Source: Terriglobia bacterium (lineage in GTDB: Bacteria > Acidobacteriota > Terriglobia > Bryobacterales > Bryobacteraceae). From it: DNA of 64,000 bases. The notes below the pieces were generated by a model that worked only from the letters and a program-made list of their open reading frames with translations, was not told where the DNA came from and ran no database searches. Where the stretch lies: assembly GCA_025350105.1 (NCBI GenBank), contig JANXYJ010000154.1, positions 1 to 64,000 of the forward strand. Reading direction: 5' to 3'. Shown piece by piece: positions 1 to 64,000 of this stretch. A program made the position numbers and the translations under genes. Numbering within the stretch: the stretch's first letter is position 1; each line of letters starts with the position of its first letter.

Positions 1-2
1 AC

Positions 3-824
3 AACGTATATATGTTGGTGGGCGCGGGCGGCAACATTGCGGTACAGGTGGGCAAACAGGGTGTTTTGTTGGTGGATACGGGCCTTGCGCCGACCGCTGC
101 CAAAGTAATGGAAGAGATCCGCAAGCTCTCTCCCGGCCCAGTACGCTGGATTCTAAACACGCATGTGCATCCCGATCACGTCGGCGGTAATGAGGGGCTG
201 GCCAAACTGATTCCGCAAGATCCCACCCAGCCGCTGAACATTATTGCTCATGAAAATGTTCTGAACCGCATGACCACCCCGGTCACCGGCAACAATACGC
301 CTCCCGCGCAAATGGGGCTGCCGACGGACGAATATTTTCTGCGCTCCAAAGACCTGCACTTCAACGGCGAGGCCGTCATCATTTATCACGAGCCAAAGGC
401 GCACACCGATGGCGACAGTGTGATTCTGTTTCGCGGCTCCGACGTGGTGGTGACCGGCGACATCTTTACGCCCGACGGCTATCCGTTCATCGATCTGGAG
501 CGCGGCGGCAGCGTGCAAGGCGAACTCGACGCGTTGAATCATATTCTGGAACTCACCGTTCCGGCGGACCGCCAGGAAGGCGGAACTCTGGTGATTCCCG
601 GCCATGGCCGTTTGTGCGAAGAAGCTGATGTTGTCGAATACCGCGACATGATCACCATTATTCGCGACCGTATTCGGGACCTGATGAAGAAAGGCCGGAC
701 GCTGGATCAGATCAAGGCCGCTCGGCCCACGCTCGATTACGATACGCGCTACGTCACGAAGGACAGCTTTGTAAAAACCGAGCCGTTCATTGAAGCGGTC
801 TACAAAAGCCTGGGGGGGAAATAA
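3..824 (+). CDS. MBL-fold metallo-hydrolase, 5'-truncated by window edge
   Basis: Metallo-beta-lactamase-fold hydrolase, probably secreted, substrate unknown. The zinc-binding motif THVHPDH lies near residue 50 of the ATG at base 12. A second metal ligand region, HTDGDS, and a later GHG motif complete the usual five-motif set. The reading frame stays open upstream of that ATG to base 3 (codons for N, V, Y precede it). The frame opens directly into 'MLVGAGGNIAV', which in this family is internal, just after the first strands. So the true start and any signal peptide lie outside the window. The next gene begins 2 bases after the stop, which suggests co-transcription. Family assignment is secure; the exact enzyme (beta-lactamase, glyoxalase II-like or other) cannot be told. 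Confidence 0.85.
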   Translation, partial: NVYMLVGAGGNIAVQVGKQGVLLVDTGLAPTAAKVMEEIRKLSPGPVRWILNTHVHPDHVGGNEGLAKLIPQDPTQPLNIIAHENVLNRMTTPVTGNNTPPAQMGLPTDEYFLRSKDLHFNGEAVIIYHEPKAHTDGDSVILFRGSDVVVTGDIFTPDGYPFIDLERGGSVQGELDALNHILELTVPADRQEGGTLVIPGHGRLCEEADVVEYRDMITIIRDRIRDLMKKGRTLDQIKAARPTLDYDTRYVTKDSFVKTEPFIEAVYKSLGGK

Positions 825-826
825 GC

Positions 827-1579
827 GTGCGCGTACTCATTGGACTCTTGCTAGCCTCAATTGCTTTTGCCCAAAACCCGCCGCGCACGGCCAAAGCAAC
901 AGCGCCGGTTGATCTCACCGGCTACTGGGTTTCCATCGTCACCGAAGACTGGCGCTGGCGCATGATGACGCCGATGAAGGGCGATTACGCCAGCATTCCG
1001 GTGAACGCAGCCGCAGTCAAAGTTGGCGACACCTGGGACCCGGCGAAGGACGAAGCCGCTGGCCAGCAATGCAAAGCCTACGGCGCGCCGGCGATCATGC
1101 GCATCCCGGGCCGCATTCACATCACCTGGGCGGATGACAATACGCTAAAGGTCGACACCGACGCGGGCACGCAAACGCGCCTGTTGCGCTTCGATGCTAC
1201 TGAACGCGGTGATGCGCCAGCTTCCTTGCAAGGCTATTCATCCGCGCGCTGGGAGGCATCGGGACGTCCCCTGGCCACACTCAACAATGGCGGGGCAAAT
1301 GGCGCGCTGCCGCCGTCCAATGGTGGCCGGTCGCTGGAAGTCATCACGAATCATCTGCTGCCGGGCTATCTCCGCAAAAACGGCATCCCCTATAGCGCCA
1401 ACACTCGCGTGAACGAATACTTCGATTTCCACAAGGAGCCCGATAACACGGAGTGGATCACCATCACCACCATCGTGGAGGATCCAACGTATTTGCGCAC
1501 CAACTGGGTCACCAGCACGGATTTCCGTAAACAGGCGGACGCGTCGAATTGGAATCCGACGGCGTGCAGTGTGCGCTAA
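827..1579 (+). CDS. secreted protein of unknown function
   Basis: A 250-residue protein with a short N-terminal signal peptide (MRVLIGLLLASIAFAQ, cleavage likely after A15). A 'LTGYWVSIVTEDWRWRMM' segment follows around residues 30-47. The body is hydrophilic with no recognisable catalytic motif. The start is GTG, preceded by a G-rich stretch (GGGGGGGAA) that can serve as ribosome binding site. It sits 2 bases downstream of the MBL hydrolase, so the two are probably one transcript. Proteins with a signal peptide followed by an '(L/W)TG(Y/V)W' block are frequent in Acidobacteria; another occurs in this window at 21389-22180. Function not known; I do not assign one. Confidence 0.8.
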   Translation: MRVLIGLLLASIAFAQNPPRTAKATAPVDLTGYWVSIVTEDWRWRMMTPMKGDYASIPVNAAAVKVGDTWDPAKDEAAGQQCKAYGAPAIMRIPGRIHITWADDNTLKVDTDAGTQTRLLRFDATERGDAPASLQGYSSARWEASGRPLATLNNGGANGALPPSNGGRSLEVITNHLLPGYLRKNGIPYSANTRVNEYFDFHKEPDNTEWITITTIVEDPTYLRTNWVTSTDFRKQADASNWNPTACSVR

Positions 1580-1626
1580 GAAATGCCCATAACAGGAATG
1601 CTGTGCTCGGGACACTTGTTCGCACT

Positions 1627-1779
1627 CCCCAGCCAATAATCCTCAACCGCTTTTTGAATATGGGGATCTTCTTCGTTGAAGCGCATCAGTTCCAAGCACA
1701 TGGCGTCCAGTAATGCGAACCAGCTGGCTTCGATCACGTTTTCGGAAACGCCTACCGTGGCCCAGCTGCGTTTGTGATC
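1627..1779 (-). repeat. partial duplicate of the cimA 3' end
   Basis: About 152 bp that repeat bases 1955-2106, the last ~50 codons of cimA, in the same orientation. Aligned by eye there are three substitutions and one single-base insertion (GGCTGGGG against GCTGGGG in the sense direction). The homology stops within a few bases of the cimA stop codon. The extra base puts the copy out of frame, and it has no start of its own, so it is a dead fragment. It is separated from the functional copy by a truncated methyltransferase start. Confidence 0.93.
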
Positions 1780-1877
1780 TGGGGCGCCAACAATTCCATG
1801 ACGGGAGATCCCAAATCAGAAACGAAGCGGGCATGGCGGGCGTAACTTGCGGGGTCCCAGGTTTGCGCAGCCGACAT
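1780..1877 (-). pseudogene. 5' fragment of a SAM-dependent methyltransferase gene
   Basis: Reading down from an ATG at 1877 gives about 33 codons, beginning MSAAQTWDPASYARHARF and continuing through 'PVMELLAPQ'. This matches the start of trans-aconitate-type / UbiE-like class I methyltransferases, where 'W(D/N)P..Y' and '..LLxP' precede the glycine-rich SAM motif. The frame then runs straight into the duplicated cimA tail (1779) and ends, so the SAM-binding domain is missing. An AAGGAG ribosome binding site lies at 1895-1890, 12 bases before the ATG. I infer an intact gene once stood directly downstream of cimA and was cut by the rearrangement that left the duplicate. Family call is from only 33 residues. 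Confidence 0.6.
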
Positions 1878-1947
1878 AGTCGCGAAGTTCTCCTTAGACG
1901 CGTACTTATTCCGCGTCTCTTCTCGCGTTTTAGCGGATCTCCAGCCC

Positions 1948-3543
1948 TTACACGCCCCAGCAATAATCCTCAACCGCTTTTTGAATATGGGGATCTTCTT
2001 CGTTGAAGCGCATCAGTTCCAGGCGCATGGCGTCCAGTAATGCGAACCAGCTGGCTTCGATCACGTTTTCGGAAACGCCGACCGTGGCCCAGCTGCGTTT
2101 GTGATCGGACCATTCGATGAGCACGCGCACGCGGGCGGCTGTGCCTTTCTTGAAATCGAGCACGCGGACTTTGTAGTCGGTCAACGTGACGCTGGCGATC
2201 GCCGGATATAAAGTCGATAAGCACTGGCGCAGCGCAAGATCCAGCGCATTCACCGGACCGTTGCCAGTGGCGGAAGCCGCCAGAATATTGTCGCGAGCTT
2301 TCAGGGTTACGTTGGCGGTGGATTGCGTTGCACGCGTCACCACTTCGTAGCTGACTACGTCGAACAGATGCAAGCCGGGGCGCAAAGCCTCGCGGACTAG
2401 CAGTTCGAAAGTTCCCTCCGCCGCTTCCAGTTCGTAGCCCTGGAATTCCATCTGCTTCATGCGTTCCAGCAACTGGCGGCGGGCTTCGTCATCCAAACGG
2501 TCTTCCAAGCCGTGCTGTTTGAGTTTATAAAGGATACTGCCTTTCCCGGAAAGGTCGCTGAGCAAAACACGCTGGCGGTTGCCCACGGTTTTGGGGCTGA
2601 TGTGTTCGTACGTATTAGAATCTTTCAGCACCGCACTGACGTGAACTCCCCCTTTGTGAGCGAAGGCACTGTGACCAACATAAGCCTGATCGCCGCGCAG
2701 GGGCAGGTTGGCCAGTTCCGCGATGAAGCGCGCGGCTGCGGTCAGGCCCATCAGCTTTTCTTTGCCGATGGTGTTATGACCCATCTTCAATTCCAGGTTG
2801 GCGATGATGGTGGTTAAGTTCGCGTTGCCGCAGCGTTCGCCGTAACCGTTCATGCAGCCTTGCACATGAGCGAAGCCTTGTTCAATCGCCGCCAGCGCGT
2901 TGGCCACCGCCAATTCGCAATCGTTATGGGTGTGGATGCCAAGAACGCCCTCGAAGTTCTTACGCACATCGGCGCAGATTTCCGAAAGCTGGGCAGTCAT
3001 GGTACCGCCGTTGGTATCGCATAACGTCAGCGTATCGGCGCCGGCCTTCAACGCGGCTTCCAGTGTGCGAAAAGCAAAATCGCGGCTGGCTTTGTAGCCG
3101 TCAAAAAAATGTTCGGCGTCGTAAACCACTTCCTTGCCGTGGGCTTTCAGATAACGCACGGTGTCGGAGATCAGCGCCAGATTTTCTTCCTCGGTGATGC
3201 CCAACGCCCGGTGCACATGCAGGTCCCAGGTCTTACCGAAGATGCAAACCACGGGCGTATTGGCTTCCAGCAGCGCATTGACGCTGACATCGTCCTCCAC
3301 TTTGTTCTTGGCCATCCGCGTGGAGCCGAAGGCGGTGAGGCGAGCGTGTTTAAACTGAATGTCCTTAGCGCGCGCGAAAAAATCCTTGTCTTTGGGATTG
3401 GAGCCGGGCCAGCCGCCTTCAATGTAATCGATGCCTAAATCGTCCAGCTTGTGAGCAACCAGAACTTTGTCGTCCGAGGACAGGCTGACGGCTTCGCCCT
3501 GAGTGCCGTCGCGCAAAGTGGTATCGAAAGTGAATATGCGCAT
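1948..3543 (-). CDS. cimA: (R)-citramalate synthase
   Basis: 531 residues of the citramalate synthase branch of the LeuA / homocitrate synthase family, which condenses pyruvate and acetyl-CoA to citramalate, the threonine-independent entry to isoleucine. Visible features are the N-terminal catalytic motif DTTLRDGTQGE (residues 7-17), GGWPGSNPKD (about 43-52), the metal ligands HTHND, and GYGERCGNAN. A C-terminal LeuA-type regulatory domain (about 400-525) is expected to bind isoleucine. The wide-type 'GGWPGSNPKD' motif separates it from 2-isopropylmalate synthase. It is the last gene of the minus-strand ilvB-ilvH-ilvC-cimA group, 138 bp behind ilvC. A palindromic repeat lies in that gap. Its last 152 bp were duplicated downstream. 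Confidence 0.93.
   Translation of the reverse strand: MRIFTFDTTLRDGTQGEAVSLSSDDKVLVAHKLDDLGIDYIEGGWPGSNPKDKDFFARAKDIQFKHARLTAFGSTRMAKNKVEDDVSVNALLEANTPVVCIFGKTWDLHVHRALGITEEENLALISDTVRYLKAHGKEVVYDAEHFFDGYKASRDFAFRTLEAALKAGADTLTLCDTNGGTMTAQLSEICADVRKNFEGVLGIHTHNDCELAVANALAAIEQGFAHVQGCMNGYGERCGNANLTTIIANLELKMGHNTIGKEKLMGLTAAARFIAELANLPLRGDQAYVGHSAFAHKGGVHVSAVLKDSNTYEHISPKTVGNRQRVLLSDLSGKGSILYKLKQHGLEDRLDDEARRQLLERMKQMEFQGYELEAAEGTFELLVREALRPGLHLFDVVSYEVVTRATQSTANVTLKARDNILAASATGNGPVNALDLALRQCLSTLYPAIASVTLTDYKVRVLDFKKGTAARVRVLIEWSDHKRSWATVGVSENVIEASWFALLDAMRLELMRFNEEDPHIQKAVEDYCWGV
1955..2106 (-). repeat. parent copy of the duplicated cimA tail
   Basis: The in-gene copy of the direct repeat at 1627-1779. 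It encodes the C-terminal ~50 residues of citramalate synthase. The two copies are 328 bp apart start to start and face the same way. Confidence 0.92.
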
Positions 3544-3564
3544 AAAAAATCCAGACTATCGGAC

Positions 3565-3642
3565 CGCTTACTTACGTGCGCGGCTTGGTGCTACATCTTT
3601 TAATTCCACTTCCCAACACCAAGCCGCGAGCGTCAGCGAGCG
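3565..3642. repeat. intergenic palindromic repeat, copy A
   Basis: Between cimA and ilvC. Perfect 12-bp inverted arms CGCGGCTTGGTG (3579-3590) and CACCAAGCCGCG (3617-3628) flank a 26-nt A/T-rich loop. Outside the arms lie CGCTTACTTACGTG on the left and AGCGTCAGCGAGCG on the right. Related arms recur at 5376-5401 and 61849-62003. It could fold as an RNA hairpin in the ilv transcript and might act in termination or RNA stability. It behaves like a REP-type dispersed element. Confidence 0.8.
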
Positions 3643-3681
3643 CCCTATTTCAACAAGTTCCGAAGGGAACCAACAAATTGC

Positions 3682-4752
3682 TTACGCGCCGGGAATGCCC
3701 GCTTCCTTTTTCTTTTTCAGGAACGGCATCATCTTGCGCAACTCGGCGCCCACCTTTTCGATGGGTTGATTCTGCGCCGCTTTGCGCATGGCCAAAAACT
3801 TCTTGCGGCCTTTTTTGTTTTCCGCAATCCAGGCCTTAGCGAACTTGCCGGACTGAATTTCGTGCAGAATTTTCTTCATTTCCGCGCGGGTCTTTTTGTT
3901 CACGATGCGCGGACCACGAGTGTAGTCGCCATACTCCGCGGTGTCCGATACCGAGAAGCGCATGTAGCCCAGGCCGCCTTCGTAGATCAAATCGACGATC
4001 AGTTTCAGCTCATGCAGGCACTCGAAGTACGCGATTTCGGGCGCGTAGCCGGCATTGGTCAAAGTTTCAAAACCAGCGCGAATTAATTCGCTAACCCCGC
4101 CGCACAGCACGGCCTGCTCGCCGAACAGATCGCTTTCGGTTTCTTCTTTGAAGGTGGTCCCGATCACGCCCGCTTTCAAGCAACCCAGCGCCATGGCGTA
4201 CGCCAAAGCGTTGTCCAGCGCCTTGCCGGATGCGTCCTGATGAACGGCCACCAGCGCGGGCACACCCACGCCTTCGGTGAATAGTTCGCGCACGCGATGA
4301 CCCGGGGCCTTGGGCGCGATCATCGAAATGTCCACGTCCTTGGGCGGCTTAATGGTCTTGAAGTGAATGGAGAAGCCGTGCGCGAACATCACGGTTTTGC
4401 CCGAGGAAAGATTAGGCTCGATTTCCTTCTTGTACAGATCGCCCTGCAGGTGATCGGAGACCAGAATCATCATGACGTCGGCAGCCTTGGCTGCTTCGCC
4501 GGTGGTCATCACGCGCAGGCCGGCTGATTCCGCTTTTTCCCAGCTCTTGCTGCCTTCATACAAACCGACGATCACTTTCACACCGGAATCGCGCAGGTTC
4601 AACGCGTGGGCGTGACCCTGGCTGCCGTAGCCGATGATGGCGACGGTTTTGCCTTTCAATAGCGAAAGATCGCCATCCTGTTCGTAATAGCGCACCGCGG
4701 CTTTGCGTTTTTGCGCGGGCTTCTTGGTCTTGCTGGTTGCCTTTTTGGCCAT
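3682..4752 (-). CDS. ilvC: ketol-acid reductoisomerase (NADP+)
   Basis: Second step common to valine, leucine and isoleucine synthesis: isomerisation and NADPH reduction of acetohydroxy acids to dihydroxy acids. 356 residues, class I. A Lys-rich N-terminal extension of about 20 residues ([14 protein letters not shown]) precedes the Rossmann motif [13 protein letters not shown] near residue 42. The conserved [11 protein letters not shown] and [12 protein letters not shown] motifs carry the Mg2+-binding acids and the catalytic lysine region. A short Lys-rich tail follows. The start is ATG with a GGGAG ribosome binding site about 12 bases upstream. It sits between ilvH (50-bp gap holding a small hairpin) and cimA in the same direction. 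Confidence 0.96.
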
Positions 4753-4780
4753 TGTTTGTCTATTTCTCCCTAGTATTTCA

Positions 4781-4798
4781 GTCTGTTCTTAAACAGAC
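4781..4798 (-). other. small hairpin between ilvH and ilvC
   Basis: A perfect 7-bp inverted repeat (GTCTGTT / AACAGAC) with a 4-nt loop in the 50-bp ilvH-ilvC gap. No T-run follows in the direction of transcription, so it is not a classic terminator. It may be an mRNA processing or stability element. Confidence 0.5.
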
Positions 4799-4802
4799 GG
4801 TG

Positions 4803-5333
4803 TTAAATTAACGGTGCCTCAACTTCTTTCGGCACCGGTGGCGCCAAGCGTAGTTTCTTATTATCCAGTGACACCACTACTAAACCGGAACGCGTGACTT
4901 CAATCTCGCCGTAACTGCGCATCACGTCGATGAATTCGTCCAGCTTTTCGGGGTCGCCGGTGGCTTCCAGGGCAAAGCCTTCCACCGAAGAATCCACGGC
5001 GCGGGCGCCGAAAATCTCGGCTTCCTTTAAAATGGCCGTGCGATTCTGCATGGTGGAACGAACCCGCACCAGCGCCATTTCGCGGCGCACCGCTGGGCCT
5101 TCACTCAGATCACTGGCTTGCAGTACGTTGATCAGCTTGTTCATCTGCTTGATCACCTGGCTGCGTTGATTGGGCTCGACGTCAACCACAATACTCATGC
5201 GCGAAAGCTCTGGGTCCATGGTGCGGGCCACAGTCAGGCTCTCGATGTTATAGCCGCGCGCGCTCAGCAGGCCGGTGACGCGCATCAAGGCGCCCGGTTT
5301 GTTTTCGAGAAGAACGGAAATCAACTGCAACAT
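4803..5333 (-). CDS. ilvH: acetolactate synthase, small regulatory subunit
   Basis: 176 residues. An N-terminal ACT domain (residues 1-75) opens with 'LISVLLENKPGALMRVTGLL' and 'RGYNIESLTVA', the valine-binding signature of IlvH/IlvN. A second ACT-like C-terminal domain (about 85-160) includes 'EIFGARAVDSS' and 'GDPEKLDEFIDVM'. Length is that of a full IlvH type (about 160-180) rather than the short IlvN/IlvM. It activates IlvB and confers feedback inhibition by valine. It starts 86 bp after the ilvB stop on the same strand; a repeat fragment lies in that gap. Confidence 0.95.
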   Translation of the reverse strand: MLQLISVLLENKPGALMRVTGLLSARGYNIESLTVARTMDPELSRMSIVVDVEPNQRSQVIKQMNKLINVLQASDLSEGPAVRREMALVRVRSTMQNRTAILKEAEIFGARAVDSSVEGFALEATGDPEKLDEFIDVMRSYGEIEVTRSGLVVVSLDNKKLRLAPPVPKEVEAPLI

Positions 5334-5375
5334 AAAGATTAGAAAGCTCCTGGTAATACGTGCGATTTTTAATAT

Positions 5376-5401
5376 CGCTCCCTTACGGTCGCGGCTCGGT
5401 G
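5376..5401. repeat. half-copy of the dispersed palindromic repeat
   Basis: In the ilvB-ilvH gap: CGCTCCCTTACGGTCGCGGC followed by TCGGTG. It matches, with a few changes, the left arm of copy A (3565-3590) and the complement of 61977-62003. The partner arm (CACCAAGCCGCG) is absent, so this is a partial copy. Confidence 0.7.
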
Positions 5402-5419
5402 TTGCCGCACAGCGGCACG

Positions 5420-7147
5420 TTACGCCACTTCCACCGGTTGCGGTGCGCCCAATACCATTTCATTCACCGCTCCGCCGGCCGGAACCATGGGATACACGTT
5501 TTCAAAGGGCGAAACCTTCACGTTCAACAAATACGGACCCGGTTCATTCACCGCGTCTTCCAACGCCTTGCGCAATTGGCTGGGGCGCTCCACCGTACGG
5601 CCCTTAAATCCGTAAGCGCCGGCCAATTTTTCGGGTTCGGGGAACGTGTCAAGCTGTACCTGGCTCAAACGATTGTTATAAAACAATTCCTGCCATTGCC
5701 GTACCATGCCCAGGTAGCCGTTGTTCATCACGATGATCTTCACCGGCAGTTGCTGATTGGCAATCGTGGCCAGTTCAGGGATCGACATCTGGAAGCCGCC
5801 GTCGCCGCAAATGGCGAAGACCAATTTGTCGGGCCGGGCGAACTGCGCGCCCAATGCCGATGGCAAGCCAAAACCCATGGAACCCAGTCCTCCTGAGTTG
5901 ATCCACAAACGCGGATGGTTGAATTTGATCAACTGCGCGGCCCACATCTGATGCTGGCCCACGTCACTACAGACGATGGCCTCGCCGCCCGACAGGCGAT
6001 CGATCTCCGCCATCAAATGCTGCGGCTTGATTTCGTCGTTCGAAAAAACCGGCGCCAGCGGATGCAGGCGCTGCCATTCTTTCACTTGGCCCCACCATTG
6101 CGCACGTGCCGGGGCGTTCTTTTCTTTTTGATCCGCCAGCGCGCCGAGTTCTTCCAGGATTTTCTGCAGGACTTTCTTCACGTCGCCGACGATGGGAACG
6201 TCCGGCACGCGGATCTTGCCCACCTCCGCCGGATCAATGTCCACGTGAATCACTTTGGCGTGTGGCGCAAAGGCCGAGAGGCGGCCGGTGACGCGGTCAT
6301 CGAAACGGCTACCCAGTGCGATCAGTAAATCGGTTTCGGTCATCGCCATGTTAGCGGCGTAGCTGCCGTGCATGCCCGGCATGCTGATGAAGTTTGGATG
6401 ATTGGCGGGCAAAGCGCCCAGCGCCATTAGTGTGGTGACGGCCGGCGCGTCGATGGTCTCCACCAGCTTGCGCAGCTCATCGGATGCGCCCGAGTGAATG
6501 ATGCCGCCACCGGCATACACCAGCGGACGATGCGCATCGAGCATCGCCTGCGCCGCGCGGCGCATCTGGCCCGCGTGGCCGTCGGTGTAGACGCGATATC
6601 CCGGCAGGTGAATCGAACTCACCGGCGTGTAATGCCCGTTGGCCGTAAAGCAATCTTTGGTGATGTCCACCAGCACCGGCCCGGGACGCCCCGTGCTGGC
6701 AATGTGGAACGCTTCATGAATGGCGCGCGGCAGCTCCGCCAGATTCTTCACCAGAAAATTGTGTTTGGTGCCGGAGCGCGTGATGCCGAAGGTGTCGGCT
6801 TCCTGAAACGCGTCGCTGCCGATCAGCTTGCTGGTGACCTGGCCCGTGATGGCGACAATGGGAATGGAGTCCATCATCGCGTCTACCAAACCGGTGACCA
6901 GATTGGTGGCGCCGGGGCCGGACGTCGCGCAGCACACGCCTACTTTCCCAGTGGTGCGCGCATAGCCTTGTGCGGCGAACGCGGCGTTTTGTTCGTGACG
7001 CACCAGCACGTGTTTGATGGGCCCGTCAAAAATCGCGTCATACAAAGGCAACGTGACGCCGCCGGGATACCCGAAGATGACTTCCACTTTTTCGCGCTGC
7101 AGGCATTCCAGCACCACTTGCGCACCGCTCATCAGATTTGAAGGCAT
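5420..7147 (-). CDS. ilvB: acetolactate synthase, large catalytic subunit
   Basis: 575 residues; a thiamine-diphosphate enzyme making acetolactate or acetohydroxybutyrate from pyruvate and 2-oxoacids. Domains in order: N-terminal ThDP pyrimidine-binding domain with FGYPGGVTLPLYDA (about 19-33) and the catalytic glutamate in RHEQNAAFAAQGYAR; central FAD-binding-like domain with ALGSRFDDRVTGR; C-terminal ThDP pyrophosphate domain with GDGGFQMSIPELATI and the metal ligand NNGYLGMVRQW. GAGG lies just before the ATG. It is the first structural gene of the operon. It is preceded by a terminator-like hairpin and a Val/Ile-rich leader ORF (7186-7401) that probably control it. Confidence 0.96.
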   Translation of the reverse strand: MPSNLMSGAQVVLECLQREKVEVIFGYPGGVTLPLYDAIFDGPIKHVLVRHEQNAAFAAQGYARTTGKVGVCCATSGPGATNLVTGLVDAMMDSIPIVAITGQVTSKLIGSDAFQEADTFGITRSGTKHNFLVKNLAELPRAIHEAFHIASTGRPGPVLVDITKDCFTANGHYTPVSSIHLPGYRVYTDGHAGQMRRAAQAMLDAHRPLVYAGGGIIHSGASDELRKLVETIDAPAVTTLMALGALPANHPNFISMPGMHGSYAANMAMTETDLLIALGSRFDDRVTGRLSAFAPHAKVIHVDIDPAEVGKIRVPDVPIVGDVKKVLQKILEELGALADQKEKNAPARAQWWGQVKEWQRLHPLAPVFSNDEIKPQHLMAEIDRLSGGEAIVCSDVGQHQMWAAQLIKFNHPRLWINSGGLGSMGFGLPSALGAQFARPDKLVFAICGDGGFQMSIPELATIANQQLPVKIIVMNNGYLGMVRQWQELFYNNRLSQVQLDTFPEPEKLAGAYGFKGRTVERPSQLRKALEDAVNEPGPYLLNVKVSPFENVYPMVPAGGAVNEMVLGAPQPVEVA

Positions 7148-7185
7148 ATGGTCCTCGTATTTACTCTTTCAAAAACGTCTACATA

Positions 7186-7233
7186 AGACAAAAGCCACTG
7201 TCGGAGGGTATGTTCCCCCCGCCCAGTGGCCTT
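7186..7233 (-). terminator. candidate attenuator terminator upstream of ilvB
   Basis: On the minus strand, AAGGCCACTG (7233-7224) pairs with CAGTGGCTTT (7200-7191), ten base pairs including one G-U. The inner part can extend through GGGGGG / CCCTCC. The 3' arm runs into TTTTGTCTT, as in a Rho-independent terminator. It lies 25 bp after the leader peptide stop codon and 38 bp before the ilvB ATG, so it would stop transcription before the structural genes. The left flank of its loop, CCCCGCC on the plus strand (7217-7223), is complementary to the last leader codons (GGCGAGG, 7261-7267), allowing an alternative antiterminator of 7 bp. Confidence 0.72.
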
Positions 7234-7257
7234 GATTCCGTGTAAGAATCGGGCCGT

Positions 7258-7401
7258 TCAGGCGAGGCCGGCTACGACGCCGACCCCAATAATAACGACT
7301 ACCTGAACAAGCTGAATATAAACCGGCTGAATAAAAATGTCAGAGACGAGCTGCAAGCAGGAGCTTGCGGGGAAAGCCTGGTTGGGGTCCGTGAAGTTCA
7401 T
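7258..7401 (-). CDS. ilv operon leader peptide (candidate)
   Basis: A 47-codon ORF reading down from an ATG at 7401 and ending in TGA at 7258. Its C-terminal third is strikingly rich in branched-chain residues: the run LVQVVVIIGVGVVAGLA ends the peptide, with further I, V and L upstream (DIFIQPVYIQ). Eleven of the last seventeen residues are Val, Ile or Leu. Together with the terminator 25 bp beyond and ilvB after that, this fits a ribosome-stalling leader like IvbL or IlvL. Starvation for charged tRNA-Val/Ile/Leu would stall the ribosome and favour readthrough. No T-box sequence is visible. An in-frame upstream ATG at 7491 exists but has poor context. This is inference from sequence; no homologue is recalled. 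Confidence 0.65.
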   Translation of the reverse strand: MNFTDPNQAFPASSCLQLVSDIFIQPVYIQLVQVVVIIGVGVVAGLA

Positions 7402-7420
7402 CTCGTGTCTCTTATGTAGA

Positions 7421-7449
7421 AGGATATAGCAAAAGTTGGGCAAATGCAA
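7421..7449 (-). promoter_or_regulatory. candidate promoter of the ilv leader transcript
   Basis: On the minus strand TTGCAT (7449-7444), a 17-bp spacer and TATCCT (7426-7421) resemble a sigma-70 promoter (4 of 6 matches each). The predicted start near 7414 would give a very short untranslated leader before the 7401 ATG. It lies in the 140-bp gap shared with the divergent regulator gene at 7542. Confidence 0.45.
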
Positions 7450-7541
7450 CATGATAGTTTGATTAGAAATGTTTATAGCCATGAGGGGCATGGTATCATC
7501 GGCTAAAGTGCTGAGCCTATAGCTTGTAGGTGGTCTTAACC

Positions 7542-8186
7542 ATGCCGGAAACGCAGTCTTCTGCAGCCTCCCCGCCCTTCACGCCGATTGCTTCGATTGC
7601 GATTCTGGACGACGACGCCGACTTCCGCAATTATCTGGAAGACTTCCTTACCGACGAAGGCACTTTTAGTGTTCGTGCTTTCGGCAACCCGCGGGCGCTT
7701 TACGATAGCTGCGACGACGACGTGCCCGACATTGTTTTGCTGGATATGAAAATGGGCGAAGCCAGTGGCGACAAAGTTCTGGAACAACTACTCACCCGCT
7801 GGCCTGGCTTGTGCGTGATCATCATCACGGGTTACCCGTCGCTGGAAGATATGCGTCTGACGTTCAAACTGAAGGTCTTCGACTATCTGGCCAAGCCGTT
7901 TTCGCTGGCGCAACTGAGACAGGTTTTGAAAAATGCCGGGGAGGCTTTCGGACTGGGCAAGTCTCCGCAGGACCGTTTGCGCGAGCGCTTGGGTCACGCG
8001 ATAAAGATGTTACGCGTGGAGCGCGATTGGTCCCTAAAAGACCTGGCCACGCACACCAAACTGAGCGTTTCGCAAATCAGCGCGATTGAGCGGGGGACGA
8101 ATCTGCCCAGCATCGAGAGCCTGCTGGCGATTTCGAAAGCGTTTGAGAAAAAACCGTCGGAGATTTTGGTGGGGATTGATTTTTGA
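7542..8186 (+). CDS. response regulator with REC domain and XRE-type HTH
   Basis: 214 residues from the ATG at 7542; an in-frame GTG 12 bases earlier is possible, but AGGTGG is spaced 8 bases from the ATG. Residues 17-130 form a receiver domain: acidic cluster DDDAD (23-27), phospho-acceptor D68 in DIVLLDMK, T96 in IIITGYPS, K118 in YLAKPFS. Residues 150-208 form a Cro/CI-type helix-turn-helix (SLKDLATHTKLSVSQISAIE). Most response regulators carry OmpR, NarL or NtrC output domains, so REC-XRE is uncommon. No histidine kinase is adjacent. It is divergent from the ilv leader and shares the intergenic region, so it could regulate ilv or itself; that is inference. Confidence 0.88.
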   Translation: MPETQSSAASPPFTPIASIAILDDDADFRNYLEDFLTDEGTFSVRAFGNPRALYDSCDDDVPDIVLLDMKMGEASGDKVLEQLLTRWPGLCVIIITGYPSLEDMRLTFKLKVFDYLAKPFSLAQLRQVLKNAGEAFGLGKSPQDRLRERLGHAIKMLRVERDWSLKDLATHTKLSVSQISAIERGTNLPSIESLLAISKAFEKKPSEILVGIDF

Positions 8187-8327
8187 CCTCAGGATTGCAT
8201 TGTGTTGTGCTTTAAGCATGGCATCGGTACCGGTCCAGACCGGACAGTTCGGGCAGATTCTTAGCGCTCTGGACCCCAGAATTCTGCAACTCGCTATGAA
8301 GTTCCTGTTCTAACTGGCAGTTCACGA

Positions 8328-8377
8328 ATGGCCTCCGCGACTGCCTCACTCGGCGCTCTCCCGGAGGTCATTTTTTT
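8328..8377 (+). terminator. Rho-independent terminator after the REC-XRE gene
   Basis: ATGGCCTCCG (8328-8337) pairs with CGGAGGTCAT (8362-8371), ten pairs with one G-U, loop of 24 nt, followed by a run of seven T's. It separates the regulator from the PQQ dehydrogenase gene. The preceding 140 bp hold no convincing gene. Confidence 0.75.
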
Positions 8378-8410
8378 GCGATAGACTCTTTTGCAGACTA
8401 CCAACTTTTT

Positions 8411-10282
8411 ATGCGAACACCCTTGCGCGTACTCATCGGAATCTCTCTTGCCATTACCACGTTAACGGCGCAAGCGCCCAAGCGCTTGGTGGATGACGCC
8501 ACGTTACGAAACGCCCGGCAATCCGGCGAGGATTGGCTCACCTATGGGCACGACCCCGGTGAAACGCGGTTCAGTCCGCTGAGCCAGATCGACGCGGCCA
8601 ACGTAAACCGGCTGGGCTTGGCGTGGTCAATGGATTTGAACTCCGGCGGCGGCAATCAGGAAGCCACACCGCTGGTGCGCAACGGAGTGATCTACGCCAT
8701 CACCAATTGGAGCGTGGTGATCGCGGTGGACGCGCGGACCGGGAAAGAAAAATGGCGCTGGGATCCCGAAGTGAATCAGGACGCCGTATTCCCCAAGATT
8801 TGCTGCGGCGTGGTGCACCGGGGCCTGGCGATGTACGGCAATTTGGTGATCGCCCCGATTATCGACGGCCGTTTGCAGGCGCTGGACATGGATAGTGGCA
8901 AAGTGGTGTGGGAGGCGCGGGTGGCTTACCCGCAGGACAACTACACCATGACCATGGCGCCGCGCATTGCGAAGGGAAAAGTGATTGTTGGCGTGAGTGG
9001 CGCGGAGTATCCCGTGCGCGGATTCTTCTCGGCATTTGATGCGGCCACCGGCCATTTTGCCTGGAAGTTCTACACCGTGCCGGGCGATCCATCGAAACCC
9101 TTTGAAAATGCCGCGATGAAGAAGGCCTCTACCACGTGGGACGCCGATGCCTGGAAGTTGGGTGGCGGTGGATCGGTCTGGGATGGGATGGCCTACGATC
9201 CTGACGCGGACTTAATTTATGTTGGTACCGGCAACGCGGGTCCGTGGCCGGAGGACTTGCGCCATGGCAAAAACGAAAAGAACGGAAAAGATAACCTTTA
9301 CGCTTGCTCCGTGCTGGCGGTAAGGCCCGATACGGGCGAGCTGAAATGGTATTTCCAAATGGTGCCCGGCGATTCTTGGGACTACGACAGCGTGCAGCAG
9401 TTGCTGCTGGCCGACGTCACGGTGAAGGGCAAGCCGCGCAAGGTGTTGATGCAAGCCAACAAGAACGGCTTCTATTATGTGCTGGATCGCGTTACGGGCC
9501 AGTTTATTTCCGGCCAGCCGTTTTCGCAGTTGAATTGGGCCCGCGGGTTGAATGAAGAAACCGGGCGGCCCATCGTCAACCAGGCCGCGCACTACGGCAG
9601 CGAGGGTTCGGTTGCGCTGACGCCGGGGCCGGGTGGGGCGCACAATTGGTCGCCGATGTCGTTCAATCCGGCAACGGGCCTGGTCTACATCCCCACATCT
9701 GCTTTCAGTTCATTGGACTACCTGCTGGACGAAAACTTCGTCTATAAGCCGGGGAAATCGAATTTGGGTGTGATCATGCCCGGGCGGCCGACCGCCGATG
9801 CGGGAGATGCCCGAGCCGCAGAGGCCGCAAAGAAGCCCGTGACCAAACTTACCCCGCCACCGTCAATAGGTCCGGAACCGCCGCCGCCGGGGCAGCGCGG
9901 CATTTTAGTGGCGTGGGATCCGGTGACGCAAAAAGAAAAATGGCGTGCGACGGGCGGAGGATCGATCGGTGGAGGAACATCGACGACCGCCGGCAATCTG
10001 GTGTTTCAAGTGGTTCCCGATGGTCGCTTTGTGGCCTATCGCGCCGACAATGGGGAAAGACTCTTCGAAGTGAAGACCGATCTGCGCGGCGGCATGGGCC
10101 CGCCCATCACTTATATGGTGGATGGGAAACAATACGTTACGCTGATGGGCGGAACCGGCAAGGTGCGGGCCCGCGAGGGTTATCCGCCGGGGCCTTCCAA
10201 TGCCGCGCCACCAAAAATGATGACTTTTGTTTTGGACGGCAAAATGCCAATTCCCGTTTCCGCGCCGGTTTCCGCGCCATAG
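8411..10282 (+). CDS. PQQ-dependent alcohol dehydrogenase family protein, periplasmic
   Basis: 623 residues with an N-terminal signal peptide (residues 1-20). The body is an eight-bladed quinoprotein propeller: repeated W-motif blades such as 'DARTGKEKWRW', 'DMDSGKVVWEA', 'DAATGHFAWKF' and 'RPDTGELKWYF'. Vicinal cysteines at 131-132 (PKICCGVVHRG) form the redox disulfide next to PQQ in methanol and ethanol dehydrogenases. DSWDYDS carries the likely catalytic aspartate region. There is no CxxCH haem motif, so this is a quinoprotein of the non-haem type that would hand electrons to a separate cytochrome c. Proline- and alanine-rich insert around 490-510. The epoxide hydrolase starts 8 bp downstream. 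Substrate not predictable. Confidence 0.9.
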   Translation: MRTPLRVLIGISLAITTLTAQAPKRLVDDATLRNARQSGEDWLTYGHDPGETRFSPLSQIDAANVNRLGLAWSMDLNSGGGNQEATPLVRNGVIYAITNWSVVIAVDARTGKEKWRWDPEVNQDAVFPKICCGVVHRGLAMYGNLVIAPIIDGRLQALDMDSGKVVWEARVAYPQDNYTMTMAPRIAKGKVIVGVSGAEYPVRGFFSAFDAATGHFAWKFYTVPGDPSKPFENAAMKKASTTWDADAWKLGGGGSVWDGMAYDPDADLIYVGTGNAGPWPEDLRHGKNEKNGKDNLYACSVLAVRPDTGELKWYFQMVPGDSWDYDSVQQLLLADVTVKGKPRKVLMQANKNGFYYVLDRVTGQFISGQPFSQLNWARGLNEETGRPIVNQAAHYGSEGSVALTPGPGGAHNWSPMSFNPATGLVYIPTSAFSSLDYLLDENFVYKPGKSNLGVIMPGRPTADAGDARAAEAAKKPVTKLTPPPSIGPEPPPPGQRGILVAWDPVTQKEKWRATGGGSIGGGTSTTAGNLVFQVVPDGRFVAYRADNGERLFEVKTDLRGGMGPPITYMVDGKQYVTLMGGTGKVRAREGYPPGPSNAAPPKMMTFVLDGKMPIPVSAPVSAP

Positions 10283-10290
10283 TCTTGCCT

Positions 10291-11523
10291 ATGCCGACAC
10301 TTTCCCGACGCGAATGCCTGCGCTTGGCGGCGATTTCCACGGTGGGTACTTTTATGGCTGAAGCACAGACCCCAGGCCCTCGGCCATTTCGCATTGCGGT
10401 TCCACAAAAAACAGTGGACCGCATTCTGGCCCGCGTTCGCGATACGCATTGGCCGGAGAGAATGGACACCGGCGGTTGGCAATACGGCATGAGCTATGAC
10501 TATCTGAAAGAGCTGGCCGCCTATTGGACTACGAAATACGATTGGCGCAAGGCCGAGACACACTTGAACAAGTACCCTCAGTTCATGGCCAAGGTGGAGG
10601 ATTTTGACATCCATTTCTATCACGTGCGCGGAAAAGGCCGTGACGGTGGCAAGCCGCCGATGCCTTTGCTGCTAACGCACGGTTGGCCCGGTTCGGTGGT
10701 GGAGTTTCAGGACGTGATGGGTCCGCTAACCGATCCTGCGAGTTACGGAGGATCGGCGGACGACGCGTTCGACGTGATCATCCCATCCCTGCCTGGATTT
10801 GGATTTTCATCGAAGCCTAAGAGCAAGCCAGTGGGGCCGGTAACCACTGCGCGGTTGTGGCACAAGCTGATGCGGGAAGTTCTGAGGTATCAAAAATATG
10901 GCGCGCAGGGCGGCGATTGGGGTAACGCCGTCACCATTCAACTGGCCGTGCAGTTTCCCGATGACTTGATCGGCATCCACCTTAACTCGGCCGGCACTCG
11001 GCCCATTCCAGAAGCGGACCGCACCGAAGAAGAAAAGATTTGGTTTCGCGACGCAACAGCCTATCGGCAGACCGAGCTCGACTATTTCAACGAGCAAACG
11101 CACAAGCCACAGACCATTGCGTTCACACTTTCCGACAATCCCATTGGCACGGCGGCGTGGATCGGCGAAAAGCTGAAGGTTTGGAGCGACTCCGGCGATG
11201 ATTTGGACGCAACCCTCAGTAAGGATCAGGTGCTCACCAACATCATGTGGTATCTGGTGACCGATACGTCGTTTTCCTCGGTGTGGTTTTATCGCGGCAA
11301 TGCGGACGAGATGGCGCCGCCGCGCGGAAAGGTTATGACACCCACCGGCTTCGCGGCGTTTCCCAAAGAGATGACCATGCTGGGTCCGCCCCGCAGTGCG
11401 CTGGAACGCGATTTCAATCTGATTCAATACACGAAAATGCCGCATGGTGGCCACTTCGCGGCGTTTGAGCAGCCGAAGTTGTTTGTGGATGATGTGCGGA
11501 GCTTCTTTCGGAAAGTCCGTTAA
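10291..11523 (+). CDS. Tat-exported epoxide hydrolase
   Basis: 410 residues from the ATG at 10291, 8 bp after the dehydrogenase stop; the frame is open far upstream but that overlaps the dehydrogenase. The N-terminus LSRRECLRLAAIS has a twin-arginine pattern. Residues 33-140 match the epoxide hydrolase N-terminal (EHN) domain. The alpha/beta-hydrolase core follows: oxyanion motif HGWPG (130-134), nucleophile D209 in QGGDWGNAV, and C-terminal catalytic His in HGGHFAAFEQP (about H388). It hydrolyses epoxides to diols. Export together with a periplasmic PQQ dehydrogenase suggests stepwise oxidation of an external compound, but the natural substrate is unknown. Confidence 0.92.
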   Translation: MPTLSRRECLRLAAISTVGTFMAEAQTPGPRPFRIAVPQKTVDRILARVRDTHWPERMDTGGWQYGMSYDYLKELAAYWTTKYDWRKAETHLNKYPQFMAKVEDFDIHFYHVRGKGRDGGKPPMPLLLTHGWPGSVVEFQDVMGPLTDPASYGGSADDAFDVIIPSLPGFGFSSKPKSKPVGPVTTARLWHKLMREVLRYQKYGAQGGDWGNAVTIQLAVQFPDDLIGIHLNSAGTRPIPEADRTEEEKIWFRDATAYRQTELDYFNEQTHKPQTIAFTLSDNPIGTAAWIGEKLKVWSDSGDDLDATLSKDQVLTNIMWYLVTDTSFSSVWFYRGNADEMAPPRGKVMTPTGFAAFPKEMTMLGPPRSALERDFNLIQYTKMPHGGHFAAFEQPKLFVDDVRSFFRKVR

Positions 11524-11526
11524 CGC

Positions 11527-12198
11527 CTATTTCATCAAAACCGACTTCAGCAGCGCGCTGGCGCCGTTCCACGAAATCTGCACGCCAATACATAGCAGGA
11601 TGAACGAGGTCAGCCGCACGATCACGTTCATCGCGGTCTCGCCCAGAAAACGCGCGATCGTTTCCGCAAAGCGATAGCTCAGGTAGACGGTCAGCGCGAT
11701 CAGCGCCGCGCCTACCATGGTTGCGGTGATCGTAATCCAATCTCCCTCCCCCATGGGTGGACGATTCGCGCCTACGGTGATGGCCACGGAAATGGAACCA
11801 GGCCCAACCGTCAGCGGCAGCGTCAAGGGATAAAACGCGCGCTGCGAAAGCGCCGCGGCGGTGGGGCGAGATTTGGTTTCATGCCAGCCGCCTTCGTCGT
11901 CTTTTTGCGTCAGCAATTTCCATGCGGTGGCCATCACCACCATGCCGCCGCCCACTTGAACGACGGGAAGCGAAATACCAAAAAAAGCCAGGATATGCGT
12001 GCCAATCAACACGGATACGATCAACAGAACAAAGCTATTGAAGGCGATCTTGCGGGCGAGAATCGCACGGGTGGCCCCCGAGAATTCGCGGGTAAGGGTG
12101 AGAAAGATGGGCGCGTTGCCCAGCGGATTCACGATGGGGAACAGCGCGCCGACAATCAACAAGGCACTGCGGATGAAATCAAAAAGTTGGGCCTGCAC
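11527..12198 (-). CDS. MarC family integral membrane protein
   Basis: 223 residues with about six membrane segments. It carries the family's 'LFPIVNPLGNAPIFLTLT' near residue 20, 'FFGISLPVVQVGGGMVV' and 'PLTLPLTVGPGSISVAIT'. Starts at GTG (12198). MarC/UPF0056 proteins are inner-membrane proteins of poorly known function; some relatives transport amino acids, but earlier links to multiple antibiotic resistance were not upheld. It converges on the epoxide hydrolase with a 3-bp gap and lies behind the glnB terminator, so it is probably transcribed alone. Confidence 0.9.
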   Translation of the reverse strand: MQAQLFDFIRSALLIVGALFPIVNPLGNAPIFLTLTREFSGATRAILARKIAFNSFVLLIVSVLIGTHILAFFGISLPVVQVGGGMVVMATAWKLLTQKDDEGGWHETKSRPTAAALSQRAFYPLTLPLTVGPGSISVAITVGANRPPMGEGDWITITATMVGAALIALTVYLSYRFAETIARFLGETAMNVIVRLTSFILLCIGVQISWNGASALLKSVLMK

Positions 12199-12236
12199 TT
12201 AGAAAAGAATAGCGGTTTTTGCAAACCTCCGATCAT

Positions 12237-12280
12237 AAAAAAAGGGGATGTGTTGCCCGGCTAAAGGCCACACCCCCTTG
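12237..12280 (-). terminator. terminator of the amtB-glnB operon
   Basis: On the minus strand GGGGGTGTG (12277-12269) pairs with CACATCCCC (12252-12244), nine pairs including one G-U, followed by seven T's (12243-12237). It lies 27 bp after the glnB stop codon and before marC. Confidence 0.82.
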
Positions 12281-12306
12281 GGGTTGCTGCGGTTGGCTGA
12301 AAACGG

Positions 12307-14281
<1,975 letters not shown>

Positions 14282-14642
14282 AAGATGATACGTCCTCTCT
14301 TTGCCTGAAAACTTAAGCGTGGGAATTGCGTGCGGCGAAACTGAGCTTATACCGAATGCAGAAAAACTGCGCTCCCGGCTGACAAATGCGGATGGCGAAA
14401 CAGGGCCGGCTCGCAGGCAGGGTCAAAAGCTGAAGTCTCAGTCTAACGGGCGAGTTAAAGATAGTCCAATCAATATTTTCAATTACCACACAAGCAATTT
14501 TGGATCGAACAAAACAGTTTGTTTTACTGGGTTTGGCCTTCGCGTCGGTGGGCTGGCCGCCGCCAGACCCTTAACATTCGGCCAGGAAGGACCCATCCGG
14601 CTGACGCCAAGCGAAGGCCCTGCGGGCGAAAAGAATAGCCAC
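14282..14642. other. 361-bp intergenic region, no gene seen
   Basis: Divergent promoter region between amtB (minus) and the coiled-coil gene (plus). An A/T-rich core around 14460-14530 holds an inverted repeat AAAACA-GTT-TGTTTT (14511-14525), a possible operator. An open frame runs through it in phase with the downstream gene but has no coding character, so I place the gene start at 14643. No sigma-54 -24/-12 element was found by eye. Confidence 0.6.
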
Positions 14643-15335
14643 ATGAATAACCAACTGAGCTTTGATATCGCACAAACGCCTACACTGCAGGCGGTGGCGG
14701 CCGGTGACGACCAACAACTCGTTGAGGATTTGCAGACCCGGTTGGACGCAGCTACGCAACTTGCAGAGACTCAACCGGAGGTTATGGCGGCCCTCAATAG
14801 CCAGCGGCGCGCCCAGCAACAATTGCAAAGACTGCGCGTTGCCGAACGAGGCTTGCATCAATACGCCAAGAAGCTTGCCGAGAAGATCAACGCACTGCGG
14901 GAATCGGCTTTGGACGGATTGATTGACGCGTTTGGCGAAGAGGTGGGCTCTGATAAAAATACATTGATCTCCAAGCCGCTGACAGAATGGAGCAGCTACG
15001 AAACCCGCAATCGCCAGGTGAGCCAGGCCATTGAACGTTTGGTGGAACAGAAATTGCCGATAGCCCAGCTGGCGGCGCTGCGCGAGGAATCGCATGCGGC
15101 CATGACCATGGTGAAGGCGCTGGAACAGGTGGCGCAACAGCGCGCGGAAAAGCTGCTGGAACATTTGCGCAGCGCGGTGAGCGAAGAAGTAGTGCTTCCG
15201 GTGGATATGAGCAAGGGCGTGTCCGGTGCGCTGTTGCATCAGGCCACCGAATACAAGGACAAAGCGCGGCAGCTTTCCGAAAGCGCCGATCAACTGGAGC
15301 AAACATATATGTCGCGGATGGGAAGCAAACGATAA
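14643..15335 (+). CDS. coiled-coil protein of unknown function
   Basis: 230 residues from the ATG at 14643. Almost wholly alpha-helical: long Leu/Ala/Gln/Glu/Arg heptads (for example about 20-85 and 135-185) point to two coiled-coil arms. No signal peptide, membrane segment or cysteine-based site. It heads a tight three-gene set, with 27 bp to the next gene and an 8-bp overlap after that. The set's composition (helical scaffold plus two small charged proteins) suggests a protein complex; function not known. It could also be a DNA- or membrane-associated structural protein. Confidence 0.75.
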   Translation: MNNQLSFDIAQTPTLQAVAAGDDQQLVEDLQTRLDAATQLAETQPEVMAALNSQRRAQQQLQRLRVAERGLHQYAKKLAEKINALRESALDGLIDAFGEEVGSDKNTLISKPLTEWSSYETRNRQVSQAIERLVEQKLPIAQLAALREESHAAMTMVKALEQVAQQRAEKLLEHLRSAVSEEVVLPVDMSKGVSGALLHQATEYKDKARQLSESADQLEQTYMSRMGSKR

Positions 15336-15362
15336 ACGATTTCGGCTTGGAGACTTACATCT

Positions 15363-15572
15363 ATGAACACAAAATTTGACGAATTAGTGCGCGGTTTGGA
15401 TCAGCCGATGCTGGAGGAGTTGCGGCGTTCGGTGGCAACCGAAGTGGGAGCGCGGCGCGAACAGACCGTGATTCAACTGGAGCACATCCATCCCAAAATG
15501 ACCACGGCGGCGCGCGACGAAGCAGCGGCGGAAATTGCCCGCGTTCTGCGCGGCGAGGAACCACATGCCTGA
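15363..15572 (+). CDS. small acidic/basic helical protein, unknown
   Basis: 69 residues starting MNTKFDELVRGLDQPMLEEL; predicted helical, charged, no motif recognised. Located between the coiled-coil protein and a 103-residue protein, with its last 8 bases overlapping the next gene. Coding is supported by this translational coupling and by codon usage like the neighbours. Function unknown. Confidence 0.7.
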   Translation: MNTKFDELVRGLDQPMLEELRRSVATEVGARREQTVIQLEHIHPKMTTAARDEAAAEIARVLRGEEPHA

Positions 15573-15876
15573 TCTCAAAAAGTATTGGAACGATGTCCGC
15601 GACGTCGAAAACAGTTTGGCCGATTTCGTTTGGCTAATGAGCGTGGAGCGCAGGGCAAAAGGCGAAGTGGGCGGACGCATCGCCGAAGTGTCCGCGCAGG
15701 TGGGCGCCCGCCTGTTGCACGCCGGTTCGCATCGCCAGGCGACGGAGGAAGAGATCCAGGCGCACCAGGAACAACAGGACCAGGCCCGCCGTGAAGCATT
15801 CCGCCAGCGCTTGCAGCGGCAGGGCATCGCGATGGTTCCGGTAAATTCCGGGGACCGCGAAAAACCGAAGACGTAA
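15565..15876 (+). CDS. small helical protein, unknown
   Basis: 103 residues from the ATG at 15565, which overlaps the previous stop by 8 bases (translational coupling). Starts MPDLKKYWNDVRDVE; helical, with a Gln/Arg-rich stretch around 65-90 (EEIQAHQEQQDQARREAF). No known domain recognised. Third member of the 14643-15876 set; a hairpin at 15890-15914 follows. Confidence 0.7.
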   Translation: MPDLKKYWNDVRDVENSLADFVWLMSVERRAKGEVGGRIAEVSAQVGARLLHAGSHRQATEEEIQAHQEQQDQARREAFRQRLQRQGIAMVPVNSGDREKPKT

Positions 15877-15889
15877 CAGCCCTATTCGG

Positions 15890-15914
15890 GGAGGCGCCGG
15901 CAGGCGGCGCTTCC
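15890..15914 (+). terminator. weak terminator-like hairpin
   Basis: GGAGGCGCCG pairs with CGGCGCTTCC around a 5-nt loop (ten pairs, one G-U), 13 bp after the three-gene set. The T-run is poor (TTCCTTATCC), so termination efficiency is uncertain. Confidence 0.4.
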
Positions 15915-15964
15915 TTATCCACGTTCCTCATCCACGTTCCTCATCCGCGTTCCTCATCCGCGTT
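15913..15964 (+). repeat. 13-bp tandem repeat, four units
   Basis: Four back-to-back units of CC(T/C)TATCC(A/G)CGTT type (15913, 15926, 15939, 15952): CCTTATCCACGTT, CCTCATCCACGTT, CCTCATCCGCGTT, CCTCATCCGCGTT. No spacers, so not a CRISPR. Lies 90 bp upstream of pheS. Confidence 0.9.
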
Positions 15965-16054
15965 CATGGCCTGCAGAATTCCGCTTCAGGATTCATCGGT
16001 TACACTTGTAGTTTCCCTTGCTGGCCGCCGTTTGGCCCCGCAAGCGACCACCAC

Positions 16055-17083
16055 ATGCCGATGATTGAGGACATTCTTAACCGCGCGCTGAAAGAAATTC
16101 ATGCGGCCGCAAATCTGGCGGAGCTCGACAAATTGCGCATTCAGTATGTCGGCAAAAACGGCGAACTGACTGTGCAGATGAAGTCGCTCGGAATCCTGCC
16201 GCCGGAGGAGCGAAAGGCTTTCGGGCAATCCGTAAACACTGCGAAAGCGAAGATGGAAGCCGCGATTGAAGAACGCACGGCGCACCTTCAACAAAACGCG
16301 CGTCCCCAGGGACCGGAACTGGACGTGACGTTACCGGGGCGCAGACGCTGGGCCGGGCGGGTTCATCCCATCACCCAAACCGCGGAAGCGATGAAGAAGC
16401 TTTTGCTGGGGCTGGGCTTTTCTTTTGACGATTTTCCCGACATTGAGACCGAGTACTACAACTTCGACGCGCTGAATACCCCGGCCTGGCATCCCGCACG
16501 CGATTTGCACGATACGTTTTATGTGGGCAAAAACCATGAAGGCCACAATATGGTTTTACGCACTCACACCACGGCGTTCCAAGGGCGCGTGATGAAGGCT
16601 GCTGGCGGACGAGCTCCTTTGCGCGCCATGACCACCGGACGTTGCTATCGTGCCGACGATATTGACGCTTCGCACTTCCCCATCTTTCAGCAACTGGATG
16701 CGTTTGCGGTGGGCCGCAAACTCAGCATGGCGGACTTGCGCTGGACGCTCACCGAGTTGGCGAAAGGCCTGTTTGGCCCTGAAGCAAAGCTGCGTTTCCG
16801 GCCCAGCTATTTTCCCTTCACCACACCGAGCGCGGAAGTGGACGTGAGTTGCGTGGTGTGTAAACAGGAAGGTTGCGCTCTGTGTTCCCGCACCGGATGG
16901 CTGGAGGTGCTGGGTAGCGGCATGATGCGCCCGGAGGTGTTGCGGGCGGGCGGTTTCGATCCGGCTGAATATCAGGGCTTCGCATTCGGCATTGGCGTGG
17001 ATCGCATCACGATGCTGCGCCATCAGATCAACGATATTCGTCTGCTGTATGCCAATGACGAAGCGTTCTTGCGGCAATTTTAG
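16055..17083 (+). CDS. pheS: phenylalanine-tRNA ligase, alpha subunit
   Basis: 342 residues; catalytic subunit of class II PheRS, charging tRNA-Phe. An N-terminal coiled-coil arm (residues 1-90) precedes the catalytic core. Core motifs: 'GRVHPITQTAEAM' entry, 'DTFYVGKNHEGHNMVLRTHTT' region, motif 2 'CYRADDIDASHFPIFQQLDAF', and motif 3 'GFAFGIGVDRITMLRH'. ATG at 16055 or 16061 (both plausible). Followed 39 bp later by pheT on the same strand. Confidence 0.97.
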   Translation: MPMIEDILNRALKEIHAAANLAELDKLRIQYVGKNGELTVQMKSLGILPPEERKAFGQSVNTAKAKMEAAIEERTAHLQQNARPQGPELDVTLPGRRRWAGRVHPITQTAEAMKKLLLGLGFSFDDFPDIETEYYNFDALNTPAWHPARDLHDTFYVGKNHEGHNMVLRTHTTAFQGRVMKAAGGRAPLRAMTTGRCYRADDIDASHFPIFQQLDAFAVGRKLSMADLRWTLTELAKGLFGPEAKLRFRPSYFPFTTPSAEVDVSCVVCKQEGCALCSRTGWLEVLGSGMMRPEVLRAGGFDPAEYQGFAFGIGVDRITMLRHQINDIRLLYANDEAFLRQF

Positions 17084-17122
17084 TTTTCTGACTTTCTTTT
17101 TGCAACACCTTCTTTTTCGAAC

Positions 17123-19486
17123 ATGATCATCACCACTGAATGGCTTCTGGATTATCTTTCGCCGCGCGTGCCTTTGCCGGATCTTTTGACGGCATTGCCG
17201 CGGGTGGGGTTGGACGTGGAAGCCACGCATGTTTTGGCGAAGGAATTGGCGCCGGTTCGCATCGGGTTCATTCGCAGCAAAAAAGAATTGGGCGGTGGCA
17301 AATATTCCTGCGGTATTGAAGTGGCGCGTGGCGACATTCGCAATGTTGTTTGCGCGTCCATGCATCCGGTGGAAATAGGCTGGGGCGTACCGGTTGTGCT
17401 GGCGGGCACGGAGTTGCCCACAGGCGCCAGCATTCGTGAAGAAACATTTCAGGGCGTGTTATCGCAAGGCATGATTTGCGCCGATGGCGAACTGGGCATG
17501 GTGGCCACCGGCACCGGCCTGCAAGTTTTTCACGATGAGGCTTGGTTGGGTAAAAGCTTGATCGATGTAATGGACGTGCCGGGCGCGCTGGTGCACTTAA
17601 AGGTTTACCCCAATCGTCCGGATTGTTTGGGGATGATCGGCATTGCGCGCGAAATCGCCGCCCTGTTGGGCGTGAGCCTGGTGTTGCCACAGGCTCCGTC
17701 ACCAACACAAAAGAGTTCCAGCGCTATGCCTGTGGAAATTGCTGATCCGGCGTTGTGTGCGCGCTATACCTGCCAGGTGATTGAAGGCGTGAAGATCGGG
17801 CCGTCGCCCGCGTGGCTGGCTAGCCGCTTACTGGCGACGGGTTCAAAGCCCATCAATAACGTTGTTGATATCACGAATTTCGTTTTGAAAGAGTGGGGAC
17901 ACCCGCTGCATGCGTTCGATCTGGCAAAGGTCAGCGGCAAGATTGTGGTGCGGCGCATGCAGGCGGCGGAAACATGCAAAGTGCTGGACGGGCGTGTGAT
18001 CGAAGGCGCGAAGGAAAATTCGCCACTGGTGATTGCCGATGCCGCAATTCCGGTGGCGCTGGCGGGCATTATGGGAGGCCTGGATTCAGCCATTACAGAG
18101 CAGACCACAAATGTTTTATTGGAAGCCGCGCTATTTGAACCCACCAACATCCGCCTGACCAGCCGGCGGCTGGCTTTGAGCACAGATGCCAGCTATCGTT
18201 TTGAGCGTGGTTTGGATGCCAACGAGACACTACAAGCCGCGCGCGAACGGGCTTCTGCGCTTTTGTTTTCCGCTGCCGGCGCCCAATCCGCCGGGCCAGT
18301 GAGCGATGCTTACCCCAAACCAATTGAGCGAACAGTGTTTTCGCTGGCGGCCAGCAGAGTTAGTAGCTATTTGGGCCTGCAAGTGAGTCCCGCGCAGGTT
18401 GCGGAAAGCTTGACCAAACTGGGCTATGGGTGCGCCGCGACGGGCGAGGTCACCGAAGTATCCGTTCCCACGCGCCGGGTGGATGTGAACGATGCGGTGG
18501 TGTTGATTGAAGACATTGCGCGCGTGATTGGCTACGACAAGATCGTTCCCGCACCAACCGAAGAAGTGCCCACGGCGGGTGCGACGTCATCGCTGGATCG
18601 TGCACGGCAAGCCGCACGGGAGATGTTCGTGGGCAATGGATTTTTGGAGCTACGAGGCGTACCGCTGGAACCGGCGAGTGAAGCTGTATTCACCACGGGC
18701 GACGCCGTAACGCTGGCGAATCCTTTGAATGCGGATCTGGCACAGGTACGGCGGTCGTTGGTGCCGTTCTTACTGAATACGGCTGAGTTAAACGCGAAGC
18801 GGCGCGCGAGTTCGTATCGCTATTTTGAAATTGACAAAACGTTTTCGCGGGCGGGCGAAGGTATTCAAGAGCAGTGGTCGCTGGGCATTTTGTTGGGCGG
18901 GGCTAACAACGATGCGGATTGGTCGACGCGGCGGGACGTGGATTTTTTTGATCTCAAGGGCACCGTAGAATCACTGTTGGAGAGCTTGCGTTTGCCGGGT
19001 GCGCAGTTTTCGCCGGTGGATTGTCCCGGTTATTCCGCGGCTGCCTTAATCACGCTGAACGGAAAAGAGATTGGCGTGATGGGACAAATTGCGCCGGAAC
19101 TATTGGCGCCGCGCAAGATTCAGGCGGCGTTGTTCGCGGCTGAAATTAAGTTGGCGCCGCTGGCGGGCGGCTCCGCGCGCTATACTCCCTTACCGCGATT
19201 TCCGGGTGTTTTCCGCGATCTTTCGTTTGTCGTCAAGAAAGAAATTGCCTATGCGGCGATTGCAGCGGCTATTCGCAACTCAGCCGGCGAGTACTTGGAG
19301 AACGTGGATTGCATCGATGTTTTCGCGGGGAAAACGATCGACAAAGACAGCCGCAGTATCGCGGTGTCGATGGCGTTTCGCGCGGCAGACCGGACGTTGT
19401 CATCGGAAGAAGTAGCGACGTCGTTGGACCGGGTGATCGTAGAACTAGCACGCCAGTTTAAGGCGGAGTTGCGCAGCGGGACATAG
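17123..19486 (+). CDS. pheT: phenylalanine-tRNA ligase, beta subunit
   Basis: 787 residues. Domains in order: N-terminal tRNA-binding-like domain (about 40-150) including 'NVVCAS'; B3/B4 editing domain (about 210-380) with 'KPINNVVDITNF' and 'HAFDLAKVSGKIVVRR'; B5 (about 400-470); catalytic-like core; and a C-terminal FDX-ACB anticodon-binding domain with 'LPRFPGVFRDLSFVV'. Length and order are those of bacterial PheT. Forms the alpha2-beta2 enzyme with PheS upstream. Confidence 0.97.
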   Translation: MIITTEWLLDYLSPRVPLPDLLTALPRVGLDVEATHVLAKELAPVRIGFIRSKKELGGGKYSCGIEVARGDIRNVVCASMHPVEIGWGVPVVLAGTELPTGASIREETFQGVLSQGMICADGELGMVATGTGLQVFHDEAWLGKSLIDVMDVPGALVHLKVYPNRPDCLGMIGIAREIAALLGVSLVLPQAPSPTQKSSSAMPVEIADPALCARYTCQVIEGVKIGPSPAWLASRLLATGSKPINNVVDITNFVLKEWGHPLHAFDLAKVSGKIVVRRMQAAETCKVLDGRVIEGAKENSPLVIADAAIPVALAGIMGGLDSAITEQTTNVLLEAALFEPTNIRLTSRRLALSTDASYRFERGLDANETLQAARERASALLFSAAGAQSAGPVSDAYPKPIERTVFSLAASRVSSYLGLQVSPAQVAESLTKLGYGCAATGEVTEVSVPTRRVDVNDAVVLIEDIARVIGYDKIVPAPTEEVPTAGATSSLDRARQAAREMFVGNGFLELRGVPLEPASEAVFTTGDAVTLANPLNADLAQVRRSLVPFLLNTAELNAKRRASSYRYFEIDKTFSRAGEGIQEQWSLGILLGGANNDADWSTRRDVDFFDLKGTVESLLESLRLPGAQFSPVDCPGYSAAALITLNGKEIGVMGQIAPELLAPRKIQAALFAAEIKLAPLAGGSARYTPLPRFPGVFRDLSFVVKKEIAYAAIAAAIRNSAGEYLENVDCIDVFAGKTIDKDSRSIAVSMAFRAADRTLSSEEVATSLDRVIVELARQFKAELRSGT

Positions 19487-19499
19487 GAGGACACTCGCG

Positions 19500-20897
19500 C
19501 TACGCGTGTAGTTTGCGGCTCCAATACCAGTAAAACGGTATGCCCAGGGCCATCAGCGCGACTCCGGTGAAGGCTTGCGTCGGCGTGGCGATGAAGGTGT
19601 TGACGATCAGCCAGGCGGTGACTAACAGAAACAGCGCGGGAACCACGGGGTAGCCCCACGCGCGATATGGACGGTTGGCTAGGGGCATGGTTCTGCGGAA
19701 GACGAACACGGTAGCAGCGGTGAGTCCGTAGAAAAGCCAAAGGGCGAAAATGGCGGAATCGCTGATGGTGTCGTAGGTTCCGGAAAGAGCGATGACAGAG
19801 GCCCAGGCGGCCTGCGCGAGAATGGCGGGGATGGGTACGCGGGTGGTTTCCGAAACGTTCGCGAGAGAGCGAAAGAAAAGGCCCTCCTTCGCCATCGCGT
19901 AAGTGACGCGGGAGCTGGCCATCAGTGAAGAATGCAGCGCGCCGAAGGAAGAAATCATCAAGCCAACGGCCATGACCAGCGTAGCGGCGGGGCCCAGGAA
20001 ACGGCGCGTTACTTCGGCTGCGACGGAAGAGCCGGCCGGAATGTTGGCGATTTCAGTGGGCGTGAGGACGTAGTAATAAGCCACATTGGCCAGCAAATAC
20101 AGCCCGCCGACGATAACGGTGCCGCCGATGAACGCCAACGGCAGGTTGCGCGAAGGGTTCTTCACTTCGCCGGCCAAAGGCGCAATGCGGTTCCAGCCGT
20201 CGTAGGCCCACAGGGCTCCCAGCATGGCGGCGCCGAAACCGGCGATGCCGCCGCGGGCCGAAGCCGCCACGCCTTCGCAGGCGCCGCCAGTGTTGGTCAT
20301 GGCGAGATGAGCCCAATCGCCGCGCGCAAATAGAATCGCGCCGACGGCCACGCCCAAGACGGTGGCGATTTTCAGCACGGTGAGCATGCTGGCGACGTGA
20401 CCACCCCAGGCGACGGCCCCGCAGTTGATCAGCGCCACGATCCAGATGATCGAAAGCGCCACCACCGCAAGCATGCCGAATTCGACGTGATGTCCAGCCA
20501 GATTGGCGGACCAGAAGGGGGTGCGAAGCGCACCGCCCAGCGCGTCATTCAGAAAGATAGCGAAGCCAACCGCGAGAGCCGCTTTCGATCCGGAGGAGGA
20601 AACGGCGAAGGTGGTCCAGCCGAACAGGAAACTCATGGGGCGGCCGAAGGCGCGGCGAATGTAGACGTAATCGCCACCGGCTTCGGGAAGCATGGCGCCG
20701 ATTTCGGAATAGGCGAAAGCTCCGGCCAAGGAGAGAAGCCCGGCGAAGATCCAGACGGCGAGGACGGTGTAGGCGCTGCCGGTGTTGCAGGTCATTACGC
20801 GGGCCTTGAGAAAAACGCCGGTGCCAATCATGTTGGCGATGTTGAGCGAGATGGCCCCGGTGAGGCCGATTCCCCGAACCAGGGAGCGGTGCTGCAT
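19500..20897 (-). CDS. APC-family amino acid permease
   Basis: 465 residues from the ATG at 20897 (an in-frame TTG at 20921 is less likely). About twelve membrane segments, with the family signature 'GAISLNIANMIGTGVFLKA' in the first helix and 'AYSEIGAMLPEAGGDYVYIRRAFG' in helix 3. Resembles the L-type / glycoprotein-associated branch of APC. Likely an inner-membrane uptake or exchange carrier for amino acids; the substrate is not deducible. It converges with pheT, 13 bp apart, and is divergent from 20988. Confidence 0.9.
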   Translation of the reverse strand: MQHRSLVRGIGLTGAISLNIANMIGTGVFLKARVMTCNTGSAYTVLAVWIFAGLLSLAGAFAYSEIGAMLPEAGGDYVYIRRAFGRPMSFLFGWTTFAVSSSGSKAALAVGFAIFLNDALGGALRTPFWSANLAGHHVEFGMLAVVALSIIWIVALINCGAVAWGGHVASMLTVLKIATVLGVAVGAILFARGDWAHLAMTNTGGACEGVAASARGGIAGFGAAMLGALWAYDGWNRIAPLAGEVKNPSRNLPLAFIGGTVIVGGLYLLANVAYYYVLTPTEIANIPAGSSVAAEVTRRFLGPAATLVMAVGLMISSFGALHSSLMASSRVTYAMAKEGLFFRSLANVSETTRVPIPAILAQAAWASVIALSGTYDTISDSAIFALWLFYGLTAATVFVFRRTMPLANRPYRAWGYPVVPALFLLVTAWLIVNTFIATPTQAFTGVALMALGIPFYWYWSRKLHA

Positions 20898-20987
20898 GAT
20901 CTGGGTTGGCCCGTCGGGCAAAACGAGTATAGCGTGTTGCTGTCCACTTCTGATTGGCGTAGACTACGTTTGATCGAGGGAGCATCT

Positions 20988-21386
20988 ATGATAAAACGAC
21001 TCGTATTAGTGGGATTGATTGGCTTGGCGATGGCCCTGTTCACTGCGCCGATGTTGGCGCATCATTCCTTCGCGGCGTTTGACTTGTCAAAAACCGTAAC
21101 GCTGGTGGGCGTGGTGAAGGAATTTCAGTGGCTGAATCCGCATTCGTGGATTCAACTGATGGTGACCGATTCCAATGGCAAAGAGATGGAGTGGAGCATT
21201 GAGACCAGCTCGCCATCGGGGTTGTCGCGGCAGGGCTGGAAGCCGAAGTCGCTGAAGCCGGGCGATCACATCACCGTTACCATGCATCCGATGCGCGATG
21301 GGAAGCCGGGTGGATCGTTGGTTACCACGACGCTGGCCGATGGGACGAAGATTGGCGGGTCGCCGGTTGGGGACGCGAAGGAATAA
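20988..21386 (+). CDS. secreted DUF6152-like protein
   Basis: 132 residues from the ATG at 20988 with GAGGGAG just upstream. Signal peptide (about 1-24) with cleavage near 'MLAHHSFAAFD'. The pattern AHHSF.A.FD, 'VTLVGVVKEFQWLNPHSWIQL' and 'PSGLSRQGW' is typical of a widespread periplasmic family annotated as DUF6152, of unknown function. The next secreted protein starts 2 bp after its stop, so the pair is an operon. Confidence 0.85.
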   Translation: MIKRLVLVGLIGLAMALFTAPMLAHHSFAAFDLSKTVTLVGVVKEFQWLNPHSWIQLMVTDSNGKEMEWSIETSSPSGLSRQGWKPKSLKPGDHITVTMHPMRDGKPGGSLVTTTLADGTKIGGSPVGDAKE

Positions 21387-21388
21387 TC

Positions 21389-22180
21389 ATGCGCAATCGT
21401 TTCTTAAAACAAGCAGGCTTTAGCGTCGCGCTGGGTATGGTGATGGCCCAAGGCGCCATGGCGCAGGCTCCTGACAAAGTCCAGTCGCCCGATTGGACGG
21501 GCGTGTGGCGGCTGAAGGGTTCGCCGGCGGTGATGGATCGCGAAGATGGACGGTCGTTCGTGGCGGGCACGCGCGATCATCCGCCCTACAATGCCGAATG
21601 GGAAAAGCGGTACACGCGGGATTTGGTGCGCGGGGAACATCAGGGCGATGCCAATTTTCCCGATCCGATCGTCGACACGCATACTGTGTTTTGCGCGGCT
21701 GGAATGCCGCATTTGATGGGCACACCGTTCGACTACGAGTTTGTGGTGACGCCGGCCAAGACGTGGATTGTGGCCGACAAAGAAACCCGGCACATCTATA
21801 CAGACGGGCGCAAGTTTCTGCCTGACGATGAAAGGTGGCCAACGTTATTGGGTACATCGATTGGACACTGGGAAAATCAGACGCTGGTGGTGGAAACCGT
21901 TTCCATGCGCTCCGATGTTTGGGCTGATACCACTCCCGTGATGTTCAGCGACAAAATGCGGATCACCGAACGCATCCGGCGCATGGACGCGAACACGTTG
22001 GAAAATCAGATGACCATCGCCGACCCGGTGGCGTTCACCAAACCGTGGACGTTTACCAAACACTATACGCTGATGAAAAAAGGCACGTGGGTGTCGGAAC
22101 CCGAAAAATGCGGCGGGCCGGAGGATCGCAATCCGATTGTCAATGGACGCGTAATTTCGGTGATGCCGGGCGTGAAGTAG
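21389..22180 (+). CDS. secreted protein of unknown function
   Basis: 263 residues with a signal peptide (1-25, '...GAMAQAPDK'). Contains 'DWTGVWRLKGSP' after the signal, and a central block 'GTSIGHWENQTLVVETVSM' that recurs in many proteobacterial and acidobacterial secreted proteins. Single Cys residues around 101 and 243 might pair. Starts 2 bp after the DUF6152-like gene. Its N-terminal block resembles that of the protein at 827-1579. No enzymatic motif seen. Confidence 0.8.
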   Translation: MRNRFLKQAGFSVALGMVMAQGAMAQAPDKVQSPDWTGVWRLKGSPAVMDREDGRSFVAGTRDHPPYNAEWEKRYTRDLVRGEHQGDANFPDPIVDTHTVFCAAGMPHLMGTPFDYEFVVTPAKTWIVADKETRHIYTDGRKFLPDDERWPTLLGTSIGHWENQTLVVETVSMRSDVWADTTPVMFSDKMRITERIRRMDANTLENQMTIADPVAFTKPWTFTKHYTLMKKGTWVSEPEKCGGPEDRNPIVNGRVISVMPGVK

Positions 22181-22340
22181 GGTTATTTGCCACTCTAATC
22201 ACTTTTCGGCATTCTATATTTGGCTCGTAATACAAATTGGTATAGGACGAGACGCAGAATAAGCGTCAAGCCGGAGGCTCCACTAATGAAAAGGGCCGAA
22301 GACTTGAGCACATACGCCCAACTGGTATCAACCGCATTAG
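22181..22340. other. intergenic, no gene seen
   Basis: 160 bp of A/T-richer sequence leading into the degenerate TPR fragment. Several short frames are broken by stops. No terminator with a T-run was found after 22180, and no convincing promoter. Confidence 0.5.
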
Positions 22341-22484
22341 GTACTCAGCCGGCTGCGCTTTCAGCAAGGAGACTTCACACAAGCCCGGCGCGAAGGTGAG
22401 CTCGCGCTGACGCTTTCCGCCAACAGCAAACCAGCGCTGCATCAGCAGATTGTGGCCTTTACGCAAATACTGGCTGGCCGCTAG
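22341..22484 (+). pseudogene. remnant of a TPR-like protein C-terminus
   Basis: After an in-frame stop (22338-22340) the frame reads VLSRLRFQQGDFTQARREG, then ELALTLSANSKPALHQQIV and a TAG stop at 22482. The pattern (LxxQGDFxxAxxxxELALxLSxN) is that of a tetratricopeptide-type helical repeat near a protein C-terminus. No start or ribosome binding site precedes it. I infer a decayed gene end; there is no intact TPR gene of this sequence in the window. Low confidence. Confidence 0.35.
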
Positions 22485-22577
22485 TCGCGATCGAACAGGC
22501 TTCATCAGATGAACGCTGCGCTTCATGGTAGGCTGCTTCTATCCGGCTTGTGCCGGTGATTTTAGGAGGTTGACATC

Positions 22578-23315
22578 ATGGCGGACAATTCCGGAGACAA
22601 GCCCGCAAGCGCCGGGCCGGCCCCAGTCAGCGCGGTGGTCGCGGTGGTGAAAGATATTTTCGCGCTGCTGCGGGATTTCACCTTGTTTGGCGCCGCCGTA
22701 TTGTTGATGTTGTTTCCCACCACCTTCAATTCCGTGCTCACCAACGCCGGCTTTGAGGAAGGCACATTTGCCGGACTGAAATGGAAGCGGCAACTGGTGG
22801 AATCCGATACCAAAATCCAGGTGGCGCAGGATACGATTACATCACTGCAGGCGCGGAACACGGATCTGCTGAAAGCCTTGACGGACGCGAAGCCGGGTAC
22901 CATCAATGTTCAACAGAAAAGTGAACTGACGCGGCTGGAAACCGAGAGCAAAAACGCGGACGAAAACGTGAATCAGGTACAAGCCTCCCTGAACCAAACC
23001 TTGGCCAACAACGATCCGCTGGTTGAGAAAGTCAGGACAGCGGTACAGGTGGAAACTTTGCCGTCGTCGGCCTATTGCTATCAGGAGGATCGCATCAAGC
23101 CCGGCCGGCAAAGGTTTTCCATCCATTGCCACAATTCACAATCTAACTGCGAAACGGCGCGCGGGCCGAATCCGCGATACAAACAATCGGTGTGCGCGAA
23201 GATGACGGACTTGAACCAGATTGCCTGGAAACCACGCCACCCGGGGTTCATGGGCTCCTGGTTTGAATTTCAGAAGGAATCGTTCGAAACGCCCTTTCCG
23301 CAGGTTCCAAAGTGA
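22578..23315 (+). CDS. membrane-anchored coiled-coil protein, unknown
   Basis: 245 residues with a strong ribosome binding site (TAGGAGG, 8 bases upstream). Layout: short cytoplasmic N-terminus, one membrane helix at about 33-53 (FTLFGAAVLLMLFPTTF), coiled coil at about 70-155 (KRQLVESDTKIQ..., LTRLETESKNADE...), then a basic C-terminal domain with four cysteines (SAYCYQ, SIHCHN, SNCET, SVCAK). The Cys-rich end could be disulfide-bonded if periplasmic. No family recognised. It converges on the DUF2809-type gene. Confidence 0.75.
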   Translation: MADNSGDKPASAGPAPVSAVVAVVKDIFALLRDFTLFGAAVLLMLFPTTFNSVLTNAGFEEGTFAGLKWKRQLVESDTKIQVAQDTITSLQARNTDLLKALTDAKPGTINVQQKSELTRLETESKNADENVNQVQASLNQTLANNDPLVEKVRTAVQVETLPSSAYCYQEDRIKPGRQRFSIHCHNSQSNCETARGPNPRYKQSVCAKMTDLNQIAWKPRHPGFMGSWFEFQKESFETPFPQVPK

Positions 23316-23349
23316 GTTGCAAAATGAGTCGCGAAATGAGTGGTCCAGT

Positions 23350-23736
23350 TTAACTTCGGCGCCCGGTTCGCGAATCCACCAGCCACAGGCAGCCAATGCC
23401 CACGGCGTATGCCAGTAAGTCGAGGAAACTGAATTCCGTTCCCAATAGCCGGGCCGCGATGCGGATGAGGAGATTTGGACTGGCCGACATGTGCAGAGGA
23501 ATCAGGGTGAGTTGAAAGAACTCCAGCACAGTCATGATGGCCATGGCCGCGATCGCCACCCGGCGTGCTGGCGCCACCGGCCAACACAAACGCAGGATGA
23601 CGTAAAACATCACGGCGTAAAGCGCATCGCCGAGGTACTTGTCGAAAACGATCCAACCGGTGTGAATCGTCCGCGAGATAATTCCCAGTGCGATGATCCC
23701 CGCCAGGAAAAGAAGCCAAAAGCGTCGTGTTGTCAT
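23350..23736 (-). CDS. DUF2809-like membrane protein
   Basis: 128 residues with four predicted membrane helices. Contains 'FDKYLGDALYAVMFYVILRL', the hallmark of DUF2809 (also loosely VanZ-like), and 'EFFQLTLIPLHMSASPN'. Small inner-membrane protein of unknown function. ATG at 23736; convergent with the coiled-coil membrane protein 35 bp away. Confidence 0.8.
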   Translation of the reverse strand: MTTRRFWLLFLAGIIALGIISRTIHTGWIVFDKYLGDALYAVMFYVILRLCWPVAPARRVAIAAMAIMTVLEFFQLTLIPLHMSASPNLLIRIAARLLGTEFSFLDLLAYAVGIGCLWLVDSRTGRRS

Positions 23737-23806
23737 GTCGGGTTCTCAGAAGTCTCCATCATGGCAGGGAGCGTGCACCTATTGCTAACCGAGGAGGGTG
23801 GTTTTT

Positions 23807-24097
23807 ATGACGACTTTGACACCGTATGTGATTGTCTGCGTGACACTTGCGGCGGCTACGCTAGGTTTAGCGCTGTACCGGAAGCTGATCTCGGCTGCGG
23901 AAAAAGACATAATTTACCTGGGCCAAGGTGAGGAAAGAAACATCCCGCAGCAAAGCGCATTAGCAGCACGGCTAGCTATGATCGACAAGTGGGGCAAAGT
24001 GCTAACCATCGTAACCGTGGGGCTGGGGGCAGTGCTGGCCGCCATCTACCTGTATAAGGCTTGGGTCGAGTCCGGGACCACGTTGCGTTTCGGGTAA
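23807..24097 (+). CDS. small membrane protein, unknown
   Basis: 96 residues from the ATG at 23807 with GAGGAGGG 8 bases upstream (an in-frame GTG at 23798 overlaps that site). Two membrane helices (about 5-25 and 65-85) with a basic, hydrophilic loop of about 35 residues. No family recognised. Confidence 0.65.
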   Translation: MTTLTPYVIVCVTLAAATLGLALYRKLISAAEKDIIYLGQGEERNIPQQSALAARLAMIDKWGKVLTIVTVGLGAVLAAIYLYKAWVESGTTLRFG

Positions 24098-24184
24098 CTC
24101 TCGAGCGATTGAACAATTACGGCCTGCGGAAGCCGCGGGTGGGTCCGCTTGCGTGCGGGTTCCCAGGCGTATTTGTTCCCATGC

Positions 24185-24236
24185 CCACAGCTGTTACCCA
24201 CAGCTGTAACCCACAGCTGTTACCCGCAGCTGTTAC
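24185..24236 (+). repeat. 13-bp tandem repeat, four units
   Basis: Four units of CCACAGCTGTTAC with single changes (24185, 24198, 24211, 24224). Each contains the palindrome CAGCTG. No spacers. The 240-bp gap 24098-24337 otherwise holds only a hairpin CCTCAGG-AA-CCTGAGG (24316-24331), just past the PilZ-like gene's stop, without a T-run. Confidence 0.9.
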
Positions 24237-24337
24237 CCACAAAAGAAGCCGTTTGAGATCGCTCCCGCTACCCCCGAAAATCCTGCCCGGCAGTCAGATT
24301 TTCCCGGAACATCTTCCTCAGGAACCTGAGGATAATC

Positions 24338-24691
24338 CTAGGCGGACAGCCTTAGCAGAGGTTGCCTGAACGTGAGCAGGTGTTGCGGCACAAACCCCGT
24401 CTGCGACCAGTAGGATTCGGGGGACAGGCGAACTTCCAGTAGGAATCCCAAGCCGGACTGGGTGGTGCAGGATTTGACGACGCCCTTTAAAATGTGCGAC
24501 TTGGAGGCGATTTCCACGCGGCTGCCGGCGCACAAGGCAGCTTCGGCCAACACCAAAGCGCTGCGTTCGGCGATCTCTTCCAGGTTTCCTGGGACGGATT
24601 CTCTGCTCCCCGCCTTCTGTCCATCGTTGGTTCGGACCACTGATACGAGCTCCGAGCACCAGTTGCGTTCTAAGAAAGTTTGCTTAGCCAT
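24338..24691 (-). CDS. PilZ-domain-like protein
   Basis: 117 residues from the ATG at 24691. 'NLEEIAERSALVLAEAALCAGSRVEI' then a V/K-rich strand, 'GVVKSCTTQSGLGFLLEVRLSP', follow the PilZ-like beta-barrel pattern (weak DxSxxG element, G..v.., then C....G..vgv.F). The canonical RxxxR c-di-GMP arm is not evident, so it may not bind c-di-GMP. Tandem repeats flank it on both sides. Family call moderate. Confidence 0.55.
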   Translation of the reverse strand: MAKQTFLERNWCSELVSVVRTNDGQKAGSRESVPGNLEEIAERSALVLAEAALCAGSRVEIASKSHILKGVVKSCTTQSGLGFLLEVRLSPESYWSQTGFVPQHLLTFRQPLLRLSA

Positions 24692-24794
24692 GCCATCAGG
24701 AAAGCACGTAGGCTTCCACAATCACCCGAGACTAGACCCTAAGCCCAAGATTCTTACCGAGCTGTCGTAATTTGGATTTGGCGGGCTTCGGCGC

Positions 24795-24852
24795 CTGGTG
24801 TTAGTCCTGCTGTTAGTCCTGCTGTTAGTCCTGGTGTTAGTCCTGGTGTTAG
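24795..24852 (+). repeat. 12-bp tandem repeat, nearly five units
   Basis: Units CTG(G/C)TGTTAGTC at 24795, 24807, 24819, 24831 and a partial at 24843. Intergenic between the PilZ-like and ExbD genes (190-bp gap with no gene). No spacers. Confidence 0.9.
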
Positions 24853-24911
24853 ATGGGACACTCACGACCGTCCCCAATATTTCGCGATACAAGATTGCGC
24901 GGCTTCTGACC

Positions 24912-25325
24912 CTATTCGGTCATCAGGGCAACGCGTTCTAAACCCACACCCTTGGCAATGTCAATCACTTGCGCGATGTTCTGGAAGTCCAGCGTTTTGG
25001 CGCCGCGGACGAAGATGACGTGATGGGTTGCGTTCTGGAACAGCTTGCGCAGACGGGAGTCCAACACATCCAGTGCCACCGGTGCTTCCTGATTCAATTG
25101 TACGGTTTGATCGGCGAAGACAGTCAGCACCACCTGGTCGGGCGCTGTTTCCTGAACCCGCTGCGGTTGGTCGGGCGGCTGTGGCACTTGCGCCTTCAGG
25201 CCCTTGGGCAGTTTGGGCAGAATAAGCATAAAGATGATGATCAGCACCAATAGCACGTCGATCAGCGGCGTCACATTCATTTGCGGCGCGCGGTTGCCTC
25301 CACCTGTGCCAAGCGATATTGCCAT
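24912..25325 (-). CDS. ExbD/TolR-family biopolymer transport protein
   Basis: 137 residues from the ATG at 25325 with GGAGG upstream. One membrane helix at about 20-40 with the proton-channel Asp D23 in 'NVTPLIDVLLVLIIIFM'. Periplasmic domain 45-137. ExbD/TolR proteins energise TonB or Tol with ExbB/TolQ; no partner ExbB or TonB lies in this window. A distant candidate partner for the TonB-dependent receptor at 35214. Stands alone between tandem repeats and dps. Confidence 0.9.
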   Translation of the reverse strand: MAISLGTGGGNRAPQMNVTPLIDVLLVLIIIFMLILPKLPKGLKAQVPQPPDQPQRVQETAPDQVVLTVFADQTVQLNQEAPVALDVLDSRLRKLFQNATHHVIFVRGAKTLDFQNIAQVIDIAKGVGLERVALMTE

Positions 25326-25460
25326 GGGGTTTCCTCCGGAAACGTTTTGCGGTACAAACCCAATAGACACCGCGGCCGGGCGGCAAGTTCCCGGTTTTGT
25401 GGTCTAAATGTAATTTAGATTTTGTCGAAACTAGATCGCCTCGTGCCGCATCCCATAGCC

Positions 25461-25949
25461 ATGGCAATAAACTTTGGATTAACCGACATTGGCTTAACAG
25501 ACGGGGATCGCGCTGGTGCAATCGGCCTTTTGAAGCCGCTTCTGGCGGATGAGTACGTGCTCTACACCAAAACCCGCAATTTTCATTGGAACGTCAGCGG
25601 ACCGCATTTTCACGACTTGCACAAATTCTTTGAGTCGCAGTACGAAGACTTGGATGAAAAGATTGACGAGATCGCCGAATTCATCCGCGCGCTGGGCGAT
25701 CAATCGCCTGGATCGTTGGCTCAGTTCTTGGCCTCGACGAGACTGAAAGAGGTAAGTTCGGAACCGATCACGGCGCCTGCGATGGTGAAAGGCCTGTTGG
25801 CGGATCACCAAACCATCATTCGCCAACTGCGCGCGGATCTGGCGGCGGCCGGCGATCAGTTTCACGCGGCAGACGTTGCGGATTTTCTCACAGGCCTGCT
25901 GGAAGATCACCAGAAGATGGCGTGGATGTTGCGAAGTTGCGCGGAGTAA
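25461..25949 (+). CDS. dps: Dps-family ferritin-like DNA-protection protein
   Basis: 162 residues from the ATG at 25461 (a TTG 39 bases upstream is possible). Four-helix ferritin fold with the ferroxidase ligands in 'NFHWNVSGPHFHDLHKFFE' and 'YEDLDEKIDEIAE'. Dodecameric iron-storing protein that also protects DNA from oxidative damage. The C-terminal 'FLTGLLEDHQKMAWMLRS' helix is typical. Transcribed singly; opposite strand to the ATPase that follows. Confidence 0.93.
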   Translation: MAINFGLTDIGLTDGDRAGAIGLLKPLLADEYVLYTKTRNFHWNVSGPHFHDLHKFFESQYEDLDEKIDEIAEFIRALGDQSPGSLAQFLASTRLKEVSSEPITAPAMVKGLLADHQTIIRQLRADLAAAGDQFHAADVADFLTGLLEDHQKMAWMLRSCAE

Positions 25950-25956
25950 TGCCGTT

Positions 25957-28209
25957 CTAATTCCCCCGCACCATCATTGCCTTCACCACCACCGCGGTTC
26001 TATTCGGCCGCAGCGTAGTCGTAGCGATTTGTTCCTTCGCTGGATCGTGCAGGTCCTGAAGGGCCTTGATTTCGCCTTCCAGTTGGGCGTTCAAATCGTT
26101 CCATTGTTGCTGCACGGCTTCCACCGTTTCGTCCGCGCGGCCCACGTCTTGCGATTCGCCGTAAGCGCGTGTGGCCGCGCGGCCGGCCGTCACAATTTTC
26201 GTCGGCGATACGTTGTGGCTCTTGCTTAAAAAAGCGCCCAGGATGGAGCTGCCGATTTGCAGTATGGTGGTGATCTTTGCTGAAGTCGACTGCTCCTGCT
26301 GCTTCTGTTTCATGTCTTGCGCGCGGCGCAATCGATCTTGCAACGCCGTCACTTTAGGCGCGTATTTATTGCGTAGGTCCGCTACCTGGCGGTCGCGTTC
26401 TTCGCGCAAAGGGCCATCGATGCGCGACCGGAAATCGCGTAAACTCTCGCCGGCGTTGGAGCACATCTCTAAGGTGTCGCACCGGTAGACCTCCAGCGTT
26501 TGCGTGTTGGCCAGCCAATTGGTGAAATCGCGCTGCCAACTCTTCAGCACCGTAGGCGCGGGCGGATCGCCTGATAGCGCTTCGTCGGGCGCTAGCGAAG
26601 CGTGATCCCAATCCGGATTGTTGGTTTTGCCATCCAAAGGCGCGGCGATCACTACTGTTGTTTGCTGATCGATCTTGTTTTTTGTGTCGGTAAAGCGCAG
26701 TGCCGCGGAGCCAACAACCGTCTTGTCCACGCTGGCAGAAACCGCGGGCGGTTTTTGCGTTGGTGTCGATGCCGGACCCTTCACCGGATCCATCAAAACT
26801 TTTATCTGTTCTCGCGTCAACGGCCCGCGCAGGTACGACATGCTCCAACGCGACTCAAACAGCACCGGGCCGCTGGAGTGAACATTGTTCATCAAAAAAA
26901 CGCGTTGGCCCAGGCCGGAAAGGGTCGTGTCCATCGTCGTTCTATTGAAAGACGCTCGATCAAACGAAGAGTTCGCCGCCGCGCCCTCCAGTCCGTCCAG
27001 CAAACGCTGCTTATCGCGATCCGTTTGTAGACGGCCGATGAACCATGTGCCCGTGTTCGCCAGGCCCTTGTAGTCCAGATCGACAGGGTTTTGCGACGCC
27101 AGCACGATGCCAACACCGAACGCGCGCGCTTGTTTCAGCAGAGTCAGCAGCGGCGTTTTCGACGGCGGATTTGCCACCGGCGGAAAGTAGCCGAAAATTT
27201 CGTCCATGTAAAGCAGCGCACGCAGGCTGGTGGTGCCTGGCTGCTGGCGCATCCAGCCGATCATTTGGTTTAACAGCAGCGAGACGAAAAACATTCTTTC
27301 TGCGTCGGAGAGATGTGCGATGGAGAAAATGGTCACGCGCGGTTTGCCTTGCGGAGTGTGCAGAAAGCTGGCGATATCAAGCGGTGCGCCGTCAGTCCAC
27401 GCGGCGAAACTGGGCGACGCCAAAAGATTATTGATGGCGATGGCCAGTTTGAAGCGCTCCTTCGCCGGGTAAAAAACTTCCAGTTCCAGCGCACCCACGC
27501 GCGCAAACGGCGGGTTTTGCACCCGCTGCACCAGTGTGGCCAAGTCGAGATTTTGCCCCTGCCGCCAGGCGTTATCAAAAAGATTCGATAGCAGAATATG
27601 TTCGCGGCTTTGCACCGGATCGGCGTCAATACCCAGCAGGCCTAGCAAAGACGTTGCCGTGCCTTGCACGCGTTCACCAAACAACTCGGCATCATTTACT
27701 AAGGCCGCCGGCGGCGCATCGAAAGACTTCAGGATCGAAACGGGCAAACCTGCGCTGGAGCCCGGCGTGTAGATCGCGAAGTCCGCCGCCGCGCGGAGTC
27801 GAGCGATGCGTTCGCCGCCTTGGCCCCATTTGGCCAAGCCGCTGCGCCATAGATCGGCTTGTTGCGCCGCGTAGTCGTCGACAGAGAGATTTTTCCGCGC
27901 GGCATCGTCGGCGTTCACCCAGGGAGCAAAGTCTTTCGCCGCCAGATCGGGAAACGTCAGCAGTAGATTCGCCAGGTCGCCCTTGGGGTCAATCAAAATG
28001 GACGGGATGCCATCGAGCGCTGCTTCCTCAATCAGGTCGATGCACAAACCAGTTTTACCGCTGCCGGTCATGCCGACGCAAACAGCGTGAGTGACCAGAT
28101 CCTTGGCGTCGTACAAAAGCGGAGTGCCGGTCGATTTACTTTGTGCCGCATCGTAGTTGCGTCCGAGGTAGAAAATGCCAAGACCTTCGATCGTTGGGTT
28201 GGTGGACAT
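25957..28209 (-). CDS. HerA/DUF87-type ATP-binding protein
   Basis: 750 residues from the ATG at 28209 (frame is open further upstream). RecA-like ATPase of the HerA-FtsK superfamily: Walker A GMTGSGKTG (46-54), 'ILIDPKGDLANLL' (71-83), Walker B ALLYMDEIFGYFPP (331-344), then 'VLASQNPVDLDYKGLANTGTWF' (369-390), the sensor region. The C-terminal third is divergent, with an Arg/Lys-rich coiled coil at about 590-680. Many members are annotated as conserved helicase HerA-like; a nuclease partner (NurA) is not beside it. Ends 7 bp from dps, convergent. May be a DNA or protein translocase; role unclear. Confidence 0.85.
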   Translation of the reverse strand: MSTNPTIEGLGIFYLGRNYDAAQSKSTGTPLLYDAKDLVTHAVCVGMTGSGKTGLCIDLIEEAALDGIPSILIDPKGDLANLLLTFPDLAAKDFAPWVNADDAARKNLSVDDYAAQQADLWRSGLAKWGQGGERIARLRAAADFAIYTPGSSAGLPVSILKSFDAPPAALVNDAELFGERVQGTATSLLGLLGIDADPVQSREHILLSNLFDNAWRQGQNLDLATLVQRVQNPPFARVGALELEVFYPAKERFKLAIAINNLLASPSFAAWTDGAPLDIASFLHTPQGKPRVTIFSIAHLSDAERMFFVSLLLNQMIGWMRQQPGTTSLRALLYMDEIFGYFPPVANPPSKTPLLTLLKQARAFGVGIVLASQNPVDLDYKGLANTGTWFIGRLQTDRDKQRLLDGLEGAAANSSFDRASFNRTTMDTTLSGLGQRVFLMNNVHSSGPVLFESRWSMSYLRGPLTREQIKVLMDPVKGPASTPTQKPPAVSASVDKTVVGSAALRFTDTKNKIDQQTTVVIAAPLDGKTNNPDWDHASLAPDEALSGDPPAPTVLKSWQRDFTNWLANTQTLEVYRCDTLEMCSNAGESLRDFRSRIDGPLREERDRQVADLRNKYAPKVTALQDRLRRAQDMKQKQQEQSTSAKITTILQIGSSILGAFLSKSHNVSPTKIVTAGRAATRAYGESQDVGRADETVEAVQQQWNDLNAQLEGEIKALQDLHDPAKEQIATTTLRPNRTAVVVKAMMVRGN

Positions 28210-28460
28210 AACCTGTTCAGGATCGCATGAAGGGCCCGACTCGGCGCCGACGACACTGGCGGCGATCCGGCGATCTACTTTCGTATTGTTCTGACGGATA
28301 CCGCTAGCCGCAGAGAGAATTTGGCGACCGTAAGTCAACGCATTCGCGCCCTTGTCTTCGACGAACTGCATCCGCAGGAAAATTGGGGCTTGTATCCGTA
28401 CTTCAGCTTTCGGAGCCAGTCTGAATATTTAGCTCTCAACCATCCCGCGTGGGCGTGAGT

Positions 28461-28574
28461 ATGGCCTACCATGACGACCTGTTGAGGCAGGCGCTTGATC
28501 TGGTGACGAAGAGTCCAACCAATCCCCAACAAGTCGCCCAAGACTACCTCGTCTCCCTCCTCATCAAAACCGCG
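28461..28574 (+). pseudogene. truncated HEPN-like protein start
   Basis: From an ATG at 28461 the frame reads MAYHDDLLRQALDLVTKSPT, then NPQQVAQDYL, and runs on without similarity. The first 24 residues match the N-terminus of a family of HEPN-like proteins frequent in Acidobacteria and Cyanobacteria ('xYHxDLLxQAxxLxxxxPxxPQQASLRRAVSxAYYA'). The following RRAVS-AYYA core is missing. I read it as a 5' remnant; the match is remembered, not searched. Confidence 0.4.
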
Positions 28575-28581
28575 ACTAAGC

Positions 28582-28620
28582 AAAAAAAGGCGGCCGCTCC
28601 TCCGACAGAGGCGGCCGCTG
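28582..28620 (-). terminator. strong terminator of the TPR gene
   Basis: On the minus strand GCGGCCGC (28618-28611) pairs with GCGGCCGC (28597-28590), with CTC/GAG extension towards the loop, then seven T's (28588-28582). Classic Rho-independent form, 36 bp after the TPR gene stop. Confidence 0.9.
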
Positions 28621-28655
28621 AGTGTTTGGGGAAAACTGTTGTTGGAAACGTGACT

Positions 28656-30272
28656 CTACTGTCCGAAATAACCTGCAGCCAGCTCCGGTTTCTGCTGCAC
28701 GGCTTGTTTCCAGTAGTCGCGCGCTTCTTCCGGTTTGCCTTGCGCCTTGAACGCATGGCCCAGGTTCAGCAACGCTTCCGGGAAGTTCGGACGCTCGGTC
28801 AACGCTTCCTGATACAGGCGAATAGCGTCTTCCACCTGGCCCGATTTCTGCAGCAGCAGGCCGGTGTTATAGAACAATTCGGGAGTGCGTTCGCCCGCTT
28901 CGATCAAGCGCGCTTGCAGGTCCAACGCTTTGTCCAAGTCTTCGCGTTCCACCGCAATGGCAGCCAGGCCGCGCAATGCCGCGATGGATTTTCCATCCAA
29001 AGCTACAGCCGCTTCAAACGCCTTGCCGGCGCTATCGCGGTCACCCAGATTCCAATAGGAAAGTCCCAGGTTCAATTGCGCCTCCGGCCATTCCGCCCGC
29101 TTTTGCACGCAGGCTTGGAAGGCTTCGGCGGCGCCACGGTAGTCGTTCTTCTCCAGACGAATATAGCCCAGGCGGAACCAGGCGTCTTCCCAATCCGGAT
29201 TGCGCGACAGTACTTTCGAATAGATGCTTTCGGCTTCGTTCTTTTCGCCCTGTTGTTCCAGCACGCCCGCCAGGTTAAACAGGACATCGTTCTGATCCGG
29301 GGCGATTTTCAGCGATTGTTCGTAGGCTTCGCGCGCACCGGTCAGATCGTTGCTCTGCTGTTTGACGATGCCCAGATTCACGAAAGCCTGCTTGGCGTCC
29401 GGACGAACCCGCACCGCTTGGGTATAGGCAGCGGCGGCTTCGGCCAGCTTATTGCTCTTCTGCTCGGCCACGCCCAGGTTGAACCAGCGCTCGAAATGAT
29501 CGGGCGTCATCTCCACCAGTTTGCTGCACAGCCGCGCGGCGGCTTCGTAATCGGAAGCGTGAAAGGCGCAACTGGCCAGGCCTTCCAGCGCCGCTTGCGA
29601 ATGCGGACGCAGGGTTAGCAATTGTTCGGAGTATTTCTGGATCATGCCGTGATCCTTGCGTGCCATGCCCACCGTGATCAGGTTGACCAGGCATTCCTCC
29701 GACTGCGGATTCTTGGCCAGCAACTGCTGATACAACGTGGTGGCCTCTTCCGGCTTCCACAGCAATTGCAGGCTAACGGCTTTGCCGAACAATGCCGTCT
29801 CATGGCCGGGCAGGCGAGCCAGCACTTTGTCGAAACAGGCAACCGCCGGTTCAGGCTTCTCCTGATGGAGCAGGCAAATTCCCAAACCGAGTTGTGCTTC
29901 CACGCGTTGCGGCTCCGCTTCAATGGCCCGCTGGAACGCCTCCGTCGCTTCGCCCCAGCGGCCCAATTTCTCGTAACAGACGCCCAGGTTGAAATTCGCG
30001 GCCTTGTGGCGCGGCGACAGCGTCAACAATTTTTCGTAGCTGCGAACCGCATCTTCATGCTGTTCCAGTTCAAACTGCAGGTGGCCTTTGGCGGAATAGA
30101 TCTCCGCGCTTTCCTCTCCCGCTTCAATGGCGCCGTTGAGCTCCTTCAGCGCCTCGCGATGTTTTCCTTCCAAGTGCAAGGCCACCGAGCGCGCCAGGGC
30201 GGGCGAAACCTGCTTGCCCCCGCTCTCGGTCCGGGACTTCGCGTCCGCAGCCTGATTGCTCACAGTGCTCAT
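28656..30272 (-). CDS. tetratricopeptide repeat protein
   Basis: 538 residues, almost entirely TPR helices from about residue 25 to the end, some thirteen to fourteen copies (for example 'AEIYSAKGHLQFELEQHEDAVRSYEKLL', quoted in parts: the N-terminal, middle and C-terminal copies all keep the W/L-G-Y/F-A-P pattern). No signal peptide or catalytic domain, so a cytoplasmic scaffold. ATG at 30272. The zinc-ribbon protein gene lies just upstream on the same strand with a 68-bp gap, and may be co-transcribed. Confidence 0.93.
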   Translation of the reverse strand: MSTVSNQAADAKSRTESGGKQVSPALARSVALHLEGKHREALKELNGAIEAGEESAEIYSAKGHLQFELEQHEDAVRSYEKLLTLSPRHKAANFNLGVCYEKLGRWGEATEAFQRAIEAEPQRVEAQLGLGICLLHQEKPEPAVACFDKVLARLPGHETALFGKAVSLQLLWKPEEATTLYQQLLAKNPQSEECLVNLITVGMARKDHGMIQKYSEQLLTLRPHSQAALEGLASCAFHASDYEAAARLCSKLVEMTPDHFERWFNLGVAEQKSNKLAEAAAAYTQAVRVRPDAKQAFVNLGIVKQQSNDLTGAREAYEQSLKIAPDQNDVLFNLAGVLEQQGEKNEAESIYSKVLSRNPDWEDAWFRLGYIRLEKNDYRGAAEAFQACVQKRAEWPEAQLNLGLSYWNLGDRDSAGKAFEAAVALDGKSIAALRGLAAIAVEREDLDKALDLQARLIEAGERTPELFYNTGLLLQKSGQVEDAIRLYQEALTERPNFPEALLNLGHAFKAQGKPEEARDYWKQAVQQKPELAAGYFGQ

Positions 30273-30340
30273 GATTTACCAAACTCCCCTTCTTGCTTGC
30301 CTTCTCGCTTAGATGTCCCTAACCAAACCCACGCGCCGTC

Positions 30341-32947
30341 TCACTGCGCTGAGCTGTACGGTGCCAGCAACGCGCATAAGCGCCCCAGCGTGTCGTACTG
30401 ATGGGTAACGTGCACCCAGCGCAAACGGCTCTCCTCGCCGGGCGAGGAGAAGAAGCCGATGCCTCCTCGCTTCAGCCGCGGTTCAGACCATGTATCGACA
30501 ACTTTGCCCTGCAGCGTTAGGAGAAAAGTGTCGTCATGGATATTCATGCCGACGCGGTACATGATATCTGCACGGGTAGGATTGGGAAGTTCAATTTGTA
30601 CCGCCTTTTGCGGCTTGCCGTTAATCACCGCGTATCGCCGGATTGCCAGCACGGGCAGCGGTTCTGCCCTTAGAATCAATAACTTAACGGCGTAATAATT
30701 GTCGAAATCCTGAGCCCGAACCATCCAACTGACGGCCTTCTTGTCGATCAGGCCCAAAAACTCCATGTCATAGTCGCGCAAGGAAACCGAGGGACGCAGC
30801 AGCGCCATCGTCCCCGGCCGGACAAAGCCATTGGAATCAAAGGACCAGCCAGCAGCAAGCTCGCCCCGGCTTTGCCACGCGTCCATACTGCCACGGAAAT
30901 CGTCGTTCAATTCCACCCCGGCGCGTTCCGCCAGGCTCTCTTGAAACACGGCGAAATGTTCCCGCAGATTGGCCGAAAGGCTCTGGTCAGCGGATTTGCT
31001 CACTGCCGGCGTGCCGACAGCGAAGTCAACGTCGGTCACCACGGCGTTGGCGTTACTTTTGGCCGCCACAAAACGGGGGGAGCCCGAAGCTGAGGGAGAT
31101 GAAACCGATGTTGATGCCTCCATCGCCGCTGCTTCGACGGGTGTTGCTTTGGGCGGCTTGGCGTGCGCGGCCGTGCTTCGCGTGCTGAAAGAAATTTTGG
31201 GCAAGCCGGGATGAAACACCAGCGCCAGCAGCACCGGAATGGCTACCGCCAATAGCTTGAATTCGCGTGGCGCATGCTGCCAGAAATCACTGGCTGCGGC
31301 CCAGGCGTGCTTGCCGCCGGCCTTATCCGGAGTCCCACCGCTCCAAAAGGTGAACGCATTTTGCAGCCGGCCTTTGTCGCCAGCAGTGATATCATTTCCG
31401 CGCGATACCGGGTGAAGTTTGGACGCCGGCAGCAGGGGCGCAACGGCGGTAAATTCAGCGGCAATCTTCGCACGCGTGACCTTCGCCTGATTTGCTGAAT
31501 CCTCTGCCGTAAAGCTGACGTGAAAGCGCTGCAAACCACTTTCTATGGGAAGTCCCGCCAAGTCTGCCGCTCGGCCGAAGGAATCCGGCTGAGGCAGACG
31601 CGGCAGCGCCAAGGATTGCGGTGACCCGTTTGCCGGCGAGACAGGCAGCGGAGCCGCGCCAACCGGGCGTGAAACAAAAGGCCCTTTCGCGGCGCTCCTG
31701 GCCAGACTGCTTGGGCTATTCGTCTCGGGGCTTGCCGAAATCAGATATTTTGAGGGGCTGGACAGCACCAATGCCATGTCGCCAGGGCCTGTCTGCGCTG
31801 CCCCAGGCATGCCGGAAAACACGTTGGAAAACACGTTGGAAAACGCGTTGGAAAACACGTTGGAAAACAACGGCATCACGATGGACCAATCCGGAAAGGA
31901 GGCATCGACGTCCGCAGCTAGTAGCGCGTAGGCATCGGCGGGGAGCGAAGGTTCGACGATATAATCCGCCAGCGGCGAAGCTGCGTCTTTTGCGCTTACT
32001 TCCGCTGAGTTGGCCGCCTGGGCCGCAAGTCCGGCACCCACGGAAGCGACGGTGAGCTCCGCCAGCGCCTGCGGTACAGCCAGTTCGTAACCGGTGCTTT
32101 CAAAGGGTTCCAGCAGCGGCTTCAGCGCCATGCACGCCTGACTCTCGCAGGCGTCCAGCGCTTCCACGAAGTAGGGGCCTAATTCGCATTCGGCCAGGTC
32201 ATATTCGTGCTCGGCCAGTTCGAGTTTGGCCTGCGAGCTGGCCTGGCCCAAGAGAGCCAGTTGCGCGGGGACATCGTTGCTCCCTTCGCTGGTGCAGGTT
32301 TCGAAGTCCGTTGGCTGATCGTAAGTCTCGCTGCCGATTTGCGCCACGGCGATGGCAGATTCCAATGATGAAGCCTGGTTCAAAACGGCCGGCCCGGCGT
32401 TCACCACACCTGAGTTCGCCGCAGGACTGAATGCAAACGGGCGCGCGGCCAACGATGACGAATCCACCGCTGCCTGTCCGGTCGTTGCAAGTCCGGTCGT
32501 TGCAAGTCCGGAAGTCTCCCGCGCCAGCCACTCATAGTGAAGCGATTGCGGTGATCGCGCCGGGTAAGCCGACCCCGCTGGATATTCGTGCGCCATTCGG
32601 CGGTCGTCATGATCGACATCCACCGGTTCCAGGCCCAAGTGTTCCAGGCCCACCTGGCTCGCCAGGGCAGTCAGCCCGCTGAGGCCGCTGTTGTGATTGT
32701 GCGCTGCGATTTCCGGACGCGTTTCAGAGGCTTCTAGCGCCCGCAGTTCCGCGGCCAGTTGCGCATCCAGCTCGTGCGGATTGAGTTGGGCGTGATGCGC
32801 GCTCAATCGTTCCAGAGCCAATTGGTCCTGTTCAATCCGGAAGCTGCGCTGATGCGCATCGGAACAGAACTGCTCGTCCAGAACCTTGCGATGCAGCGCA
32901 AGTTTTGCGCCGCAATACAAACACCGGGCGTCATCAGACCATGACAT
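30341..32947 (-). CDS. zinc-ribbon, single-pass membrane protein with C-terminal jelly-roll-like domain
   Basis: 868 residues, unusual layout. N-terminal zinc-ribbon-like motif C9-x2-C12 ... C28-x3-H32 ('ARCLYCGAKL', 'DEQFCSDAHQ'). Then about 500 residues of Ala/Ser/Pro/Glu-rich low complexity without fold, including an expanded (N-V/A-F-S) repeat. One membrane helix near 'FKLLAVAIPVLLALVF'. The C-terminal ~220 residues ('ELNDDFRGSMDAWQSRGEL', 'SWMVRAQDFDNYYAVKLLI', 'GIGFFSSPGEESRLRWVHV') resemble a LamG/concanavalin-type beta-sandwich of periplasmic proteins. So a cytoplasmic metal-binding head, disordered linker, membrane pass and external lectin-like domain. No function known. Confidence 0.8.
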   Translation of the reverse strand: MSWSDDARCLYCGAKLALHRKVLDEQFCSDAHQRSFRIEQDQLALERLSAHHAQLNPHELDAQLAAELRALEASETRPEIAAHNHNSGLSGLTALASQVGLEHLGLEPVDVDHDDRRMAHEYPAGSAYPARSPQSLHYEWLARETSGLATTGLATTGQAAVDSSSLAARPFAFSPAANSGVVNAGPAVLNQASSLESAIAVAQIGSETYDQPTDFETCTSEGSNDVPAQLALLGQASSQAKLELAEHEYDLAECELGPYFVEALDACESQACMALKPLLEPFESTGYELAVPQALAELTVASVGAGLAAQAANSAEVSAKDAASPLADYIVEPSLPADAYALLAADVDASFPDWSIVMPLFSNVFSNAFSNVFSNVFSGMPGAAQTGPGDMALVLSSPSKYLISASPETNSPSSLARSAAKGPFVSRPVGAAPLPVSPANGSPQSLALPRLPQPDSFGRAADLAGLPIESGLQRFHVSFTAEDSANQAKVTRAKIAAEFTAVAPLLPASKLHPVSRGNDITAGDKGRLQNAFTFWSGGTPDKAGGKHAWAAASDFWQHAPREFKLLAVAIPVLLALVFHPGLPKISFSTRSTAAHAKPPKATPVEAAAMEASTSVSSPSASGSPRFVAAKSNANAVVTDVDFAVGTPAVSKSADQSLSANLREHFAVFQESLAERAGVELNDDFRGSMDAWQSRGELAAGWSFDSNGFVRPGTMALLRPSVSLRDYDMEFLGLIDKKAVSWMVRAQDFDNYYAVKLLILRAEPLPVLAIRRYAVINGKPQKAVQIELPNPTRADIMYRVGMNIHDDTFLLTLQGKVVDTWSEPRLKRGGIGFFSSPGEESRLRWVHVTHQYDTLGRLCALLAPYSSAQ
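31814..31869 (-). repeat. in-frame 12-bp tandem repeat in the 868-residue protein
   Basis: Four full copies of GGAAAACACGTT-type units (31814-31861, one with GCG) plus a partial fifth. On the coding strand they encode N-(V/A)-F-S repeated. Divisible by three, so the frame is kept. Nearby a 15-bp direct repeat GTCCGGTCGTTGCAA (32476-32505) also lies in the same gene. Confidence 0.9.
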
Positions 32948-33071
32948 CGATTTAATAGTACGGCCCTACTCAGACTTATACTACGCGGCGAAAACCTTAG
33001 AATGGCCGTGGGGAATGGCTAACTTAGTACGGGAGGGCCTGGGGCCAGCCCGGATAAGGAATGCAGAGACC

Positions 33072-33452
33072 ATGAAACACTTTACCCACGAATGGATCTT
33101 CGAAGCCTTCGCCGCTCACCCAACCTTCTTCACGAAACGCATGTTCGGCGGCCTGGCGGTCTACCTGTTCGAGCGCCAGATGCTTCTCCTTGTCGAGCCC
33201 ACCCAATCGGGCCGCTGGAACTGGCATGGGGTTCTGGTCTGCACCGGACACCAGCATCACGCTTCTATTCAAGCGGATTTCCCTGCGCTCAAGCCGCATG
33301 CGACGCTGAGAAAGTGGCTCTTCATTGATTCGGCTGACCCCAATTTTGAATCCATCATGGACACCGTGGCCAAATGTATCGCCAACAATGACCCGCGCTT
33401 TGGCATTCTGCCCAGGAGCCTGCAACCGCGGCGGCCGCGAACGGTGACATAA
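33072..33452 (+). CDS. TfoX-N-like protein
   Basis: 126 residues from the ATG at 33072. N-terminal part reads [20 protein letters not shown] then '[12 protein letters not shown]', close to the 'xRRMFGGxGIY' motif of the TfoX/Sxy N-terminal domain or the related YjbR fold. The remaining residues are unassigned. In proteobacteria Sxy regulates competence; here the distant match supports only a small domain protein. 8 bp before nuoB, possibly co-transcribed. Confidence 0.6.
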
Positions 33453-33459
33453 TAAAAAG

Positions 33460-34032
33460 GTGGACAGCAACAAAATATTAGCCCCAGATCCGAGCTTTCA
33501 CCTCAGCCAACCGCCGGAGCTGTTTGCCCGCATCGACGATGAAGTGGTGCCGGACGAGTTTGGCGAATCCATCGTCTTAACCACCATCGGCAGCGTGGTG
33601 AACTGGGGCCGCAAGAACGCCATCTGGCCGATGAGTTTTGGCCTGGCTTGTTGCGCCATCGAGATGATGTCGATGATCGGTTCGCGCTTCGATATTTCGC
33701 GCTTCGGCGCCGAAGTCATGCGCGGATCGCCGCGCCAATCCGATCTGATGATCATCGCTGGCCGCGTCTCCAACAAGATGGCGCCGGTCATCCGCCGCCT
33801 GTACGAGCAAATGCCGGAACCCAAGTGGGTCATCTCCATGGGAGCCTGCGCAACATCTACCGGCGTGTTTTCCAACTATGCCCTGGTGCCGGTGAATCAG
33901 GTGATCCCCGTGGACGTCTACGTTCCCGGCTGCCCACCCCGCCCGGAACAGTTGATCTACGCCATCACGATGCTGCAGAAAAAAATTGAGCAGGATACGC
34001 ACGTGGTGGCGAAGCTCTTAAACATCGATTAG
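33460..34032 (+). CDS. nuoB: NADH-quinone oxidoreductase subunit B
   Basis: 190 residues with a GTG start. Peripheral-arm subunit of complex I carrying the N2 [4Fe-4S] cluster. All four ligands are present: C64 and C65 in '[10 protein letters not shown]', C130 in '[10 protein letters not shown]', C158 in '[10 protein letters not shown]'. No other nuo gene is in the window, so it is separated from the usual nuoA-N operon. Many Acidobacteria carry a complete operon plus extra copies elsewhere; that would be the case to check. Ribosome binding site is poor. Confidence 0.93.
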
Positions 34033-34109
34033 GATTCTCACCCTTTCTCAAATTCTGACTCTTATCTGCCTGAATTGATCCGATAACTTCTTCAGAGGAG
34101 GTCGCCTAC

Positions 34110-34427
34110 ATGGGTAGCGCGGGCAGGCATATGGATGTTTCTGCAATCAGCAATCTGGCGGCGTCGGCCGCAATATCCAAGAAGAGTGTCATTCCCGTCC
34201 AGCCGGTAACCCTGGACCAAAGGGTGCAAATCCAGGCGGTGAAAGCCGCCGTGCAGACCGTGAACGAAAGCGGACAGTTGGACCCCGCGAACCAAATGTC
34301 CATCTTCGTCGACCGGAAAACCAATCAGGTCGTGGTGCGCGTGACCAACAAGCAAACCGGCAAGGTGGTGCTGCGAATTCCTAATGAACAAGTGCTGCAA
34401 ATGGCCGAAGAGTTTCACAGAGGGTGA
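34110..34427 (+). CDS. flaG: FlaG-family flagellar protein
   Basis: 105 residues. C-terminal FlaG domain: 'LSIFVDRKT' type segment (here MSIFVDRKTNQVVVRVTNK) and 'GKVVLRIPNEQVLQMAEEF'. A strong GAGGAGG ribosome binding site precedes the ATG at 34110. FlaG is thought to influence flagellar filament length. FliS follows 27 bp later. No flagellin or fliD is seen here. Confidence 0.9.
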   Translation: MGSAGRHMDVSAISNLAASAAISKKSVIPVQPVTLDQRVQIQAVKAAVQTVNESGQLDPANQMSIFVDRKTNQVVVRVTNKQTGKVVLRIPNEQVLQMAEEFHRG

Positions 34428-34454
34428 GCGCTGCGTTAGCCAGGTCATCAAATC

Positions 34455-34994
34455 ATGCCGGATCAAGAACAGTTCACAGCCAATCCGTATCAGAACAGCC
34501 CGCCATCTATTACCCAGCCGAGTACCCAGCCGAGTACCCAGCCGGGCAACGCCCATAGCCAGTACCTGGAAGCGGAAGTGCTTAGCGCGGACCCGGTTCA
34601 GCTCATCAGCTTGCTGTATCGCGGCGCGCTCGAGGCAGTAACCGCCGCGCGCGCACACTTACAAGAACGCGACATTCGCCGGCGCACTCGCCGCATTAAT
34701 CAGGCTTACGAAATTTTGTTTGAACTGATCCAGTCCCTGGATCATACCCTGGAGAAAAACGCCGGAGGTGAAATCAGCCAAAATCTGGCGCGCTTGTACG
34801 CCTACATGCAGACAAGGCTGCTGGAAGCGAACTCTCAACAAATCGAAGCGCCATTGACTGAAGTGGAAAACTTGCTCACTACTTTGGCGGAAGCGTGGAA
34901 GGCCGTTCCGGCTATCTCCCCCGTCACTGATTCACCGGCCATCTCCGCCGACGCCGCCGCCGCCGAATACGTTCCGATGAGCTGCACTTACTAA
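34455..34994 (+). CDS. fliS: flagellin chaperone FliS
   Basis: 179 residues, longer than usual FliS (about 125). The FliS core (about 35-145) has 'YLEAEVLSADPVQLISLLYRGAL' and helix 'NQAYEILFELIQSLDHTLE'. FliS binds flagellin and blocks its premature polymerisation. The N-terminus has an expanded (TQPS) tandem repeat of 12-bp units (34512-34545). The C-terminal 30 residues are Ala-rich. With flaG it forms a two-gene flagellar pair. Confidence 0.9.
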   Translation: MPDQEQFTANPYQNSPPSITQPSTQPSTQPGNAHSQYLEAEVLSADPVQLISLLYRGALEAVTAARAHLQERDIRRRTRRINQAYEILFELIQSLDHTLEKNAGGEISQNLARLYAYMQTRLLEANSQQIEAPLTEVENLLTTLAEAWKAVPAISPVTDSPAISADAAAAEYVPMSCTY

Positions 34995-35025
34995 GAATTT
35001 GACCCTACCCGCCCGGCTTGGACAA

Positions 35026-35130
35026 GGACAACTAACGAATTAATTCCACCGGACAACTAACGTGCTCACAACACACCCCTGTCAATGCCCTGTCAACGCC
35101 CTTGACATTCACCCTGCAGGTTGATAGAGT
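35026..35130 (+). promoter_or_regulatory. promoter region of the Oar-like receptor gene
   Basis: TTGACA (35102-35107), a 17-bp spacer and TAGAGT (35125-35130) form a near-consensus sigma-70 promoter, about 84 bp before the GTG start. Upstream lies a direct repeat GGACAACTAACG (35026-35037 and 35051-35062), 25 bp apart, and CTGTCAA twice, which could be regulator sites. Confidence 0.6.
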
Positions 35131-35213
35131 CCCTCTCCAGAATTTAGATACTTCGTCTGGGGATGGGGTATGCACTCTTGTTTAAATTGTTTCACTAAAA
35201 ATTAGGGGGATTT

Positions 35214-38200
35214 GTGAAGGCCAATCAAAATTCATTTTCGTGGTGTGTGCTTACGGTCTGCTTAGTCCTAAGCGTGACGCCGTTGTTTAGCCAGTCCGCG
35301 AGTACCGGCTCGCTGACCGGAGCCGTCTCCGATCAAACCGGGGCCGTTGTGCCCAACGCCACCGTTACGGCAACCAACACAGCAACCAATCAAACCCGCA
35401 CCGTAACCACCGCAGCCGACGGCAGCTATCGCATCCCTCTGCTGGAGCCGGGCACTTACCGGATTCGTTTCGCAGCGCAAGGCTTTAAGACTTCCGATGT
35501 CAACGGCGTCACGCTGGTGGTGACCGAAACCACCACGGTCTCGCGAGCCATGGAAGTGGGCGCGCAGACGGAACAGGTAACCGTCGAGGCCAATGTCGAA
35601 ACCGTGCAAACCGCAACCTCGACGCTCGGTACCACCGTCACCGGCAACACCCTTACGGCGTTGCCGCTCTCCACCAGAAACTTCACGCAAGTCTTGGGCA
35701 TGTCTACGGGCGTCGCGGTGGACGTGGCGAATGGCTCCGCGTTTGGACGCGGGTCGCAGAACATGAGCGTCAATGGCGCCGACCCCAGCAAGAACAATTT
35801 CCAGATGGATGGCGTATCCATCAACAATGCCGCGGGCGGCAACAGCGCTGGTGACGCGGGCTTATACACCGGCATCGCCATTCCGAATCCGGACGCGCTG
35901 CAGGAATTCAAGATCCAAACCTCCACCTACGATGCCAGTTTCGGCCGTAATCCCGGCGCGAACGTCAACGTGGTGACCAAGTCGGGCACCAATCAGTTAC
36001 ATGGAACGGTGTGGGAGTATTTTCGCAATGAAGCGTTAAACGCGAATGACTTCTTTTATAACCGCGATAGCAAACTTAGCCAGACGCAGAAACAGGTTCT
36101 AAAACAGAACCAATTCGGTTTCACTTTGGGCGGCCCCATTAAAAAAGACAAGCTCTTCGCCTTCGGCAGTTATCAGGGTACCCGGCAACGCAACGGTTTG
36201 GCCACACTAGGCTTTACCAATGCGACGCTGTATCCGCTTCCCGGTGGCGATCGCGGAAGCACGAGTCTGGCCGGCTTGGACGATGCCAATGCGGCCGCAT
36301 TCCGTAAGAATTTGGCGAACGGTATGTGTATCGGCGGCAGCGGCCCTGGCTTTGCCACGCGGGCCGGCACCGTACCCATTGCTTGCACTGGCAGCAACAT
36401 CAACGACGTTGCGATGCGCATCCTTCAGGTGAAACTGCCGGACGGAAGCTACTATGTTCCCGGCTCGGGTACCAGCGGCACGGCCCAACGGTTCTTCAGC
36501 ATTCCCGGGCAATACAGCGAAAATCAATACCTTGCCAACGTAGATTATCTGGCGTCGGCGAAACACACGCTGCAGATGAAGTATATGTTCTCCGGCAACC
36601 CGTTCGTTTACCAACTGAGCGGCGTCAATGGACTGCTACCTGGAGATACCACCACCGACAAACGTTCGAACACCTCCGCGGTGCTCCGCTTGACTTCCAT
36701 TCTCAGCGCCACGGTTGTGAACCAGGCGCGCGGATCGTTCCAACGGGTGATTCAGGACGGTTCTGATGTCGCGCCGTACACGGCTCAGCAGATTGGACTG
36801 AAACCGCTGATCAGTGCCACCTGCTGCAACGGCACCACGAACGGGACCTACACCCAGCCCCCGCCCATCCAGATTACGGGCGCTTTTATTATCGGCGGCA
36901 CCGGGAACCCCGCGTTTGCTCCTTCGAACCAAACTCAGTGGGCCGACCAACTTTCCTGGACCAAGGGTTCGCACACCTTCCGTGCGGGCTTCGAATACGA
37001 GAATGTGCGCTATCCGCTGGTATATGGAGGCCTGGGCCGCGGCCGCCTGGTGATGGCATCCTTTGCGGATTTTTTGATTGGCAGAGCCAGTTGCCCACCT
37101 ACCAGCACCACCTGTAATGTTGCCAATCCCGGCAACACCACGGGCAGCACCTCGGTGAGTAGTTTTACGACCTGCATTTTCTGCGTGCGAAGCAGCGTGA
37201 ATGGCATTATTCACAACTACAACCTGCACAACCTGAACGCGTTCTTCCAGGACGATTGGAAAGTGAACAGCCACCTGACGCTAAACATGGGCGTGCGTTG
37301 GGAATATGACGGCGTGCTGCGCGATAAATACGGCAACCTGACCAATTGGTGGCAGAGTGATGTTGCCTCCGTTTCGCCTGGTAACGTTCCTAGCGCGCTA
37401 TCGGTACTGGATGCGATTGCCACTCTGGGTAACAATCCCAACGCTTTCAAGGGCTATGTGTTGCCGAGCAATTACGACTCGCGCCCCATTAATCAGGGCG
37501 GCCACGGGCCAATTCCGCCTGGCGTTCGCCAAGTTGAAGGTGAATTTGCCTCCACCAATCGCGTCCCGCTCAGCAACTTCGGCCCGCGCATTGGTTTTGC
37601 CTGGACGCCAACTGGCAACAATCGTTTGGTTGTGCGCGGCGGCGCGGGAATCTTCTTTGACCGCCTGGGCATCAATAACATGGTTCACGCCGTGCAGGAG
37701 GGCCGACCCTATGCCGATACCACCAGTATTCAGCCGGACATCGCAAGCTTAGCCAGTCCCTATCAGGACCGGCCATTGCAACTGTTGCCGCGTTGGTTCA
37801 ATTTCAGTACCCTAAGCGGATCCGGCTTCAACTCTCCGTTCTACGATCGCCTGGAAACGCCACTGGTGCGCCAGTATAACCTGGGCATTCAGTACGAGTT
37901 CCTTCCCACGTATGTACTGGAAGTGGCCTACGTCGGTTCCAGTGGAATTAACATTGGCGACTACAACCACATCATTAACACCGCCAGCGTGGTTTGCAGC
38001 GCCTTGATTACATCGAACTGCGTCAACGGCTCAGTGAATGGACTGAGTACCAATACCGCAGCCAATGCCCAAGGGCGGGTACCCTATCTCGGTTTCTTCG
38101 CCTACGGGTTTGAACAAAACGCCTTCGACGGCATTTACAACTACAACAGCCTGCAGACCACCGTGCGCAAGAACTTTACAAAGGGTCTGGGCTTCCAGGC

Positions 38201-38924
38201 GTCTTACACTTGGAGCAAAAATCTCTCCACGGTCGGTTTCGTAGGAGCCAACCTCAACGATCCTACGAACCTGGGGCAGCAGTACGGCCAGACGCCGTAT
38301 AGCCGTCCTCACCGCTTGGTGCTCAGCTATCAATATCAATTACCGTACCAGCAAGGTAAAAGCATGTTGAGCAAGGTTGCGGGTGGTTGGAGTGCTTCGG
38401 GACTTACGTCCATCCAGGCGGGGAATCCGCTCACCATTTTCGATGCGCGCGGTGGGGCGGTTTACGGTTTGCCGCATAGCAACGCAATCGAAGATAACGT
38501 GACCCGGGCGCAACTCGCCGGTAGCATCACCTTCGCTGATCTGGCAAGTGCCGGCGATGTGAAATCGCGCTTAGGCGGCGCCAGTGGCCCAACCGGCTTC
38601 TTTAATAAGGCGGCATTCATCGCTCCACCTGCCTTGGGCACCGACGGGTCGCTCGGTTTCGGCAACGCCGGTGTCGGCATCATTCGGGGGCCGCACCAAT
38701 TGAACTTTGACTTCAGCGCCAAGAAAAACGTCAGGCTCAGCGAATCAAAGAATGTGACGCTCAGCGCTGATTTCTTCAACCTCTTCAATCACGCTCAGTT
38801 CGCCATGCCTTCGACGGCGGTGAACTCCGGCCAGACGCAATCCAGTTCGATCCTGTTCGGCCAGATTCTGGCAACCTCGGTGAACCCGCGCATTATTCAG
38901 TTTTCTTTGCGTTTTCAATTCTGA
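35214..38924 (+). CDS. Oar-like TonB-dependent receptor with N-terminal carboxypeptidase-regulatory-like domain
   Basis: 1236 residues. Signal peptide (about 1-30), then a CarboxypepD_reg-like domain (about 35-115, 'GSLTGAVSDQTGAVVPNATVTA'), a plug domain (about 120-220), and a long 22-strand beta-barrel ending in the C-terminal aromatic 'FSLRFQF'. Starts at GTG 35214 with AGGGGG upstream. This Oar / OmpA-related receptor architecture is abundant and expanded in Acidobacteria, where substrates (probably oligosaccharides or peptides) are mostly unknown. Transcribed from its own promoter and ended by a strong terminator. An ExbD gene is at 24.9 kb, but no ExbB or TonB was found. Confidence 0.93.
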   Translation: MKANQNSFSWCVLTVCLVLSVTPLFSQSASTGSLTGAVSDQTGAVVPNATVTATNTATNQTRTVTTAADGSYRIPLLEPGTYRIRFAAQGFKTSDVNGVTLVVTETTTVSRAMEVGAQTEQVTVEANVETVQTATSTLGTTVTGNTLTALPLSTRNFTQVLGMSTGVAVDVANGSAFGRGSQNMSVNGADPSKNNFQMDGVSINNAAGGNSAGDAGLYTGIAIPNPDALQEFKIQTSTYDASFGRNPGANVNVVTKSGTNQLHGTVWEYFRNEALNANDFFYNRDSKLSQTQKQVLKQNQFGFTLGGPIKKDKLFAFGSYQGTRQRNGLATLGFTNATLYPLPGGDRGSTSLAGLDDANAAAFRKNLANGMCIGGSGPGFATRAGTVPIACTGSNINDVAMRILQVKLPDGSYYVPGSGTSGTAQRFFSIPGQYSENQYLANVDYLASAKHTLQMKYMFSGNPFVYQLSGVNGLLPGDTTTDKRSNTSAVLRLTSILSATVVNQARGSFQRVIQDGSDVAPYTAQQIGLKPLISATCCNGTTNGTYTQPPPIQITGAFIIGGTGNPAFAPSNQTQWADQLSWTKGSHTFRAGFEYENVRYPLVYGGLGRGRLVMASFADFLIGRASCPPTSTTCNVANPGNTTGSTSVSSFTTCIFCVRSSVNGIIHNYNLHNLNAFFQDDWKVNSHLTLNMGVRWEYDGVLRDKYGNLTNWWQSDVASVSPGNVPSALSVLDAIATLGNNPNAFKGYVLPSNYDSRPINQGGHGPIPPGVRQVEGEFASTNRVPLSNFGPRIGFAWTPTGNNRLVVRGGAGIFFDRLGINNMVHAVQEGRPYADTTSIQPDIASLASPYQDRPLQLLPRWFNFSTLSGSGFNSPFYDRLETPLVRQYNLGIQYEFLPTYVLEVAYVGSSGINIGDYNHIINTASVVCSALITSNCVNGSVNGLSTNTAANAQGRVPYLGFFAYGFEQNAFDGIYNYNSLQTTVRKNFTKGLGFQASYTWSKNLSTVGFVGANLNDPTNLGQQYGQTPYSRPHRLVLSYQYQLPYQQGKSMLSKVAGGWSASGLTSIQAGNPLTIFDARGGAVYGLPHSNAIEDNVTRAQLAGSITFADLASAGDVKSRLGGASGPTGFFNKAAFIAPPALGTDGSLGFGNAGVGIIRGPHQLNFDFSAKKNVRLSESKNVTLSADFFNLFNHAQFAMPSTAVNSGQTQSSSILFGQILATSVNPRIIQFSLRFQF

Positions 38925-38946
38925 CCGGACCCGCAAACTGGTCCGC

Positions 38947-38987
38947 AGCCGGCTTCTCCTAACACACGGGGAGAAGCCGGCTTTTTT
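38947..38987 (+). terminator. terminator of the receptor gene
   Basis: AGCCGGCTTCTCC pairs with GGAGAAGCCGGCT around a 9-nt loop (13 perfect pairs), followed by a T-run. The rest of the 262-bp gap to 39186 holds no gene. Confidence 0.92.
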
Positions 38988-39186
38988 ATTTGGCGGCTAT
39001 TTTCTGTTTGCCAAACTGGCGGGGCGCGGTGTCAATAAATTCCTGTTAATCATCGGAATACGTGTAAAACGGGCCTAAAACGGCAAGCCGGAGACCACGT
39101 TCCCATACCGAGGGTGCGGAAAATGCAGGCGTGGCGTCTGGCTGCGCCCCAGGCACCGCCAAACGGAAAATGTTCTAGAACGCGCT

Positions 39187-39645
39187 TTAGAACGAATCAA
39201 CCACTTGGCGCAGATCGTCGTGTTTGTAAAAACGTACGAACGCGTCGTCTTTGCGCGGGTCCGGCAAGTCTTCGGTTTTTTGGCGGTGCTGCAGAGCCAG
39301 ACGCAGATACTTCATGGTGTTCTCGCGATCATTGCGGCCTGCGTACACATGCGCCATCAGGTAGTAGAACAGGGGATCGGCGGCGTCCAGGGAGATGCCA
39401 TACCGCAGGACGTCTTCCTGGGCGGTAAGTTTACCGGTAGCGCCATAGGCTTTGGACAGATTGATGACCAGCGTGTGGTTCAGCTTGGCGGCTTTCTGGT
39501 CCAGGTCAAAAGCTTTTCGATAGGGCACAATCGCATCGGCATACTTTTCAGCCGCCATAAACCGATCGCCTTCCTGCACATACTGCTGCTGCGTTTGGGC
39601 CCACAATGCCGCGGTGAAACCCAAACTCAGCAGAGACGTTTTCAT
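39187..39645 (-). CDS. small secreted TPR protein
   Basis: 152 residues. Signal peptide (MKTSLLSLGFTAALWAQ, cleavage near A16), then TPR-like helices: 'YVQEGDRFMAAEKYADAIVPYRKAF' and 'LFYYLMAHVYAGRNDRENTMKYLRLAL'. Starts 14 bp after the gpmI stop on the same strand, so it belongs to the eno-gpmI transcript. No enzymatic role evident. Confidence 0.78.
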   Translation of the reverse strand: MKTSLLSLGFTAALWAQTQQQYVQEGDRFMAAEKYADAIVPYRKAFDLDQKAAKLNHTLVINLSKAYGATGKLTAQEDVLRYGISLDAADPLFYYLMAHVYAGRNDRENTMKYLRLALQHRQKTEDLPDPRKDDAFVRFYKHDDLRQVVDSF

Positions 39646-39658
39646 GTTTACCCGCTGG

Positions 39659-42552
<2,894 letters not shown>

Positions 42553-42654
42553 TTAATCGGCGTGACCACCACATGGCAAGAAACCGGCGTCCTGGACTCA
42601 GGGCAGGGTTTGAGCGTACAACGGCCAGTTCTAAAGTTCCAGAAAAGATAAGAG

Positions 42655-43203
42655 CTATGAACCTTGCGACTTGGCGCGGGCCAGCGGCGCAGGGGCGGCG
42701 GCCACCGGCTTCTTGGCCGGCAAACCGCTCTTAAGCAGGTTGGCGTTGTCAGGGTTGGCTTTGTAAGGCCTCGCTTTGCCCGCCGGGCGTTGCTTTAGCA
42801 AGCGGCTGACGGCGCGCACCAAATGCGAAACCTCATGGGAGCTTTTCTGAATCACCGCGTCGGCACCGGTGGATTTCTCGTCCATTCCCAGTGCGTCGGT
42901 GTAGCCGGAAATCATGATGATGGCAATGTCCGGCGCCTGTTCCCGCAGATGACGGATCAGTTCCAATCCATCCATGCGCGGCATTTTGTAGTCCGTCACC
43001 ACCAGGTGAAACGAGTTGTTGGTACAGCCGCTCTGAAAGGTTGCCAGCGCTTCCGCGCCACTGCTGGCGGTCTGGATGTGATATCCCAGTTCCTCCAGAA
43101 CGCTTTTGCGGGCGGACAAACCATTTGCATTGTCATCCACCAACAGAATGCGCGCGGATGTCTCGAGTTTCTTGTTTACGCCGCCAGAATTTCGAATCGC
43201 CAT
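42655..43203 (-). CDS. single-domain response regulator (REC)
   Basis: 182 residues. Receiver domain about 17-130: 'ARILLVDDNANGL', phospho-acceptor D in 'LVVTDYKMPRMDG', 'MISGYTD' and a Lys in 'AVIQKSSHE'. It has no output domain, only a C-terminal low-complexity Lys/Ala/Pro tail. Such CheY-like stand-alone regulators act by protein contacts. A 14-bp palindrome overlaps its candidate promoter. No histidine kinase nearby. Confidence 0.9.
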   Translation of the reverse strand: MAIRNSGGVNKKLETSARILLVDDNANGLSARKSVLEELGYHIQTASSGAEALATFQSGCTNNSFHLVVTDYKMPRMDGLELIRHLREQAPDIAIIMISGYTDALGMDEKSTGADAVIQKSSHEVSHLVRAVSRLLKQRPAGKARPYKANPDNANLLKSGLPAKKPVAAAPAPLARAKSQGS

Positions 43204-43220
43204 GTGAGAAGAACATGGCG

Positions 43221-43250
43221 AAGTTAGCAGAGCTGTGACACTAGTGTCAA
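43221..43250 (-). promoter_or_regulatory. candidate promoter with palindromic operator
   Basis: On the minus strand TTGACA (43250-43245), 18-bp spacer, TAACTT (43226-43221). The perfect palindrome TGACACTAGTGTCA (43236-43249) overlaps the -35 box, 33 bp before the response-regulator start, as an operator would. Confidence 0.5.
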
Positions 43251-43415
43251 TGAGTTTGTAACAATCTCAAAACGGAGGAGATTCAGTGCTTGACTTTTTT
43301 GACGAAACACTTCCGGGTGATTTCGTTTTAGGACTCCACGCCCAAAGTACTATGCCTCCAGTTTTTGCTTGACCAGTACTCACTTCTACGCCACTTTTTC
43401 TAACTCCACCTTCTC

Positions 43416-43471
43416 TAGTCCACTTCTTTTAGTCCACTTCTTCTACTCCACTTCTTCTACTCCACTTCGCG
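43416..43471 (-). repeat. 14-bp tandem repeat at the VWFA gene 3' end
   Basis: Four units of T(A)G/CTCCACTTCTT(T/C) type (43416, 43430, 43444, 43458), with degenerate units further upstream to about 43400. The fourth unit coincides with the stop codon and last codons of the VWFA gene, so the series looks like repeated copying of the gene's tail. Confidence 0.85.
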
Positions 43472-44656
43472 CGGCGCGGTGTAGCCTGGGCGGGCCACGA
43501 TTTTGTACTTCACCGGCTTGCCTTTTTCATCGTTGATGCGCACTGCTTCGTTGGTGGCGGGGTCAACCAGTTCCACTTTGATGCGCCGCACCTTGCCGTC
43601 GTGCGCCTGATTCGACGGGCTATAGGTGAGCACGTAGTTACTGCGCAGTGCCTCGGCAATGGAGCGGAAAATGACGGGAAACTCTGACTCAAATCGGGGA
43701 AAGAAACTCTGGCCGCCGGTTTCAGTGGCAAACACGCGCATCTGATTATCGGCCTGCAGAAAATCCATCCGCGCAATGCTGCCCATGGCGCCGCTGGCGT
43801 CGGCCATTTCGCGCTGGGCCTGCAGTAAACCTACGGTGTAGACGGGCACGCCGGCTTCCTGCAAACCTTTTCGCGCCTTATCGAAGGTCAACTTACTGAA
43901 GGTATCCATGCCGGAGGAAATCAGCACAATCGCTTTGCGGCCTTCCAGGTCCTGCATGCGCCGCGCCGTATCCACCACCGCGTCGTAAAGATTGGATTCG
44001 GAAAAGCCAGGAATGCGGAGCCGCTGCAGAGCCTCGTTGGTCTGCGCCCGGTCGTTGGTGAAGTCACTCAAAATTTCGGTGCGCAAATCGTAGGCGATAA
44101 TCGCCAGGTAGTCTTCCGGCTTCAAGGTCTGCACAAAACCATAAGTAGCCTGCAAGGTTTGGAACCAGCCGGAGGAATAATACTGTTGAAAGCGGGCGGA
44201 AAATTCAATCACCATAGCGATGGTCATAGGCGCTTCGCCCAGCGAAAATCCGTTCACCTTCTGCGGCACGCCGTCTTCCAAAACACGGAAGAATTCTTTG
44301 CGCATGCCCGGAATGAAATGGCCCTTGTTGTCCACAATCGCTGTGTCCACGGTCACCGTGATCGCTTCGGTGCGAAACGTCGGCGCATCAGCAGGAGCGT
44401 CGGGACCTTTTTTGCCAAATTTCGACGGAATTTTTTCCTGGGCTGGCTCCACCGCGGGCGCCGGGGCATCGCCCGATCCGCCGCTGGTTTTGCGCGGCCT
44501 TGCCACGGTGGCGCTGGAGTCCGACTTCGGCCCCGATTGGGCCTGCAAGCTGGCTACCCCAATCCAGCCGGCAATGCCAGTAATGGCAACCACGCCCGCC
44601 ACTACCAGCCGCAATGCTGAGACTCTCGCAATGGACCCGAATCGCTGCGTCTTCAT
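43457..44656 (-). CDS. VWFA-domain protein of the acidobacterial type
   Basis: 399 residues. N-terminal signal or anchor (about 15-40: 'RLVVAGVVAITGIAGWIGVA'), linker, 'VTVDTAIVDNKGHFIPGMRKEF', then a von Willebrand A fold (about 150-330). The MIDAS site is degenerate: the usual DxSxS is 'VIEFSARFQ'. C-terminal 'KVRRIKVELVDPATNEAVRIN' follows. Pattern matches the VWFA-related domain defined in Acidobacteria (TIGR03436 in my memory). Function unknown; probably periplasmic or exported. Confidence 0.85.
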   Translation of the reverse strand: MKTQRFGSIARVSALRLVVAGVVAITGIAGWIGVASLQAQSGPKSDSSATVARPRKTSGGSGDAPAPAVEPAQEKIPSKFGKKGPDAPADAPTFRTEAITVTVDTAIVDNKGHFIPGMRKEFFRVLEDGVPQKVNGFSLGEAPMTIAMVIEFSARFQQYYSSGWFQTLQATYGFVQTLKPEDYLAIIAYDLRTEILSDFTNDRAQTNEALQRLRIPGFSESNLYDAVVDTARRMQDLEGRKAIVLISSGMDTFSKLTFDKARKGLQEAGVPVYTVGLLQAQREMADASGAMGSIARMDFLQADNQMRVFATETGGQSFFPRFESEFPVIFRSIAEALRSNYVLTYSPSNQAHDGKVRRIKVELVDPATNEAVRINDEKGKPVKYKIVARPGYTAPREVE

Positions 44657-44866
44657 GGCTCTCTCCTAACGGCTGAATGGAAGCATAGCGGATGTATCCC
44701 AAGCGGAACGCCCCAGTTCAGCCGATACTCCCCGGCTACCGCTTAAAATTATGACGCAAATTGGGCTTGGAAGGTTGCCGCCGGCCAAACCTGCCCTCAA
44801 GCCTACATGAGCAGGTTCGCCGAGCGCCACGTCGCGAAGAGGGGATGCATGTTAAATTAGAGACAA

Positions 44867-46438
44867 GTGAGCCGATTCAAAAGCGAAACGTGGCCGCCTC
44901 CGGAACGGAGCCGCCGGCAGCCTACGGGGACGGTTACCGAACCCCTAAATCCGGCAGTTGAAGCCGAGCCGATCCAAGCCGGCAGGTTCCAATCCAACAC
45001 GTTTCAGGCCAATGGAATTCAGACCAGTGGCATGGCGGGATTTTCCGCGCCACCAGCACCAGCAACGGGAGCAACGTCCGCCGCTCCGCCGGGCCTGCGG
45101 GCACGAATGGCGGGTTATGCCGAGGATCGATCTGCCGCGGTGACGGTGGGGTTCATTGCCACCGCCGTGTATATTGTTGCGCTGCTTACCGTCTCCGCCG
45201 AACTATCCACCCGCATTTTCGGAATGAAGCCCTACCTAACCTGGGTGGCCGGACCCATCGCTTTCGTGGCGGCCTTAGCCAGCGGCAACCTCTTTCGCAT
45301 GATGTCGCCGGGGCCGGCGCGATGGTTTACCCTCTTCGCGATTTGGATGGTGATCGGGTTCCCTTTCGGCGTCTACCGCCAGGGATCGTTGGATTTGCTG
45401 CAGGAAGCCATCACCAAACAATATGTCGTCTTGCCCTTCCTGATTTGCCTGGTGGTAACCCGTAAGCAGATGCACGCCATGATGATGACCATGGGGCTAA
45501 CCGCGCTGCTTGTCGCCGCCATCACCTGGAAATACGGGGAATATTCCGGCAACCGTCTTATTGTGCGCGGTACCTCCCTGGGAAATCCCAATGATCTGGC
45601 CACTCACGTGGTTCTGGCCTTGCCGTTTTGCCTGTGGATCATGCTGAACCATTCCAAGTTTTCCATTTTTCGCTTCCTGGGAATGGCCGGGATGCTCGGC
45701 ATGCTCCTGATCACCCTCCGCACCAGTTCTCGAGCCGGATTATTGGCCCTGGCGGCATGTTTCGCGGTTTGGTTTTTCAAAGTAGGCGGACGCCAGAAGA
45801 TCGTGTTGGTGGTTACCGTGGTGGCCTGCATGCTGTTGGCTGCCGCAATTTTTCCCGGTATTGTGTTCCAACGGCTGGGCACATTCTTTAGTAGCCAGCC
45901 TGCCGAAGGGCAGGACGCCAGAACCTTGGAACTGGCAACCGCGTCCTCGGAACAGCGCATGGAAGTCCTGAAACAAAGCCTAGTCCTGACCATGATGAAT
46001 CCCGTTTTCGGCGTCGGCGCGGGAAACTTTGTCATTGCCGAAGCCACGGCGGCGCGGGATGCCGGCGAGCGCGCGGATTGGCTGGGAACCCACAACAGCT
46101 ATACCCAGGCCTCCAGCGAAGGCGGGGTGCTGGCCTTTATTTTCTTCACTGGTTCCCTTGTCAGCGCTATACGTATGGCTAATTCCCTGCACACACGCAC
46201 CAAGAACTTACCGCAGCTGAAAGATCTGTCCACTGCTGCTTTCTGCCTGTTGCTGAGTATGGCCGGATTCGCCGTCTGCATTTTTTTCGCGCACTTGGCT
46301 TTCCGCTACTACGTGCCGCTTCTGTTGGGGCTCACGATTGCTTTAAAGCAGGTGGTGGATCGTGAATTAGCCAATCTTCAGCCTCAACCGGTTGCGTTTC
46401 GTCAGCGCTTTTCAGCGCAAAACATCAATCGGGGCTAA
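44867..46438 (+). CDS. O-antigen ligase / polymerase-like membrane protein
   Basis: 523 residues with a GTG start. A disordered N-terminal ~75 residues precedes about ten to twelve membrane helices. Wzy/WaaL-like: 'GTSLGNPNDLATHVVLALPF', 'RTSSRAGLLALAA' and 'GTHNSYTQASSEGGVLAF' in the periplasmic loop, a pattern of the O-antigen ligase (Wzy_C) family. Likely polymerises or ligates the exopolysaccharide made by the cluster that follows. Its last 14 bp overlap the 3' end of the convergent flippase-like gene. Start uncertain; a downstream ATG at 45030 (MAGFSAP) is possible. Confidence 0.85.
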   Translation: MSRFKSETWPPPERSRRQPTGTVTEPLNPAVEAEPIQAGRFQSNTFQANGIQTSGMAGFSAPPAPATGATSAAPPGLRARMAGYAEDRSAAVTVGFIATAVYIVALLTVSAELSTRIFGMKPYLTWVAGPIAFVAALASGNLFRMMSPGPARWFTLFAIWMVIGFPFGVYRQGSLDLLQEAITKQYVVLPFLICLVVTRKQMHAMMMTMGLTALLVAAITWKYGEYSGNRLIVRGTSLGNPNDLATHVVLALPFCLWIMLNHSKFSIFRFLGMAGMLGMLLITLRTSSRAGLLALAACFAVWFFKVGGRQKIVLVVTVVACMLLAAAIFPGIVFQRLGTFFSSQPAEGQDARTLELATASSEQRMEVLKQSLVLTMMNPVFGVGAGNFVIAEATAARDAGERADWLGTHNSYTQASSEGGVLAFIFFTGSLVSAIRMANSLHTRTKNLPQLKDLSTAAFCLLLSMAGFAVCIFFAHLAFRYYVPLLLGLTIALKQVVDRELANLQPQPVAFRQRFSAQNINRG

Positions 46439-47480
46439 GCCCTACGGCCATCGGCGCGGTGTTGGCTTTGGCGGCGCGGCGTTGCGCCAAACCCAGCAGT
46501 CCCCAGAACAAGATGACGGCGTAGTTCATGGCCTGGAACAGAAATATATACGCAATCGCCTGGCTGTTGGTGAGACCGAACGGCGTCAGAATCCTCACCG
46601 CGACAAATTGGTACACGCCCACATAGCCCGGCGTGGAGGGCAGCGCGCTCCCTAAGCCCAACCCGGCAACCAGCAAAAATGCCACTGGCAGTGGAATAGC
46701 GATGCTCAAGGAACGGGCTAGTGTCACCGTTACCAGCGCGTCCAGCAGCCAGATCACGGCCGTTAACAGCAGGAAGCTGACCAGCCGTCCAGCATCATGG
46801 AAGCTGCGAATTCCCTGCAATACCTGACGCAGAATTCCTTCCACCGCGCCCCGCAAACGCTGCGGCACCGGCAGCGCATCCAACACCCGGAACCAAAATT
46901 TCTCAAACATCGGCAGCAGTGCAATCGCAGCCACGCCGCCTAAGCCCAGCACGGCGAACGGCCGTGCCGCTTTCATCATCCAACCGGCCTGCAGAGGCAC
47001 GATCAACAACACCACGGCGCTGATGGTGATCAGCGCAATCGCGTCCACTAATCGTTCCGATAGCGCAGTGGTCAACACAAAGGTTCGGCTCATGCCGGAG
47101 CTGGCGCTGATCATCAGACTGCGAATCACTTCACCCGCCCGCGCCGGCAAAACATTGTTGCCCAAATAGCCTGCGGCCGTGGCCCAGAAGGCTTGCGCAA
47201 TGGACACCTTGCCTTGCGCCGACAGCAGAACTCGCCAGCGGAAGGAGCGCAGGAACAGGGCCAGGCAACTGAGCGCCGCCGCCCCACCCACCAAAGGCGG
47301 CTGGGCCCCGCGCAAGGTTCCCCACACCTGACGCCACTCAATTCCCCGCAACGAATAATAAAGAAAGACGGCTGCCAATGCCAGCGAAATCACCCAATAC
47401 GCGGCGTGCGTTCGCGGTCTATTCGCCGTCGACGCGGCGGAACTCTCCTCCGGCTGGCCGGTTGAAATGGATTCTTCCAA
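46425..47480 (-). CDS. flippase-like / lysylphosphatidylglycerol synthase TM-family protein
   Basis: 351 residues, TTG start at 47480 (no better upstream choice in frame). About eight membrane helices: 'WVISLALAAVFLYYSL', 'FWATAAGYLGNNVLPARAGEVIR', 'LGLGSALPSTPGYVGVYQFVAV'. Signature of the UPF0104 / AglD-like 'flippase-like domain' family (LPG_synthase_TM). Related proteins are found in glycolipid, hopanoid and EPS clusters and are proposed flippases or accessory proteins. Convergent with the ligase, and its start is close to that of the divergent asparagine-synthase-like gene. Confidence 0.85.
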   Translation of the reverse strand: MEESISTGQPEESSAASTANRPRTHAAYWVISLALAAVFLYYSLRGIEWRQVWGTLRGAQPPLVGGAAALSCLALFLRSFRWRVLLSAQGKVSIAQAFWATAAGYLGNNVLPARAGEVIRSLMISASSGMSRTFVLTTALSERLVDAIALITISAVVLLIVPLQAGWMMKAARPFAVLGLGGVAAIALLPMFEKFWFRVLDALPVPQRLRGAVEGILRQVLQGIRSFHDAGRLVSFLLLTAVIWLLDALVTVTLARSLSIAIPLPVAFLLVAGLGLGSALPSTPGYVGVYQFVAVRILTPFGLTNSQAIAYIFLFQAMNYAVILFWGLLGLAQRRAAKANTAPMAVGLSPD

Positions 47481-47574
47481 AGTGAACTCGAGAACTCCAT
47501 TGTCATATAAAACCCGTCCAACACAAACGTTCCGGAGCCGTCTAGGTGATCAGCCTGCGATAATTAAGGGAAAC

Positions 47575-49518
47575 ATGTGTGGAATAGCGGGTTTCTTCCT
47601 GCCAGGCGAAGGCAGCGCTGGTCTCAGCGCGCCGAGCAAGCATAGTCTTACGGACGACGTCCATGCCATGTGCGCGCAGATCCGCCATCGTGGACCCGAT
47701 GACGAAGGTATCTACGTCGACCAACGCCTGGAGGACCGCTGCGGCCTGGGCATGCGCCGCCTCAGCATCATCGATTTGCACTTGGGCCACCAGCCCATCG
47801 CTAACGAGGACGAAAGCATCTGGGTGGTCTTCAACGGCGAAATCTATAATTACCCTGAACTGCGCGCGCTGCTGGAAGGCCGCGGCCACCGCTTTAAAAC
47901 CAACAGCGATACCGAAACCCTGGTGCACCTTTACGAAGACGAAGGCGAAGACGGACTGAAACGCCTGCGCGGCATGTTCGCCATCGCGCTGTGGGATCGC
48001 CCTCGCGGCCGCCTGCTGCTGGCGCGCGACCGCTTTGGCAAGAAGCCTTTGTACCTTGCCGAAACTCCGCGCGGAATCTATTTCGCCAGCGAACTGAAAA
48101 GCCTTAGCGTGCTGGGCATTCCAGGCGAACTGGATTTGGAAGCGCTGCGGCTGTATTTCCGGTTCAACTATATTCCGGACCCGCGCTCGCCCTATCGCAA
48201 CGTCAGCAAACTGCCGGCGGGCGGTTGGCTGACTTATGATCGCGGCGGCAACGTGCGGCGCGGGCGTTACTGGACCCTGCCCCGCGCCGCGGAAGTGGCG
48301 CCAGCCGGGCTAACCGAACCACAAGCGCGCCAGCAGATTTGCGACGTCTTCGACGAATCGGTTCGCCTGCGCATGTTGGCCGACGTCCCGCTGGGCGCCT
48401 TTTTAAGCGGAGGCATCGACTCCGGTTCGGTGGTGGCATCCATGGCGCGGCAGTCGAAACAACCCGTAAAAACATTTTCCATCGGCTTTGCCGAAGCGGC
48501 GTTCAACGAGTTGGCGGATGCCCGTCTGGTGGCAGAAAAATACGGCACAGAGCATCATGAAATTCTGGTGAAGCCGGATTCCGTGTCGCTGGTGGAAAAA
48601 CTGGTCTGGCATTTCGACGAACCCTTTGGCGATTCCTCCGCCATTCCCACCTACCTGGTTTCTGAATTTGCCGCGCAGCATGTGAAAGTGGCGCTTTCCG
48701 GCGACGGCGGCGACGAACTTTTCGCGGGCTACGAAAGTTTTTGGGCCATCGATCGTTTGCGGCGCTGGGACCAAGTGCCCCTGGCGGCGCGCGCGGCATT
48801 GGGCTGGATGGCGGATCGCCTGCCCTATTCCGCTTATGGCAAAAACTATCTGCGCATGGCCAGCCGCCGCTCGCCCGTCGAACGCTATTTTGAATTGAAC
48901 TATCTGCCTCACTATTTAGGCCAAAGTTTGTTCCAACCGGAGTGGGCTCCGCCCGCCGACGCGGCTTACCTGGAGCGCACCTTCGCCGATTGTCTGCTGC
49001 CGGGCCAGGCCGACATCGTTACCCAGGCGCTGTATTTTGAGGCAACAGCGAAACTCACCGGCGACATGCTGGTGAAAGTGGACCGTGCCTCCATGGCAGC
49101 ATCGCTTGAAGTCCGCAGCCCCATGCTGGATCACAAGTTGGCGGAGTTGGCGGCCACGCTGCCGCACGCCTGGAAAATGCACGGCGGTAAAGGCAAACGT
49201 ATTTTGATCGATGCCCTGGGCGATCGCCTGCCGCCGCAACTGCTGAACCGGCCCAAGCGCGGCTTCAGCGTCCCATTGGAGTTATGGTTCCGCGGGCCAC
49301 TGCGCGACTTTCTGTGGGATCACCTGGGCTCCTCCGGCTTAGCCAGCCGCGGTATTGTATCGCCCGGATTCCTCAAACAACTCTTGGACGAACATGATAG
49401 CGGCCGCCGCAACAACACGCACTGGCTGTGGATGTTGCTGATGGCGGAGTTGTGGCTGCGCCAGCAGGAACAGACTGGGCGTGTGCTGCCGGGCGGCCTG
49501 CGTCGTAATGCGGCGTAG
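47575..49518 (+). CDS. asparagine-synthase-type amidotransferase (EPS-associated)
   Basis: 647 residues from the ATG at 47575, giving MCGIAGFF with the catalytic Cys2. N-terminal glutaminase domain ('HRGPDDEG', 'VVFNGEIYNYPELR', 'SDTETLVHLYEDEG', 'GMFAIALWD'), then the ATP-pyrophosphatase domain with SGGIDSGSVV, a variant of SGG(L/V)DSS. Longer than AsnB of E. coli (about 554). The size, and the cluster, favour an exopolysaccharide-type amidotransferase rather than plain asparagine synthetase. Such enzymes transfer the ammonia of Gln to carboxyl groups, for example of uronic acids. It is divergent to the glycosyltransferase group. Confidence 0.88.
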   Translation: MCGIAGFFLPGEGSAGLSAPSKHSLTDDVHAMCAQIRHRGPDDEGIYVDQRLEDRCGLGMRRLSIIDLHLGHQPIANEDESIWVVFNGEIYNYPELRALLEGRGHRFKTNSDTETLVHLYEDEGEDGLKRLRGMFAIALWDRPRGRLLLARDRFGKKPLYLAETPRGIYFASELKSLSVLGIPGELDLEALRLYFRFNYIPDPRSPYRNVSKLPAGGWLTYDRGGNVRRGRYWTLPRAAEVAPAGLTEPQARQQICDVFDESVRLRMLADVPLGAFLSGGIDSGSVVASMARQSKQPVKTFSIGFAEAAFNELADARLVAEKYGTEHHEILVKPDSVSLVEKLVWHFDEPFGDSSAIPTYLVSEFAAQHVKVALSGDGGDELFAGYESFWAIDRLRRWDQVPLAARAALGWMADRLPYSAYGKNYLRMASRRSPVERYFELNYLPHYLGQSLFQPEWAPPADAAYLERTFADCLLPGQADIVTQALYFEATAKLTGDMLVKVDRASMAASLEVRSPMLDHKLAELAATLPHAWKMHGGKGKRILIDALGDRLPPQLLNRPKRGFSVPLELWFRGPLRDFLWDHLGSSGLASRGIVSPGFLKQLLDEHDSGRRNNTHWLWMLLMAELWLRQQEQTGRVLPGGLRRNAA

Positions 49519-49532
49519 TGCGACGTCGGTAA

Positions 49533-50657
49533 TCAATCCGCTTTCTTACTTGCCGCCGTCACCACCCATAGACTCCGCGGATCTACCAAAAAAATGCGTA
49601 CTGCGATCGCCGCCGCCAGCATCATCACGCAAAAAGTCCGCGCGGGTGAGCTCAGTTTCTTCAGCGGACCCTTGCCAATCACCGGATCCAACAGCGCCAA
49701 CAGATACACCAGCACCTGGCCGCCCACGGCCCAGATCCGCCACGGCGCAGGCAGGAAGAAGCCGCTGACGAACATCACCAGCAACAACCATGGCAGCAGT
49801 AGCCGACCCATTTTGTAGGAAACAAAATGGAGCCACATGCGATTGCGAAACGGCATGAGCAAAGACGGAAAGTGCCACAACAACTGATAATTCCCCGCCA
49901 GCGTCCGCACTTTGCGAATAAACTCCGTGTCCACCGACGTAGGCAAATCCCAGGCGATGGCCGATTCGTCAATCACCAGACGATAGCCCTTGAAAAATGC
50001 CATTAGCGGCAGGTACATATCGTCCAATAAAATATCGGCGGGAATCGGCACGAATAATTCGCGGCGGATCGCACATACAGAACCGGTGGCCCCAAACATG
50101 GAGTCGAGCAGCGACAGCTGATTGCGAATCCATTTTTCGAACCGCCAATACAAGCCCACATCCTGCGAGCCCGCCGAATCCCCCACACGAATTTTCAATC
50201 CGCCGCTGACTACACCCACTTGACGATCGGCAAAATTTGCGATCAGGTTGCGAATGCATTCACCATCCAATTCCTGGCGCACGTCGGTAAGGAACAGAAT
50301 CTCGCCGTGTGCCTGCGCCGCGCCCGCGTTCAGCGCCAGACACTTGCCGCCGCGCTCCACGCGAATGAGTTTCACCCGCGGATCGGCTGCGGCAATGGCA
50401 TCGGTTCTATCTGTCGATCCGTCCGACACCACAATTACGTCAAGCAAATCCTGCGGATAGTTTTGCGCAAACAGCGAGTCTAATTTCCTGGGCAGAAATT
50501 TTTCTCCGTTATAGACCGCGATGATAGCCGTCACGTTCCGCAGCTGAAATTGCTTCTTCACCGGACGGCCAAAGCAGCGTGCCAACAAGCCCAGCAATAG
50601 CGGCCAGCCAAACAAAATGTAAGCGGCAAGAAGCAGCGCGGCTAAGAATAGCCACAT
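49533..50657 (-). CDS. family 2 glycosyltransferase, membrane-bound
   Basis: 374 residues from the ATG at 50657. One N-terminal membrane helix (MWLFLAALLLAAYILF), GT2 fold with 'VTAIIAVYNGEKFLPRKLDSL', 'VIVVSDGSTDRTDAIA', DxD-like 'ILFLTDVRQEL', then 'ILLDDMYLPL' and C-terminal membrane helices (about 305-345). Transfers a sugar during polysaccharide assembly at the inner membrane. The start overlaps the previous stop by one base (TGATG), so it is translationally coupled to the heparinase-like gene. Confidence 0.9.
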   Translation of the reverse strand: MWLFLAALLLAAYILFGWPLLLGLLARCFGRPVKKQFQLRNVTAIIAVYNGEKFLPRKLDSLFAQNYPQDLLDVIVVSDGSTDRTDAIAAADPRVKLIRVERGGKCLALNAGAAQAHGEILFLTDVRQELDGECIRNLIANFADRQVGVVSGGLKIRVGDSAGSQDVGLYWRFEKWIRNQLSLLDSMFGATGSVCAIRRELFVPIPADILLDDMYLPLMAFFKGYRLVIDESAIAWDLPTSVDTEFIRKVRTLAGNYQLLWHFPSLLMPFRNRMWLHFVSYKMGRLLLPWLLLVMFVSGFFLPAPWRIWAVGGQVLVYLLALLDPVIGKGPLKKLSSPARTFCVMMLAAAIAVRIFLVDPRSLWVVTAASKKAD

Positions 50658-52543
50658 CACAGCGGCCACCGGTCGTACCGTCCTTCCAAGTCGATCGCCG
50701 CTGTTATCACTGCCGGAAACGGCGATCGCAGCCTGGCGCAAAGCGTTGCCGCCGGCTCTTTTGACAGGAACCCGCGCGAGCGCCAACCTGTGCGTCCGCC
50801 TTCCTCCCACGCCACCGATGCCCCCGGATTCAAATGCAGCCGCACGCGCGCGCCCAACTGAAACAGCACCGGCGAAAGCATTTTTATGGGCACACCCATG
50901 TGCCAGAACTGTTCCATCTCGTGATCATCCGTCGTAACAGCGCCAATGCTGGCAAAGCGATCGCGCACAATCAGTAACGCCGGATCGGTCCACGCGATCT
51001 CACGCCGGTGTGTCACTCCGCCATAGCGAATGGTGGCAGCCCATCCTCCTTCCGCCTGCACTTCCGGTTTCGCGGCCCAGCGAAACGGGTTTTGCGGAAC
51101 CGCCTGATTGACTCCGTCCGCCCGAGCCGTATTGTGCGCTTCCGTCGAACGAAACCAATCCCGCGCGATAGGATCGGACAGGTAAGTAAACGTGCCAGGG
51201 TCGAGTAGAATCTCTTCGTCACCAACACAAAGCGTGAAAGATAGTAAATCCGCGTGGCTATGCCCCGCTCCGCCAAACCCCATTCCGCCATGTTTGAAGA
51301 TGAGATGGGCGCCGGATCTGGTTGCAACGGTCACACCCGCATCCGGAAAGACTTGCTCGCGGGGAGCTTGGCGTAACGCTGCCGTCAGCTTGGACTCGGC
51401 ACACAACCACCATGCAGCTTGCTCGGCTTCGTCATCGGCGTCTGTATTGCAAGTGCTGTTCAAACAGCTGTCCAATAAATACGACGCCGTGGCCAAACTC
51501 GCGCGGCCAAATTGCGATTTGTCCCCGTAGGGACAGAAGAAACGCCCGCCGTCGTCATCGCCAAAAAATGCCAGTGCCCGTCGGGGGCCCATTAGTGCGG
51601 CAAGATACGCAGCCATCTTTCGCAGCTTGTCCCTTGCGGCAGCGGGCACAGCACCACCTAAATTCTTTTCTAACGCAAAGTGAAACAGAAACATGTCCAG
51701 CGCGTATACGTGATAGTAGGAGGATTGCTCGAAGTGGCTGCCGTCGGCACGCACTTGAAAATCCAGTTGACGCCCGGTCCAATCGCCGCCGATGCCCCGC
51801 CAGCGCTCGGCCCGCGGCCACTCCGGCAACAACCTTCCCAGGGCATGCAACGCAACCGCCTCCCCCAGCAAGTGCGTGTTGGGAGAAAAATACACGCTCA
51901 GATTCTGCTCCAGAAAACAACCGTGTTGATTCAAAGCTTGCAGGAATGCGCGCGAAAGTTCCGCCGGCATTTTGTCTCCCACCAGATGCTGCAGCCACAG
52001 CCACGACAGCGCACGAAAGGCCACCTCCAACGAGCTAGCCCAATTGATGCCGCGAACAAACGGATTCTGCTGCAGCCAACTGGCCAACTGCCGCCAGATT
52101 TCATCCAGGTATTTTTGCTCGCCGCAGCAGGTATATGCCTGCGCCAACAGCACCAGATGCTGATGTCGGCTCAGCTCCCAGATCACTTTGTGATCGCCCG
52201 CGGCCGCAAAATTCAAATAGGGAATGCGCCGGAAATACTTCGCCGCTGTGGTGATTCCGCTCACCTGATCCCGCCGCCAGTCGAAGTCCTGCCCCAGCTC
52301 CAGCGTCAGCCCCAGCAGTGGGTAGCGGCCCGCCAAAATCTGATCCGCCGTGTCGACAAGTGAAGCGACGAACTCAGTCTTACTCAATCGCTGTGCAACT
52401 TGCGCCGGTGAAGGCAACCCCACGAGTGGCGAAGGCGCCGTAGGCGCAACCAACCGCGGAGCACGAACGAAGAACCACGCGTTCGCCGCTTCTTGTTTCA
52501 AACGGAAACGGATTTCGGCGGGGCTAAGCGTGCGCACTATCAC
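50657..52543 (-). CDS. heparinase II/III-family polysaccharide lyase-like protein
   Basis: 628 residues, GTG start at 52543. Hep-II/III N-terminal alpha/alpha domain (about 150-330) with 'GINWASSLEVAFRALSWLW' and 'NTHLLGEAVALHALGRLLPEW', then the C-terminal beta domain ('HGGMGFGGAGHSHADLLSFTL', 'LLDPGTFTYLSDP', 'AHNTARADG'). His residues in these blocks match the catalytic region. In EPS clusters it may trim or depolymerise the uronic-acid polymer. No signal peptide is clear, so it could work in the cytoplasm or be exported by another route. 18 bp after the GT4 gene. Confidence 0.87.
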   Translation of the reverse strand: MIVRTLSPAEIRFRLKQEAANAWFFVRAPRLVAPTAPSPLVGLPSPAQVAQRLSKTEFVASLVDTADQILAGRYPLLGLTLELGQDFDWRRDQVSGITTAAKYFRRIPYLNFAAAGDHKVIWELSRHQHLVLLAQAYTCCGEQKYLDEIWRQLASWLQQNPFVRGINWASSLEVAFRALSWLWLQHLVGDKMPAELSRAFLQALNQHGCFLEQNLSVYFSPNTHLLGEAVALHALGRLLPEWPRAERWRGIGGDWTGRQLDFQVRADGSHFEQSSYYHVYALDMFLFHFALEKNLGGAVPAAARDKLRKMAAYLAALMGPRRALAFFGDDDGGRFFCPYGDKSQFGRASLATASYLLDSCLNSTCNTDADDEAEQAAWWLCAESKLTAALRQAPREQVFPDAGVTVATRSGAHLIFKHGGMGFGGAGHSHADLLSFTLCVGDEEILLDPGTFTYLSDPIARDWFRSTEAHNTARADGVNQAVPQNPFRWAAKPEVQAEGGWAATIRYGGVTHRREIAWTDPALLIVRDRFASIGAVTTDDHEMEQFWHMGVPIKMLSPVLFQLGARVRLHLNPGASVAWEEGGRTGWRSRGFLSKEPAATLCARLRSPFPAVITAAIDLEGRYDRWPL

Positions 52544-52561
52544 ACTCTAACGCGCGGCCGC

Positions 52562-53770
52562 TCACCTCAGCATCTCCTCAAACTGCAAGCTGAAGGCGTC
52601 CCAACCGAAATTGTCCTTCACCAATGTAAAAGCCGCATCCGCGATTTCCCGTGTCCGCGCCGGAGCGGCCAGTAACCGCAGACATGCATCGGCAAAGGCT
52701 TGCGCACTGTCGGCCAGCACAATGTCGCGCCCGTCGTTGACCGGCAACCCCTCCGCGCCAATGGTCGTCGAGATCACCGGAACTCCCGCGGCCATCGATT
52801 CGAAAATCTTTAACCGTGTGCCGCCACCTACCTTCAAGGGAACGATTGAGACTTGCGCTCCCCATAGATACGGCCGAACGTCCGGCACCGTGCCCGTAAC
52901 CGCAATTCGAGGATCCCGCAAGGCCAGCGCCTCCACCGCTGGCGACGGTTTGCGGCCCACAATTGCCACCGTAGTCGCCGGCCGCCGCGCGTGGATCAGC
53001 GGCAGAATTTCCGCGGCCAGCCACTGCACCCCGTCCACGTTAGGCATCCAATCCATCGATCCGATGAACACCAGATCAAACTTCTTGACCGCCGTTGCTT
53101 CAGGCGGATGAAAATAATCCAGATCGACACCCGTCGCAACCGCGCGCACGTCTTTCACCCCATACAATTCGCGCATCATTTTTGCATCGGCTTCGGAAAC
53201 CGCAATCACCCGGCGTACTGCCGCGCACACTTTGTGTTCGTAGGCGGACATGCGTTGGGCCTGCAGCTTGAAGTAAATTCGCTTGGCCAACGAAGTCGCC
53301 TGTTCCGCATGGCGATGCCAGATCATCGCCTCCACATTGTGCTGAAACAGTACGCAATCTTTCAGTTCGGGTAGATTCGGCGCGGGAAAGAGAAAGTCGC
53401 AAACCACTGCGTCGAATCTATACTGCGCGCACACTTGGACGATCTTTTCTCGCATCGCGCCGGATCGCCAGCGGTTCACGGCCACAGGCATCGGCGAAAT
53501 CAGACCGTTGGCCAATTGCATCAAGAACGCTGGCGAAGTCAGGCTTTTTTGCGGCGGATGGTGCGGCACTGCATAAAATTGCGTGGAGTATTCATGGGCC
53601 CGCTTCGGCCCCTCAGGCGAGGCTTGGTCTTGCAATGACTCGGCATCTTCAAAACAAATGTAGTGAACTTCGTGCCGCGCATGCAGGCGCCGCAGCATCT
53701 CCAGCGTCCGAATCTGCCCGCCGCGCGTAGTGGGATGCAGAAAATCTGTCTTAATCCAAAGAATCTTCAT
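52562..53770 (-). CDS. family 4 glycosyltransferase (EPS-associated)
   Basis: 402 residues from the ATG at 53770 (start of 'MKILWIKTDFLHPTTRGGQIRTLEML', written here only in part). GT-B fold: N-terminal 'GGQIRTLEMLRRL', C-terminal nucleotide-sugar site 'PLKVGGGTRLKIFESMAAGVP'. Resembles the PEP-CTERM/XrtA-associated glycosyltransferases (TIGR03087-like, by memory). Position: between the lyase and the second amidotransferase, all on the minus strand. Confidence 0.87.
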   Translation of the reverse strand: MKILWIKTDFLHPTTRGGQIRTLEMLRRLHARHEVHYICFEDAESLQDQASPEGPKRAHEYSTQFYAVPHHPPQKSLTSPAFLMQLANGLISPMPVAVNRWRSGAMREKIVQVCAQYRFDAVVCDFLFPAPNLPELKDCVLFQHNVEAMIWHRHAEQATSLAKRIYFKLQAQRMSAYEHKVCAAVRRVIAVSEADAKMMRELYGVKDVRAVATGVDLDYFHPPEATAVKKFDLVFIGSMDWMPNVDGVQWLAAEILPLIHARRPATTVAIVGRKPSPAVEALALRDPRIAVTGTVPDVRPYLWGAQVSIVPLKVGGGTRLKIFESMAAGVPVISTTIGAEGLPVNDGRDIVLADSAQAFADACLRLLAAPARTREIADAAFTLVKDNFGWDAFSLQFEEMLR

Positions 53771-53801
53771 GAAGTGAGGAGATGAAGTGGCGGCCAGGAG
53801 A

Positions 53802-55706
53802 TTATGACGACACCGGCAGTGCGTACAGTTCCTCACGCACGCGCTTGCCTGTGATGAACAGCTCACCCCAAATTTGCAGGTTGATCAACCGCCACAACCG
53901 TTCTGACGCGTCTTCGACTTTGTTGCGATGCCGATCCACCAGTTGCTTCACCTGCGCCGGATCCATCACGCCGGCCACAAAGCTACTTCGCTGGTAAAGC
54001 CCGTCCAGCAATGGCGTGGTGGCAGGATGCAGCAGCCATTGGTTCAGCGGCGTGGGGAAGCCCATCTTGGGCCGGTAAATAATGTTGCGGGGCAGCAAAT
54101 CCTCCACCGCCTTCTTCAAAATGTATTTTTGCGTGCCGCCATGGATCTTCAAACGATCCGGAACGCGCGCAGCGAACTCCACGAACGTATGATCCAGAAA
54201 CGGCACACGGCTTTCAAGCGACGCAGCCATGCTCATCTGATCCTGTTTCATCAATAGCTCCACCAGATAAGTTTTCTGATCGGCGTACAGCAAGCGCGAC
54301 AGCTCCGAAGCAGCGCCAAATTTGTTGTAATGCCCTAAATAGGTCTGATACGCCGCAGGGTCTGACGAAGGAAACGCGGTATAAAAACTGTCGAGAAAAA
54401 GCGACTGCAGACTATCTCCGCGGCCAATCATGGTGTGATTCAGTTTGCGCCGTAGCGCGGCCGATAGCAGGCTTGACGTGCCTACCCAATTCCTCAATCC
54501 CGTGCGAAGCGGTTGCGGGATCGCGCGGTAAAACGGCAACACTCGGTTTTGCAGCTGTTGCCACCGATAGCGTTCGTATCCGCCGAAAAGCTCGTCGGCC
54601 CCTTCGCCGGTCAGCACCACTTTCACTTTTTGCACTGCCAGCCGCGCCACGAAATTCAACGCCACGCTGGAAGGCCAGGCGATTGGTTCATCCTCATGCC
54701 AAATCATTTGCGGCAGCGCGCCGAAAAAATCGTCGCGGCCAATCACGATTTCATGATGCGTCGTACCCAGTGATTTGGCCACCTCGGCCGCATACGACAA
54801 CTCACTGAAGGCCGCTTCTTGGTAGCCGACTGAAAAAGTCTGCAACGGCCCACCGGTAATCCGCCGGACCAAAGCCGCAATCGCGCTGGAATCCACGCCG
54901 CCACTTAAGAACATTCCCAGCGGCACGTCGCTCATCAAACGCATGCGCACGGTTTCTTCCAACCGCTGGCGCGTTTCGGCAATCCAATCCGCGTCGCTGC
55001 GTTTTTCCGGTTCTTCCGGCGGCGCCGGCGCATCCCAATATTGGCGAATCTCCAATTTGGGCTCATCCCCGGCTAGCGTTAGTGTCAGCGTGTGGCCCGG
55101 CATCAGTTTCCGAATGCCCTGAAACAAAGTCTGCTCACCACTCATGTAGCCGAATGCCAAATACTCGGGAAACAATTGTTCAGCAGGACGGGTGGAAATT
55201 TCCGGATGCTGCAGCAGCGCCTTGATCTCGCTGGCAAACGCAAACAGCTTCCCGTCCCAGTAATAGTAGAAGGGCTTGATGCCTAAACGATCCCGCGCGC
55301 AAAACAAGGTGCGCTTCGCGCCGTCCCAAATGGCAAACGCAAACATGCCACGAAAGCGTTCCACCGCAGCCGGGCCGAACTGTTCATAGGCGTGCAGTAT
55401 GGTTTCGGTATCGCAGTGCGACGCATAGCGATGCCCCGCCGCTTCCAGTTCAGGGCGAATGCTGGCGTGATTGAAAACCTCGCCGTTATAGATAATCCAC
55501 TTCGTCCGGTCCTCGTTCGGCAAGGGCTGATGCCCGCCGGCGACGTCAATAATGCTCAGCCGGCGGTGGCCCAAGTAAGCCAAATCGTCGGAATAGTAAC
55601 CATTGTCGTCAGGCCCACGGTGCGCGATGATCTGCGTCATGCGCTCCAGAACAGGGCGCAGCCCAGATCGGGGTTGCCGGACCACAAATCCGGCGATGCC
55701 ACACAT
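53802..55706 (-). CDS. second asparagine-synthase-type amidotransferase (EPS-associated)
   Basis: 634 residues from the ATG at 55706 giving MCGIAGFVV. Glutaminase motifs 'HRGPDDNGYY', 'IIYNGEVFNHASIRPEL', 'CDTETILHAYEQFG'. Synthetase motif SGGVDSSAIAAL (canonical). 'GEGADELFGGYERYRW' and 'RVPFLDHTFVEFAARV' complete the pattern. It is distinct from the first copy and lies in the minus-strand operon, 31 bp before the GT4 gene and 44 bp after the hydrolase. Same role considerations as the copy at 47575. Confidence 0.88.
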   Translation of the reverse strand: MCGIAGFVVRQPRSGLRPVLERMTQIIAHRGPDDNGYYSDDLAYLGHRRLSIIDVAGGHQPLPNEDRTKWIIYNGEVFNHASIRPELEAAGHRYASHCDTETILHAYEQFGPAAVERFRGMFAFAIWDGAKRTLFCARDRLGIKPFYYYWDGKLFAFASEIKALLQHPEISTRPAEQLFPEYLAFGYMSGEQTLFQGIRKLMPGHTLTLTLAGDEPKLEIRQYWDAPAPPEEPEKRSDADWIAETRQRLEETVRMRLMSDVPLGMFLSGGVDSSAIAALVRRITGGPLQTFSVGYQEAAFSELSYAAEVAKSLGTTHHEIVIGRDDFFGALPQMIWHEDEPIAWPSSVALNFVARLAVQKVKVVLTGEGADELFGGYERYRWQQLQNRVLPFYRAIPQPLRTGLRNWVGTSSLLSAALRRKLNHTMIGRGDSLQSLFLDSFYTAFPSSDPAAYQTYLGHYNKFGAASELSRLLYADQKTYLVELLMKQDQMSMAASLESRVPFLDHTFVEFAARVPDRLKIHGGTQKYILKKAVEDLLPRNIIYRPKMGFPTPLNQWLLHPATTPLLDGLYQRSSFVAGVMDPAQVKQLVDRHRNKVEDASERLWRLINLQIWGELFITGKRVREELYALPVSS

Positions 55707-55749
55707 AAGAACCAGTTTAGCGGGTTTGCGGCGCCGCCCCAAGCCGTGA

Positions 55750-56826
55750 CTACAAGTTCCGCTTGAGAAAACTAATAATGTGATAGCCGTCCATGAACTT
55801 GAAGGGCGTTTTGCCCGTGGTGTAATGCCCGCAGGGCAGCACCACAGCTTTGTGATTGATCTCCAGCTCTTTGGCCTTTTTTAGCACTTCTTCGGAAAAA
55901 TGCCAAGGGAAAGTGGTGTCGTAGCGCGCCACGATGAACAACGACCGCTTTTCTTTCATCCGTGCAAAGCGGTCAATGTAATACGGCGGGCTGATGACCT
56001 TCCACGCATCTCTCAGTTCGTCCAAACTGAGTGCCCCCTGCAAACTCTCCTTGATATGGGCGGATGACAAGCCCTCCCACACCACATCGGCAAAATAAGT
56101 GGAGCAGTGGTTAAATACATTTACGTTGATCCGCGGGTCATGCGTGCTGGCCAAAAACGCGTAGCAGGACCCCAAGCTGGTCCCGCAGACACCAATTCTT
56201 TCGTAGCCTTGCGAAAGCAGCCAATCCACGGCGCTGCGTGTGTCGATCACTCCCTGCCGGGTGGCATCAATCGTCCGCGCCACGTTCGCCGAGACAGCGT
56301 AGTCGGCTCGCTTCAATTCTGCCGGCATCCGGTAGTCGTGATACGGCGTGCTTAGGCGCAAAGCCGAAATCCCAAACTTGGCCATACCGACGCACAACCC
56401 TGCATGTTGCCCCGCGGAAGCATTCCAGTGCGGCAGAACGATGCAGGCAACCTTCTTTCGGCCAGCCTTTTCCTCAGCCGGAAACCACTGCCCGTGCACC
56501 AAATTGTTTTCCGGATACGGCGTATGCACCGCGCTGGTGAACCGCAGAAAGGGCTTCGCTTCTCCGCCTACGTCAAGACGATCAACCCGGAAATCGCGCG
56601 GCGTTTCGTAGGCAAAGAAATCATCGCTTGCCTCCAGCGCCCGCTCGCTCAACTTCCGCAAATAATCCGCCGGGGTGTGCCCGTTGCGAGGATAATTCTC
56701 CGCCGCCGGCCAACCCTCGGTCCAATCCAAACCCCAGTCAAAAGGCCGCACCACGCGGTCGGTGGCCGCCGAACACAGACGGCCCTCCCAGTCATACATC
56801 CAGCTAGCGTAAAGTTTTTCCAGCAA
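55750..56826 (-). CDS. alpha/beta hydrolase, cluster-associated
   Basis: 358 residues; TTG start at 56826, an ATG 9 codons on is also possible. Alpha/beta-hydrolase fold: oxyanion 'LPHWNASAGQHAGLC', nucleophile elbow GTSLGSC, acid in 'ARYDTTFPWHF', and C-terminal His in 'LPCGHYTTGKTPF'. Resembles the ABHD18/DUF2048-type family. First gene of the minus-strand EPS operon. It might be a deacylase or esterase acting on the polymer; substrate unknown. Confidence 0.78.
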   Translation of the reverse strand: MLEKLYASWMYDWEGRLCSAATDRVVRPFDWGLDWTEGWPAAENYPRNGHTPADYLRKLSERALEASDDFFAYETPRDFRVDRLDVGGEAKPFLRFTSAVHTPYPENNLVHGQWFPAEEKAGRKKVACIVLPHWNASAGQHAGLCVGMAKFGISALRLSTPYHDYRMPAELKRADYAVSANVARTIDATRQGVIDTRSAVDWLLSQGYERIGVCGTSLGSCYAFLASTHDPRINVNVFNHCSTYFADVVWEGLSSAHIKESLQGALSLDELRDAWKVISPPYYIDRFARMKEKRSLFIVARYDTTFPWHFSEEVLKKAKELEINHKAVVLPCGHYTTGKTPFKFMDGYHIISFLKRNL

Positions 56827-57075
56827 ATAACTAAGTTAGCAGGCGGCCTGTGCACTTGAAAAGACAAGCCTTGCGAACGGCGAACATATGGCGCTGAACG
56901 GGTACAAGCCGTGGGGTGAACGGAGAAAGGTCGTGGGTGAGAGAAAAAAGCGCGCCAGCGCCAACGCCAACTCCGACACTGGCACTGCCACCGGCGCGCA
57001 TGAAGGGTGTAACAAGGAGAAAAAACAGGAGAAAGAACAAGGACAAAAGCCGGACAAAATCGAAAAGCTGAAAGC
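56827..57075. other. 249-bp spacer, no gene assigned
   Basis: A Lys/Glu-rich plus-strand reading frame (56888-57082) and an opposing hydrophobic one are both without ribosome binding site or family match. I treat them as chance frames. The region separates the EPS operon from the PilZ gene. Confidence 0.55.
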
Positions 57076-57453
57076 CTATTGAACCGCCAGTCGGCCCGCC
57101 GCGGCCCCCGCCGATTGCGTGCGAAACTCGTATTGCTGGATTTCCACGGCCGCATAGCCATGTTCGTAGCGCACCACCCGCCCACGCGCCACCAACTTCA
57201 GCGCCACTTTGTTGTTCAATTGCGCAGGCCAACTAATCGCCAATTCCAGGCGACGGCCAGGCAACAACATCTGGCTTGAGGTAATCAGCACGCCGGAGCT
57301 GGACATGTTAATCGTCTTTCCTTCGCCGGTTTCATCCCCACCGCGCCGGTTCATCACGCTGAACTTCACTTCGCGGTCCATTGGAAAGCGGTCTGAGCTT
57401 CGGCGGTCTGTTTGTTGGTTATGATTGGCCAGTTGGTTATTGTTCGCGCTCAC
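57076..57453 (-). CDS. PilZ-domain protein
   Basis: 125 residues from a GTG at 57453 (AGG ribosome-binding-like site; a TTG at 57504 is an alternative). PilZ motif: RRSSDRFPMDREVKF then 'NMSSSGVLITSSQML', which is the R-x(3)-R and D/N-x-S-x-x-G pattern of c-di-GMP binders, with 'AVEIQQYEF' strand. Single-domain c-di-GMP effector, likely linked to the EPS island upstream, as c-di-GMP commonly controls exopolysaccharide. Confidence 0.87.
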   Translation of the reverse strand: MSANNNQLANHNQQTDRRSSDRFPMDREVKFSVMNRRGGDETGEGKTINMSSSGVLITSSQMLLPGRRLELAISWPAQLNNKVALKLVARGRVVRYEHGYAAVEIQQYEFRTQSAGAAAGRLAVQ

Positions 57454-57638
57454 TTGGTTGCTACCTCGCAAAGCAAGTTTCTCCCACCGGCCGCATCGCA
57501 ACAATAGAGTTTACGGTCTAATCAGGGGCAGTACGAACTTCCCGCTAGTTAGTACTACTTTGCCCACCGCAAGCGGCCCTAGAGTACTATCGGCATGTGC
57601 GTGGCGGCGTAAATGGCAAATCGGACCTGGGAGTCTTT

Positions 57639-58310
57639 TTAACCCAGTACCGCCGGCCGCGCCGTTTGCTTTGCGTGGGCCCGCGATCGCAAAATTTGAA
57701 TCAACACTGGCACCACGCTCACCAGTACGATTCCAATCACCACTTTTTCAAAGTGTTGCCGAATAAAAGCAAACTTGCCCAGATAAAACCCCGCCAAGGT
57801 CATGGAGACCACCCAGCCCACGCCGCCAATCACGTTGAAAGAAACGAAGCGCCCGTACGGCATGCGGCCCACTCCCGCCATGAACGGCGCGAAGGTGCGG
57901 ACGATAGGCACAAACTTGGCGTAAATCAAAGTTTTGCCACCATGTTTTTCGTAGAATTCCTGCGTGCGCGTGATGTATTCGCGCTTAAACAGCCGTGAAT
58001 CGGGCCGCGCAAAAATGCTGGGGCCGGCCCTGTGGCCCAAGAAGTACCCGCTTTGGTCACCAAGGATCGAGGCGACCACCAGCACCAAGCAGATCTGCAC
58101 AATGTCCAAGCCGCCTGCGCCGGCCACTACGCCCACGGTGAACAACAGCGAGTCGCCGGGCAGGAACAACCCCACCAGCAATCCAGTTTCGGCGAATACA
58201 ATCCCCGCCAGCAGAGCGTACCCCAGCCAGCCGGTGATCACTTGAGACAACAAGTGGATCAACTGGTCCGGGTTAGTGAGGCTGTGCCAGACTTGCAGAA
58301 CGGTTTGCAC
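57639..58310 (-). CDS. DedA-family membrane protein
   Basis: 223 residues from a GTG at 58310. Family motifs 'GYALLAGIVFAETGLLVGLFLPGDSLLF', 'FLGHRAGPSIFARPDSRLFKREYI', and 'FVPIVRTFAPFMAGVGRM'; glutamate and arginine of the motifs are retained. About five to six membrane segments. DedA proteins are thought to act as undecaprenyl-phosphate or phospholipid flippases. 13 bp after the PpiD-like gene on the same strand. Confidence 0.9.
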   Translation of the reverse strand: MQTVLQVWHSLTNPDQLIHLLSQVITGWLGYALLAGIVFAETGLLVGLFLPGDSLLFTVGVVAGAGGLDIVQICLVLVVASILGDQSGYFLGHRAGPSIFARPDSRLFKREYITRTQEFYEKHGGKTLIYAKFVPIVRTFAPFMAGVGRMPYGRFVSFNVIGGVGWVVSMTLAGFYLGKFAFIRQHFEKVVIGIVLVSVVPVLIQILRSRAHAKQTARPAVLG

Positions 58311-58323
58311 TAAAGCATGCCCA

Positions 58324-60264
58324 CTATCGGTTCGACGAATAACTGGCCGCCAGCTTACGCACGCGGTCATCGTAAATCTTGAGGCTCTTATCGGCACGGG
58401 CCTGCGCCAGAATGCTGTCCTGCATTAAATCATACGCGGAGCGGGCCTTCTTCTGTTTCAGCTCCTTGTAGATGACGTCGCGTTCGTAGCTGTATTCGGA
58501 CGGGTCCACTTGTTTCTGCGCGGCGATTTTATAAACGATGTTGCGCCCTTGCACCGCCACGGGTCCAATCACGGTACCCACCGGTTTGGCAAACGCATCC
58601 GGCAATCCGGCCACCGGTCCCAGCCCTTCGGCGCTATCGTTTATGGTCACGTCATTGGTGGTGGTCACCGTCAAGTTATAAGCCTTCGCGATCACGGCCA
58701 AATCCTCGCCGGCCAAGGCACGCTTGCTGGCGGCCTGGGAAGCGGTCAAAGCCAAACGGCGCGATTCGTCACTGATGTAGCGCTGCTTCACTTGTTCCTG
58801 CACATCGGCATAATCGGCGGGACGCGCCGGCGTCAAACCTTTCAGCGTCACAATCGCCATACGATTGCCCGGCAGCACGATCGCGTCGGAAACGTCGCCC
58901 ACCTTCATGCTGCTCAGCGCGCCTTCAATCTCGTTGAATGTGCCCAAGCCCGGCACTGGCTGATTCGCTTGCAGCTCGCGAGCTTCCGCCATTTGAAGGT
59001 TCAACTGCTTGGCGACGTCGCTGGCGGACCCCGGCGCTTTCGCCAATGCAACGCGGGCCTGATCGGCCAGTTGCTGCGTTTTGTCGGCCACGGTTTGCTG
59101 CTTCAACTGCTTGGCGATGGTGTCCTTCACCTCTTCAAACGGGCGTACCTTGGCCGGTTGCCGGTCAGTGACTTGGATGATGTGATAGCCGAAGCTGGTT
59201 TCAATCAACGGGCTCAGTTCATTCAGCTTCGCCGAGAACGAGTAGGCATCAAACTCCTTCACCATTTTTCCTTTGGTGAAGAAACCCAGATCGCCGCCCT
59301 GCGCGCCCGAACCCGGATCGTCCGAATTCTTTTTGGCCAGTTCTGCGAAGTCTGCGCCGCCCTTCAACTGCTTCAGCAAATCCTCGGCCTTGGCTTTCAA
59401 TTTCCCTTTGTCGCCATCCGGCTTGCCTTGCGTCATCACCAGGATGTGGCGGGCCCGCACTTGCTCCGGTGTGCGGAAATTGTCCATGTTGCCGGCATAG
59501 GCCGCGCGCAACTGCGCATCACTCACATCAATCGATTGCTCCACGCGGGCCTGATCCACCACCAGCACATCAAAGGACCGTTTCGCGGGCACGTTGTAGT
59601 TGGCCTTGTCGCGGTCGTAGGAGGCCTTGAGTTCCTCGGGTGTGGTCTTCACCTGATCGCGAAACTTGCCGGGATCAAAGCCGATATATTCCAATTTCGC
59701 TGTTTTATGTTTTTCCACCAGCGCCTGGTCCACTTCCTGTTTGGTGACAATCGCGCTGGAATACGCCAGGTTCTGTATCTTGTTGACCATGATTTCCTTG
59801 CGCATCTCGGCGATGCCGCCTTCCATGGTCATGCCCTGCTGGGCCAGCGTCTGGCGCAACGCCTCGTCGGAAACCAGTTTGCCGTTTTGAAACAGTTGGG
59901 GAAACGTCTGCATGAAGCGGGCCAGCACTTCGTCGTCGGTCACCGTCATGCCCAGCTTTTCAAACTGCACCACGGAGGCTTGCTCCTGCACCATTTGATC
60001 CACGAACTGCGGCAGATAAACCATCGCCGTGGCGGCGGGCATCTGGCCGCTTTGCACCAGACGATCCACCGCCAGTTGCGCCTGCTGTGCAGTGATCTTT
60101 TCGCCGCCGACCTCGGCCAAAACGCTCTCGTCATTGGTGCTGGTGCCGTTGGTCAAATCCGCATTGGGGATCAGATAGGTGATCATGGAGGCCGCCACTA
60201 CCAACAACAAGCCACCCAGCAAATACTTCGCAGACTTTTGGCCGCTACGGAACAAATCAAACAT
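58324..60264 (-). CDS. PpiD/SurA-type periplasmic peptidyl-prolyl isomerase
   Basis: 646 residues from the ATG at 60264. N-terminal membrane anchor (about 12-32, 'YLLGGLLLVVAASMITYLI') after 'MFDLFRSGQKS', SurA-like N-terminal helical domain (40-180), then a parvulin PPIase domain (about 265-365) with 'RARHILVMTQGKPDG', 'GDLGFFTKGKMVKEFDAYSF' and 'IETSFGYHIIQVTDRQ'. PpiD layout: inner-membrane-anchored chaperone at the Sec exit. C-terminal helical domain follows. Upstream lies aspartate kinase on the same strand, 143 bp apart. Confidence 0.9.
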   Translation of the reverse strand: MFDLFRSGQKSAKYLLGGLLLVVAASMITYLIPNADLTNGTSTNDESVLAEVGGEKITAQQAQLAVDRLVQSGQMPAATAMVYLPQFVDQMVQEQASVVQFEKLGMTVTDDEVLARFMQTFPQLFQNGKLVSDEALRQTLAQQGMTMEGGIAEMRKEIMVNKIQNLAYSSAIVTKQEVDQALVEKHKTAKLEYIGFDPGKFRDQVKTTPEELKASYDRDKANYNVPAKRSFDVLVVDQARVEQSIDVSDAQLRAAYAGNMDNFRTPEQVRARHILVMTQGKPDGDKGKLKAKAEDLLKQLKGGADFAELAKKNSDDPGSGAQGGDLGFFTKGKMVKEFDAYSFSAKLNELSPLIETSFGYHIIQVTDRQPAKVRPFEEVKDTIAKQLKQQTVADKTQQLADQARVALAKAPGSASDVAKQLNLQMAEARELQANQPVPGLGTFNEIEGALSSMKVGDVSDAIVLPGNRMAIVTLKGLTPARPADYADVQEQVKQRYISDESRRLALTASQAASKRALAGEDLAVIAKAYNLTVTTTNDVTINDSAEGLGPVAGLPDAFAKPVGTVIGPVAVQGRNIVYKIAAQKQVDPSEYSYERDVIYKELKQKKARSAYDLMQDSILAQARADKSLKIYDDRVRKLAASYSSNR

Positions 60265-60407
60265 AAAGGTGAAGACTCCTGCGTATATCTTTCCGGAAAA
60301 TGACGCGAAAACTTCGGCTTCCTTCGCCGGTGCGGGACTGCGCACAACACTTTCGCACAAACACTTTATTGTAGCGTGCCAGCCCGTCTGTATGCTGATG
60401 AACGCAC

Positions 60408-61817
60408 TTAACCCCCCAGTCCGCATTCGTCATGAATCGCGCGCACGGCGTTCTCCATGCCTTCGCGGCGAACCACAATCGCGATGGTCAATTCGCTGGA
60501 CCCCTGCGCGATGGCGATGATGTTGATCTTTTCGCGTGAAATGGCCGTGAAGATGCGGCCCGCGAGTCCAGGTGTCCCGCGCATGCCTTCGCCCACCACT
60601 GCGATCAGCCCCACTTGATCGTCCACCTGCACCGGCTTCATGTGGCCGTGGGCCAGTTCCAGTTGAAACGTTTCTTCGAGTTGCGTACGGGCGCGCTTCA
60701 GATCGGCTTTGCGCACCAAAAAACAAAAGCTCTGCCGGTAGCTGGAGCTGGTGATGGCCAGCAGTTCCACGCCGGACGCATCTAGCGCTTCCAGCGCCTC
60801 TGCCATCAATTTGGTGCCGCTGAAAGCGTGGGGTGTGGGCTCAACCGACACCAACACCACATCGCCCATGGACGTCACCGCATGCGGCCCGTCGGCCGAT
60901 TCAATTTCCGGGACAATACGCGTGCCCGGCTTTTCCGGTGCGAAACTGTTTTTGCTCCACACTGGAATTTGCTTTTCGACAAGAGGGGCTAACGTTCTAG
61001 GATGCAGAACTTTCGCGCCCGCATAAGCCAACTCCGCGGCTTCGGCGTAGGTGATGGCCGAAAGCACGCGGGCGTCTTTCACCAAACGCGGATCGGCGGT
61101 CATGATGCCGTCGACATCGGTCCAAATCCACAGCTCGCCGGCATCGAGCGCGGCCGCCAATATCGACGCCGAAAAATCAGACCCACCGCGGCCAAGCGTG
61201 GTCGGATGATGATCGAGCGTCGATCCGCAGAAGCCCGTCACCACCGGCAAAATTTCCTGGTCGAAAAGCGGCTGAATCACCTGCTCACAGCGCTCGCGCG
61301 TTTCCGCCATCAACGGCGAGGCGTTGCCAAAAACGTCGTCAGTGGCGATCAGATTCCACGCGCTTACGTCTTTCGCCGCAACACCGGTAGACTGCAGATA
61401 CGCCGCCATTATCAAGGCGGAAAGCCTCTCGCCGGTGGGCAAAGCTTTGTCGACGGATTGCAACGGCCGCTCGCCCAACAACATCATGCCCTTGGCCATG
61501 CGGGCGAAGTTACCAATAATTTCGTGCACACGCGCGATGGTTTCCGCCGGGTCGCGCATGAGTTCGTTACAACATGCCACGTGACGTTCGGTGAGCGTGG
61601 CCAGATTCGCGTCCACCCCCGGCTCGTCGCCTTTCTCGGCCTTGCTCATGGTGTCGAGCAAAAGATCCGTGATCTTCGACATGGCCGAGACCACGATGGC
61701 CACCGGGCGCAATTCATGCTGCTCCCGGCTGAGCCGCGCGGCCACTTTAATCCGTTCGGCCGAGCCCATGCTGGTGCCACCGAACTTCATCACTAACGGA
61801 ATGGATTCGCTACGCAA
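60408..61817 (-). CDS. lysC: aspartate kinase
   Basis: 469 residues with a TTG start at 61817; ATG at 61790 (MKFGGTSMGS) is an alternative. First step of the Lys/Met/Thr pathway. Kinase domain has 'KFGGTSMGSAERI', 'FCGSTLDHHPTTLGRGGSDFSASI', 'DVDGIMTADPRLV'. Two ACT domains at the C-terminus ('GVELLAITSSSYRQSF', 'VGEGMRGTPGLAGRIFTAI') mediate feedback inhibition. Longer monofunctional type, without homoserine dehydrogenase. Confidence 0.95.
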   Translation of the reverse strand: MRSESIPLVMKFGGTSMGSAERIKVAARLSREQHELRPVAIVVSAMSKITDLLLDTMSKAEKGDEPGVDANLATLTERHVACCNELMRDPAETIARVHEIIGNFARMAKGMMLLGERPLQSVDKALPTGERLSALIMAAYLQSTGVAAKDVSAWNLIATDDVFGNASPLMAETRERCEQVIQPLFDQEILPVVTGFCGSTLDHHPTTLGRGGSDFSASILAAALDAGELWIWTDVDGIMTADPRLVKDARVLSAITYAEAAELAYAGAKVLHPRTLAPLVEKQIPVWSKNSFAPEKPGTRIVPEIESADGPHAVTSMGDVVLVSVEPTPHAFSGTKLMAEALEALDASGVELLAITSSSYRQSFCFLVRKADLKRARTQLEETFQLELAHGHMKPVQVDDQVGLIAVVGEGMRGTPGLAGRIFTAISREKINIIAIAQGSSELTIAIVVRREGMENAVRAIHDECGLGG

Positions 61818-61848
61818 ACGAAAGATGCTCCCTGTTGGTAGTTTTGCT

Positions 61849-62003
61849 GCGCTCGCTGACGCTCGCGGCTTGGTGCTGAAAAAATCTGCGTTCGCTTACA
61901 CCTTCGGCTTGGTGCCGGAAAAAATTGCGCTCGCTGACGCTCGCGGCTTGGTGTGGAGGGTGGAAACAAAACATTAGCACCCAGCCGCGACAGTAAGGGA
62001 GCG
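61849..62003. repeat. 39-bp triplicate repeat and palindromic repeat copy B
   Basis: Three tandem units of 39 bp starting at 61849, 61888 and 61927; each begins GCG(C/T)TCGCT and contains CGGCTTGGTG. The last unit pairs with 61977-62003 (CACCCAGCCGCG... GGGAGCG) to make a palindromic element of the same kind as copy A at 3565-3642, in reverse arrangement. It lies in the lysC-cmk gap. Confidence 0.85.
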
Positions 62004-62032
62004 ACGTAATCACCCGGCTCATCGACATGCGC

Positions 62033-62737
62033 CTAATGCCGCGCCTTTCCATTCGACGTCCGGTCGCGGACTAATTTCAGAATGGCTTCTTCTACTTCCA
62101 GCGCCGACAAGTTGGTGGTATCCAGATATTCCGCATCCGGGGCTTGCGTGAGTGGCGCTTCCGCGCGGGTGCGGTCGCGCTGATCGCGCTCCGTCATTTC
62201 CTTCACCACCTCATCCACAGCCGTGCCCACTTCCGCCGCTCGCCGGCCCGCGCGCACATGCGGATCGGCATCCAGAAAAATTTTCACCTGCGCATCCGGG
62301 AAAACCACGGTGCCGATGTCGCGGCCCTCCATTACGACGGAATTGATTTTGCCAATCCGCCGCTGTTCCTCGCGCAACGCGCGGCGAACCCCGGGCACAA
62401 TCGAAACCTTCGAGGCCGCCTGCGTGACCTCGGGAGTCCGTATCTCCGCGGTCACGTCATCGCCGTTCAACATCACGGTGAATTCGCCGGGCACAAATTC
62501 AATCCGAGCCTCGCGGGCCAAATGTTCCATCCGCAGGTGATCGTCCACGTCGATATTGGCTTTCAGCGCCCACAACGCCACGGCGCGGTACATCGCGCCG
62601 CTATCGATATAGGTGAATCCCAAGCGCGAAGCCACCGCGCGCGCAATCGTGCTCTTACCCGCTCCGGCAGGTCCGTCGATGGCGACAATTAAATGTTTTT
62701 TGTTTTCGATAGCGATGGCGGCACCTGAAGTAGGCAT
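62033..62737 (-). CDS. cmk: cytidylate kinase
   Basis: 234 residues, phosphorylates CMP/dCMP. Walker A GPAGAGKSTIA near residue 23, 'FTYIDSGAMYRAVALWAL', 'VVMEGRDIGTVVFPDA', and the LID Arg region 'ERDQRDRTRAEAPL'. Transcribed minus, upstream of the repeat and lysC. Neighbouring rpsA or aroA, common in other phyla, are not seen. Confidence 0.95.
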   Translation of the reverse strand: MPTSGAAIAIENKKHLIVAIDGPAGAGKSTIARAVASRLGFTYIDSGAMYRAVALWALKANIDVDDHLRMEHLAREARIEFVPGEFTVMLNGDDVTAEIRTPEVTQAASKVSIVPGVRRALREEQRRIGKINSVVMEGRDIGTVVFPDAQVKIFLDADPHVRAGRRAAEVGTAVDEVVKEMTERDQRDRTRAEAPLTQAPDAEYLDTTNLSALEVEEAILKLVRDRTSNGKARH

Positions 62738-62840
62738 TGCGAAGCGGGCCCTAACTCTTCAGTATGCCATGTGGCATCCAAAATGCTTGAGTCAATTGCG
62801 AAAATGATTCTGAAAAGAGCTTTTCGAAAAGAGGCCACCT

Positions 62841-63689
62841 ATGCTCCCGTTCAAGAAAATTCTATTTCCCGTTGACTTCTCCGATCCTTGCACCGCCATC
62901 GTGCCGTATGTCTTCGCCATGCAGAAACATTGCAACGCGCAATTGGCGCTGGTGCACGCCTATGGGCCGGAGGCGCTGGCCTTCAGCGCGCTGCCCATTA
63001 CGGACCCTCGCCTGCCTGACGAAACCCGTGCTTTGCAGGAAGAACACATGGCGAATTATGCCGCAAAACACTTTCCCGGCGTGCCCGTGGAACTTTACAC
63101 GGGTGTTGGTGAACCCGCCAGTGTGATTGAAGACGTGGTGAAGCGCGAAGGCGCTGATTTAGTGATGCTGCCCACGCACGGCCGCGGCGTGCTGCGGCGC
63201 ATGCTGCTGGGTTCGGTGACTACCAAGATTCTGCACGACCTGACGGTGCCGGTTTGGACCGGCCATGCAACGCAGGATCTAAAGGTTCCCTATCGCAATG
63301 TACTGTGCGCGCTCGATTCGTCTGACGAAGCCGAAGCAGTGCTGCGGGCGGCGTGCTCGCTGGCCACCTCTTACGACGCAAAATTGTCGATCGTCTGCGT
63401 GCTGGAAATGCCGCCACCCACCATGGAGGTGGCCTACGGTCCTTATAAGAGCGACTTCATCGACATGATCAATGAGCGCCTGCGCGAACTGAAGGCCAAA
63501 ACCGGGATCAGCGCCCCTCATGTGATTGCCGAAGGGCTGGTACCGGATGCCATTCGCGAAGAAGCGCTGAAGCAGAAAGCGGACCTGATCGTCACCGGGC
63601 GGGGCCAGGAATTGGGAATTTTCAGCCGCGCATGGTCGCATCTGTATCCGATCATCCGCCACGCGCCGTGCCCGGTTTTGAGTCTTTGA
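62841..63689 (+). CDS. tandem universal stress protein
   Basis: 282 residues with two UspA domains (about 1-140 and 150-282). Domain 1 begins 'FKKILFPVDFSDPCTAIV' and has the ATP-binding pattern 'LPTHGRGVLRRMLLGSVT'. Domain 2 begins 'YRNVLCALDSSDEAEAVL'; its ATP motif is altered ('VTGRGQELGIFSRAWSHLY'), so it may not bind ATP. GAGG lies upstream of the ATG. Cytoplasmic stress-response protein. Confidence 0.92.
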   Translation: MLPFKKILFPVDFSDPCTAIVPYVFAMQKHCNAQLALVHAYGPEALAFSALPITDPRLPDETRALQEEHMANYAAKHFPGVPVELYTGVGEPASVIEDVVKREGADLVMLPTHGRGVLRRMLLGSVTTKILHDLTVPVWTGHATQDLKVPYRNVLCALDSSDEAEAVLRAACSLATSYDAKLSIVCVLEMPPPTMEVAYGPYKSDFIDMINERLRELKAKTGISAPHVIAEGLVPDAIREEALKQKADLIVTGRGQELGIFSRAWSHLYPIIRHAPCPVLSL

Positions 63690-64000
63690 CGTGCGGGAAA
63701 CGGCGCGGCACGGAACCGGATGGGAACATCCGTTGGGGGATTTGGCGCACGGGGACGGGCCCAAGCGCCCTATACGGTGTTACTTTCTGGCCCCCGGCGT
63801 GCACTCTCATTCACGAGTAGGCTCAATCAAAAAGAAATCTGCGCCCCTAATCGCCGCGCAGAAAAGCTAAGGGATAGGCTTCCCTCACCGGGCCTATCGG
63901 ACAGGGTGATTGGCCTCTCCTGCCCGGCGGCGGATCTGTTGCACAGTTCTATGTAATGGATCCGCCGCTCCCTTGCTCTAATCCCATATAATGAAGGCGC
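63690..64000. other. 311-bp end region, no gene seen
   Basis: No convincing frame. A perfect 10-bp inverted repeat (GCGGCGGATC 63927-63936, GATCCGCCGC 63959-63968) with a 22-nt loop lies in it; without a T-run it is only a possible terminator or protein site. TATAAT occurs at 63987-63992, just before the window edge, and may be a -10 box for the next gene, but no good -35 is at 17 bp. Confidence 0.5.

Follow-up and report, generated by a model that had tools for sequence, protein, structure and literature searches.

A 47-codon ORF ending in valine and isoleucine codons lies ahead of ilvB in the genome of a Terriglobia bacterium (contig JANXYJ010000154.1), and an initial annotation of the 64,000-nucleotide stretch that we analyzed (positions 1 to 64,000, hereafter the window) had read it, together with a terminator hairpin and an alternative pairing, as a candidate attenuator of the branched-chain amino acid (BCAA) operon. 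Is this ORF a leader whose translation decides whether the operon is transcribed, or do the ORF and the hairpin have some other explanation?

The operon and its leader

The genes downstream of the ORF were indeed ilvB-ilvH-ilvC-cimA, all on the minus strand, as NCBIfam equivalogs matched each with its cut-off exceeded: ilvB, acetolactate synthase large subunit (5420..7147, ATG at 7147; TIGR00118, above the curated cut-off), ilvH, acetolactate synthase small subunit (4803..5333; TIGR00119, above cut-off), ilvC, ketol-acid reductoisomerase (3682..4752; TIGR00465, above cut-off), and cimA, citramalate synthase, which leads to isoleucine from pyruvate (1948..3543; TIGR00977, above the curated cut-off). 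ORFs 1643-1963 and 1970-2224 on the same strand have a long translated stretch in common (SQTQLGHGRRFRKRDRSQLVRITGRH...LGTDALQRRRSPYSKSG), which suggests that the cimA 3' end may have been partly duplicated.

The 47-codon ORF (MNFTDPNQAFPASSCLQLVSDIFIQPVYIQLVQVVVIIGVGVVAGLA) was present on the minus strand at 7258..7401, with its UGA stop at 7260-7258 and a tail reading GTA GTC GTT ATT ATT GGG GTC GGC GTC GTA GCC GGC CTC GCC UGA. From the sequence and the codon profile relative to the stop, we took GTA GTC GTT ATT ATT (7288..7302, minus strand) as the main control codons; by footprint geometry, a ribosome stalled there would span region 1 and leave region 2 free. Region 1 (UGGGGUCGGC, 7279..7288, minus strand), assigned by folding and the swap test described below, is the 5' arm of a protector hairpin (1:2) in which UGGGGUCGGC pairs with GCCGGCCUCG (7288-7279 with 7272-7263). 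Region 2 (GCCGGCCUCGCC, 7261..7272, minus strand), assigned by the swap test with region 3, coincides with the last four sense codons of the leader, and within it lies the antiterminator 5' strand CCUCGCC (7267-7261), complementary to GGCGGGG of region 3 (7223-7217) on the loop side of the terminator hairpin. This GC-rich hairpin (7191..7233, minus strand; AAGGCCACUG at 7233-7224 and CAGUGGCUUU at 7200-7191) starts 24 nt past the leader stop codon and carries a U-tract, UUUUGUCUU (7185..7193, minus strand), the predicted end of the attenuated transcript. Folding of the stalled state with the terminator incomplete added an inner antiterminator helix (7228..7255, minus strand), in which GGCC (7255-7252) pairs with GGCC (7231-7228) around a GAUUC/GAAUC hairpin, the second GGCC being part of the terminator 5' arm.

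The locus thus contains the full classical attenuator set of 1:2, 2:3, and 3:4 pairings, and the 126 nt of the leader end folded at -62.8 kcal/mol (z = -5.2 vs dinucleotide shuffles). All of the parts listed in the initial annotation were found in place; the protector hairpin, the inner antiterminator helix, and a promoter-like element had gone unmentioned there. We also saw that the early leader codons GACCCCAA (7389-7382) are complementary to UUGGGGUC (7289-7282) of region 1, possibly an extra alternative pairing within the genus.

The promoter-like element (7421..7449, minus strand) was recognized from the sequence as a -35 TTGCAT (7449-7444) and a -10 TATCCT (7426-7421) separated by 17 nt, and it predicts a transcription start at ~7414, upstream of the leader ORF. 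The evidence for it is its consensus: at 73 of 87 loci TTGCAW-N15-19-TANNNT lay no more than 420 nt from the first gene, vs 2 occurrences in 128 kb of window sequence (both strands). A start downstream of 7258 had been named in the initial annotation as grounds for rejecting its reading; the conserved promoter-like element lies instead upstream of the leader ORF. Divergent from the operon is a gene (7530-8186, plus strand) whose product has a receiver domain and an HTH-like C-terminal part, and its intergenic region is common with the ilv promoter.

Conservation and covariation

A loose scan, run on both strands for ORF tails rich in BCAA codons with a U-tract hairpin, matched the window at the attenuator site only, and the same scan gave ~2 matches per window on block-shuffled windows. 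Since so loose a pattern is frequent in shuffled windows, a single sequence is not decisive, and it is conservation that decides. We therefore turned to about 90 related genomes, the named relatives being Bryobacterales. An IlvB homolog was present in 61 of the 61 genomes searched, and the leader end with its pairing partner was found in 47 of 50 collected ilvB upstream sequences; both were absent from the other three (L047-L049, other-order genomes). The leaders of the relatives were rich in BCAA codons, and their ends kept a fixed position with respect to the hairpins.

For the swap tests we used 40 loci with a clear terminator and compared the pairing of each locus's own arms with that of arms taken from other genomes (5000 permutations). 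Own arms of regions 2 and 3 paired at -18.4 kcal/mol vs -16.1 kcal/mol when swapped (z -6.9, 0 of 5000 permutations); the 7-bp CCUCGCC:GGCGGGG pairing proposed from the single sequence is real. The other two helices likewise gave 0 of 5000 permutations, at z -5.0 for the protector hairpin and z -10.2 for the arms of the terminator. The antiterminator and terminator tests also held for the genus by itself and for the other genera of the family, and the region 2:region 3 test was not significant in family f2/f3 alone (n=7). We relied on arm swapping and not on column counts for region 2:region 3 because MAFFT set region 3 of different subgroups one base out of register. Compensations between these two regions included CUCGCC:GGCGAG, UUCGCC:GGCGAA (L024), CCUGCU:AGCAGG (L050), CCCCU:AGGGG (L026), and, in family f3, CCCCGG:CCGGGG. 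In the outer stem of the terminator, 8 pairs were kept in all or nearly all of 33 sequences, with several two-sided changes. The leader ORF, its BCAA codons, and the hairpins were in this way conserved and covarying across the family and the order, which is what the initial annotation had suggested looking for in relatives.

Searching 299 genomes of the class with a covariance model turned up the element in 76, including nearly all sampled genomes of the window's family (f1), most of those of the order's second family, and few elsewhere; among the matches outside those two families, two strong ones and one weaker one were also upstream of ilvB. In a phylum-wide draw the model matched 5 of 396 genomes, three of them from the window's own genus. 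Weak matches at L164, L165, L166, and L170-L172 were set aside as terminator look-alikes, being next to unrelated genes with no ilv gene downstream.

T-box and riboswitch-type leaders control ilv genes in some other bacteria, and one of these or another known structured leader might in principle govern the terminator here, with no part for a leader peptide. A ppGpp-sensing riboswitch, for example, is discussed in PMC10272879. Against this, no Rfam family reached its gathering score in the window, permissive Rfam scans of the leader and six relatives returned nothing beyond chance, and the conserved part of the element is the codon run with its pairing partners; we give such a leader hardly any credence.

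The genomes of genus g17 (L039-L043, family f3) bear on where leader translation would act, as they retain the end of the BCAA leader and still pair region 2 with region 3, and a clear U-tract terminator was not seen in them. This is what one might expect if translation of the leader acted via Rho or the ilvB ribosome-binding site and not via an intrinsic terminator, an alternative that we nevertheless judge very unlikely in view of the strong covarying hairpin with a U-tract in the window and nearly all f1 genomes. In one g17 sequence (L040) the leader stop is missing from its usual place.

Leader codons and the separation of cimA

In 73 operons with a linked cimA, the last 18 leader codons held 1-6 Ile and 2-11 Val codons, with only one Ile in 8 of the 73. 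The codon counts leave out L177 and L187, for which the wrong reading frame had been picked automatically. One clade (IlvB tree support 1.0) has cimA outside the operon with its own copy of the attenuator, so that the cimA split represents one evolutionary event. Four stand-alone cimA leaders had 3-5 Ile and 0-1 Val codons (e.g., MLTFLSIGIIIGAGITSPA, L167), and the ilvB leaders of the same clade had 4-7 Val and 0-1 Ile codons (e.g., ...RIVVALFVVVVVGTA, L234). While these Val-rich ilvB leaders are not clearly outside the range of the linked operons, the Val-poor cimA leaders are outside it. As citramalate synthase serves isoleucine synthesis, the leader codons appear to follow the product of the genes they would control, and this tracking of gene content by leader Ile and Val content favors codon-directed control, on comparative evidence from one event.

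Codon choice pointed the same way. At leader positions -20 to -8, GTA made up 52% of Val codons vs 5% in the adjacent downstream genes, and ATT made up 69% of Ile codons vs 23%; GTT showed no comparable rise, so the GTA and ATT enrichment is more than AT-richness. The choice of control codons by their sensitivity to tRNA charging is an idea treated in the literature, and the bias would fit codons chosen in that way. The enrichment of the otherwise rare GTA again favors control directed by the leader codons.

Several single loci deserve mention beside these counts. The stand-alone cimA leaders of genus g40 (L195, L197, L211) have several Leu codons too; we considered leu genes downstream as the reason and rejected it, the neighbors at L195 being quinone reductase, peptidase, accB, and accC. 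The ilvB of genome G222 (L254) has seemingly lost its upstream leader, and the stand-alone cimA of the same genome keeps its own (L211). Another genome has a third attenuator-like element (L168, G030:C1:3638693-3638800); it has a short leader that contains Ile (MSLNRIVIQNAAIIIAAPV) and stands upstream of an ilvH-like ACT-domain gene.

Two further explanations can be weighed against these data. The ORF could encode a small hydrophobic (membrane) peptide with a function of its own, the hairpin being an ordinary terminator that sets it off as a gene of its own, and the Val/Ile-rich tail and a DPNQA-type N-terminal motif conserved within the genus would suit such a peptide. Outside the genus, however, the N-terminal part is not conserved and the length varies. 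What persists is the codons of the tail, the place of the stop, and the way the last codons pair with the terminator, and the second copy upstream of cimA has its codon content switched from Val to Ile; we consider a functional peptide highly improbable. Alternatively, a protein regulator such as the divergent response regulator (7530-8186) might act at the promoter, with the leader adding constitutive partial termination. The position of that receiver-domain gene across the common intergenic region is in keeping with this, and protein control could also act additionally, but as a replacement for attenuation it would leave the alternative pairings, the leader codon bias, and the codon change after the cimA split unexplained, and there is little chance that it accounts for the locus.

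Folding states and proposed mechanism

When we folded the RNA in the stalled state (RNA through region 1 occluded, terminator only partly transcribed), the antiterminator formed in 40 of 40 sequences, and with the ribosome placed at the leader stop the terminator formed in 40 of 40. With the full-length stalled RNA in f1, the terminator was mostly the thermodynamically more stable structure; because the completed terminator is usually more stable, antitermination in f1 would need kinetic, cotranscriptional trapping. In most f3 sequences a strong protector hairpin was not seen and the free RNA favored the antiterminator, so by thermodynamic prediction the default state there would be 'on'.

The element is very probably a ribosome-mediated transcription attenuator of the ilvB-ilvH-ilvC-cimA operon. 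What the computations showed is that the parts are present, that they covary and are conserved, that the leader codons suit the gene content of the operon, and that codon usage in the leader is biased; comparison across relatives thereby lends strong support to the stall-dependent reading of the initial annotation, above all through conservation, covariation, the codons of the cimA-split clade, and the GTA enrichment. From these observations we infer a transcription start, leader translation, stalling, and termination that would proceed as follows. RNA polymerase would initiate just upstream of the leader ORF with a ribosome following it. When valyl- or isoleucyl-tRNA is scarce, this ribosome would stall on the GTA/GTC/GTT/ATT run with its 3' edge covering region 1 (GGGGUCGG), leaving CCUCGCC of region 2 free to pair with GGCGGGG of region 3; the resulting antiterminator would bury the terminator 5' arm, and the operon would be transcribed. 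When charged tRNA is plentiful, the ribosome would reach the UGA, which abuts region 2, and cover region 2, in which case region 3 would be kept in the terminator and transcription would stop near 7185-7191. Were the ribosome gone or never loaded, the 1:2 protector hairpin would also favor termination.

Other acidobacterial families

Scanning ilvB upstream regions elsewhere in the phylum, we found a BCAA leader and a terminator in L257, L259, L264, L265, and L281, and a model search found the same combination at L255 (ilvN-ilvB). These six further acidobacterial ilv upstream regions are unrelated in sequence to that of the window. Most of them show a pairing between the end of the leader, stop included, and the arm or loop of the terminator (e.g., CGGUUCGG:CCGAACCG in L255 and GGAUAAUG:CAUUAUCC in L265), and in a mixed set of ten the own leader-end/terminator pairing was reached in 0 of 20,000 permutations, with L259 and L281 individually weak. 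A broader proposal, that ilv attenuation is phylum-wide in Acidobacteria with the last leader codons and stop serving as the antiterminator strand into the terminator, that the module was duplicated onto cimA (and the ilvH-like gene), its control codons changing from Val to Ile, and that f3 works without a protector and is 'on' by default, is one that we regard as evenly balanced between right and wrong.

Relation to known systems

Most descriptions of attenuation come from Proteobacteria and Actinobacteria. For ilvB, attenuation by a BCAA leader is established in E. coli and in Corynebacterium, and it has been proposed for the ilvB-OMG and Leptospira ilvB motifs (PMC10272879). The E. coli ilvBN (ivbL) and ilvGMEDA attenuators (Hauser and Hatfield 1984, cited in PMC10272879) resemble the acidobacterial element in having a BCAA-codon leader, mutually exclusive protector, antiterminator, and terminator structures, and ilv genes downstream, a likeness of architecture; they differ in that the acidobacterial region 2 is made of the last sense codons abutting the stop, cimA is in the operon, and the host is acidobacterial. 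The Corynebacterium ilvB-II motif/ilvBNC uORF (PMC10272879) and actinobacterial ilvB leaders (PMC1262725) likewise have a BCAA uORF and a terminator upstream of ilvB, although they belong to another phylum and the acidobacterial element has three covarying helices and occurs a second time, on cimA. The ilvB-OMG and Leptospira motifs are also ilvB-associated RNAs found computationally, later reread as BCAA uORFs (PMC10272879); unlike these, the window and six relatives had no Rfam match, in a release that may lack a model for each motif. A caution comes from the Streptomyces ilvB leader, in which mutating the candidate control codons had no effect (PMC1262725); resemblance to an attenuator is thus no proof of how a leader works.

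A 2010 survey notes a function for almost none of the predicted acidobacterial attenuators (PMC2965389). Our literature search for BCAA or ilvB leader attenuation in Acidobacteria or Solibacter found none, with the Lopatovskaya 2010 survey outside its coverage and an earlier prediction therefore possible. The element is apparently a BCAA attenuator of known type in a phylum where it was undescribed, and with it an abundant, little-known soil phylum gains a concrete, testable regulatory RNA. The cimA split, moreover, is a natural experiment that asks whether the codons of a leader track what the genes under its control produce.
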